From positions 9,925-42,999 of the forward strand of contig JAGRMU010000082.1 of NCBI GenBank assembly GCA_020441165.1: a DNA stretch of 33,075 bases, in the 5' to 3' direction. The stretch comes from Sedimentitalea sp. (GTDB taxonomy: Bacteria > Pseudomonadota > Alphaproteobacteria > Rhodobacterales > Rhodobacteraceae). This document shows positions 1-33,075 of this stretch, in pieces (positions within the stretch are counted from its first letter, which is position 1; every line of letters begins with the position of its first letter). The position numbers were made by a program, and so were the translations under genes. The notes beneath the pieces are model-generated. The model was not told the DNA's origin. It did no database searches and saw only the letters and a program-made list of their open reading frames with translations.

Positions 1-450
1 GCCCATTCCCGCGTGGCGCGCTCGAACATCCTGCTGCTGGGCAAGATGGAGAACCGCATCCGCCTGATCGGCCCGCCGACCCTGATGCCGGCACAAATCT
101 CCGAGTTCGGCGTTGAGGTCTACGAGGACATGGCCGAGGGGCTGAAGGAGGTCGACGTGGTGATGATGCTGAGACTGCAACGCGAGCGCATGGATGGCGG
201 GTTCATCCCGTCCGAGCGCGAATACTACCACCGCTACGGGCTCGACGCCGAGAAGCTGGCGCTGGCGAAACCGGACGCCATCGTCATGCATCCGGGGCCG
301 ATGAACCGCGGGGTCGAGATCGACGGCACGCTCGCCGACGACATCAACCGCAGCGTGATCCAGGACCAGGTCGAGATGGGCGTGGCGGTGCGCATGGCGG
401 CGATGGAGCTTCTGGCGCGCAACCTGCGCCGGGCGCGCGAGGCGGCATGA
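1..450 (+). CDS. pyrB: Aspartate carbamoyltransferase catalytic chain, C-terminal part (5' truncated by window edge)
   Basis: Catalyses carbamoyl phosphate + L-aspartate to N-carbamoyl-L-aspartate, the committed step of pyrimidine synthesis, in the cytoplasm. The reading frame is open from base 1, so only about the last 149 residues are present. Family motifs seen directly are HSRVARSN at the very start, the aspartate-loop segment [10 protein letters not shown], and [11 protein letters not shown] near the C-terminus. The HPGPMNRG form is the one I associate with ATCases that partner a non-catalytic dihydroorotase-like subunit, and such a gene lies downstream at 2338. The stop overlaps the next start (ATGA at 447-450), so the genes are translationally coupled. 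Identification is secure; the N-terminal carbamoyl-phosphate domain lies outside the window. Confidence 0.95.
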
Positions 451-983
451 CCGGCCCGCTCACCGTCCCCGCCTCGGAACGCGGCATCGTGCGGGTCTTC
501 GCGCTGGAGATGCCGCACGAGCAGGCGAGGTTCCTTTCCGAGCCGGGCGCGCTCGACCAGGTGCTGGGGGTGCAGGGCATCGATCCCGCCGATGCCCAGA
601 TCATCAGGATCGCCGATCTCGAGGAGTTCGGCCTGCTGGGTTATCTGACCGAGGGCGCCGGTATTCCGCCGTCCGAGCTTGCCGCCGACCGCGCCCGGCT
701 GAAGGCGCTGGAGGGCCATGTGCTGGTTCTGTTCAGCCGCGCCTTCGGCGGCCGCGCCGTCACCCTCGCCCCCGGGCCCGGCCTGACCCTCATCGGCGCC
801 TATGCCGTGGAGCCGACCGATTGGCGCGGCGGCCCGATCGAGACCGACAGCGCGAAACCCTATTCGGGCGGCGCGCGCTCCTCGCCGCGCGCGGCACGCT
901 CGCAGGCGCGGCGGATCGGCGGGCTGGTCTTCGCGGTGGTCATGCTGCTGATCGCGCTCGCGCTGCTGATCTGGCTTGCATGA
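447..983 (+). CDS. Hypothetical protein with C-terminal membrane anchor in the pyr operon
   Basis: 178 residues, starting in an ATGA overlap with pyrB and ending in an ATGA overlap with the next gene. No enzymatic motif is recognised. The first ~130 residues look soluble and acidic/hydrophobic mixed. A basic stretch ([15 protein letters not shown]) then precedes one hydrophobic helix (about residues 157-177) running to the C-terminus, so the protein is probably tail-anchored with its bulk in the cytoplasm. Base composition matches pyrB. Its position between pyrB and the pyrC homologue suggests a conserved operon companion, but nothing in the sequence ties it to pyrimidine synthesis. Function unknown. 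Confidence 0.8.
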
Positions 984-1369
984 ACGAGGCCGCGCTCCGC
1001 TTCGTTCCCGACCGCGGCGCTTACCTGCGCAGCCACGCGGTTCTGGCCGCGGTGGCCATGGCCGGGGCGATGGCGGTGCTCTGGCTGCTGGACAGCGCCC
1101 ATCCCTGGACCGGCGCCGTGGCCGGTCTGGCCGCCATCGCCTTCCGCGGCTGGTTCCTCGCCTCCGAGGAGCTTGCCGCCACCTGGAGCCTTGCCGGCGG
1201 CGCGCTGACCGGCCCCGGCGGACAGCGTGTGCCGCTGGCGCAGATCGCGGCCGTCAACCGGCTGGGCAGCTTCGTGCAACTCGTCACCCGCGGCGGCGAC
1301 AAGCACCTGATCAAGTACCAGGCCGACCCCGCCGCCACCATCGCCGCCATCGAGAGGGCACGGGCATGA
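980..1369 (+). CDS. Small membrane protein with PH-like C-terminal region
   Basis: 129 residues from the ATG at 980, which overlaps the preceding stop (ATGA, 980-983). Two hydrophobic segments (about residues 18-37 and 40-56) are followed by a short beta-rich stretch of alternating hydrophobic residues (WSLAGGALTGPGG, VPLAQIAAVNRLGSFVQLV, KHLIKY). This is the architecture of small bacterial PH/YdbT-like membrane proteins. Longer upstream extensions of the frame lie inside the previous gene and are not needed. It ends in an ATGA overlap with the DUF4268 gene. Function unknown; the PH-like call rests on pattern only. Confidence 0.7.
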   Translation: MNEAALRFVPDRGAYLRSHAVLAAVAMAGAMAVLWLLDSAHPWTGAVAGLAAIAFRGWFLASEELAATWSLAGGALTGPGGQRVPLAQIAAVNRLGSFVQLVTRGGDKHLIKYQADPAATIAAIERARA

Positions 1370-2337
1370 CCGAGTTGGGCAGACTGGAAAAGGTCGATCT
1401 CCGATATGTCTGGCAATCAGAAGCGCTCGATTTCACGCCCTGGCTTGCGCGCGAAGACAATCTTGACCTTCTGAGCGATGCCTTGGGGATCGAACTGGAA
1501 CTCGAGGGCGTTGAGCAGAACGTCGGACCATTCCGCGCCGACATCCTTTGCAAGGATACGCTGAGCGATCGCTGGGTCCTGATCGAGAACCAGTTGGAAC
1601 GGACGGACCATACACATCTCGGCCAATTGATTACTTATGCCGCAGGCCTGGACGCAGTTACCATCGTCTGGATTGCGGCGCGCGTCGCGGAAGAACACCG
1701 CGCCGCAATCGACTGGCTGAACGAGATCACAGATACCAACGTGCGGTTCTTTGCATTGGAGGTCGAACTCTGGCGCATCGGATCAAGCCCGGCGGCGCCA
1801 AAGTTCAACATGATAAGCGGGCCAAACGATTGGTCGCGCACAACGAGTAACGCAAAGAAAGCGATCGAGGATCGCACCCTGACCGAGCCGCGTCAGATGC
1901 TGCTGGACTACTGGACCGCATTCGGACACGCCCTCTCAACGCAAAGTCGACGGGTTCGAGCTGTCAAACCACTCGCGCAGAATTGGATCACGCACGGCGT
2001 GGGCAAGTCGGGCGTCCACATCAATGGCGTATTGAACCGGCGAGAGAGTTGGGTAAGGGGAGAAATATATCTGACCGGAACGACGGCGAGTGCTTATTTT
2101 GAGCTCCTCCAGATAGATCGGCACGAAATCGAGGCAGAACTAGGTCAACCACTGGTCTGGTATGACGGTGCCGCCAAAGATAGACGCATCTATGTCCAGA
2201 AGCATTTTCCCGATGTCGCGAACCCTTCCAGTTGGCCCGAGCAACATCTTTGGCTCGCGGAAACACTCGATTCCCTACATCGGGTTTTTCATGATCGGGT
2301 CAGGAAACTTGATCCCAGCATGATCGGACCGGACTAG
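1366..2337 (+). CDS. DUF4268-type protein with PD-(D/E)XK nuclease-like N-terminus
   Basis: 323 residues. The N-terminal half has the pattern of a nuclease-like fold: an acidic patch around 46-50, RADIL with Asp59, then VLIENQLERTDHTHLGQL with Glu74 and Gln76 (E-x-Q in place of the classical E-x-K), followed by a helix beginning ITYAAGLD. The C-terminal ~140 residues match my recollection of DUF4268 (RGEIYL, AYFELLQIDRHEIEAELG, LVWYDG). Proteins of this type are often found near restriction and defence genes; no activity is demonstrated here. GC is clearly lower than its neighbours (about 48% in 2041-2100) and codon use differs (ATA, CTA, AAA), which suggests horizontal acquisition. Start is an ATGA overlap; the stop TAG directly abuts the next ATG. 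Confidence 0.85.
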   Translation: MTELGRLEKVDLRYVWQSEALDFTPWLAREDNLDLLSDALGIELELEGVEQNVGPFRADILCKDTLSDRWVLIENQLERTDHTHLGQLITYAAGLDAVTIVWIAARVAEEHRAAIDWLNEITDTNVRFFALEVELWRIGSSPAAPKFNMISGPNDWSRTTSNAKKAIEDRTLTEPRQMLLDYWTAFGHALSTQSRRVRAVKPLAQNWITHGVGKSGVHINGVLNRRESWVRGEIYLTGTTASAYFELLQIDRHEIEAELGQPLVWYDGAAKDRRIYVQKHFPDVANPSSWPEQHLWLAETLDSLHRVFHDRVRKLDPSMIGPD

Positions 2338-3651
2338 ATGCACTCGATAGCCTTCACCAACGCCCGGCTGATCGACCCCGAGGCGGGAACGGATGGTTAC
2401 GGAACTCTTCTGGCAACGGACGGTCGGATTGCCGAGACGTTAACCGAACCTGTTGATCTGGAAGGATTGTTTCGCGCGCGAAACATTGCGCGCGACGCCG
2501 TGGGGACCGTCGATTGCGGCGGCAAGTGCCTCGCGCCGGGGATCGTCGATATCGGGGTCAAGGTCTGCGAGCCGGGCGAGCGGCACAAGGAGAGCTATCG
2601 CTCGGCCGGCCTGGCGGCCGCCGCGGGCGGGGTGACCACCATGGTCACGCGCCCCGACACCTCGCCGCCCATCGACAGCCCCGAGGCGCTGGAATTCGTG
2701 CGCCGCCGCGCCAACGAGGCCGCCCCGGTCAACGTGCTGCCGATGGCGGCGCTGACCAAGGGCCGGGCCGGGCGCGAGATGACCGAGATCGGCTTTCTTC
2801 TCGACGCCGGCGCGGTGGCCTTCACCGATTGCGATCACGTGATCGCCGACACCAAGGTGTTCAGCCGCGCCCTGACCTATGCCCGCGCGCTGGGCGCGCT
2901 GGTGATCGCCCATCCGCAGGATCCGGGCCTCTCCGCCGGCGCCGCCGCGACCTCGGGCAAGTTCGCCAGCCTGCGCGGCCTCGCGGCGGTCTCGCCGATG
3001 GCCGAGCGCATGGGGCTGGACCGCGACATCGCGCTGGTCGAGATGACCGGCGCGCGCTATCACGCCGACCAGATCACCACCCGCCGCGCCCTGCCGGCGC
3101 TGGCACGCGCCAAGCGCAACGGGCTCGACATCACCGCCGGGGTCAGCATCCACCACCTGACGCTCAACGAGCTGGACGTGGCCGACTATCGCACCTTCTT
3201 CAAGGTCAAGCCGCCGCTGAGGTCCGAGGAGGACCGCCAGGGGGTGATCGAGGCGCTGCGCGACGGGCTGATCGACGTCATCAGCTCGATGCACACGCCC
3301 CAGGACGAGGAAAGCAAGCGCCTGCCCTTCGAGGAGGCGGCCAGCGGCGCGGTGGCGCTGGAGACGCTGCTGCCGGCGGCCCTGCGGCTGCATCACGGCG
3401 CCGGGTTCGACCTGCCCGCCCTGTTCCGCGCCCTGTCGCTGAACCCGGCGCGGCGGCTCGGCCTGCCGGCCGGGCGGCTTGCCCCCGGCGCGCCGGCCGA
3501 CCTGGTGCTTTTCGATCCGGACCTGCCCTTCGTGATGGACCGCACCACGCTGCGCTCGAAATCGCGCAACACGCCCTTCGACGGGGCGCGGATGCAGGGC
3601 CGGGTGCTGGGCACCTGGGTCGCCGGGCGCCGCGTCTTCGGGTCCGCCTGA
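2338..3651 (+). CDS. Dihydroorotase-like protein lacking catalytic metal ligands (PyrX / PyrC' type)
   Basis: 437 residues of the class I dihydroorotase/amidohydrolase family. The HxH zinc motif that should follow the first strand (D-x-H-x-H-x-x-E-P-G) reads DIGVKVCEPG (71-80), so both histidines are gone. The late T-D-H motif carrying the catalytic Asp reads SSMH (316-319), so the Asp is also gone. Later histidines survive (AHPQD, IHHLTLNE). In Pseudomonas and relatives such inactive homologues form a dodecamer with ATCase and are needed for its assembly; pyrB in the same operon fits that role. A separate active dihydroorotase should exist elsewhere in the genome. The first ~170 nt have lower GC and an N-terminus that looks longer than usual (around residues 38-55). 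Often annotated simply as pyrC. Confidence 0.88.
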   Translation: MHSIAFTNARLIDPEAGTDGYGTLLATDGRIAETLTEPVDLEGLFRARNIARDAVGTVDCGGKCLAPGIVDIGVKVCEPGERHKESYRSAGLAAAAGGVTTMVTRPDTSPPIDSPEALEFVRRRANEAAPVNVLPMAALTKGRAGREMTEIGFLLDAGAVAFTDCDHVIADTKVFSRALTYARALGALVIAHPQDPGLSAGAAATSGKFASLRGLAAVSPMAERMGLDRDIALVEMTGARYHADQITTRRALPALARAKRNGLDITAGVSIHHLTLNELDVADYRTFFKVKPPLRSEEDRQGVIEALRDGLIDVISSMHTPQDEESKRLPFEEAASGAVALETLLPAALRLHHGAGFDLPALFRALSLNPARRLGLPAGRLAPGAPADLVLFDPDLPFVMDRTTLRSKSRNTPFDGARMQGRVLGTWVAGRRVFGSA

Positions 3652-4256
3652 TGCCCGCGCTGACCACCCCCGAGGCGCAGCTGCTGCTCTGGGCCGTGAT
3701 CGGCTACGGTCTGGGCTCGATCCCCTTCGGGATGATCCTGGCGCGGGCGATGGGCCTCGGGAACCTGCGCGAGATCGGCTCGGGCAATATCGGCGCCACC
3801 AACGTGCTGCGCACCGGCAACCGCACGGCAGCGGCGCTGACCCTGGCTCTGGACGGCGCCAAGGGGGCGCTGGCGGTGCTGCTGGCGCGCGGCTTCGCGG
3901 GCGAGGACGCGGCGCAACTGGCCGGGCTGGCGGCGCTGCTGGGGCATTGCTTTCCGCTCTGGCTGGGGTTTCGCGGGGGCAAGGGCGTGGCGACCTTCCT
4001 CGGGGTCTGGCTGGCCCTGGCCTGGCCGGTGGGGCTGGCCTGCTGCCTCACCTGGGCGGCAGCGGCGGCCGCGACGCGGATTTCCTCGGCCGGCGCCCTG
4101 GCGGCGGCGGCCGGCTCGCTGCTCTGGGCGCCGCTGCTGGGCTTCGGCAGCACCCTGGCCCTGGCGGTGCCGTTGGCCGGGCTGGTGATCTGGCGCCACC
4201 GCGCCAACATCGCCCGCATTCGCGCCGGCACCGAGCCGCGCATCGGACGCAAGTGA
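3651..4256 (+). CDS. plsY: Glycerol-3-phosphate acyltransferase PlsY
   Basis: 201 residues. Transfers the acyl group from acyl-phosphate to glycerol-3-phosphate to give lysophosphatidic acid, at the inner membrane. The PlsY motifs are all visible: GSIPFG (22-27), GSGNIGATN (43-51), and GHCFPLWLGFRGGKG (97-111), with the rest made of about five hydrophobic helices and a basic C-terminus. The ATG shares one base with the previous stop (TGATG at 3649-3653), so it is translationally coupled to the dihydroorotase homologue. Linkage of plsY to pyrC-type genes is common in alphaproteobacteria. Length is normal for the family. Confidence 0.95.
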   Translation: MPALTTPEAQLLLWAVIGYGLGSIPFGMILARAMGLGNLREIGSGNIGATNVLRTGNRTAAALTLALDGAKGALAVLLARGFAGEDAAQLAGLAALLGHCFPLWLGFRGGKGVATFLGVWLALAWPVGLACCLTWAAAAAATRISSAGALAAAAGSLLWAPLLGFGSTLALAVPLAGLVIWRHRANIARIRAGTEPRIGRK

Positions 4257-4478
4257 CCGGCGCCGCCCTGCCCACGTATCCCGGCATGAGCCGCACGCTT
4301 TCCTGAGCGCAGCGTTACCCCGGGTCTCCCCTCCCCCACGTCCGCCCGATCGGCAGACGCCGGCCTGTCCCCAAATGGGAATGGCGGCACCGATCACGGA
4401 TTCGTAGGATCGCGTGAGGATTTGTTGATGTCATTGCCCGGACCGCGATTCCGAGCGGCGCCCGGGAGGAGCGCATAA

Positions 4479-6578
4479 ATGCCCGCAGACCAGTCGCTTG
4501 TCGCCGCGTGGAACGAGCTGATGCTGTCGGCGATTCGCGACGGCGGTGCCAAGCCGACCGCCACCACCTACCAGCTGCACCTGACCAGCGCCGCGATCTA
4601 CGACGCCTGGGCGGCCTATGATCGCGCCGCCGACGGCCAATATGGCGACATCGCCCGGCCCGTGGCCGAGCACGATCTCGCCCACAAGGCCGAAGCGGTC
4701 AGCTATGCCGCCTACCGGATGCTCAGCGCGTTCTTTCCAGACCAGCAGGCGCGCTTCGATGCCTTCATGGATGCGCTCGGTTATGACACCGGCATGACCG
4801 GCACCGATACGGCCACCGCTGCCGGGGTCGGCAACCTGGCCGCCGCCACTGTCTGGGCGGCGCGCGCCGGGGACGGGTCGAACTATGCCGAGCTCTATGC
4901 CGACACCTCGGGCTATGCGCCGGTCAACAGCCCCGATCCGGACGCCCCGAATGCGCCGGGCGGGGCCGCGTTCGATCCCAATCACTGGCAGCCGCTGCGC
5001 ATCCCCACCGGCGCGGTCGTCGATGCGAACGGCGTGCCGGTGATCGATCCGGACGATCCGGCCAGCTATGTCGACCAGGTGGCGCTGACCCCGCATTGGG
5101 GCGGCGTCACCCCCTTCGCGCTGGTCTCGGGCGACCAATTCCGCCCCCCGGCGCCGCCGCAGCTGGCCAACCTGGCCGTCTATGTCGACGGCACCGGCAA
5201 GGTGACCACCTATGACCAGGCCTGGCGCGACCAGTTCACCGAGGTGCTGCATCTGAGCGCCGGCCTGACCGCCGAGCAGAAGGTGATCGCCGAATACTGG
5301 GCCGACGGGCCGCGCACCGAATCGCCACCCGGCCACTGGAACCAGATCGCCCAGGACATCGCCCTGCGCGAGGGCCACGGCATCGACGAGGATGCCAAGA
5401 TGTTCTTCGCCCTCAACGCCGCGCTCTTCGATGCCGGCATCGCCACCTGGGAGGCGAAGTTCCACTACGATCTGGTGCGCCCGCAGACGGCGATCCGCTA
5501 TCTCTTCCAAGGCCAGGAAGTCGAAGCCTGGGCCGGGCCGAACCAGGGCACGCAGACCATCATGGGCGAGGACTGGCAGCCCTATCAGAACCTTACCTTC
5601 GTCACCCCACCCTTCCCCGAATACGTCTCGGGCCATTCCGCCTTCTCGATGGCCGCGGCCAAGACCATCGCCAGCTTCGTCGGCTCGGACCTCTTCTTCG
5701 ACGGCACCACTCACGGAAACTACGACCTCGACCACGTGCCGGGGATCGATCTGATCGGCCAGTATGTCGCCACCGGGCTGGCCTTCGAGGACTGGCCCGG
5801 GGGCGAGCCGGTGGTGCTGCAATGGGCGACGCTGACCGAGGCCGCCGAGGAGGCCGGGATCAGCCGGCTCTACGGCGGCATCCACATCCAGGACGGCAAC
5901 CTGCGCTCGCTGGAGCTGGGCAAGCTGGTCGCCGCCGAAGCCGAGATCCGCTGGTCGGCCCTTTTCACCCGCGGCGGCAACGACGTGCTGCATTGCGATG
6001 CGGCGGGCGGGCTGGTGATCGCGGGAGGCGGCAACGACCGGGTCTGGGGCAAGGGTGGCGCCGATCGGATCGAGGGTGGCAGCGGCAGCGATTATCTCAG
6101 CGGACGCGGCGGGCGCGACATGATCCAGGGCGAGGCCGGCAACGACCGGCTGTTCGGCGGGCGCGGCAAGGATCTGCTGTCGGGCGGCGATGGCAATGAC
6201 TTTGCGCGCGGCGGGCGCGGCGCCGATATGCTCGACGGCGGCGCCGGCAACGACCGCCTGCAGGGCGGCGCCGGGGCGGATGTGCTTTCTGGCGGGGCCG
6301 GGATGGACAGGCTGACCGGCGGGCGCGGCGCAGACACCTTCGTCTTCGCCGCTTCGGATGGATCCGACGCCTGCGACCGGATCCTTGATTTCGACGCGGA
6401 TCACGACCGCGTCGTGCTGAGCGGCTTCGATGCCGGCGCCCGGGTGCAGGTCGCCGCGGTCGGTCGGGACAGCGCGATCCTGGTGGACGGCACCAAGTTG
6501 GCGCGCCTGCACCACACCGATGCCGCGGATCTCGAGCTGGGCGTTGTCATCGTCTTCGCGGACATGGCCTTGGGCTGA
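4479..6578 (+). CDS. Vanadium-dependent haloperoxidase-like protein with C-terminal RTX repeats
   Basis: 699 residues. Residues 1-495 are a vanadate haloperoxidase/PAP2-type domain with the full set of vanadate-pocket residues in order: KFHYDLVRP (Lys327, Arg334), SGH (Ser384, His386), and SRLYGGIHIQD (Arg463, His469). Residues ~499-615 are glycine/aspartate nonapeptide RTX repeats of the GGxGxD type, expected to bind calcium. They are followed by a serralysin-like C-terminal segment from DTFVF (~619), the usual type I secretion signal region. There is no N-terminal signal peptide, consistent with ABC-type (T1SS) export; no T1SS genes are adjacent. Expected chemistry is H2O2-driven halide oxidation outside the cell. 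Halide preference cannot be read from sequence. Start is supported by GGGAGGA at 4464-4470, 8 nt upstream. Confidence 0.92.
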   Translation: MPADQSLVAAWNELMLSAIRDGGAKPTATTYQLHLTSAAIYDAWAAYDRAADGQYGDIARPVAEHDLAHKAEAVSYAAYRMLSAFFPDQQARFDAFMDALGYDTGMTGTDTATAAGVGNLAAATVWAARAGDGSNYAELYADTSGYAPVNSPDPDAPNAPGGAAFDPNHWQPLRIPTGAVVDANGVPVIDPDDPASYVDQVALTPHWGGVTPFALVSGDQFRPPAPPQLANLAVYVDGTGKVTTYDQAWRDQFTEVLHLSAGLTAEQKVIAEYWADGPRTESPPGHWNQIAQDIALREGHGIDEDAKMFFALNAALFDAGIATWEAKFHYDLVRPQTAIRYLFQGQEVEAWAGPNQGTQTIMGEDWQPYQNLTFVTPPFPEYVSGHSAFSMAAAKTIASFVGSDLFFDGTTHGNYDLDHVPGIDLIGQYVATGLAFEDWPGGEPVVLQWATLTEAAEEAGISRLYGGIHIQDGNLRSLELGKLVAAEAEIRWSALFTRGGNDVLHCDAAGGLVIAGGGNDRVWGKGGADRIEGGSGSDYLSGRGGRDMIQGEAGNDRLFGGRGKDLLSGGDGNDFARGGRGADMLDGGAGNDRLQGGAGADVLSGGAGMDRLTGGRGADTFVFAASDGSDACDRILDFDADHDRVVLSGFDAGARVQVAAVGRDSAILVDGTKLARLHHTDAADLELGVVIVFADMALG

Positions 6579-6624
6579 ATTCCGGACCCGCCGGCGCAAA
6601 GACGCAGCCGGTGCTCCGCGGCAT

Positions 6625-6645
6625 CTGCGGACCGCAGATTGATTT
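6625..6645 (+). terminator. Possible weak terminator after the haloperoxidase gene
   Basis: CTGCG-GAC-CGCAG (6625-6637) forms a 5-bp stem with a 3-nt loop and is followed by ATTGATTTT. The stem is short and the T tract interrupted, so this is a weak candidate that fits its place between 6578 and the DUF805 gene. Confidence 0.3.
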
Positions 6646-6732
6646 TGCGGGAAGCGGCAAACGCCTCTAGGCTATCTGGGACGCGCCGCGCGTGCCCGGC
6701 AAAAGGCGCAGGCAGATCGCGAAGGAGCCCGC

Positions 6733-7164
6733 ATGTCATTCACCGAAGCCGTCCGGACCTGCTTTTCGAAATATGTCACCTTCTCGGGCCGGGCCCGGCG
6801 ATCCGAGCTCTGGTGGTTCGTGCTGTTCGTCTCTGTCTGCGGCCTGATCCTGTCGGTGCTCGACAGCGCCCTCTTCGGCGCGACGGCGAGCGAGGCCGGA
6901 AGCGGCGAGGTCGCGGCGCTCTCGGCGATCTTCTCGCTGGCCACCTTCCTGCCGTCGATCTCGGTGGCGGTGCGGCGGCTGCACGATCTGGACCGCTCGG
7001 GCTGGTGGTACTGGATCGTGCTGATCCCGCTGATCGGCTGGATCGTCCTGATCGTCTGGTATGCGACGCGCGGCACCGAGGGTCCGAACCGGTTCGGACC
7101 CGACCCCCTGGACGAAGGTGCCGGGGCCGGCCCCTCGTCGATCCCAAAAGTGCCGCGCGGCTGA
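6733..7164 (+). CDS. DUF805 family membrane protein
   Basis: 143 residues. Starts with the usual DUF805 N-terminus (CFSKYVTFSGRARRSELWWF), followed by three or four hydrophobic helices, the internal RRLHDLDRSGWWYW motif, and NRFG close to the C-terminus, all characteristic of DUF805. GAAGGAG at 6720-6726 lies 6 nt before the ATG. It is predicted to be an inner-membrane protein of unknown function. It has its own leader after the haloperoxidase gene and converges on gshA, with a 10-bp gap between the stops. Confidence 0.9.
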   Translation: MSFTEAVRTCFSKYVTFSGRARRSELWWFVLFVSVCGLILSVLDSALFGATASEAGSGEVAALSAIFSLATFLPSISVAVRRLHDLDRSGWWYWIVLIPLIGWIVLIVWYATRGTEGPNRFGPDPLDEGAGAGPSSIPKVPRG

Positions 7165-7174
7165 GCGGCGTAGG

Positions 7175-8545
7175 TCAGTAGCTGTACTCGGCGTAGATCC
7201 GGGTCAGATCGCCGTTCCAGTCGCCGTGGTAATGTGCCAGCAGCTCGTCAGCGGGCACCTGGCCGCTGTCGATGCTCTCCTTCAGCGCGGCGAGGAAATG
7301 GGTCTCGTCGGGCACCATGCCGCCGGCGCCGGACCGCGCCCGCGCCTTCAGCCCGGCCTCGGCGATCTCGACCGCCTTTCGGGCCAGGTCGTGCATGTCG
7401 ATCCCGCCGACGCGCGCCTGCAGCCCGTCCTTGCCGGCCGCCGCGCGCAGCGCGTCGCGGGTCGCGGCATCCCAGCCCTTGGCCAGGTCCCAGGCGGCGT
7501 CCAGGGACGACTGGTCATAGAGCAGCCCGACCCAGAAGGCGGGCAGCGCGCAGAGCCGCCGCCAGGGGCCGCCATCGGCGCCGCGGGTCTCGATGAACTT
7601 CTTCAGCCGCGCCTCGGGGAAGATCGTGGTCAGATGGTCGGCCCAGTCGCTGAGAGTGGGCACCTCGCCGGGCAGCGCGGGCAGCTCGCCGCGCAGGAAG
7701 TCGCGAAAGGACTGGCCAAGGGCGTTGATGTATTTCCCGTCGCGGTAGACGAAATACATCGGCACATCGAGCGCGTAGTCCACCCAGGCCTCGAAGCCGA
7801 ACCCCTCCTCGAAGACGAAGGGCAGCATGCCGGTGCGGTCGGCATCGAGATGCCGCCAGACCCGCGCCCGCCAGCTCTTGTCGCCGTTCACCTTGCCCTC
7901 GAAGAAGGGCGAATTGGCGAAAAGCGCGGTGGCCACCGGCTGCAGCGCCAGCGCCACGCGCAGTTTCCGGACCATGTCCGCCTCGGAGGCGAAGTCGAGA
8001 TTGACCTGCACCGTGCAGGTGCGGCGCATCATGGTGGTGCCCATGGTGCCGACCTTCTGCATGTAGCCGTCCATCAGCTTGTAGCGGCCCTTGGGCATCA
8101 GCGGCATCTGGTCATGGGTCCAGATCGGCGCGGCGCCGAGGCCGATGAAGCCGACGCCGATGCGGTCGGCGATGTCCTTGACCTCGCGCAGGTGCTGGTT
8201 CACCTCGTCGCAGGTCTCGTGGATGGTCTCGAGCGGCGCGCCGCTCAGCTCTAGCTGGCCGCCCGGCTCGAGGCTGACATTGGCGCCGTCCTTCTCCAGC
8301 CCGACCAGGTTGTCGCCCTCCAGAACCGGCGCCCAGCCATGCTGGTCGCGCAGCCCTTCTAGCACCGCCAGGATCGAGCGCTCGCCGGCATAGGGCAGCG
8401 GCTTCAGCGTGTCCTTGCAATAGCCGAACTTCTCGTGCTCGGTGCCGATCCGCCAGTCGGATTTCGGCTTGCACCCGTCGGCGAGATACTCGGCCAGCTG
8501 GTTGCGGGAGGTGATCGGTCCGCCGCCGGACTGGGGAATGGACAT
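7175..8545 (-). CDS. gshA: Glutamate--cysteine ligase (plant/alphaproteobacterial type)
   Basis: 456 residues. ATP-dependent ligation of L-glutamate and L-cysteine to gamma-glutamylcysteine, the first step of glutathione synthesis, in the cytoplasm. Diagnostic segments are IGTEHEKFGY (residues 33-42), LEPGGQLELSGAP, and TVQVNLDFASEADMVRKLR, followed by ALQPVATALFANSPF. Length and motifs fit the plant-like class rather than E. coli GshA. I chose the ATG at 8545 (MSIPQSGG) because GGAG (8553-8556 on the plus-strand numbering) lies 7 nt upstream and this is the usual N-terminus. The frame could extend 13 codons to 8584, but that extension has no family character. Confidence 0.95.
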   Translation of the reverse strand: MSIPQSGGGPITSRNQLAEYLADGCKPKSDWRIGTEHEKFGYCKDTLKPLPYAGERSILAVLEGLRDQHGWAPVLEGDNLVGLEKDGANVSLEPGGQLELSGAPLETIHETCDEVNQHLREVKDIADRIGVGFIGLGAAPIWTHDQMPLMPKGRYKLMDGYMQKVGTMGTTMMRRTCTVQVNLDFASEADMVRKLRVALALQPVATALFANSPFFEGKVNGDKSWRARVWRHLDADRTGMLPFVFEEGFGFEAWVDYALDVPMYFVYRDGKYINALGQSFRDFLRGELPALPGEVPTLSDWADHLTTIFPEARLKKFIETRGADGGPWRRLCALPAFWVGLLYDQSSLDAAWDLAKGWDAATRDALRAAAGKDGLQARVGGIDMHDLARKAVEIAEAGLKARARSGAGGMVPDETHFLAALKESIDSGQVPADELLAHYHGDWNGDLTRIYAEYSY

Positions 8546-8606
8546 GGGGGCGCTCCGATGCTGTTGGCCGCGTCTGGGCGACACCTGCGGCGATTTTTCC
8601 GGGCTG

Positions 8607-9134
8607 TCAATGCAGCCGATGGGTGGAAGGCGCGGGCGCGCCGCGCTGCCAGATCACCACCCGGCCGCGGCCTTGCGCGGCCAGTTCGGCCAGCATCCGC
8701 TCGGTGCGCAGGCCCGGCAGGGCGCTGAACGCATCGAAGAGCGCCTCGGCGCCCTCGGCATTGACCGGGACGTAGAGCGGCGGCTGGCCGGGCTGTTCCA
8801 GCACCCAGTGGGCAGGCTTGCCGCGGCGATCAAGCTCGAGCCGCACGAGGTCCGAGGCCGCCACCGCGCCCCCGGTCAGCGGGCCGAAATAGGCGATGCG
8901 CCCCTCGTCCACCTGCACCACGCCGGGGCCGCCGCCGCCGGCGCGGAACCGGCCGCGCTGCAGGCCGATCACGATCAGCGCCGCGGAAAGCGCCACCAGG
9001 CCCCATCCGACCCAGCCCAGCAAGCCGCCGGGGCCGAGCGCCCACCAGAGGCCAAGCGCCAGTGCGCCGCCCCCCGCCAGCGCCTCGCGCCAGCGCCGGA
9101 TCCCGGCGCGCGCCTCGGGCCGGATGAAGCTCAT
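8607..9134 (-). CDS. Hypothetical membrane protein with PH-like C-terminal domain
   Basis: 175 residues from the ATG at 9134, which overlaps the rsmE stop (ATGA). Two hydrophobic segments (about residues 20-35 and 38-60) are followed by a soluble beta-rich region (VVQVDEGRIAYFGP, ASDLVRLELDR, HWVLEQPG, PLYVPV) and a helix (EALFDAFSAL), the layout expected for a PH-like fold behind a membrane hairpin. It is cotranscribed with rsmE upstream; gshA follows 61 bp downstream. No function can be assigned. Its layout resembles the small protein at 980-1369, although sequence similarity is not obvious. Confidence 0.78.
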   Translation of the reverse strand: MSFIRPEARAGIRRWREALAGGGALALGLWWALGPGGLLGWVGWGLVALSAALIVIGLQRGRFRAGGGGPGVVQVDEGRIAYFGPLTGGAVAASDLVRLELDRRGKPAHWVLEQPGQPPLYVPVNAEGAEALFDAFSALPGLRTERMLAELAAQGRGRVVIWQRGAPAPSTHRLH

Positions 9135-9856
9135 CGCCAGTCCCCCAGCGCCTGCTGCCAGAGCGTGAGGGCGGCGACGGCGGCGGTATCGGCGCGCAGG
9201 ATGCGCGGGCCGAGGCTTACGGCGTGCACGAAATCGAGATCCAGCAGCCGGCCCCGCTCGGCCGGCGAGAAACCGCCCTCGGGGCCGATCAGCACCGCCC
9301 AGGGCTCGCCCGCCAGCACATCCGAGAGGGTGCGGGCCTGGCCCGCCGCGGCCTCGTCGCAGAACATCAGCCGCCGCCCCGCCGGCCAGTCCGCCAGCAC
9401 CGCGTCCAGTTTCTGCAATTCGGCCACCGGCGGCACGAAGGTGCCGCCGCATTGCTCGGCGGCCTCGATGGCATGGGCCTGCAGACGGTCCTGGCGGATG
9501 CGCTCGGCATTGGTGAACTCGGTCTGCACCGGCAGGATCCGCGCCGCGCCCATCTCGGCGGCCTTCTCGACGATGAAATCGGTGCGCGCCTTCTTGATCG
9601 GCGCGAAGAGAAGCCAGAGGTCGGGCGGCGCCTGCAGGGGGCGGGTGCGCTCCAGCACCTGCGCCGCGCCCTCGCGCTTGCCGGCGCCGGTGATCTCGGC
9701 CCGCCATTCGCCGTCGCGCCCGTTGAACAGCAGCACCTGCCCGCCCGGCCCCAGCCGCATCACCCCGAAGAGGTAGTGCGCCTGCTCGCGGCTCAAAGGA
9801 ACCGTTTGCCCCTCCCCCAGAGGGTGATCTACATACAGCCTGATCTTCGCGCTCAT
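9131..9856 (-). CDS. rsmE: 16S rRNA (uracil1498-N3)-methyltransferase RsmE
   Basis: 241 residues. SAM-dependent methylation of U1498 in helix 44 of 16S rRNA. N-terminal PUA-like domain (SREQAHYLFGVMRL, GQVLLFNG), then a SPOUT domain with APIKKARTDFIVEKAAEMG, the knot motifs LIGPEGGFSPAE (189-200) and LGPRILRADTA (215-225). Start taken at MSAKIRLYV (9856). An in-frame ATG four codons upstream (9868) would make the two divergent genes start back to back; neither choice has a convincing Shine-Dalgarno. It is divergent from ubiA with 12 bp between the chosen start codons. Confidence 0.93.
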   Translation of the reverse strand: MSAKIRLYVDHPLGEGQTVPLSREQAHYLFGVMRLGPGGQVLLFNGRDGEWRAEITGAGKREGAAQVLERTRPLQAPPDLWLLFAPIKKARTDFIVEKAAEMGAARILPVQTEFTNAERIRQDRLQAHAIEAAEQCGGTFVPPVAELQKLDAVLADWPAGRRLMFCDEAAAGQARTLSDVLAGEPWAVLIGPEGGFSPAERGRLLDLDFVHAVSLGPRILRADTAAVAALTLWQQALGDWR

Positions 9857-9868
9857 GAAGGACAGCAT

Positions 9869-10831
9869 ATGCAAGGCAAGCTCCCGACGCCAGACGGGCA
9901 GGTCGCCGACGCGCCCGCGGGCAACTGGGTGGACAGCCGCGCCCCGGCCTTCGCGCGCCCCTATCTGCGCCTGAGCCGCGCCGACCGTCCGATCGGCACC
10001 TGGCTGCTGCTGATCCCCTGCTGGTGGGGGCTGTCGCTGGCGATTCTCTCGGACCAGAGCCCGCGCTGGGAGGATGCCTGGATCGCGCTCGGCTGCGGGA
10101 TGGGGGCCTGGCTGATGCGCGGGGCCGGCTGCACCTGGAACGACATCAGCGACCGGCACTATGATGGGCGCGTGGCGCGCACCCGCTCGCGGCCGATCCC
10201 CTCGGGCCAGGTCACGGTGCTTCAGGCCGGGCTCTGGATGGCGCTTCAGGCGCTGCTGGCGCTGGCCATCCTGCTGACCTTCAACCGCGCCGCCATCGCG
10301 CTGGGGGTGCTGTCGCTGCTGCCGGTGGCGATCTATCCCTTCGCCAAGCGCTTCACCTGGTGGCCGCAGGTGTTCCTGGGACTCGCCTTCAACTGGGGCG
10401 CGCTGCTGGCCTGGACCGCCCATGCCGGGGCGCTGCACTGGCCGGCGGTGATCCTTTACGGCGCGGGCATCTCCTGGACGCTGTTCTACGACACCATCTA
10501 TGCCCATCAGGACACCGAGGACGATGCGCTGATCGGGGTGAAATCCACCGCGCGCCTCTTCGGTGCCGAGACCCGGCACTGGCTGAAATACTTCCTGGCG
10601 ATCACCGTCAGCCTGATGGGCGTGGCGGTGATCCAGGCGGCGTTGCCGAACGCCTCGGTGCTGGCGTTGGTGCTGGCGCTCGGCGGGCCCTGGGCGATGG
10701 GCTGGCACATGGCCTGGCAGCTGCGCGGCTTCGATCACGAGGATGCGGCGCGAATGCTGACCCTGTTCCGCGCCAACCGCGACACCGGCCTCATTCCGCT
10801 CATCTTCTTCCTGGCGGCGCTGCTGGCCTGA
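9869..10831 (+). CDS. ubiA: 4-Hydroxybenzoate polyprenyltransferase
   Basis: 320 residues. Membrane prenyltransferase attaching the polyprenyl tail to 4-hydroxybenzoate in ubiquinone synthesis. The two aspartate-rich motifs that bind Mg-diphosphate are present: NDISDRHYD (91-99) and DTIYAHQDTEDD (208-219). The flanking sequence RTRSRPIPSG and about eight hydrophobic helices fit the family. The ATG at 9869 is preceded by GAAGGA (9857-9862), 6 nt away, supporting this start. The first ~25 residues are a polar extension before the membrane domain. Confidence 0.94.
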   Translation: MQGKLPTPDGQVADAPAGNWVDSRAPAFARPYLRLSRADRPIGTWLLLIPCWWGLSLAILSDQSPRWEDAWIALGCGMGAWLMRGAGCTWNDISDRHYDGRVARTRSRPIPSGQVTVLQAGLWMALQALLALAILLTFNRAAIALGVLSLLPVAIYPFAKRFTWWPQVFLGLAFNWGALLAWTAHAGALHWPAVILYGAGISWTLFYDTIYAHQDTEDDALIGVKSTARLFGAETRHWLKYFLAITVSLMGVAVIQAALPNASVLALVLALGGPWAMGWHMAWQLRGFDHEDAARMLTLFRANRDTGLIPLIFFLAALLA

Positions 10832-10894
10832 TTGAACCTCGCCGCCGCGGCGGGTAAGAGACCGCCACCTGAAGAGGAGCGCCGGAAGCTGCCC

Positions 10895-12868
10895 ATGCGC
10901 CTGTCGTCCAACATCATCGTCCTGCTGGCCTTCGTCACCGGCGCCGCGCTCTGCGGGGTCGCCGCGATCTTCGCGGTCTCGGCGGTCGAGGACGGCACCG
11001 AGATCGGCGTGCGCCGGGCGCTGGACATGCAGCGCCACACCTGGGCCGAGGTCGAGGCCGACGGGCTGCGGGTGATCCTCAGCGGCACCGCCCCGGACGA
11101 GGCGACGCGGTTCCACGCGCTCAGCACCGCCGGCGAGGTGGTCGATGCGGCGCGGATCATCGACGAGATGGCGGTTGCGAAAACCGCCGACCTGGCGGCG
11201 CCGCGGTTCTCCGCCGAGATCCTGCGCAACGATGCCGGTATCTCGATCATCGGGCTGATCCCCGGCGCCAGCGACCGCGCCGCGCTGATCGAGAGCCTGC
11301 GCCGGATCGATGCGGACGGCGCGGTGACCGAGCTGATCGAGACCGCCGACTACCCCGTCCCGCAGGGCTGGGAGGACGCGATGGGCTTTGCCGTCATCGC
11401 CCTGTCGCGCCTGCCCCGCTCGAAGATCTCGGTCGATGCCGGGCGGGTCGAGATCACCGCGATCTCGGACAGCGCCGAGGCCCGCGACAAGCTGGAGGCC
11501 GAACTGACCCGCGCCGCCCCGCCGGGCCTGCGCCTCGCGGTCGAGATCGCGGCGCCGCGCCCGGTGATCACCCCTTTCACACTGCGCTTCATCCTCGATG
11601 CAGCGGGCGCCCGGTTCGATGCCTGCGCGGCTGATACCGAGGCGGCGCGCGAGCGGATCCTGGCCGCCGCGGCGGCCGCCGGACTGAGCGGCGAGGCCAG
11701 CTGCACCATCGGGCTCGGCGTGCCCTCGCCGCACTGGGGCGCGGCCGCCGCGACCAGCATCGCGGCGCTGGCCGAACTGGGCGGCGGCATCGTCACCCTC
11801 TCGGACGCCGATGTCACCCTGCTGGCCGCCGAGGGCACCGATCCGGCGCTTTTCGACCGGGTCGCGGGCGAGCTGGGCAGCGCCCTGCCCGACCTCTTCG
11901 CGCTGCATGCGGTGCTGCCCGAGCCGGCCGCCGAGGCCGAGGGCGGGCCGCCCGAGTTCACCGCCACCCGCAGCCCCGAGGGGCTGGTGCAGCTGCGCGG
12001 CCGTCTGAGCGACGAGTACCTGCAGCACATGGCCGACAGCTATGCCAAGGCGCGGTTCGGCTCGCAAAGCGTGCATACCGCCACGCGGATCGTGCCCGAT
12101 CTGCCCGAGGACTGGTCGCTGCGGGTGCTGGCCGGGCTCGAGGCGCTCTCGCGCCTGTCCTATGGCGCGGTCACCGTCACCCCCGACGGGCTGAGCCTGC
12201 GCGGCACCACGGCGCGCGAGGAGACCAGCGCCGAGGTGGCGCGGCTCCTGTCGGACAAGCTGGGCGAAGGGGCGGCCTACACGCTGGATCTGACCTATCG
12301 CGCGCCGCCGAAACCCGCCGACGCGGTGCCGACCCCCGAGGAGTGCGAGGCGCGGCTGGCCATGGTCCAGCAGGGCGGCAAGATCACCTTCGAGCCGGGA
12401 TCGGCGACCATCGCCGAGGAATCGCTGCCGGTGATGGAGAAGATCGCCGAGATCCTCTCGGCCTGCGGCGACTTGCGGCTGGAGATTCAGGGCCATACCG
12501 ACAGCCAGGGCCGCGAGGTGATGAACCAGCAGCTCAGCCAGTCCCGGGCGCAATCGGTGCTCAACGAGCTGCGCGCGCGCCGGGTGCTGACCGCCACCTA
12601 TACCGCCGTCGGCTATGGCGAGAGCCAGCCGATCGCCGACAACAAGACCGAGGAAGGGCGCGAGGAGAACCGGCGCATCGAGTTCCGCCTGATCCGCCCC
12701 AAGCCGATTGCCGAAGAGCACAAGACGCTCGAGGAGCTGGTCGAGGAGCTGCCCGCGCCGGAGGCGGCGGAGGACGGCGAGATCATCGTCACCGATCCCG
12801 ACGCCGGCAGCGGCGATGGCGACGAGGACGCGCCGATCCCGCAAGGAGACGACAATGAACAGAACTGA
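10895..12868 (+). CDS. OmpA-family protein with BON-like repeats
   Basis: 657 residues from the ATG at 10895, chosen because GGAAG (10884-10888) is 6 nt upstream; the frame could start at 10832 but that stretch has no protein character. N-terminal hydrophobic helix (residues ~7-30), then BON-like segments (HTWAEVEADGLRVILSGTAP and further similar alpha/beta units), a long linker, and an OmpA peptidoglycan-binding domain (~494-605) with the hallmark EIQGHTDSQG and NQQLSQSRAQSV, ending EENRRIEFRLI. The last ~50 residues are very acidic (DGEIIVTDPDAGSGDGDEDA). Probably anchored in the inner membrane and contacting the peptidoglycan layer. The next gene starts inside its last codons. Confidence 0.88.
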   Translation: MRLSSNIIVLLAFVTGAALCGVAAIFAVSAVEDGTEIGVRRALDMQRHTWAEVEADGLRVILSGTAPDEATRFHALSTAGEVVDAARIIDEMAVAKTADLAAPRFSAEILRNDAGISIIGLIPGASDRAALIESLRRIDADGAVTELIETADYPVPQGWEDAMGFAVIALSRLPRSKISVDAGRVEITAISDSAEARDKLEAELTRAAPPGLRLAVEIAAPRPVITPFTLRFILDAAGARFDACAADTEAARERILAAAAAAGLSGEASCTIGLGVPSPHWGAAAATSIAALAELGGGIVTLSDADVTLLAAEGTDPALFDRVAGELGSALPDLFALHAVLPEPAAEAEGGPPEFTATRSPEGLVQLRGRLSDEYLQHMADSYAKARFGSQSVHTATRIVPDLPEDWSLRVLAGLEALSRLSYGAVTVTPDGLSLRGTTAREETSAEVARLLSDKLGEGAAYTLDLTYRAPPKPADAVPTPEECEARLAMVQQGGKITFEPGSATIAEESLPVMEKIAEILSACGDLRLEIQGHTDSQGREVMNQQLSQSRAQSVLNELRARRVLTATYTAVGYGESQPIADNKTEEGREENRRIEFRLIRPKPIAEEHKTLEELVEELPAPEAAEDGEIIVTDPDAGSGDGDEDAPIPQGDDNEQN

Positions 12869-13184
12869 GTTCATCATCACCACCGCCATCATCCTCTTCG
12901 TCGCCTTCGCGATGGGCTGGTTCGCCAACTGGCTGGTGCACCGCTTCACCCGGGTGCGGGCCAGCGACGTGAACGAGCTGGACCGGATGGCGCGCGAGCT
13001 GCACGAGGCCGAGGAGACCCGCGATCAGGCGATCACCTACCTGCAGCAGCGCGAGGCGGAACTGACCAACCAGCTGTCGCAGACCGAGGCCGAGCTGCGC
13101 GCCGCCATGGACGGCCTGCGCGACGCCCGCGCCGAGGCCGAGGAGATGCACGCCTTCATGTCCCGCCGCGGCCCCGGCGGGTGA
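12855..13184 (+). CDS. Small membrane-anchored coiled-coil protein
   Basis: 109 residues. One N-terminal transmembrane helix (about residues 8-27, ending in WFANWLVHRF), followed by a long charged heptad-like helix (ELDRMARELHEAEETRDQAI and on through QREAELTNQLSQTEAELRAA) that should form a coiled coil. AAGGAGA at 12843-12849, inside the end of the OmpA gene, lies 5 nt before the ATG; the reading frames overlap by 14 nt. Probably works with the OmpA-type protein in the envelope. No family function is known to me. Confidence 0.82.
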   Translation: MNRTEFIITTAIILFVAFAMGWFANWLVHRFTRVRASDVNELDRMARELHEAEETRDQAITYLQQREAELTNQLSQTEAELRAAMDGLRDARAEAEEMHAFMSRRGPGG

Positions 13185-13717
13185 CCGCGCGCGGCACAGG
13201 GACCGTTGCACGCGTGACTGGCAGGCGGCTCCGGCGATTGGCGCCGATCCGGACCAGGCGGGCACCGCCTTCCGGGCCACGGGCCGGATGCCGGCTCCCG
13301 GGTCTCTGAGCAGGGCCTCGCGTGTCGCACCCGATTTCGCTCGTCTTCCCCGCTGGCTTGGGCATGTCAGGTATGCGACGGGAAAGGCCCGTCGAGGGGC
13401 GAGGCCCCGCACGATACCGCCGAGGACCGAGCAACTCCTGGCGGTGCAGGAACCGAAGCTGCGGCGTTTATCCGCTTGCGCAACCCGCCACCGCCTGGGC
13501 CGGTCGCGCAATCCCACCTTCGCGCATCCCGTGCCGGATTTTCATTGCGCAGGGGCGCATGTCGCTGTAGGACCCGCTCCGGGCCGCACGCGCGCGGCTG
13601 TCGGAGCAAACGCATCGAGGCTCCCGGGTCCGCCCGGGACCGCCGAACACGGCCAGTGCCTCACATTGGCAGTTGCGTGACCGGCAGAGCCGCCGCAGCA
13701 CGGCGACAGAGAAGAAT
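13185..13717. other. 533-bp gene-free stretch before tRNA-Thr
   Basis: No convincing gene is seen on either strand; the open frames here overlap each other and lack family character or ribosome binding sites. The one clear structure is a perfect hairpin at 13622-13639 (TCCCGGG-TCCG-CCCGGGA), without a following T tract. It could be a factor-assisted terminator or simply GC-rich symmetry. A promoter for the tRNA is presumably in the last ~60 bp, but no good match to a -35/-10 pair is visible. Confidence 0.5.
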
Positions 13718-13793
13718 GCCGCTGTAGCTCAGCTGGTAGAGCACGTCATTCGTAATGATGGGGTCGGGGGTTCGAGTCCCTTCAGCGGCACCA
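13718..13793 (+). tRNA. tRNA-Thr (anticodon CGU)
   Basis: 76 nt including encoded CCA. Acceptor stem GCCGCTG/CAGCGGC (13718-13724 with 13783-13789), D-arm GCTCAGCTGGTAGAGC, anticodon arm CGTCA-TTCGTAA-TGATG with CGT at 13751-13753, and T-arm with GGTTCGAGTCCC. The anticodon CGU reads ACG, a threonine codon. It is flanked by a perfect 9-nt inverted repeat (GAGAAGAAT at 13709-13717, ATTCTTCTC at 13793-13801) that would lengthen the acceptor stem in the precursor. Confidence 0.97.
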
Positions 13794-13993
13794 TTCTTCT
13801 CATCGCAAACCATGCCATCGTCGATTGCCCGCGAGCCGGTGGGTGCGGACGCGCCTGCCGGGCAGCGGATCACGTCGCAGGCCTTGGACATGCCGCGCGT
13901 ACCGATGGTCTTCACGGCGTCCTCAGACGAGCCGGCGGAAATACCCCAAGCCCCGCGCGACGCTTGACTGCCCGACCGCCGCCCGAAATGTGA

Positions 13994-14029
13994 GAAAAAT
14001 ATCACTAGCAATCGCATTTGATATTTTGC
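13994..14029 (+). promoter_or_regulatory. Inverted repeat in the AT-rich leader of the peptide-transport operon
   Basis: GAAAAATATC (13994-14003) and GATATTTTGC (14020-14029) are near-perfect inverted copies, with a perfect 8-bp core AAAATATC/GATATTTT and a 16-bp spacer. They lie in the only AT-rich stretch upstream of the operon, about 40 bp before the ATG at 14067. This fits an operator or promoter region, plausibly bound by the operon's own RpiR regulator (18961). That link is inferred; a -35/-10 pair cannot be fixed with confidence. Confidence 0.45.
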
Positions 14030-14066
14030 TACCGTTTGTGCAATGATGCCAACGGGAGGACACAGG

Positions 14067-15563
14067 ATGAAACTACGCATGACACTGGCCGCGACGGCGG
14101 CGATGGCGGTGCTGGCCACGGGGCTCGCGGCCCAGGACACGATCCGCATCGCCTCGCCGAATCAGGTGACGGTGCTCGACCCGATCATCTCGGCGGCGGC
14201 GGGCAATATCGAGGCCTACGGGCAGCTCTACGCGCGGCTGCTGCGCAAGGACGCGGATGGCACGCTGCAGCCGGGCCTGGCGGAAAGCTGGACGATCTCG
14301 GACGACGGGCTGACCTACACGTTCAAGCTGCGCGAGGCGCAGTTCTCGGACGGCACCGAGATCACCGCCGAGGACGCGGCTTTCAGCCTCAACCGCGTCA
14401 GCAAGGACGAGAACTCGGCCTATCCGGCCGGCTTCGCCCCGGTCAAGGAATTCACCGCCCTCGACGACAAGACGCTACAGCTGACGCTGGAACATCCCAG
14501 CGCGCCGATGCTGTCCAACCTCGAGATCTTCAACGCGGGGATCGTCAGCAAGGACGATGTCGAGACGCGCGGCGAGGCGGCCTTCACCACCGACCCCGTC
14601 GCCTCTGGTCCCTACATGGTCAGGGAATGGAAACCGAACGACCGGCTGTCGCTGACCGCCAACCCGCATTTCTGGCGCGAGGGTCTGCCGAAGATCGCGA
14701 ATGTCGAACTGATCGAGGTCAGCGACGACAACGCCCGCGCCACCATGGCGATGGCGGGCGAGATCGACGTGAACCGGGGCGTGCCCTGGGCACAGGTCGC
14801 CGAGGTTGACGGCACCGAGGGCGTTTCGGTCCGGCTGGAACCCTCCACCGTGCTCTACCTGGTGATGCCCAACCACTCCAAGCCGCCCTTCGACAACCTG
14901 ACGGTGCGCAAGGCCGCCGCCATGGCGCTGAACCGCGAGGCGATCACCAAGGCGGTGACGCTGGGCAATGCGACGGTCGCCAATTCGACCCTGTCCAATG
15001 CGCTGAACTTCCATGATCCGAACGTCCAGCCTCCCGCCTACGACCCGGAAGGCGCGCGCAAGCTGCTGCAGGAGGCCGGGCTGGAAGGCACCGAGGTCAC
15101 GCTGATGATCACGCCCTCGGCCGAGCAGATCGCGACCCTGCTCAAGGCGCAGTGGGACGCGGTGGGCTTGCCCACGACGGTCGAGCGGGTCGATGCCGGC
15201 CTCTGGTGGTCCAAGCTGGCCGATGCCGACTACCAGGTCACCACCTCCTGGTACTACAACGAGACCGAGGATCCCGATCTGGCGGTTCGCTGGGCGCTTT
15301 GCGGCACCTGCGGCAGCGACTCCTACTACACCTTCTACAACAACGAGGAGGTCAACGCGCTGACCGACGCGGCGCTGCGCGAGCAGGACGAGGCGAAGCG
15401 CGCCGAACTCTACAGCCGCATCCAGCAGATCACCCTCGAGGATCTGGCGCAGATCCCGCTCTACTACTCGCCCTTCTCGAACGCCTATTCCGACCGGGTG
15501 AAGGGCCTGTCGCTGACCCCGTCGCTGCAGTGGACGCTGGAAGAGGCCGAGATCTCCGGCTGA
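14067..15563 (+). CDS. Periplasmic peptide-type substrate-binding protein (SBP family 5)
   Basis: 498 residues. First gene of the operon and ligand receptor of the importer. Signal peptide of about 22 residues (MKLRMTLAATAAMAVLATGL then AA) with cleavage before QDTIRI. Family features: DPIISAAAGNIEAYGQLYARLL, LQPGLAESWTISDDGLTYTF, and LREAQFSDGTEITAEDAAFS, typical of DppA/OppA-like binding proteins. Start at 14067 is supported by GGGAGGA (14054-14060) 6 nt upstream, although an in-frame ATG exists at 14043. The ligand cannot be read from the sequence; the two hydrolases in the operon suggest short peptides or amides with unusual residues. Confidence 0.92.
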   Translation: MKLRMTLAATAAMAVLATGLAAQDTIRIASPNQVTVLDPIISAAAGNIEAYGQLYARLLRKDADGTLQPGLAESWTISDDGLTYTFKLREAQFSDGTEITAEDAAFSLNRVSKDENSAYPAGFAPVKEFTALDDKTLQLTLEHPSAPMLSNLEIFNAGIVSKDDVETRGEAAFTTDPVASGPYMVREWKPNDRLSLTANPHFWREGLPKIANVELIEVSDDNARATMAMAGEIDVNRGVPWAQVAEVDGTEGVSVRLEPSTVLYLVMPNHSKPPFDNLTVRKAAAMALNREAITKAVTLGNATVANSTLSNALNFHDPNVQPPAYDPEGARKLLQEAGLEGTEVTLMITPSAEQIATLLKAQWDAVGLPTTVERVDAGLWWSKLADADYQVTTSWYYNETEDPDLAVRWALCGTCGSDSYYTFYNNEEVNALTDAALREQDEAKRAELYSRIQQITLEDLAQIPLYYSPFSNAYSDRVKGLSLTPSLQWTLEEAEISG

Positions 15564-15624
15564 CCGATCGAGGCGGCGCGGCCCGGCAACGTCCGGGGCC
15601 GCGCCCGCATCACGGAGTACCGCC

Positions 15625-16563
15625 TTGAAGACGCTGCGCTATATCCTGCTGCGCCTGTTGCAGGCGGTCCCTGTGCTGCTGGGCGTCAGCATCGTGACCT
15701 TCGCGCTGATGGTGGCGACGCCCGGCGATCCGATCCGCCTGCTGGTCGGCGACCGCGCCACGCCCGAGACCATCGCCCTGATCCGCGACCGCTACGGTCT
15801 CGACGACCCGATCCTGGCGCAATACGTGACCTATCTGAGGAACCTGCTGCAGGGCGATCTGGGCGCCTCGCTGCGCTACCGGGTGCCGGTCTCGCAGCTG
15901 ATCGCACAGCACTACCCGGTCACGCTGTTTCTGGTGATCTACACCATCGTTCTGACCCTGCCGCCGGTGATCGCGCTGTCGGTCTGGTCGGCCCGCCGCC
16001 AGAGCGGCGTGGCGGACCAGGTGATCCGGCTGCTCGGCGTCGTCGGGCTGGCAGTGCCGGTGTTCTGGCTGGCGCTCCTTTTCGCGCGCTTCTTCGGGGT
16101 GACGCTCGGCTGGTTTCCGGTCAGCGGCTTCGGCAACAGCTTCGGCGAGCACCTGCTGCACCTCTTCCTGCCGGCGCTCTCGACGATGATCTGGGTGGTT
16201 CCGATCCTGGTGCGCAACCTGCGCTCGGCGCTGCTGGACGAGATGAACCGCGACTATGTGCTGACGGGCCTGTCGAAGGGGCTGGGCGAGCGGCAGGTCT
16301 TCCGCACCCATGTCTTTCCCAACTCGATCCTGCCGACGCTGAACCTCTTCGCGGTGATCGTCGCCTACCTTCTGGGCGGATCGGTGATCGTCGAGACCGT
16401 CTACGCGGTACCCGGCATGGGCAAACTGATGGTCGAGAGCATCCTGGCCCGTGACTATTTCGTGGTGCAGGGCGCCACGCTGGTCTTCGCGTTGACGACG
16501 ATCCTGGTGATGCTGGCGGTTGACCTGCTGTCGACCGCGATCGACCCGAGGCTCTCGCCATGA
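15625..16563 (+). CDS. ABC transporter permease (DppB type), TTG start
   Basis: 312 residues. DppB/OppB-like membrane permease: N-terminal LRYILLRLLQAVPVLLGVS, the periplasmic signature YGLDDPILAQYVTYL, six hydrophobic helices, and the cytoplasmic EAA-type loop (NRDYVLTGLSKGLGERQVF). The start is a TTG at 15625 preceded by GGAG (15614-15617) with 7-nt spacing; no ATG lies nearby that keeps the first helix, so the TTG is well supported. It follows the binding-protein gene after 61 bp and ends in an ATGA overlap with the second permease. Confidence 0.92.
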   Translation: MKTLRYILLRLLQAVPVLLGVSIVTFALMVATPGDPIRLLVGDRATPETIALIRDRYGLDDPILAQYVTYLRNLLQGDLGASLRYRVPVSQLIAQHYPVTLFLVIYTIVLTLPPVIALSVWSARRQSGVADQVIRLLGVVGLAVPVFWLALLFARFFGVTLGWFPVSGFGNSFGEHLLHLFLPALSTMIWVVPILVRNLRSALLDEMNRDYVLTGLSKGLGERQVFRTHVFPNSILPTLNLFAVIVAYLLGGSVIVETVYAVPGMGKLMVESILARDYFVVQGATLVFALTTILVMLAVDLLSTAIDPRLSP

Positions 16564-17363
16564 GGGTCTCGCCGATGTTCTTGACCGGCTTCTCCCTGGT
16601 GCTGGTCTGGGGACTTATCGCGCTGGCGGCGCCGCTGCTGGCCACCCATGACCCCTATGCCATCGACTTCGAGGCGATCCTGCAGGCACCGGGCCCCGCG
16701 CACTGGTTCGGAACCGACAATGTGGGGCGCGATACCTACAGCCGCGTCGTCTTCGGCGCGCGCCTCGCGCTCTATATCGGGCTGCTGGGGGTGATCGCGC
16801 CGATGCTGATCGGCATGACCATCGGGCTGCTGGCCGGGTATTTCGGCGGCTGGGTGGACACGCTGGCGATGCGGCTTCTGGACATCACCGTGCCCTTCCC
16901 CTTCTTCGTGCTGGTGCTGGCCATCGTCGCGGTGCTGGGGCCGGGGATCGAGAACTACTTCATCGCTCTCGCCCTTGTCGGCTGGGTCGGCTACGCGCGG
17001 CTGGCGCGGGCCGAGGCCGTCGTGCTGCGCCAGGCCGAGTTCGTGCTGGCCGCGCGCACCATGGGCTTTTCCCACGGCTACATCCTGCTGCGGCACGTGC
17101 TGCCGAACGCGCTCTCGCCCATCGTCGTCTACATGATGACCGACGTGACGCTGGTCATCCTCTTCGGCGCCGCGCTGGGGTTCCTGGGCATGGGCGTCTC
17201 GCCCCCCGCCGCGGAATGGGGCGTGATGATCGCCGAGGGGCAGTCCTACATCGCCACCGCCTGGTGGATCAGCTTCTTTCCGGGCCTCGCGATGGTCGCG
17301 CTCGGCGTCGGTTTCGCGCTGATCGGCGACGGGCTGGCCCGCATGCTGAGGATCGAGCGATGA
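16560..17363 (+). CDS. ABC transporter permease (DppC type)
   Basis: 267 residues. Second permease of the importer: HWFGTDNVGRDTYSRVVFGA near the N-terminus is the DppC/OppC hallmark, and the EAA-type loop is seen at VLAARTMGFSHGYILLRHVL. About five or six hydrophobic helices. Starts in the ATGA at 16560-16563 and ends in an ATGA overlap with the ATPase gene, so permeases and ATPase are translationally coupled. Slightly short for the family because the cytoplasmic N-terminus is reduced. Confidence 0.93.
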   Translation: MRVSPMFLTGFSLVLVWGLIALAAPLLATHDPYAIDFEAILQAPGPAHWFGTDNVGRDTYSRVVFGARLALYIGLLGVIAPMLIGMTIGLLAGYFGGWVDTLAMRLLDITVPFPFFVLVLAIVAVLGPGIENYFIALALVGWVGYARLARAEAVVLRQAEFVLAARTMGFSHGYILLRHVLPNALSPIVVYMMTDVTLVILFGAALGFLGMGVSPPAAEWGVMIAEGQSYIATAWWISFFPGLAMVALGVGFALIGDGLARMLRIER

Positions 17364-18964
17364 GCGCCCTCTTGCGCGTGCAGGGCCTGTCGGTGCGCTT
17401 CGGCAGCACCGTGGCCGTCGATGACGTCTCGTTCGAGCTGGAGCGCGGCGCGGCGCTGGGGATCGTCGGCGAGAGCGGCTCGGGCAAGTCGGTCACCTGC
17501 CGCGCCCTGCTGCGCCTGCTGCCGCGCTCGGCCCGCATCGACGGGCGCGCGGCGTTCGAGGGGCGCGACCTGCTGGCCCTGCCCGAGCCCGAGCTGAACC
17601 GGATCCGCGGCAAGCGCATTGCGATGATCTTCCAGACCCCGGCCTCGCATCTCGATCCGCTGATGCGGATCGGCGACCAGGTGGCCGAAACCCTGCGCAA
17701 GCACACCGAGATGCGCGGCCGGGCCCTGCGCGAGGAGGTGCTGCGCCTTCTCGACGTGGTGCGCATCCCCGACCCGGACCGCTGGGCGCGCGCCTATCCG
17801 CACCAGCTGTCGGGCGGCATGAAGCAGCGCGCGATGATCGCCGGGGCGCTGGCCTGCCAGCCCGACCTGCTGCTGGCGGACGAGCCGACCACGGCGCTGG
17901 ATGCCACCGTGCAGAAAAGCGTTCTCGAGCTTCTGGCGCAGCTGCGGCGCGAGCGGAACCTGTCGATGATCTTCGTCAGCCACGACCTCGGGGCCGTGGC
18001 GCAGGTCTGCGACGACCTGCTGGTGATGCGCCGCGCCCGGCTGGTCGAGAGCGGCCCGGTGCGGCGCGTCGTTGCCGCGCCCCGGCACGCCTATACCGCG
18101 CAGCTGATCGCCTCGCATCCCGACCGGCTGGAGGCCGCCCCGCCCGCCGCGCTGTCGGGCGCGCCGCCGCTGGTCGAGGCCAAGGGTGTGCAGGTCCGCT
18201 ATGGCAGCCGCACGCTGGCCGATCTGATCGCCGGGCGCGAGGGCGGGTTCATCGCGGTCGAGGAGGCCGATTTCTCCGTCAGCCCCGGCGAGAGCCTCGG
18301 CATCGTCGGCGAGAGCGGCTCGGGCAAGTCGACGCTGGCGCGCGCGCTGGTCGGGCTGGTGCGGCCCCGCAAAGGCACGCTGGTCTTCGACGGCGCGCCG
18401 GCCGATCCCGCCGGCCCCGGCCGCATCGCCCTGCTGCGCGAGATGCAGCTGGTCTATCAGCACCCCTACGAGGCGCTCAGCCCGCGCCTGACCGTGCACG
18501 CGGCCATCGCCGAGCCGCTGCGCCGCCATCGCCTCTGCCCGCGCGGCGCGGTGGACGAACGGGTGCGCGAGCTGATGGCGCAGGTGGACCTGGCGCCGGA
18601 GCTGGCCGCGCGCCTGCCCGGGCAGCTCTCCGGCGGACAGTGCCAGCGCGTCGCCATCGCCCGCGCCCTGGCCTTCGATCCGCGGGTGCTGATCGCCGAC
18701 GAGGTGACCTCGGCCCTCGACGTCACCCTGCAGGCGCAGGTGCTGGGCCTTCTGTCGCGGCTGCAGCGCGAGCGGGGGCTGACGATGATCTTCATCAGTC
18801 ACGACCTCTCGCTGATCCGCCGGCTGTGCAACTCGGTGATCGTGATGCGCCGCGGCCGGATCGTCGAGGCCGGTGCCACGGCGGCGGTGTTCGACGCCCC
18901 GCGCGAGGACTACACGCGCGAGTTGATCGCGGCGATGCCGCATCTGGAAGGAAGCGCCGCATGA
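17360..18964 (+). CDS. Fused double ABC ATPase (DppD-DppF in one chain)
   Basis: 534 residues with two complete nucleotide-binding domains, replacing the usual separate DppD and DppF. Domain 1: Walker A GESGSGKS (37-44), signature LSGGMKQRA, Walker B LLLADEP. Domain 2: Walker A GESGSGKS (317-324), signature LSGGQCQRV, Walker B VLIADEV, where Val replaces the usual Pro. It drives ATP-dependent import with the two permeases. Both Walker A regions share an identical 30-nt stretch (17462-17491 and 18302-18331). The gene overlaps both neighbours by ATGA. Confidence 0.95.
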
Positions 18965-19875
18965 CAAGCGCGAGCGCCCGCGACCGCATCGCCGCGGCCA
19001 GCAACCTCTCGAAGGGCGAGAGCGAGGTGGCGCTGTGGGTGACGCGGCATTTCGAGAGCCTGCCCTTCGTCAACGCCGCCGATCTTGCCGCCGGCGCCGG
19101 GGTCAGCGAGATGACGGTCAGCCGCTTCGTGCGGCGGCTGGGCTACGAGAACTTCAAGAGCTTCAAGGCCGAGGTCAGCGCCGAGTATCGCGGCGACGGC
19201 CGGACAGCCGGCAAGTCCCGCGCCCTGCGCGTCGCGATTCCCAAGACCACGGGGCGCGAGCTGGACGATCTGCTGCGGCGCGAGCTGGAGGCCATCGCCG
19301 AGGTCTACGAGCTGGCCGAGAGCGATCAGTGGCGCGCGGCGCTCGACGTGATGGAGGCCGCGCGCTTCGTGAACGTGACCGGTTTCCAGGGCGTGAAGGG
19401 CATGGCGATGGATTTCGCGACGCGCCTGAAATACGCCCGGCCGGGGGTGCGGTTCGCCGACGGACGCAGCGGCAACTGGTCGGAGATCTTCATCGAGGAT
19501 CCCGCAAAATCCTGCCTCGTGATGATCGATGTCGTCCCCTACGCCCACGAGGCGGTCAAGATCGCCGAGCTCTGCCTGCGCCGCAAGCTGCCGCTGATCA
19601 TCGTGACCGACCGCTACAGCGCCTGGCCGCGCCAGTACACGCCGCATGTGCTGACCGTGGCCACCGATACCAGCGCGTTCCTCGACAGCACCGCGGGCCT
19701 TGCGGCGCTGCTGGGCCTGATGCTCAACGGGATCACCGCGCGGCGCGGGCGCGAAGCGCGCAAGCGGCTGCGCGCCATGCGCGAGCTGGCGCAGCATTTC
19801 GATCCCTTCTCCTACCAGCCGGGCAGCAAGAGCCGCCCGATCCCGCCCACCGACAGCAAGGAGGATGCGCCATGA
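18961..19875 (+). CDS. MurR/RpiR-family transcriptional regulator with SIS domain
   Basis: 304 residues. N-terminal helix-turn-helix of the RpiR type (residues ~1-80, including AADLAAGAGVSEMTVSRFVR and LGYENFKSFK), then a linker and a SIS domain (~125-260) that in this family senses phosphosugars or related ligands. C-terminal extension rich in Arg/Pro/Ser. Encoded inside the transport operon with ATGA overlaps on both sides, so it is most simply its own regulator. A candidate operator lies upstream of the first gene (13994-14029). Confidence 0.92.
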   Translation: MTSASARDRIAAASNLSKGESEVALWVTRHFESLPFVNAADLAAGAGVSEMTVSRFVRRLGYENFKSFKAEVSAEYRGDGRTAGKSRALRVAIPKTTGRELDDLLRRELEAIAEVYELAESDQWRAALDVMEAARFVNVTGFQGVKGMAMDFATRLKYARPGVRFADGRSGNWSEIFIEDPAKSCLVMIDVVPYAHEAVKIAELCLRRKLPLIIVTDRYSAWPRQYTPHVLTVATDTSAFLDSTAGLAALLGLMLNGITARRGREARKRLRAMRELAQHFDPFSYQPGSKSRPIPPTDSKEDAP

Positions 19876-20978
19876 CGTCTCGCCCCCGCGCCCGCGATCT
19901 CGGCCTGCAGTTCGGCGGCACGCCGGGCGCCTGGAACGCCATCACCGACGTGCCCGGCCTGACGGTCGGGTTCGCCACGGTGATCGAGGAGGCCCGGCCG
20001 GGCGGGCACCAGGGCCTGTGCACCGGCGTCACCGCCATCGTGCCGCGCGGGACCAGCGGCGCGCTCACCCCGGTCTGGGCGGGGGTGCATTCCTTCAACG
20101 GCAATGGCGAGCTGACCGGATCGCACCACATTGCCGATCTCGGCTGGTTCCTCGGGCCGGTGATGCTGACCAATTCGCACAGCGTCGGCATCGTCAGCCA
20201 TGCCGTCGTCGGCTGGATGATCGACCGGCACCGCGAGGTCTTCGCGCGCGATCACATGTGGTGCCTGCCGGTGGTCGCCGAGACCTATGACGGGGTGCTG
20301 AGCGACATCAACGCGCGCGGCGTGACCGAGGCGCATGCCCGCGCCGCGCTGGACGCCGCCGCCTCCGGCCCCCTCGCCGAGGGCAATGTCGGCGGCGGCA
20401 CCGGCATGATCGCCTACGAGTTCAAGGGCGGCACCGGCACCGCCTCGCGCCGGATCGAGGTCGCGGGGCAGGCCTATGCGCTCGGGGTTCTGGTGCAGGC
20501 CAATCATGGCAACCGCGACGCGCTGGAGATCTCGGGCGTACCGGTCGGGCGCGAGATGCGCGAGGATCTGCTCTTCGAGCGCGAGCAGGGGTCGATCATC
20601 GTGGTGGTCGCCACCGATGCGCCGCTGCTGCCGCACCAGCTGAACCGCCTCGCGCGCCGCGGCGCCATCGGGATCGGGCGCAACGGCACTTGCGGCGGGC
20701 ACAGCTCGGGCGACATCTTCCTGGCGTTCAGCACCGCCAACCCGCAGGAGAACCCCTGGCACGCGCCGGACGTGATGACGCTGGCGACGCTCAAGGACAC
20801 GCATCTCGACGCCTTCTACACCGCCGCCGTGCAGGCCATCGAGGAGGCGGTGGTCAACGCCATGATCGCCGCCGAGGACCGCATCGCGGTCAAGCCCGCG
20901 GGCCACCGGGTGCGGGCCATCGACCACGACCGGCTGCGCGCGCTTCTGCACGACATGGCGGGGCGCGAACGGAGATGA
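19872..20978 (+). CDS. P1 family peptidase (DmpA/BapA-like aminopeptidase)
   Basis: 368 residues. Family of L-aminopeptidase D-Ala-esterase/amidase DmpA and beta-aminopeptidases, which self-cleave to expose an N-terminal Ser nucleophile. N-terminal motif GTPGAWNAITDVPGLTVG is characteristic. GNVGGGTGMIAYEFKGG and the segment CGGHSSGDIFLAFSTANP are the conserved cores; Ser279 of SGD is the expected nucleophile and cleavage site. The residue before it is Ser, where I recall Gly or Asn in characterised members. No signal peptide, so it should act in the cytoplasm on imported peptides. Starts in an ATGA overlap with the regulator and ends overlapping the C45 gene. Confidence 0.92.
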   Translation: MTSRPRARDLGLQFGGTPGAWNAITDVPGLTVGFATVIEEARPGGHQGLCTGVTAIVPRGTSGALTPVWAGVHSFNGNGELTGSHHIADLGWFLGPVMLTNSHSVGIVSHAVVGWMIDRHREVFARDHMWCLPVVAETYDGVLSDINARGVTEAHARAALDAAASGPLAEGNVGGGTGMIAYEFKGGTGTASRRIEVAGQAYALGVLVQANHGNRDALEISGVPVGREMREDLLFEREQGSIIVVVATDAPLLPHQLNRLARRGAIGIGRNGTCGGHSSGDIFLAFSTANPQENPWHAPDVMTLATLKDTHLDAFYTAAVQAIEEAVVNAMIAAEDRIAVKPAGHRVRAIDHDRLRALLHDMAGRERR

Positions 20979-22063
20979 GGATCGTCGACTGCACCGGCGC
21001 GCCGCGCGCCCGCGGCCGGGCGCATGGCGAGACGCTGCGACGGATGATCGCCGACGCGCTGGACCGCTGGGCCGAGGCGACGCTGCGCGGTCTTCCGGAG
21101 CGCGCGGAGGGCGGGATCGACGCCTATTGCGCGCGGTTTCTGGGCGAGACCGGGCTGCTGGAGACCGCGCGGCGGATCACTCCCGACCTCCATGACGAGA
21201 TGGCGGGCATCGCCGAGGGGGCGGGCCAGCCGCCGGACCGGATCGCCGCCTACAACCTGATGGACGAGCAATGGTGGTTCGACGCGCGCCGCGATGCCCC
21301 GCCGCCGGGATGCAGCCTGATCGCCCTGCCCGTCCCGGGCGGTCACCTGCTGGCGCAGAACATGGACCTGCCCGGGCACATGGACGGATCGCAGGTGGCG
21401 CTGCGCCTCGCGGGGCCGGACATGCCGGAAACCGTGGTGCTGAGCGCCGCCGGGCTGATCGGCCTGACCGGCGCCAATGCAGCGGGCATCGCCATCGGCG
21501 TGAACACGCTGCTCATGCTGGGCCACGACCGGGGCGGCCTGCCGGTGGCCTTCGCCCTGCGCCACGCCCTCGCTGCGCGCAGCGGCGAGGCGGCGCGCGC
21601 CCGGCTCACCGGCGCCCGCCATGCCAGCGGCCAGCACTACGCCATCGTCACGCGCGGCGGCATCGCGTCGCTGGAGTGCTCGGCGGGCGGATCCGCCGGG
21701 CTGGCGCCCTCGCCCGCCGGCCGGCTGGTGCATACCAATCACCCGCTGGCCAGCACGGATATCGACGCCGAGGCCGAGGCGCGGCTCGACAAGGCGGGGT
21801 TCAACCGCAGCTCGCACCGCCGGCTCGACTGGCTGGCGGAGCGGCAGGCGGGGCTCGCGGGCGCCGAGGAGGTGCAGGCCCTCTTCGACGACGCTGAGGC
21901 GCCGCTCTGCCTGCGCGCGGCGAGCCATGGCGGATCGAGCACCTTCGCCTCGGTCCTCTACGAGATGACCGCCAGCCCGCGTATCCGGATGCGCTCCGGC
22001 CGCCCCGGCGGGGCAGGCTGGCGGGAGATCGGCTTTGCCGGCGAGGGCTCCGCGTCGAGTTGA
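20975..22063 (+). CDS. C45-family autoproteolytic acyltransferase/hydrolase
   Basis: 362 residues. Related to isopenicillin-N acyltransferase-type Ntn hydrolases: GAPRARGRAHGE at the N-terminus, EMAGIAEGAG, then PPPGCSLIAL with Cys113 as the expected nucleophile after self-cleavage between Gly112 and Cys113. Further family segments are LLAQNMDLP, GLIGLTGANAAGIAIGVNTL, and LVHTNHPL. These enzymes hydrolyse or transfer amide-linked acyl groups; the substrate here is unknown. No signal peptide. Last gene of the operon, joined by ATGA to the P1 peptidase. Confidence 0.9.
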   Translation: MRIVDCTGAPRARGRAHGETLRRMIADALDRWAEATLRGLPERAEGGIDAYCARFLGETGLLETARRITPDLHDEMAGIAEGAGQPPDRIAAYNLMDEQWWFDARRDAPPPGCSLIALPVPGGHLLAQNMDLPGHMDGSQVALRLAGPDMPETVVLSAAGLIGLTGANAAGIAIGVNTLLMLGHDRGGLPVAFALRHALAARSGEAARARLTGARHASGQHYAIVTRGGIASLECSAGGSAGLAPSPAGRLVHTNHPLASTDIDAEAEARLDKAGFNRSSHRRLDWLAERQAGLAGAEEVQALFDDAEAPLCLRAASHGGSSTFASVLYEMTASPRIRMRSGRPGGAGWREIGFAGEGSASS

Positions 22064-22209
22064 CTCCGGTGCGCCGGGATGAGAAGCGCAAGGTCCTTTG
22101 GTCACACGCCAAGCGCGTCCCGCCTGACCGTCCCAGACCACGCAGGGGGCGCGGCGAGAGGAAGGCGCAGGCATTCCGGCCTCGAGGAAAAACCCGCACG
22201 CCGCGCCAT

Positions 22210-22258
22210 AAGAATGGGCAAGTCGCGCCGATCCGGCTATAGTGGCGCTCGCATTCTT
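22210..22258 (+). promoter_or_regulatory. Candidate promoter of the winged-helix/TPR regulator gene
   Basis: TATAGT at 22238-22243 resembles a -10 element about 39 bp before the start codon. It sits between inverted 7-bp arms AAGAATG (22210-22216) and CATTCTT (22252-22258), a layout that could serve autoregulation. No good -35 is visible at the right spacing. Confidence 0.35.
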
Positions 22259-22281
22259 GCCTTGCCTTTTTCATCGGGCCC

Positions 22282-23829
22282 ATGGATCAGTTTCGTTTCG
22301 CAGAGTTCATCCTGGACCGCCGCAAGCGGGCGCTGCTGCGCGGGGCCGAGACCGTCCCGATCGGGGCCCGCGCCTTCGATCTGCTGGAGGCCCTTCTGGT
22401 GCACCGGGACAGGGTCGTGCCGCGCGACGAGATCATGCAGATCGTCTGGCCCGGCACGGTGGTGGGCGAGAACAACCTGAACGTCCAGGTCGCCAACCTG
22501 CGCCGTCTGCTCGGCGCGGACGCCATCGTCACGGTGCCGGGTCGCGGGCTGCATTTCGCGCGCGAGGTCCTGCCGGAGGGACCGGCGCTCGGCTTGCCGG
22601 ACAGGCCCTCGGTGGTCGTGCTGCCTTTCGACCGGCTTGGCGGCGATCCCGAGCTCGACTGGCTCGCCGACGGGTTCGTCGAGGACATCACCACCGAGCT
22701 CTCGCGCTTTCGCGACCTCTTCGTGGTCGCCCGCAATTCGGCCTTCGCCTATCGTGAAGCCCCGCGCGATCTGCGGACGGTCGCGCGCGAGCTGGGCGTG
22801 GGCTATGTGGTGGAGGGCAGCGTCCGGGCGCGGGCGAACCGCGTTCGGGTCACCGCGCAGCTGATCGACGCGGCCCATGGCGGCCATGTCTGGGCCGAGA
22901 ATTTCGACCGCGACATGGCGGACCATTTCGAGACCCAGGCGCGCGTGGCCCGCGCCGTCGTCACCTGCCTCTCGCCGCAGATCGACCGCAACGAGGCCGA
23001 CCGGATCCGGGTGCTCGCCCCCGAGGATCTGACCGCCCACGGCCTGGCGCAGCGCGGGTGGTTCTTGATCTCCTCCGGCGAGATGCTCTATGACCCGGAG
23101 CTTCGCGACCAGGCCGAGGACCTGGCGCGGCAGGCCCTGGCGCGGAACGCGGAGTCGGCCCTGGCGTGGCGGGTCCTGGCCTGGGTTGCCTGGTGGAACG
23201 TCTATCACGGCACCACCGACAGCGTCCCCGACACGCTTTCGGCGGGGATCGACGCGGCGACCCGCGCCATCGCCATCGACAAGACCGACCACCAGGCGCG
23301 GCGGCTCAGGGCGCAACTGCACTTCATGAAAGACGACGTCGCGGCGGGCCTGCCCGAGATGCGGCAGGCCCACGAGATGAACCCGAACTGCGCGGTCACG
23401 CTGTGCTGGCTGGGCCTCTACGAGGCCATCAACGGCAGCGCGGAGATCGGCGTGCCGCTCGTCGAGGCGGGCCTGCGGCGAAGCCCGCGCGATCCGGCCC
23501 GCGGCTCGATGCTCTGCGCGCTGGGGTTCGCAGAATTCGCGGCGCGCGATTACGCGGCGGCGGCCGACGCCGCCGAGGCCGCGCTCGCCGAGTCCGCGAG
23601 CAGCACCACGCCGCTGGTCCTCGCCACCATCGCCTATGTCGGACAGGGCCGGATCGACAAGGCCACCGAGACGTTCCAGCGGGTCGAGCGCATGGCGCCC
23701 AAGCTGGTCGGGGCGCGCCTGTCCGGCCGCTGGCTCAGCACGAACCCCGATTACCTGTCGCGCGCGCATACCTTCTTCCGGATCGCCGCCGGGCTCGTCC
23801 CGCCCGAGGCCGCCGACGCACTGCGCTGA
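22282..23829 (+). CDS. Winged-helix (OmpR/CadC-type) regulator with TolB-like and TPR regions
   Basis: 515 residues. N-terminal winged helix (~1-95: FDLLEALLVHRDRVVPRDEI, NNLNVQVANLRRLLG, IVTVPGRGLHFA) of the trans_reg_C type without a receiver domain. Then a TolB N-terminal-like/adenylate-cyclase-associated region (~105-215: PSVVVLPFDRLGGDPELDW, ELGVGYVVEGSVR, QLIDAAHGGHVWAENFDRD), then alpha-helical tetratricopeptide-like repeats to the C-terminus (~260-500). No transmembrane segment, unlike CadC itself. The start lacks an obvious Shine-Dalgarno. Targets are unknown; the following genes with the repeated 39-bp element are candidates. Confidence 0.9.
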   Translation: MDQFRFAEFILDRRKRALLRGAETVPIGARAFDLLEALLVHRDRVVPRDEIMQIVWPGTVVGENNLNVQVANLRRLLGADAIVTVPGRGLHFAREVLPEGPALGLPDRPSVVVLPFDRLGGDPELDWLADGFVEDITTELSRFRDLFVVARNSAFAYREAPRDLRTVARELGVGYVVEGSVRARANRVRVTAQLIDAAHGGHVWAENFDRDMADHFETQARVARAVVTCLSPQIDRNEADRIRVLAPEDLTAHGLAQRGWFLISSGEMLYDPELRDQAEDLARQALARNAESALAWRVLAWVAWWNVYHGTTDSVPDTLSAGIDAATRAIAIDKTDHQARRLRAQLHFMKDDVAAGLPEMRQAHEMNPNCAVTLCWLGLYEAINGSAEIGVPLVEAGLRRSPRDPARGSMLCALGFAEFAARDYAAAADAAEAALAESASSTTPLVLATIAYVGQGRIDKATETFQRVERMAPKLVGARLSGRWLSTNPDYLSRAHTFFRIAAGLVPPEAADALR

Positions 23830-23847
23830 TCCCCGTCCCCGGATTTA

Positions 23848-23886
23848 GATCTTTTTAGACGCTCGTATAGCCACGCGCGATTGCGG
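23848..23886 (+). promoter_or_regulatory. 39-bp repeated element, copy A (upstream of the small exported-protein gene)
   Basis: Begins GATCTTTTT and ends CGATTGCGG; aligns without gaps to copy B at 24328-24366 with 28 of 39 positions identical by eye. Conservation is at both ends and around GCC-CGC, which suggests a protein-binding or promoter element. TTAGAT (23845-23850) and TATAGC (23866-23871) could be a -35/-10 pair with a 15-bp spacer. Confidence 0.5.
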
Positions 23887-23992
23887 CGGGCGAGGATGGT
23901 CTTGCGCGAGCCTGCCGCCCGAACGGGCGCTGGCGCGCCGCGTCGAACCGGCCCGGTCAAGGGTCGGGCGGCCAGCGGAAAGGGAAATGCCC

Positions 23993-24244
23993 ATGCTCTA
24001 CATCGTCCTGACGGCGTGCCTCGTCTCGAGTCCCGACGCCTGCGAAGAAAGGTACATTCCTCTCTACGCCGATATTTCGCCGATGGCCTGCATGATGGGC
24101 GCCCAGGCGGAAATCGCGCGGTGGCAGGAAACCCATGCCGACCTCGATGTGTCCCGCTGGCAATGCAAGACGGACGAGATGATCGCGTTGGCCGAAACGC
24201 CCGGCGAGCTGGACGTGGCGCCTCATCCCATCGAACTGGAGTGA
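23993..24244 (+). CDS. Small cysteine-containing, probably exported protein
   Basis: 83 residues from the ATG at 23993 (MLYIVLTACLVSS), chosen because GGAAAGGG (23977-23984) is 8 nt upstream; an ATG two codons earlier (23987) is too close to it. A short hydrophobic N-terminus is followed by a small domain with four cysteines (C9, C17, then PMACMM and RWQC). This is the pattern I associate with a family of short hypothetical Rhodobacterales proteins, probably periplasmic with disulfides. Cys9 lies in a LTAC context that could also be read as a weak lipobox. Function unknown. Confidence 0.7.
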   Translation: MLYIVLTACLVSSPDACEERYIPLYADISPMACMMGAQAEIARWQETHADLDVSRWQCKTDEMIALAETPGELDVAPHPIELE

Positions 24245-24327
24245 CCCGCCTGCAGGGCATAGCGCCACCCGGGCGCGCGCCGCGACAGGCGGCAGACCGG
24301 AAGCGCGGACCACCGGCCTTGGCCTTG

Positions 24328-24366
24328 GATCTTTTTGGCGCGCCGTCTTGCCGCGCACGATCGCGG
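24328..24366 (+). promoter_or_regulatory. 39-bp repeated element, copy B (upstream of the sulfotransferase gene)
   Basis: Begins GATCTTTTT and ends CGATCGCGG; ungapped partner of copy A (28/39 identical). It lies about 50 bp before the sulfotransferase start, at a distance suited to a promoter or activator site. TTGGAT at 24325-24330 would serve as a -35. Confidence 0.5.
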
Positions 24367-24415
24367 AGACTGCGCTATCGATACGGCGCCGGGCATTTCG
24401 GACAGGAGAGAAATC

Positions 24416-25051
24416 ATGTCGCTTGAAATCGTCGGCTCGGGTTTCGGCCGGACGGGCACGATGTCGACCAAGATGGCGCTCGAAGAGCTGGGCTTCGGGC
24501 CATGTCATCACATGAAGGAGGTGATGGGCGACACCGAACAGCCGCCGTTCTGGACGGCCCGCGCGGCCGGCGAGCCGGTCGACTGGCATGGCGTCTTCGC
24601 CAGCTACACCGCGCAGGTCGACTTTCCCGGCGCCGCGGTCTGGCCGGAACTGGTCGACGCCTTTCCCGAGGCGAAGGTGATCCATACCGAGCGCCCGGAA
24701 GACGACTGGTGGGCCAGCTACTCCACGACGATCGGCAAGTTCTGGATGCACTACCGAGCGCTTCCGCTTCCCCCGGAGATCGTCGAGCTGTTCGAAACCA
24801 TGGAAAAGCTCCTCGCGACGGGGGTGTTCGGCGGCTCGGACCGCGAGACCTGCATTGCCGCCTATCGGCGCAACAACGCGCTGGTCCGGGAGACCGTGCC
24901 GGACGAAAAGCTGCTGATCTTCACGCCCTCGGACGGCTGGGAGCCGTTGTGCCGGTTTCTCGACGTCCCGGTTCCGGATGGAGATTTCCCGCGCAGCAAT
25001 GCGCGCGACGAGTTCTGGGCGCTTTTCGGTGGCGAGCCCAAGGTGGCCTGA
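24416..25051 (+). CDS. Sulfotransferase family protein
   Basis: 211 residues. Starts MSLEIVGSGFGRTGTMSTK: the GFGRTGTMSTK loop (9-19) is the 5'-phosphosulfate-binding P-loop-like motif of PAPS-dependent sulfotransferases. Further family features are LEELGFGPCHHM, AKVIHTERPEDDWWASY (the 3'-phosphate-binding region with Arg and Ser), and WEPLCRFLDVPVPDGDFPRSN near the C-terminus. Cytoplasmic, no signal peptide. AGGAGAG (24404-24410) is 5 nt before the ATG. The acceptor is unknown; many bacterial members of this subgroup have no assigned substrate. Confidence 0.9.
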   Translation: MSLEIVGSGFGRTGTMSTKMALEELGFGPCHHMKEVMGDTEQPPFWTARAAGEPVDWHGVFASYTAQVDFPGAAVWPELVDAFPEAKVIHTERPEDDWWASYSTTIGKFWMHYRALPLPPEIVELFETMEKLLATGVFGGSDRETCIAAYRRNNALVRETVPDEKLLIFTPSDGWEPLCRFLDVPVPDGDFPRSNARDEFWALFGGEPKVA

Positions 25052-25490
25052 CGCCGCCCGCGCCGCGAGCAGGCGATCCGACCGCGCCGCCATCGCCCCG
25101 CTGGTCTATGCCGCGACGGTGCTTGCCCTCAGCCTGTCCTACACGCTGGGCCGGATGCTGCCGCTGACCGCACTCGCGCGCCTCTTCGCGACCCCGCGGA
25201 TGCAGCGGGCCGCCGATCTTGTCACACGGGCGGCGCCGCTGCCGCAGGGCGAACGGCTGGCGATGCTCCTCGAGGGCGCGCCGCCCCGCGTGCTGGCCCT
25301 CGCCCTGCGCCAGCGCTACCTGGCCCTCGCGCTGGCGCTGAACATTCCCGGCAACGCCCTCGTCGGCGGCGGCGGCGGCATCGCCCTCCTCGCCGGGTTG
25401 AGCGGGCTCTTTGCCCCGCTGCCGACCCTCCTGACAGTCGCGATCGCGGTTTGCCCGGTCCCGCTTGCCGTCATGCTGCTGGGCGCCTGA
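25029..25490 (+). CDS. Small hydrophobic membrane protein (GTG start proposed)
   Basis: About 153 residues. The frame has no ATG between the sulfotransferase stop and the first hydrophobic helix, so I propose GTG at 25029, overlapping the sulfotransferase gene by 23 nt; the upstream ATG at 24978 lies deep inside that gene. Three hydrophobic segments (LVYAATVLALSLSY; RQRYLALALALNIPGNALV; GIALLAGLSGLF and onwards) with a glycine run GGGGG between the last two. Probably an inner-membrane protein translated together with the sulfotransferase. No family is recognised and the exact start is uncertain. Confidence 0.6.
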   Translation: MASPRWPDAARAASRRSDRAAIAPLVYAATVLALSLSYTLGRMLPLTALARLFATPRMQRAADLVTRAAPLPQGERLAMLLEGAPPRVLALALRQRYLALALALNIPGNALVGGGGGIALLAGLSGLFAPLPTLLTVAIAVCPVPLAVMLLGA

Positions 25491-25564
25491 GTCCGCCGGC
25501 GCGCGTTTACTCGATGACCGCCATGCGCAAGCATGGTCGAGAAGCGGGGCGCGGCTGTGGCCGG

Positions 25565-26278
25565 TTACTCGACCGCCAGAATGGCCCGACCGACGGGCGT
25601 GTGCAGCACCATCCGGTCGACCCGGATCCGACCATCCGGCAAGGAGCCATAGGTCATGTCGAACCCTCCGAACATGGTGTCGATCATGCCCTGGGGCGCC
25701 ACGCCCTTCAGCCGGCTGAACCCGCCCGTGCAGGTCACCTGACCCTCCGGATCCCGGCCGGGCGAGCCAAGCCTCAGGCGCATCAATCGCTTTCCGTCAT
25801 AGGTCGTCACGTCCAGCTTGCAGGCATCCTCGGGCGGAATCGCGCGGAGGATCAGATGCATGCCCGTCATCAGATCGATGCTGCCAACCGCCTGTCGCGG
25901 GTCGAGGCGGTCCGGCTGAGACGGGATCTCGACGGTGATTTCGGGCGTCTCGCCCTGCCAGACGATTTCCGTCACCTCGCGTTCGTCGCCCCGCAGGCTT
26001 TCCTCGCGGTATTTCACCGGCACCAGCGCGCCGTCCGGCGTTCTGCGGCCTTGCGATGCCGCATCGAACGTCACGCTGGAGAGCAGCCCCGCCAGCCCGC
26101 CGGTCTGGAACCTCATGCCGGCCGAATAGGACGCGGCGTCACCCGCGTCGGTATAGCTCAGCGTGCCCAGCTTGAGACCGGCCAGCCGGAGAACGAACGT
26201 GACCTGTTCGGCGCTCGCCGCGCTGCCGAGCGAGACGACGATCAGAAGTGCCGCGATCCGGTTGCAGAGGGGTCTCAT
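25565..26278 (-). CDS. DUF3108 domain-containing exported protein
   Basis: 237 residues. Signal peptide MRPLCNRIAALLIVVSLGSA with likely cleavage after ASA (residue 23), then a beta-rich DUF3108 region: FVLRLAGLKLGTLSYTDAG, YSAGMRFQTGGLAGLL, a central DPRQAVGSIDLMTGM, and CKLDVTTYDGKRLMRLRLG. Two cysteines (in the segments AC-K and TCTGG) could pair. The start at 26278 keeps a normal signal peptide; 11 more in-frame codons exist upstream without support. Probably periplasmic or outer-membrane associated; function unknown. It follows the racemase gene by 33 bp in the same direction and could be cotranscribed. Confidence 0.85.
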   Translation of the reverse strand: MRPLCNRIAALLIVVSLGSAASAEQVTFVLRLAGLKLGTLSYTDAGDAASYSAGMRFQTGGLAGLLSSVTFDAASQGRRTPDGALVPVKYREESLRGDEREVTEIVWQGETPEITVEIPSQPDRLDPRQAVGSIDLMTGMHLILRAIPPEDACKLDVTTYDGKRLMRLRLGSPGRDPEGQVTCTGGFSRLKGVAPQGMIDTMFGGFDMTYGSLPDGRIRVDRMVLHTPVGRAILAVE

Positions 26279-26311
26279 CACGCGCCACTGTCGGGCCTTC
26301 CGCGCGCACAT

Positions 26312-27007
26312 TCAATCCTTCTTCACCGGCCTGGCATAGCCGCCGAGGCGCGAGGTGGTCAGGCCCAGCCGCACCAGTCCCTCGCAGAGCGTCACCGCGC
26401 AGGCGACGCCGTCGAGGACCGGCAGGCCGTGCTGGGCCGACAGCGCGGCGGTCAGGTCGGCCATGCCGGCGCAGCCCAGGACGATGGCCTCGGCGCGGTC
26501 CTCGGCGATCGCGCGCCCGATCTCGGCGTCGATCCTGGCCCGGGCGGGTCCGGCCGCGTGTTCCAGATCGAGGACCGCGACCTCGCTGGCGCGCACCCGC
26601 GCGCAGCGCGCCGCCAGCCCGTAGCGCCGGAGATTGTGCTCGATGGCGGGCACCGACCGCGCCAGCGTGGTGACCACCGAGAACTTGTCGGCCAGGAGCG
26701 AGGCCATGTGAAACGCCGCCTCGCCGATCGCGACCACCGGGACCTCGGCGAGGCAGCGCGCCGCGTCGAGCCCAGAATCGTCGAAACAGGCCAGCACCAC
26801 CGCGTCGACGTCGCGATGCTCGCCGATCACCTGCAGCAGGCCCGCAAGGCTCATCGCCTCGTCGTAATAGCCCTCGATGCTGACCGGGCCCGACGCCGGG
26901 TTGACCGCGACGATCTCGGTGCCCGCGGCGGCGATGCGCTGCGCGGCGGCGCCGATCTTGGCGGTCATCGAGGCGGTGGTGTTGGGATTGACGACGAGTA
27001 TCCGCAT
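26312..27007 (-). CDS. Asp/Glu/hydantoin racemase family protein
   Basis: 231 residues. Starts MRILVVNPNTTASMT, the characteristic N-terminus of hydantoin/allantoin racemases. The two catalytic cysteines are present as VLACFDD (Cys74) and VLGCAGM (Cys179). Expected to be a cofactor-independent two-base racemase or isomerase. It lies as the last transport-linked gene after livF, separated by 10 bp from that stop. An alternative start at 27025 would overlap livF by 8 nt. The linkage suggests that the Liv-type importer brings in a substrate requiring stereochemical inversion (hydantoin, amino acid or amide), but this is inference. Confidence 0.9.
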   Translation of the reverse strand: MRILVVNPNTTASMTAKIGAAAQRIAAAGTEIVAVNPASGPVSIEGYYDEAMSLAGLLQVIGEHRDVDAVVLACFDDSGLDAARCLAEVPVVAIGEAAFHMASLLADKFSVVTTLARSVPAIEHNLRRYGLAARCARVRASEVAVLDLEHAAGPARARIDAEIGRAIAEDRAEAIVLGCAGMADLTAALSAQHGLPVLDGVACAVTLCEGLVRLGLTTSRLGGYARPVKKD

Positions 27008-27017
27008 GATCGCTGCC

Positions 27018-27740
<723 letters not shown>

Positions 27741-27743
27741 CGG

Positions 27744-28526
27744 TCAGATCCCGATCGCTGCGTCTTCGCTGCCCAGATAGGCCTCGATGACTTTTTCGTT
27801 GGCCTGGATCTCGGCCGGGGTGCCTTCGGCGATCTTCTGGCCGAAATTGATCACCACGATCCGGTCCGAGATCTTCATCACCGCCGGCATGTCGTGCTCG
27901 ACCAGCAGCACGGTCACCCCGCGCTCGTCGCGCAGGCGCCGCACCAGGGCGACCATGCGCATCGTCTCGTCGTGGTTCATGCCCGCGAAGGGCTCGTCCA
28001 GCAGCAGCACCTTGGGATCGGTGGCCAGGCCGATCGCCATGCTCAGCGCCCGCAGGTGGCCCTGCGGCAGGTTCGAGGCCAGTTCCTCGGCGATCGGCTG
28101 CAGGCCGAGGAAGGCGATGATGTCGTCCGCCGAGGCGCCGAATTCCGCCTCGTCCGCGCGGGCCTGGCGGGTGCCGAGGAAGAACCCCAGCAGCGACGCC
28201 TTCGAGCGCAGGTGATGCGCGACGATCACGTTCTCGCGCACCGTCATCGAGCGGAAGATGGTGGTCTCCTGGAAGGTCCGCACGACCCCCATCCGCGCCA
28301 CCTTGTGCGGCGCCAGGTCGGAAATCACCCGGCCCTTGAAACGCACCTCGCCGGAGGTGGTCTTCAGGAACGAGGCGATGAGCTTGAACAGCGTCGACTT
28401 GCCGGCACCGTTCGGGCCGATCACCGACAGGATCTCGCCCTCGGCCACGTCGAAGGAGATGTCGTCATTGGCGGTCAGCCCGCCGAAGCGCTTGGTCACG
28501 CCCTTGACCTCGAGGATCGGTGTCAT
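27744..28526 (-). CDS. livG: Branched-chain amino acid/amide-type ABC ATPase LivG
   Basis: 260 residues. Walker A GPNGAGKST (37-45), Q-loop in VVRTFQETTIF, Walker B VLLLDEPFAGMN (173-184), and H-loop LLVEHDM. The signature reads LPQGHLR (153-159) where LivG usually has L-P/S-x-G-x-Q-R-x, a mild departure. Starts in an ATGA overlap with livM, so it is translationally coupled. The frame extends much further upstream, but that part lies antisense-free inside livM in another frame and is not coding. Confidence 0.94.
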   Translation of the reverse strand: MTPILEVKGVTKRFGGLTANDDISFDVAEGEILSVIGPNGAGKSTLFKLIASFLKTTSGEVRFKGRVISDLAPHKVARMGVVRTFQETTIFRSMTVRENVIVAHHLRSKASLLGFFLGTRQARADEAEFGASADDIIAFLGLQPIAEELASNLPQGHLRALSMAIGLATDPKVLLLDEPFAGMNHDETMRMVALVRRLRDERGVTVLLVEHDMPAVMKISDRIVVINFGQKIAEGTPAEIQANEKVIEAYLGSEDAAIGI

Positions 28527-29506
28527 CTGCGCCCGCCCTTCCGGTCCAGAAGGCTGAGAATCCCGTTCGGCAGCACCAGCATCAGCACGATCAGCAGCGA
28601 CGAGTAGATCAGCAGCTGGAAGCGCCCGGTGGTGAACAGAAGATCCCAGCCGAAATAGAGCAGCAGCGTGCCCAGCATCGGCCCGAAGACATAGCCGAGC
28701 CCGCCCAGGAAGCAGTTCAGCATGAAGTTCACGCTGTCGGCGACCTGGAAGGAGGAGGGATAGATCGATTGCGAGATCGCCACGAACATCGCCCCGGCGA
28801 TGCCGCCGAAGAAGGACGAGATCGAATAGGCGAGCACCCGCAGATAGGCGGTGTTGACGCCGATCGAGGCGGAGAGCTCCTCGTTCTGCTGCAGCGAGCG
28901 GCACAGATGCCCCAGCCGCGAATTGACGATCCGGTAGAGCGCGGCGAAACACAGCACCATCAGCAGCGCCGCGACCAGGTAGAAGGCCAGCTTGGGGTTC
29001 GCCAGCGTGGCGAAATCCGGGATCAGGGTCAGCCCGAACAGCGACACCTCGCCCGGCAGCGGGATCGAGGTGATGCCCTTGGCGCCGTTGGTGACCGGCA
29101 GGGCCAGCGCCGAAAGCCGGGCGACCTCGGTCAGCACCAGCGTCACCATGGCGAAATAGACGCCGCGCAGCCGGAGGATCGGCAGGCCGATCAGCACCGA
29201 GAGCCCGGCGCAGAAGAGACCGGCCAGCGGCAGCGTCAGCCAGAAGCTGAACCCGGCCTTGGTCATCAGGATCGCCGAGACATAGCCTCCGACCAGCGCA
29301 TAGGCGCCCTGGCCGATATTGATGCGGCCGATATAGAAGGTCAGCCACACCCCCGCCGAGGCGATGGACAGAAGCGCCACCGAGGTCAGCGTGTAGTAGA
29401 AATCCCACCGCCCGCTGGCCGCGATGGCCCAGGGGACGAGAACGAAAACCGCCAGCAGGAACGCCGCGACGCCGGCCAGCCTGGTGCTTGTGGACATGGC
29501 TTTCAT
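28523..29506 (-). CDS. livM: Branched-chain amino acid/amide-type ABC permease LivM
   Basis: 327 residues. LivM-like membrane subunit with about nine hydrophobic segments. Family markers are GRINIGQGAYALVGGYVSA near residues 59-77, LRLRGVYFAMVTLVLTEV, and the cytoplasmic loop SLQQNEELSASIGVNTAYLR (the EAA-like region). It starts in an ATGA overlap with the livH stop (29503-29506) and ends in an ATGA overlap with livG. Start codon at 29506; MSTSTR at 29497 is a possible alternative. Confidence 0.93.
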   Translation of the reverse strand: MKAMSTSTRLAGVAAFLLAVFVLVPWAIAASGRWDFYYTLTSVALLSIASAGVWLTFYIGRINIGQGAYALVGGYVSAILMTKAGFSFWLTLPLAGLFCAGLSVLIGLPILRLRGVYFAMVTLVLTEVARLSALALPVTNGAKGITSIPLPGEVSLFGLTLIPDFATLANPKLAFYLVAALLMVLCFAALYRIVNSRLGHLCRSLQQNEELSASIGVNTAYLRVLAYSISSFFGGIAGAMFVAISQSIYPSSFQVADSVNFMLNCFLGGLGYVFGPMLGTLLLYFGWDLLFTTGRFQLLIYSSLLIVLMLVLPNGILSLLDRKGGRR

Positions 29507-30372
29507 CCCCAGGGCTTGCCCATCAGCCCCTGCGGGCGGATGGCGAGGAAGACCATGAGGCTGGCGAAGATCACCAGGTAGGTGATGTCGCCATAGGCGG
29601 CCAGCACGGTCAGGCCGATCGATTCCATCATGCCGAGGATGAAACCGCCGGCGATGGCGCCCGAGATCACCCCGGCCCCGCCGATCATGATCATCATGAA
29701 GGCCTTGATCGAGGTCGGCCCGCCCATCCCGAGATTGACCCCGGTGATGGTGACCAGCAACCCGCCGACCAGACCCGCCAGCATCGCGCCGAGCGCGAAG
29801 CCGATCATAGAGTAGCGGTCGACATCGACCCCCATCAGTTGCGCCGCGACCCGGTCCTGGGCCAGCGCGCGCATCGCCCGCCCGGCGCGGGAATACTGCA
29901 TGAAGAGGATGAAGGCCGCGATCATCGCGATCGCCAGGACCCCGATCAGGATCCGGTCATAGGGCATGATGATGCGGAAATCCCAGTTGAAGACGCCGTT
30001 GATGATCTTCGGCACGCCGCGCTGCTTCTCGCCGAACAGCAGCAGGATCACCGCGTCGAGGAAGAAGGCGATGCCCGCCGCCAGCAGCATCGTGCTTTCC
30101 TCGCGGTGCGATCTTCGGATCACCGGGCGGAACAGGAACTTCTCGATCATCGCCCCGACGACCGCGAGGGTGACCGCCGAACCGATCAGCCCGACGATGA
30201 AGGGCAGGCCGAGCTGGCTGACGATGGTGTAGGTGACGAACCCGCCGAGCACGTACATCTGCCCGTGCGCGAAGTTGAGCACGTTCATCAGCGAGAAGAT
30301 CAGCGTCAGCCCCAGCGCGATCAGCGCGTATTGCGCGCCGAGATAGAGGCCGTTGACGAGGATCTGTTCCAT
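29503..30372 (-). CDS. livH: Branched-chain amino acid/amide-type ABC permease LivH
   Basis: 289 residues. LivH-like permease: starts MEQILVNGLYLGAQYALIAL, with NVLNFAHGQMYVLGGF in the second helix, RAMRALAQDRVAAQLMGVD in the cytoplasmic loop, and GGAGVISGAIAGGFILGMME near the end, all typical of LivH. About eight hydrophobic segments. Preceded by AAGGGG about 9 nt upstream. It lies 70 bp after the binding-protein gene, with a strong hairpin in between (30391-30423). Confidence 0.94.
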   Translation of the reverse strand: MEQILVNGLYLGAQYALIALGLTLIFSLMNVLNFAHGQMYVLGGFVTYTIVSQLGLPFIVGLIGSAVTLAVVGAMIEKFLFRPVIRRSHREESTMLLAAGIAFFLDAVILLLFGEKQRGVPKIINGVFNWDFRIIMPYDRILIGVLAIAMIAAFILFMQYSRAGRAMRALAQDRVAAQLMGVDVDRYSMIGFALGAMLAGLVGGLLVTITGVNLGMGGPTSIKAFMMIMIGGAGVISGAIAGGFILGMMESIGLTVLAAYGDITYLVIFASLMVFLAIRPQGLMGKPWG

Positions 30373-30390
30373 GGAAAACCCCTTGCTGGA

Positions 30391-30423
30391 GCGGGGTCCG
30401 GCGGGTGACGGCCCGGACCCCGC
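30391..30423 (-). terminator. Intercistronic hairpin between the binding-protein gene and livH
   Basis: Perfect 11-bp stem GCGGGGTCCGG (30391-30401) with CCGGACCCCGC (30413-30423) and an 11-nt loop, within the 70-bp gap. No T tract directly follows on the minus strand (TTTT comes about 10 nt later), so full termination is unlikely. It more likely protects the 3' end of the upstream transcript or partly terminates, giving more binding protein than permease, as is common in such operons. Confidence 0.65.
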
Positions 30424-30442
30424 GAGACGCTGCGGCGCCCGG

Positions 30443-31630
30443 TCAGTCGACCTGCGCCACGAACAGCGTCTCGAACGCGCCGCCGCGGAACTCGTTCACC
30501 ACCAGCGGCACCGACAGCTGGCGCTTCTGTCCGAAGGAGGTCATGCCGACATAGGTCAGCTTGGCATCACCCACCATGAAGGGGTTCGGGGCCTCGAACG
30601 TGTCCATCGTGGTCTTGAACGCCTCGACATCCTCGATGGCCGCCGGGTTCGCCTTCAGCGTCTCCAGGATGTACTCGAGCGCGTAGACCTTGGTGTTCGA
30701 CTCGTCGTTGTATTCGCCGAACATCGCGACATAGCGATCCACGAACTCGCGCATCATGTCCGAGGCCAGCTCGGGCGTCGAGGCGCCGCCGACCGAGATG
30801 AAGCCGTCGGCAAGCTCTCCGGCGCCTTCCTGCAGAACGCCCGCGTCCTGCGCGGTTTCCGTCGAGATGAGGCCGGTATAGCCCAGCTCGCGGGCCGAGC
30901 GAATCAGCTGCGGCGCGTTGGCGGGCGAGACCCCCGACAGGACCAGGAGATCGGGCTGGGTCTGGATCACCGGCAGCAGGACCGGGGTGAAGTCGGTGGT
31001 GTCGACCTGGTAGGTCACGCTGTCCGAGACCATCTCAAGCCCCAGCTCCTTCGCCGCTGCGACGCCGCCGTCGCGCTGCGAGAGCGGGTCGGATTCGTTG
31101 GCGGCGACAAAGGCCACCTTCTTGATGCCGTGATTCTCGATCAGGTATTTGTAGATCGCGGGCCCCGACTGGTAGTTCGCGACCATCCCGAGCACAGCAT
31201 TGGACGCCGGCGGCGTGTAGAGCTCTTTCGGGAAGGCATAGGGAAAGTAGATGATCCCGTTCTGCTCGGCCACCGGGCGCACCGCGGCGGCGCCGTCGTC
31301 GACATTGGGCCCGACGACGTAATGGATGCCGTCCTGCGCCATCTTCTCCATGCCGGCGATGGCGCGCTTGGGATCCTTCTGATCGTCGAAGGCGACGATC
31401 TCGACGTCATAGACCGTGCCGCCGATCTCGACACCGCCGGTCTCGTTGATCCAGGCGGCGCGGGTCTCCATCGACCGCTGGTTCGAGGTCCCCCAGGCGG
31501 CGGCGGGGCCGCTGGTGACCCCGACGAAACCGATCTTCAGGACCGGGTTCTCGGCATGGGCCAGCCCCGAGAAGGCAAGGCTCGCCACGGCCGCAAGGGC
31601 GGTGGCTCTCAGCATCGTGCGACGTTTCAT
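30443..31630 (-). CDS. Periplasmic binding protein of the Liv/amide-type importer
   Basis: 395 residues. Type I periplasmic binding protein (Leu/Ile/Val/amide class, Peripla_BP_6). Signal peptide MKRRTMLRATALAAVASLAF and SGLAHA, cleavage after residue 26. Mature protein begins ENPVLKIGFVGVTSGPAAAW; further family segments are FDDQKDPKRAIAGMEKM, VVGPNVDDGAAAV, and GLISTETAQDAGVLQEGAG. The start at 31630 has GGGAG about 9 nt upstream; the 13 extra in-frame codons before it have no support. First gene of the operon, divergent from the GntR regulator. The ligand is unknown; the racemase at the operon end is the only hint. Confidence 0.92.
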   Translation of the reverse strand: MKRRTMLRATALAAVASLAFSGLAHAENPVLKIGFVGVTSGPAAAWGTSNQRSMETRAAWINETGGVEIGGTVYDVEIVAFDDQKDPKRAIAGMEKMAQDGIHYVVGPNVDDGAAAVRPVAEQNGIIYFPYAFPKELYTPPASNAVLGMVANYQSGPAIYKYLIENHGIKKVAFVAANESDPLSQRDGGVAAAKELGLEMVSDSVTYQVDTTDFTPVLLPVIQTQPDLLVLSGVSPANAPQLIRSARELGYTGLISTETAQDAGVLQEGAGELADGFISVGGASTPELASDMMREFVDRYVAMFGEYNDESNTKVYALEYILETLKANPAAIEDVEAFKTTMDTFEAPNPFMVGDAKLTYVGMTSFGQKRQLSVPLVVNEFRGGAFETLFVAQVD

Positions 31631-31704
31631 CTGTTGATCTCCCTGAAAGACATCCCGCCTTTCCCGCATCGACGGGAAAAGACGTGGTGACGCTAGGGAA
31701 CTTT

Positions 31705-31758
31705 ATTGTTAACAATCTTGTCAACACATTTGTCGGCAATTTGGCCGATTGTCGACGG
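31705..31758. promoter_or_regulatory. Operator array between the Liv operon and the GntR regulator
   Basis: ATTGTTAACAAT (31705-31716) is a perfect 12-bp palindrome. Its core TTGTTAACAA (31706) is followed by related TTGTCAACAC (31718) and TTGTCGGCAA (31730), each exactly 12 bp apart; TTGTCGACGG (31749) is a fourth, off-register match. These resemble FadR-subfamily GntR sites (GT-N2-AC). On the minus strand TTGACA (31725-31720) inside the second site could be the -35 of the Liv operon, so binding would block it. Site identity is clear; the regulator link is inferred. Confidence 0.6.
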
Positions 31759-31812
31759 GGCGCCCGGTGGTCTAGCCTGCCCCCGCCCCCTGCGCCCGAG
31801 GTGAAAGCCGTT

Positions 31813-32520
31813 ATGTTTGCAGACGAAAGCGCGCCGAAAGGCTCCCTGACCGAGACGACCGAGGCCGAGATCGTCGACCGGATTTTCGATGCGGTGATCG
31901 ATCAGCGCCTGCCTCCCGGTGCGAAACTGTCCGAATCGGCGCTCTGCGAGGCCTTCGGCGTCGGGCGGATGCGGGTGCGCCGGAGCCTGCTGCTGCTGGC
32001 CAGCCGCCAGGTCGTCGAGCTGCACTCCAATCGCGGCGCCTTCGTGGCCAGCCCTTCGGCCGAGGAGGCGCGCGAGGTGTTCGAATCGCGCCTGATGATC
32101 GAGCCGAACGTCGCCATGCTGGCCGCCGAGCGGGCCAGCGCGGCGGACGTTGCCACGCTCCGCGCCCATCTGGAGCAGGAACATCTCGCCCACGGATCCG
32201 ACAACCGGCACGAGGCGATCCGCCTCTCCGGCCAGTTCCACGTGGTGCTCGCCAGCATCGCCGCCAACCGCGTGATGGAGCGCATGGTCAAGGAACTGGT
32301 GACCCGGACCTCGCTGATCATCGGTATCTTCGGCGCCGCGGGGACCGACAATTGCCGCGACGACGACCACGCGCTGATCCTGGAGGCGCTGCGCACCCGC
32401 GACGGCGCGGCGGCCGCCCGCCTCATGTCCGAACACCTGGGTCACATCCAGGCGAATCTCGACCTCTCCCGCGGCCGCCCGAGCAAGGTCGACCTGGTCT
32501 CGCTCTTCGCGGACCCCTGA
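31813..32520 (+). CDS. GntR-family regulator, FCD (FadR) subfamily
   Basis: 235 residues. N-terminal winged helix (~15-85: EIVDRIFDAVIDQRLPPGAK, LSESALCEAFGVGRMRVRR, ELHSNRGAFVASPS) and an all-helical C-terminal FCD ligand-binding domain (EAREVFESRLMIEPNVAMLA; LSGQFHVVLASIAANRVM; DDDHALILEALRTRD with metal-binding-type His/Asp residues). Start at 31813 is supported by GAGGTGA (31798-31804), 8 nt upstream; the frame extends to 31684 but that part overlaps the operator region. Divergent from the Liv operon and its probable repressor, acting on the array at 31705-31758. Confidence 0.9.
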   Translation: MFADESAPKGSLTETTEAEIVDRIFDAVIDQRLPPGAKLSESALCEAFGVGRMRVRRSLLLLASRQVVELHSNRGAFVASPSAEEAREVFESRLMIEPNVAMLAAERASAADVATLRAHLEQEHLAHGSDNRHEAIRLSGQFHVVLASIAANRVMERMVKELVTRTSLIIGIFGAAGTDNCRDDDHALILEALRTRDGAAAARLMSEHLGHIQANLDLSRGRPSKVDLVSLFADP

Positions 32521-32531
32521 CGGCCCCTTGC

Positions 32532-32715
32532 CGGATCGATCTCGGCGTGGCCTGTTTTCTGCGCACGAGCGTCAGAAGCGTTCAGCGCGCATCGAGCCGG
32601 GGCGGCACACGCTTTCGGGACATCGCCGGCGCATTTCGCCCGCGCCATCCGCAAGGCGACGGGGCAGACGCCGCTCGGGCATCGCAAGATCCGGCCCGTT
32701 GCCTCGCGCGACGCG
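32532..32715 (+). pseudogene. AraC-family regulator remnant (C-terminal HTH region, frameshifted and deleted)
   Basis: Frame from 32532 gives IDLGVACFLRTSVRSVQR and then GGTRFRDIAG, matching the first helix-turn-helix of AraC-type regulators (...SVRTLQRRLAEEGTSFRDL). From 32632 the next frame gives HFARAIRKATGQTPLGHRK, matching the end of the second helix-turn-helix. About 40 residues normally lying between them are missing and the two parts are out of frame. There is no start codon or upstream ligand domain, because the GntR gene ends 11 bp before. A decayed fragment is the simplest reading. Confidence 0.6.
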
Positions 32716-32914
32716 CCCCCGACAGCGGGACCGACGAGACGTTCCGGGCACGTAGCGCCATGGCGGCATGGGTAGCGGCCGCATCAGCGACCGGGGACGG
32801 CAGCGCGCTGAAGGTCCCGGTGGCCTCGGGTTTCGTTTCCCCCTCTGGTCAACGCGTCGAACCACGGCCAGAATGGAAGCGCGGGAATGGACGAGGTGGC
32901 TGCCCGGCGATGAG

Positions 32915-32947
32915 CCTCATGGCCGACCGGGGACGGCCGTCATGAGG
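32915..32947 (+). other. Hairpin just before the cydA-like remnant
   Basis: CCTCATG (32915-32921) and CATGAGG (32941-32947) are perfect inverted arms, with inner GGCC/GGCC pairing possible after a 2-nt bulge. There is no T tract. It may be a leftover terminator of a lost upstream gene or chance symmetry. Confidence 0.3.
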
Positions 32948-32962
32948 TGAAAGGAGCGGATC

Positions 32963-33042
32963 ATGGAGCTTGATCCGATCACCCTCTAGCGCATCCGGTT
33001 CGGGTTCCCGATTGCCTTCCACATCAGCCGTTCCGGCCTTCG
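32963..33042 (+). pseudogene. Remnant of a cydA/cioA-like gene (bd-type quinol oxidase subunit I, first ~25 codons)
   Basis: ATG at 32963 preceded by AAAGGAG (32950-32956) at ideal spacing gives MELDPITL, then a stop TAG (32987-32989), then RIRFGFPIAFHI. Together they match the conserved start of bd oxidase subunit I, which I recall as MELDPV-LARLQFAFT-SFHI-FPAFTIG. After FHI one extra base shifts the frame (VPAF is readable in the shifted frame to 33041), and similarity then ends abruptly. So the gene is broken by a nonsense codon, a frameshift and a truncation while its ribosome binding site remains perfect. Confidence 0.6.
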
Positions 33043-33043
33043 C

Positions 33044-33075
33044 TCAGCCCAGCTCCTGCAGCCGCCGCTCCTGCC
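33044..33075 (-). CDS. Possible C-terminal end of a gene entering from the right edge
   Basis: On the minus strand the last codons before a TGA at 33046-33044 read QERRLQELG, a plausible hydrophilic helical C-terminus. It begins where the cydA-like similarity stops, which fits a junction. Only ten codons are visible, so this is tentative and no family can be named. Confidence 0.3.
   Translation of the reverse strand, partial: QERRLQELG

Follow-up and report, generated by a model that had tools for sequence, protein, structure and literature searches.

The closest described systems are the dppABCDE operon of Bacillus subtilis, the Ddp system and the Pip/Aap system of Pseudomonas GM79/PDC86. 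The dppABCDE operon combines an M55 D-aminopeptidase with a dipeptide importer. The Ddp system consists of ddpX and the ddpABCDF importer and also occurs in a SapR/RpiR-linked form; in Burkholderia pseudomallei, a sapR mutant showed altered expression of the adjoining D-Ala-D-Ala dipeptidase and dipeptide importer genes (PMC9884982). The Aap importer of Pseudomonas GM79 supplies a regulator, the response of which is reduced by two peptidases (PMC4981722). The ligand of the binding protein AapF is HEHEAA, an ethanolamine derivative and not a dipeptide.

The operon described here lies in a window of 33,075 nucleotides from Sedimentitalea sp. (the whole stretch of DNA that was analysed) and is Ddp/Dpp-like in kind. 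With the Ddp system it shares a peptide-type importer, a dedicated amide hydrolase and an RpiR regulator of the same clade, but it has no DdpX/VanX-type D-Ala-D-Ala dipeptidase and contains two Ntn hydrolases instead; in addition, its ATPase is fused and its binding protein belongs to another clade. The presence of an importer and a D-residue-directed aminopeptidase in a single operon is reminiscent of dppABCDE, and M55 flanks the copy of the operon in Sulfitobacter mediterraneus, whereas the window operon lacks M55 and has another regulator and other hydrolases. The Pip/Aap system likewise associates an importer with two cytoplasmic peptidases, and its AapF is the nearest solved relative of the window binding protein. 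The Pip/Aap regulator is the LuxR-type PipR and its peptidases are alpha/beta-type proline iminopeptidases, whereas the window has an RpiR protein and Ntn hydrolases. AapA was accordingly ruled out as a counterpart of the S58 enzyme on the basis of its annotation.

Organization and conservation of the operon

All seven genes were confirmed on the + strand at positions 14067-22063, in the order SBP_bac_5 binding protein, two permeases, fused ATPase, RpiR regulator, S58/P1 hydrolase and C45 hydrolase. The first-pass annotation had described a seven-gene operon joined mostly by ATGA overlaps, and its coordinates proved right: overlaps of 4 nt are found at five of the six junctions (16560, 17360, 18961, 19872 and 20975). 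The only junction without such an overlap is the 61-nt gap between the genes for the binding protein and permease 1 (15564..15624, + strand), where positions 15560-15628 fold, as RNA, into a strong hairpin of −36.5 kcal/mol (z −2.3). An Rfam search for RNA elements upstream of the operon gave nothing but the tRNA.

The identical seven-gene order was found in at least five other Rhodobacteraceae, making six genomes with the window. These carriers are Sulfitobacter mediterraneus (on a plasmid), Sulfitobacter delicatus, Sedimentitalea nanhaiensis, a Pseudorhodobacter MAG and an uncultured Rhodobacteraceae, and their permeases are 84-91% identical to those of the window. Because the same seven genes recur in the same order in five other genomes, the gene set is not a product of chance. 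Conservation elsewhere had been named beforehand as a test of the proposed unit of importer, RpiR regulator and two self-cleaving (Ntn) hydrolases; both the unit and its gene families were borne out. The full set is rare and accessory, with one other carrier among 295 genomes of the order. Two further Rhodobacteraceae operons (L141 and L142) contain everything except C45, and no additional hydrolase was found among the flanking genes scanned beside them. Within the window operon DdpX, M55 and M42 are absent; only the S. mediterraneus copy had peptidases of M55 (a D-aminopeptidase family) and M42, which lie in the same block. The searched library held no literature on this exact gene set.

The importer

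The first gene (14067..15563, + strand) encodes an SBP_bac_5 substrate-binding protein (PF00496, 305 bits) with a Sec-type signal peptide, as judged by eye. Its nearest solved structure is AapF (7kz8, 299 bits), followed at 175 bits by the next match. The acidic residue Glu399 aligns with the amino-group site of DppA and is kept across the binding-protein clade, which counts in favour of the function proposed below. Permease 1 (15625..16563, + strand) is of the OppB/DppB type (PF00528, 119 bits) and has a non-ATG start, TTG at 15625; every conserved cluster would allow translation to begin with GTG or TTG at the equivalent place. Permease 2 (16560..17363, + strand), which begins in an ATGA overlap, is of the OppC/DppC type (PF00528, 96 bits). 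Against the DdpC equivalog NF007376, the permease score of 251 bits stays below the cut-off of 434. The fused double ATPase of the DppD-DppF type (17360..18964, + strand) contains two ABC_tran stretches, and its top NCBIfam match, YejF/GsiA-like, is under the cut-off.

The two hydrolases

DmpA is an L-aminopeptidase and D-Ala-esterase/amidase that also cuts ordinary L-Ala peptides. The sixth gene (19872..20978, + strand) encodes a DmpA-type S58/P1 Ntn aminopeptidase without a signal peptide, the Peptidase_S58 match (PF03576, 357 bits) being full-length (model positions 1-298 of 307). The DmpA/BapA-like assignment of the first-pass annotation could be narrowed, since sequence comparison groups the enzyme with DmpA within its family: it scored 435 bits with DmpA of Ochrobactrum anthropi (1b65, a full-length match), 274 with BapA and a weak 26 with ThnT, and the nucleophile and neighbouring motifs of DmpA are conserved. 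Self-cleavage is predicted at Gly240/Ser241 (Ser codon 20592-20594). LUCA-DmpA is autoprocessed and its sequenced beta chain begins SIIVVIATDA (PMC9570944), to which the site GSIIVVVATD of the window enzyme corresponds. The Ser of an SGD motif had been considered as the nucleophile but was dropped, because this published beta-chain start points to GS-IIVV. DmpA has been shown to accept beta-alanyl donors (PMC9235088, PMC9570944).

The last gene (20975..22063, + strand) encodes an isopenicillin-N-acyltransferase-like C45 Ntn hydrolase without a signal peptide, in agreement with the earlier assignment (NF040521, 177.5 bits, cut-off 85). The predicted nucleophile is Cys113, which follows Gly112 and is encoded at 21311-21313. 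The GCS motif is invariant in alignment A1, and Cys113 aligns with the Cys of 2x1d. The C45 profile matches 2x1d and 2x1e, and the variant 2x1c has Ala at the aligned Cys.

The regulator and its putative operator

The fifth gene (18961..19875, + strand) encodes a MurR/RpiR-family regulator (HTH_6, 34 bits, cut-off 28) of the SapR-like subgroup. It matched NF046014 SapR with 126 bits versus 39 for HexR, without reaching the SapR cut-off of 500, and in a tree it falls into a SapR-like RpiR clade together with ddpX-linked regulators (SH-aLRT 99). In Burkholderia ubonensis and Pseudomonas amygdali, clade members have ddpX and an importer of the D,D-dipeptide type as neighbours; in Sinorhizobium meliloti the neighbour is an M55 D-aminopeptidase, with a D-serine ammonia-lyase gene 2-4 kb beyond. 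The RpiR switch probably senses imported peptide-like molecules.

A putative operator half-site, GATATTTTGCTACC (14020..14033, + strand), lies 47 bp upstream of the start of the binding-protein gene and is the right-hand arm in an inverted repeat, AAAATATCA-N14-TGATATTTT. The motif GWTAKTTTnnTAnC (GWTAKTTTNNTANC) has this as its only match both in the window and in the 3.87-Mb genome, which is 78% complete. It is common to the upstream regions of nine related operons and precedes most relatives of the importer clade. The motif was defined post hoc, but two held-out loci were also positive and the background was 0 in 653 kb. This single operator-like site at the promoter of the operon suggests that regulation is local.

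Proposed function and alternative explanations

We propose, with a probability of roughly 0.6, that this locally regulated operon imports small amino-ended peptides or amides for hydrolysis in the cytoplasm, the likeliest ligands being short peptides or amides that carry D-Ala, a beta-aminoacyl or another non-standard aminoacyl group, for example beta-alanyl amides or D-Ala peptides derived from peptidoglycan. In the periplasm, the binding protein would capture a small ligand bearing a free amino end, which the Dpp-type importer with its fused ATPase would carry to the cytoplasm. Control of the operon would lie with the SapR-like RpiR protein, acting at the operator directly upstream. The DmpA-type enzyme would then take off an N-terminal residue, and C45 may cleave another amide, either in that ligand or in a related one. 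The substrate class is suggested by the proximity of P1 to DmpA together with the use of beta-alanyl donors by DmpA, and D-residues would fit M55 (accompanied by M42) at the S. mediterraneus copy, ddpX and M55 beside regulators of the same clade and the effects of the B. pseudomallei sapR mutation. Of the non-standard substrates put forward by the first-pass annotation, D-residue and beta-amino acid compounds fit the associations with M55 and DdpX, but beta-lactams and N-acyl amino acids found no matching neighbour or family. The nature of the AapF ligand speaks against our reading, as do the activity of DmpA on ordinary L-Ala peptides, the Thioclava clade regulator that adjoins an amino acid importer and no peptide hydrolase, the several clade regulators beside M81 proteins and the absence of C45 from two operons that are otherwise the same, which makes C45 non-essential to the core function.

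Alternatively, the operon could scavenge common small L-peptides, with P1 as an L-Ala aminopeptidase and C45 removing N-acyl caps or being a passenger. The importer parts are in the broad Dpp/Opp/Nik range, none except the ATPase passing a curated equivalog cut-off, and the L-aminopeptidase activity of DmpA would fit. We nevertheless consider this unlikely in view of the accessory distribution, the dedicated regulator and the hydrolase partners in the clade, which resemble NylA, NylB, M55 or DdpX enzymes and not general peptidases. It is less probable still that an algal or plant effector is imported and sensed by the regulator, and that the hydrolases destroy it as negative feedback. The wide margin by which AapF leads the solved binding proteins and the dampened response in GM79 (PMC4981722) favour such a Pip/Aap-like role, but PipR is missing, AapA and PipA carry proline iminopeptidase annotations instead of S58 or C45 ones, and as the putative operator was seen at this operon only, no wider regulon is visible in the 78% complete genome. 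Detoxification of beta-lactam-related compounds or N-acyl amides by C45 as an acylase is very improbable, because, despite the C45 membership of fungal penicillin acyltransferase and the weak P1 match to ThnT of thienamycin synthesis, DmpA scores far higher and the seven-gene blocks contain no beta-lactamase, biosynthetic or resistance gene.

A separate function of C45, merely sharing the transcript, has an equally slim chance. It would account for the lack of C45 in L141 and L142 and for C45 relatives (40-54% identity) without this importer; however, C45 overlaps P1 by ATGA in the window, its position is constant in all six full clusters, and of the 13 regions with C45 genes in the order sample, 9 also contain an SBP_bac_5 importer.

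A cassette with exchangeable hydrolases

The importer clade (bootstrap/SH-aLRT 100/99) and the SapR-like RpiR clade form a cassette that takes different amide hydrolases. In Rhodobacteraceae these are DmpA plus C45 or DmpA alone, and in rhizobia NylA-like plus NylB-like enzymes; DdpX, M55, M81 and, in Variovorax, a NylC-like enzyme are found beside clade regulators. The rhizobial operons (Rhizobium leguminosarum, Ensifer and Shinella plasmids) share the importer clade, with 52-56% binding-protein identity, and the RpiR clade, and two of three have an operator-like site. They differ in that an amidase and a PF00144 serine hydrolase replace P1, and C45 is present in one only, where it occupies a different place in the operon.

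The Nyl enzyme families are known mainly from nylon by-products. Tentatively, the importer and SapR-like regulator might serve as a plug-in cassette for amides of omega-, beta- or D-amino acids that occur in nature, and members of this cassette might be where the nylon-oligomer hydrolase families naturally belong. If so, the ligand of one cassette binding protein could reveal the natural substrates and role of NylA-, NylB- and NylC-like enzymes, since the importer clade carries the former two and the regulator clade the latter, and would also explain where C45 hydrolases act. The conserved operon offers a handle on the substrate through its soluble binding protein, single putative operator and two assayable enzymes. 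The window P1 itself was ruled out as a nylonase because it gave no NylC match and DmpA was far ahead.

The recurrence of the cassette with NylA-, NylB- and NylC-like hydrolases and a shared putative operator had escaped the first-pass annotation.

Layout and conservation of the operon

Re-reading of the window confirmed the positions that the first-pass annotation had given for all seven genes of the operon (14067-22063, plus strand), which encode an SBP_bac_5 binding protein, two permeases, a fused ATPase, an RpiR regulator, the S58 DmpA-type aminopeptidase P1 and the isopenicillin-N-acyltransferase-like hydrolase C45. ATGA overlaps are present at five of the six gene junctions, and a 61-nt gap 3' of the binding-protein gene holds a strong hairpin according to RNA folding. 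Permease 1 starts with TTG, and five related clusters could likewise use GTG or TTG at the equivalent position; such a hairpin and a non-ATG permease start would be a common means of raising the binding protein above the permease. Judging by eye, we take the N-terminus of the binding protein to be a Sec-type signal sequence and those of P1 and C45 to be free of one, so that cleavage would occur in the cytoplasm after import.

The architecture of the operon is conserved. A C45 profile search with one genome per species yielded 29 loci, on which tblastn was run with all seven window proteins. This detected the complete set, with its order kept, in Sedimentitalea nanhaiensis (L044), Sulfitobacter delicatus (L046; L027 is the same place), a Pseudorhodobacter MAG (L043) and an uncultured Rhodobacteraceae (L045), with identities to the window of 84-91% for the permeases, 77-82% for P1 and 60-67% for C45. 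The same set and order were found on a Sulfitobacter mediterraneus plasmid (L021). Two more genomes from the sampled order (L141 and L142) have genes one to six and no C45. Since the full set was present in just 1 of the 295 order-sample genomes, the window's own not counted, the operon is a rare accessory. Among the regions of this sample that hold C45 relatives, 9 of 13 include an SBP_bac_5 importer.

A frameshifted C45 gene, about 70% identical to that of the window and with neither importer nor P1 adjoining, looks like a decayed remnant (L053, 3949-4981). The window's genome has a second S58 gene, divergent to a different SBP_bac_5 importer (L040, 1602-7653). Directly upstream of the operon lies tRNA-Thr(CGT) (13718-13793), which, considered with the patchy distribution and the plasmid-borne copy elsewhere, may mark an insertion point. 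Downstream are genes for a winged-helix/TPR regulator (22282-23829) and a sulfotransferase-fold protein (24335-25051).

Importer and regulator combined with different hydrolases

In the binding-protein tree, the window's protein belongs to an importer clade (bootstrap/SH-aLRT 100/99) that takes in the window-type operons, Paracoccus pantotrophus (with P1), Rhizobium/Ensifer/Shinella plasmids and one further alphaproteobacterium. Its spread is known from plasmids and samples, the genome-wide scan having covered C45, and plasmid counts are not independent because the collections are rich in near-identical rhizobial records. The regulators from the importer-clade operons group with those of other operons in a single clade, separate from generic RpiR (SH-aLRT 99, quick tree without bootstrap).

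The hydrolases of the importer clade vary from DmpA plus C45, through DmpA alone, to an amidase with a PF00144 serine hydrolase, once accompanied by C45. Of the rhizobial pair, the amidase has NylA as its nearest match (253 bits, the runner-up reaching 158), and the serine hydrolase is closest to NylB (196 bits) and retains the Ser-x-x-Lys motif. With other importers, the regulator clade is partnered by DdpX, M55 or M81, and in Variovorax by a DmpA-type and a NylC-like enzyme (251 bits). The Nyl resemblance of the rhizobial and Variovorax enzymes is, at the level of sequence, no demonstration of nylon-oligomer activity. Thioclava provides a counter-example, in which a member of the regulator clade stands by an amino acid importer and a peptide hydrolase is absent.

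On the Variovorax plasmids, the NylC-like S58 genes (L140, 1066-2052, and L139, 1070-2053, both minus strand; 251 bits to NylC structures) belong to an importer operon that also includes M81 and runs divergently to the DmpA-type and RpiR genes. A Rhizobium leguminosarum plasmid (L134, 6941-10550) carries the NylA-like amidase, RpiR and NylB-like genes beside the importer clade, with C45 at the opposite end. In P. pantotrophus (L132, 8977-16501), roughly 2 kb separate the DmpA-type gene from a quinohemoprotein amine dehydrogenase cluster. On Sinorhizobium meliloti pSymA (L163, 8506-12861), a clade RpiR is found by an M55 D-aminopeptidase, ornithine cyclodeaminase and D-serine ammonia-lyase, and in Rhizobium sp. 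T1470 (L168, 5115-8313) one follows the beta-alanine synthesis gene panD together with an ATP-grasp gene and a fragment of an alanine racemase gene.

Enzymes, binding protein and likely substrates

P1 matched DmpA (1b65) along its length with 435 bits, followed by the D-aminopeptidase entry 5tzb (282 bits), BapA (3n2w, 274 bits) and ThnT (26 bits); NylC was not among its structure matches. DmpA is active on D-Ala esters and amides. Alignment predicts self-cleavage at Gly240/Ser241, within GSIIVVVATD, because the published beta chain of LUCA-DmpA starts with SIIVVIATDA (PMC9570944). As this N-terminus points to Ser241, the Ser of the SGD motif was rejected as nucleophile. DmpA-type enzymes also accept beta-alanyl donors (PMC9235088, PMC9570944). 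C45 scored 177 bits against its curated family model (cut-off 85), its profile matches fungal acyltransferase, and Gly112-Cys113 is invariant in the C45 alignment.

The best solved match of the binding protein is AapF (299 bits; runner-up 175), which belongs to the Pip system and was crystallised with HEHEAA. The acidic Glu399 aligns with the DppA region that holds the ligand amino group, where the alignment of the two proteins places Asp408 of DppA; an acidic residue is kept here in 13 of 13 importer-clade members. The regulator is closest to SapR among curated families (126 bits, short of the SapR cut-off of 500), with HexR at 39 bits.

We infer the substrate class of the operon: the family's neighbour genes point to D-Ala or other non-standard aminoacyl amides, because M55 adjoins the S. 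mediterraneus copy, DdpX and M55 occur with related regulators, and a Burkholderia pseudomallei sapR mutant showed changed expression of the adjoining genes for a D-Ala-D-Ala dipeptidase and an importer (PMC9884982). Alternatively, the ligands would be ordinary L-peptides or, on the model of the Pip system (PMC4981722), a signal; the literature searched reported no activity or ligand for any importer-clade member.

A putative operator before the importer operons

Comparison of upstream regions gave the putative operator GWTAKTTTnnTAnC, which consequently matches these regions by construction. It precedes the importer operon by 28-65 bp in eight loci, the window included, and by 105-135 bp in two rhizobial loci, and is absent upstream in the S. 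mediterraneus plasmid operon (L021) and in L164. Five of the loci with the motif have a second, inverted arm about 14-16 bp upstream of it, perfect in the window and in L045. Two checks were independent of this construction. The window's genome (684 contigs, 78% complete) contains one site, at the operon promoter, versus two for a control pattern. Held-out regulator-clade loci contained 2 sites in 22 loci, and background loci totalling 653 kb contained none; being missing in most of them, the motif marks the importer clade and not the entire regulator clade. One held-out site lies between amidase and binding-protein genes (L153), and the other immediately before a polyamine-type importer operon (L137).

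Follow-up and report, generated by a model that had tools for sequence, protein, structure and literature searches.

CadC carries a transmembrane helix between its winged helix and its sensor domain, and response regulators of the OmpR/PhoB type bind boxes made of direct repeats. AfsR, a SARP of Streptomyces, sits as a side-by-side dimer on direct repeats that overlap the -35 region, and SARP direct repeats lie 11 or 22 bp apart (PMC10936776). The stretch of DNA analyzed here, which we call the window, is 33,075 nucleotides long and encodes a 515-aa protein (22282-23829, + strand) that combines a winged helix with TPR repeats. Its Trans_reg_C domain (Pfam PF00486, E 1.2e-12) scores 48.1 bits against a cut-off of 26.2, and TPR_14 is matched as well. 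Like HilA/EilA and CadC, it has an N-terminal winged helix of the OmpR type, after which come an alpha-beta part and then TPR-like helices. HilA/EilA is its best NCBIfam match (residues 3-407, E 6.5e-12), with 44.6 bits lying below the cut-off of 589 bits, and CadC is matched over residues 4-96 (E 2e-8), with 33.6 bits lying below the equivalog cut-off of 400 bits.

An AlphaFold2 model of the regulator (25 sequences) has a mean pLDDT of 84.4 and a pTM of 0.57, and the arrangement of its domains is not to be trusted. The model consists of a winged helix (about residues 1-95), an alpha-beta part (about 109-241), and helical repeats from residue 252 onward. In a Foldseek search with the model, TPR proteins came out on top and the periplasmic domain of CadC (3ly8) came sixth, with an E of 5.3e-6. 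The predicted recognition helix covers about residues 63-77. G62, N64-Q69, and L73-R74, which lie in or beside it, are invariant in all 25 regulators compared, as expected if all of them read the same box. The best reading of the sequence is that this protein is a soluble regulator of a CadC/HilA-like winged-helix/TPR type, which would control adjacent, exchangeable genes. Its alpha-beta/TPR part may sense a cytoplasmic signal.

The 31-bp element beside relatives of the regulator

Behind the regulator gene there is an element of 31 bp, a direct repeat with the consensus TTTAG-N5-TTTAG-N7-KRTRGMC. Twenty-four loci outside the window encode regulator relatives that are 59-83% identical and carry this element, which starts -5 to 76 bp from the stop codon of the regulator, the median being 14 bp. 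The loci were taken from one search for relatives, which gave 21 loci, and from further genomes of the family. There were 28 site rows before filtering, which became 25 when we dropped L061, where the regulator is interrupted and the site lies elsewhere, and L041 and L044, whose sites are the same as those of L053 and L064. Four duplicates (L018, L019, L040, and L043, which are the same loci as L046, L058, L049, and L054) were not used. Four loci, compared by eye, supplied the consensus that seeded the search for sites. Columns 0-14 are therefore partly ascertained, whereas columns 15-30 are not. The 25 loci are also related, and hence they are not independent of one another.

TTTA is found at columns 0-3 and 10-13 in every one of the 25 loci. 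Outside the columns used in the search, conservation is seen at C16 (21/25), C20 (21/25), T24 (20/25), and G26 (23/25). Over the same 25 loci, flank columns -20 to -3 do not exceed 0.62 bits, and columns 31-69 do not exceed 0.52 bits, except for columns 35 (1.03) and 46 (0.84). Because the flanking columns stay low, the conservation of the element goes beyond what common descent alone would give. When each locus was scored with a leave-one-out matrix, 23 of the 25 sites reached 30.4-48.0 bits. The two Roseomonas sites reached only 10.6 and 16.2 bits, and their membership is therefore weaker; matches in the flanks of L053, L057, L058, and L060 score 11.7-13.1 bits, and the lower Roseomonas site is no better than some of these. 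The same weak match stands behind a methyltransferase-like gene in two genomes (L053 8904, 12.9 bits; L060 8622, 13.1 bits), where it is possibly a further degenerate box. Covariation of the half-site 1 variant (TTTAT or TTTAG) with the regulator tree was also considered but did not hold up cleanly: the variant took 5 changes on the tree, and 37-38 of 500 shuffles were as low.

The two copies in the window

The original prediction described a pair of 39-mers at 23848-23886 and 24328-24366 that shared 28 of 39 positions when counted by eye. These coordinates are correct, and there are exactly 28 identities. In first-order Markov shuffles of both intergenic stretches, the best 39-mer identity had a mean of 22.3 and a maximum of 27, and 28 was reached in none of 1000. 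The pattern GATCTTTTT-N21-CGATNGCGG has exact matches in the window's genome (3.87 Mb, 78% complete) only at the two window copies, and 2 further places match with 2 mismatches. The copies are thus real, but their boundaries had been misplaced. The conserved 31-bp unit begins further 5', at 23843-23873 and 24323-24353, so that the first half-site of copy 1 was only half included. The 3' part of the pair, CGATNGCGG, is common to both window copies and does not emerge as a conserved block across the 25 loci.

We scanned 66,090 positions of the window with a matrix made from the 24 other loci. Copy 1 (23843-23873, + strand) is a predicted operator that ranks first, with 45.5 bits. According to the columns of the 25 loci, its blocks are TTTAG at 23844-23848, TTTAG at 23854-23858, and a third block, TATAGCC, at 23866-23872. 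Behind it lies the first predicted target, a gene for a small, 85-aa protein that contains 4 Cys (23987-24244, + strand); the gene starts 144 bp downstream of where copy 1 begins. This protein has no match in Pfam or NCBIfam, and a 72% identical counterpart stands behind the site in L039. Its earlier reading as an exported peptide found no support. Copy 2 (24323-24353, + strand), a degenerate predicted operator, ranks second with 12.0 bits, the third rank having 0.7 bits. Its blocks read CTTGG (24324-24328), TTTGG (24334-24338), and TCTTGCC (24346-24352). The second predicted target, a sulfotransferase of 211 aa (24416-25051, + strand; Pfam Sulfotransfer_4, E 2.4e-60), starts 92 bp downstream of where copy 2 begins.

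Judged by its letters and place, copy 2 is probably a degenerate, weaker second box that would serve the sulfotransferase gene. It is less likely, though quite possible, that only copy 1 is a real box and that copy 2 resembles it by chance or is a duplicate that has lost its function. At three columns where all 25 loci have T, A, and A, copy 2 has C, G, and G. Its score falls among those of the flank matches in four other loci (11.7-13.1 bits), and of the sulfotransferase genes that stand further down the clusters, most have no box of their own in a scan at 10 bits. What speaks against a chance origin is the second rank among 66,090 positions and the fact that 1 of 5000 shuffles (a fraction of 0.0002) of the 171-bp stretch before the sulfotransferase gene scores as well. 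The 28/39 identity with copy 1 and a start-codon distance within the usual range also argue for a second box.

Reverse-complement pieces of the element had further been proposed in front of the regulator gene itself, at 22222-22250. These did not hold up: the best 39-mer in 22064-22281 has 18 of 39 identities, which is equalled by 301 of 500 shuffles. The GGCTATA letters in this region fall in a sigma-70-like hexamer pair, TGGGCA-N17-TATAGT (22215-22243, + strand), which is a consensus match only (1 found; shuffle mean, 0.1). Autoregulation through the box was rejected as well, since among the matches listed there is none of at least 8 bits upstream of, and directed towards, the regulator in any locus. 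The stretch just upstream of the regulator (19872-22063) holds a Peptidase_S58 gene (PF03576) that has a 4-bp overlap with an acyl-transferase-like gene (AAT, PF03417).

Occurrence of the element and the genes behind it

Two outcomes had been named as speaking against the original prediction, namely, a general promoter present in front of hundreds of unrelated genes and absence of the element from relatives with the same genes. Neither applies. The regulator is present in 10 of 394 genomes of the family (E 1e-75 or better). The strict 27-nt pattern was matched 9 times, in 7 of these 394 genomes, and 7 of the 9 matches are at a regulator locus. This rarity rules out a general promoter. The strict pattern occurs in 5 of the 10 regulator genomes versus 2 of the 384 others (Fisher P, 6.7e-8), and a reversed control pattern gave 6 matches in the 394 genomes, none of them in a regulator genome. 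When up to 2 mismatches were allowed, every one of the 10 regulator genomes had a site adjoining the regulator (an exact one in 5 genomes, one mismatch in 4, and two mismatches in 1), and the remaining 23 matches did not exceed those of the reversed control (93). Because the pattern was itself drawn from regulator loci, what is informative is how scarce it is elsewhere.

The two orphan strict matches, in genomes G296 and G194 (L067 1498 and L069 1500), score 24.7 and 27.4 bits, and no significant regulator match lies within 1.5 kb of them (best E, 0.16 and 2.3). Both are within what the reversed control shows to be expected by chance, and they indicate that scores of 24.7-27.4 bits can arise without the regulator. 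At loci with homologs of the sulfotransferase (10 loci) and the small protein (11 loci) in regulator-free genomes, i.e., those with no regulator match at 1e-60, the element matrix reached at most 6.8 bits across about 3-3.6 kb. Six loci whose regulators are more distant (35-39% identical) gave at most 0.5 bits.

From these sequence comparisons, the element is very probably the operator or promoter box of the neighboring regulator. It is unlikely to be a sigma-factor promoter that works independently of this regulator, with TTTAGA as the -35, a spacer of 16 bp, and a -10 resembling TATAGC. Copy 1 can indeed be read as TTTAGA-N16-TATAGC, and with a -10 matrix the KRTRGM block outscores its surroundings. 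However, such a promoter leaves the invariant second TTTA inside the spacer unexplained, several loci have GGGTGACG, which does not resemble a -10, and the strict pattern is nearly confined to genomes with the regulator. A consistent -10 box was looked for, and none was located.

The genes behind the boxes belong to several families: GYD (PF08734), SnoaL-like, cupin (PF12973/PF07883), class I methyltransferase, Sulfotransfer_4, and Sulfotransfer_1. There are also an MFS-like protein (recognized by eye), small proteins without a family, and a protein distantly like the spheroidene monooxygenase CrtA (37.7 of 300 bits). Our guess is that the target genes modify or detoxify small molecules. The sulfated product suggested earlier is unsupported speculation, as the sulfotransferase is one of several exchangeable families behind such boxes. 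The membrane-protein gene that follows it, which had been taken to be intact, is a 5'-truncated remnant (25086-25490, + strand). It matches residues 88-221 of the 221-aa L049 protein with 78% identity (tblastn), and about 87 N-terminal residues were not found, residues 1-87 of the L049 protein having no tblastn match in the window at E 1e-3. The open reading frame in which it lies (24978-25490) has its apparent ATG inside the sulfotransferase gene. In L047, L048, L049, and L051, the membrane-protein gene stands behind a conserved small gene.

We measured how far the start codon lies from the first base of the element, with the position of the ATG counted from 1. This spacing is 101-102 for SnoaL-like genes (4/4), 108-112 for GYD genes (8/9; the ninth has 127), and 127-129 for cupin genes (3/3). 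The small protein has 145 and 151, and the sulfotransferase has 81 and 93. For the methyltransferase, two loci have 126 and 128 and L054 has 218, and the value computed for L063 (-183) is unusable. Single cases are the MFS-like gene (96), the first gene of L045 (111), a relative of the membrane protein in L065 (136), and the first gene of L057 (189); in L050 and L066, no gene close behind the site could be assigned to any of the families used. Common descent may account for a shared spacing within one family, so that more weight falls on the similar range seen across families that are unrelated. The original proposal of a small local regulon of a winged-helix/TPR regulator, in which the element occupies the promoter positions of the small-protein and sulfotransferase genes, is supported.

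The distance from the element to the start codon is also steadier than that to the regulator stop codon. This argues against the idea that the element is just part of the 3' end of the regulator gene, e.g., a site of recombination or attachment where cargo genes are swapped, with no control of transcription. We regard this as very improbable, even though the position of the element (-5 to 76 bp from the stop codon in 25 loci) and the differing genes behind it would fit, because 5 of the 30 sites (copy 2, L039, the second site of L055, L064, and L061) stand before target genes and are not the site adjoining the regulator. In L039, the site is divergent and lies before a SnoaL gene, upstream of the regulator. 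In L061, the site before a GYD gene scores 48.9 bits though the regulator is interrupted: the match to the regulator starts only at residue 67 and is preceded by a transposase-like reading frame, which HTH_Tnp_1 matches at its cut-off. The least credible alternative is that the element acts as RNA (a leader, an attenuator, or a terminator behind the regulator), which would suit its T-rich stretches and its place just behind the stop codon but is opposed by the lack of any match to Rfam in 22000-25600 (up to E 0.1) and of a terminator-like site in 23830-23900 and by conserved blocks that are direct repeats.

Two of these loci have further features. In L055, a reading frame at 6196-6567 resembles, by eye, the C-terminal end of a second copy of the regulator. 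The second predicted operator (6582), followed by GYD, lies behind this frame, and the two together are probably a decayed tandem module. L064 has a natural spacing variant before a SnoaL-like gene (6133-6165; 16-18 bits), in which the TTTAG half-sites are spaced by 12 bp and not by the usual 10.

Mechanism, spread, and comparison with described systems

If the element is the box of the neighboring regulator, the regulator would bind it and, by analogy with CadC, HilA, and the SARP regulators, would act as an activator. Each of the two head-to-tail TTTAG half-sites, which are 10 bp apart, would take one winged-helix domain, and the paired winged helices on these blocks may recruit RNA polymerase in the manner of AfsR. 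The KRTRGMC block, 12 bp after the second half-site, could be a third half-site or could overlap the -10 region. The former may be the case because TRGMC resembles TAGCC and because GGGTGACG of several loci does not look like a -10. The regulator would act locally, with its box just behind its own gene and before the next operon; the other strong boxes lie within the same gene neighborhood.

The module is sporadic in Rhodobacteraceae-type bacteria and in Roseomonas, which accounts for two of the 21 regulator loci. In the wider class, a relative was found at 1e-110 in 1 of 385 genomes, the window's own, and no plasmid-borne relative was matched at 1e-60. Three genomes have two modules, namely, that of the window (C180 and C207), Jannaschia formosa (L050 and L055), and Marivita SBSPR2 (L047 and L060). 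Cultured relatives that carry the module include J. formosa 12N15, Thetidibacter halocola KMU-90, and Roseibacterium persicicum KMU-115. Regulators of this build look numerous, and a first look at the window's genome gave 17 candidates. In a literature search that had most subscription papers outside its scope, we recognized no description of this regulator clade, its binding site, or its gene set. It may well be that we are dealing with an undescribed, self-contained module, in which a soluble winged-helix/TPR regulator has a private three-block operator of 31 bp behind its own gene, and in which exchangeable genes for the modification of small molecules (GYD, SnoaL-like, cupin, methyltransferase, sulfotransferase, and CrtA-like) are plugged in. 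For this clade, there is now a concrete box together with a predicted recognition helix and a few listed targets, which makes binding, signal, and function directly testable. Moreover, gene families of unclear role, such as the small Cys protein, the CrtA-like protein, and the GYD proteins, become tied to one switch.

The described systems resemble this module in their parts. Unlike CadC, the regulator has no transmembrane stretch evident by eye in residues 90-115, and both its predicted targets and its predicted box differ from those of CadC and HilA/EilA. With AfsR and the other SARPs it shares an OmpR-type DNA-binding domain plus TPR, but neither BTAD nor NOD is among its six Pfam matches at E 0.01. 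The repeats beside it are 10 bp apart, with a third block 12 bp further, a spacing other than the 11 or 22 bp described for SARPs. The Trans_reg_C winged helix is that of OmpR and PhoB, and alongside this type of domain, tandem direct repeats have been kept beside the regulator gene in the 25 loci. What differs from OmpR/PhoB and two-component systems is that the winged helix is N-terminal and that the same six Pfam matches include no receiver domain. The box is new in its details and ordinary in principle.
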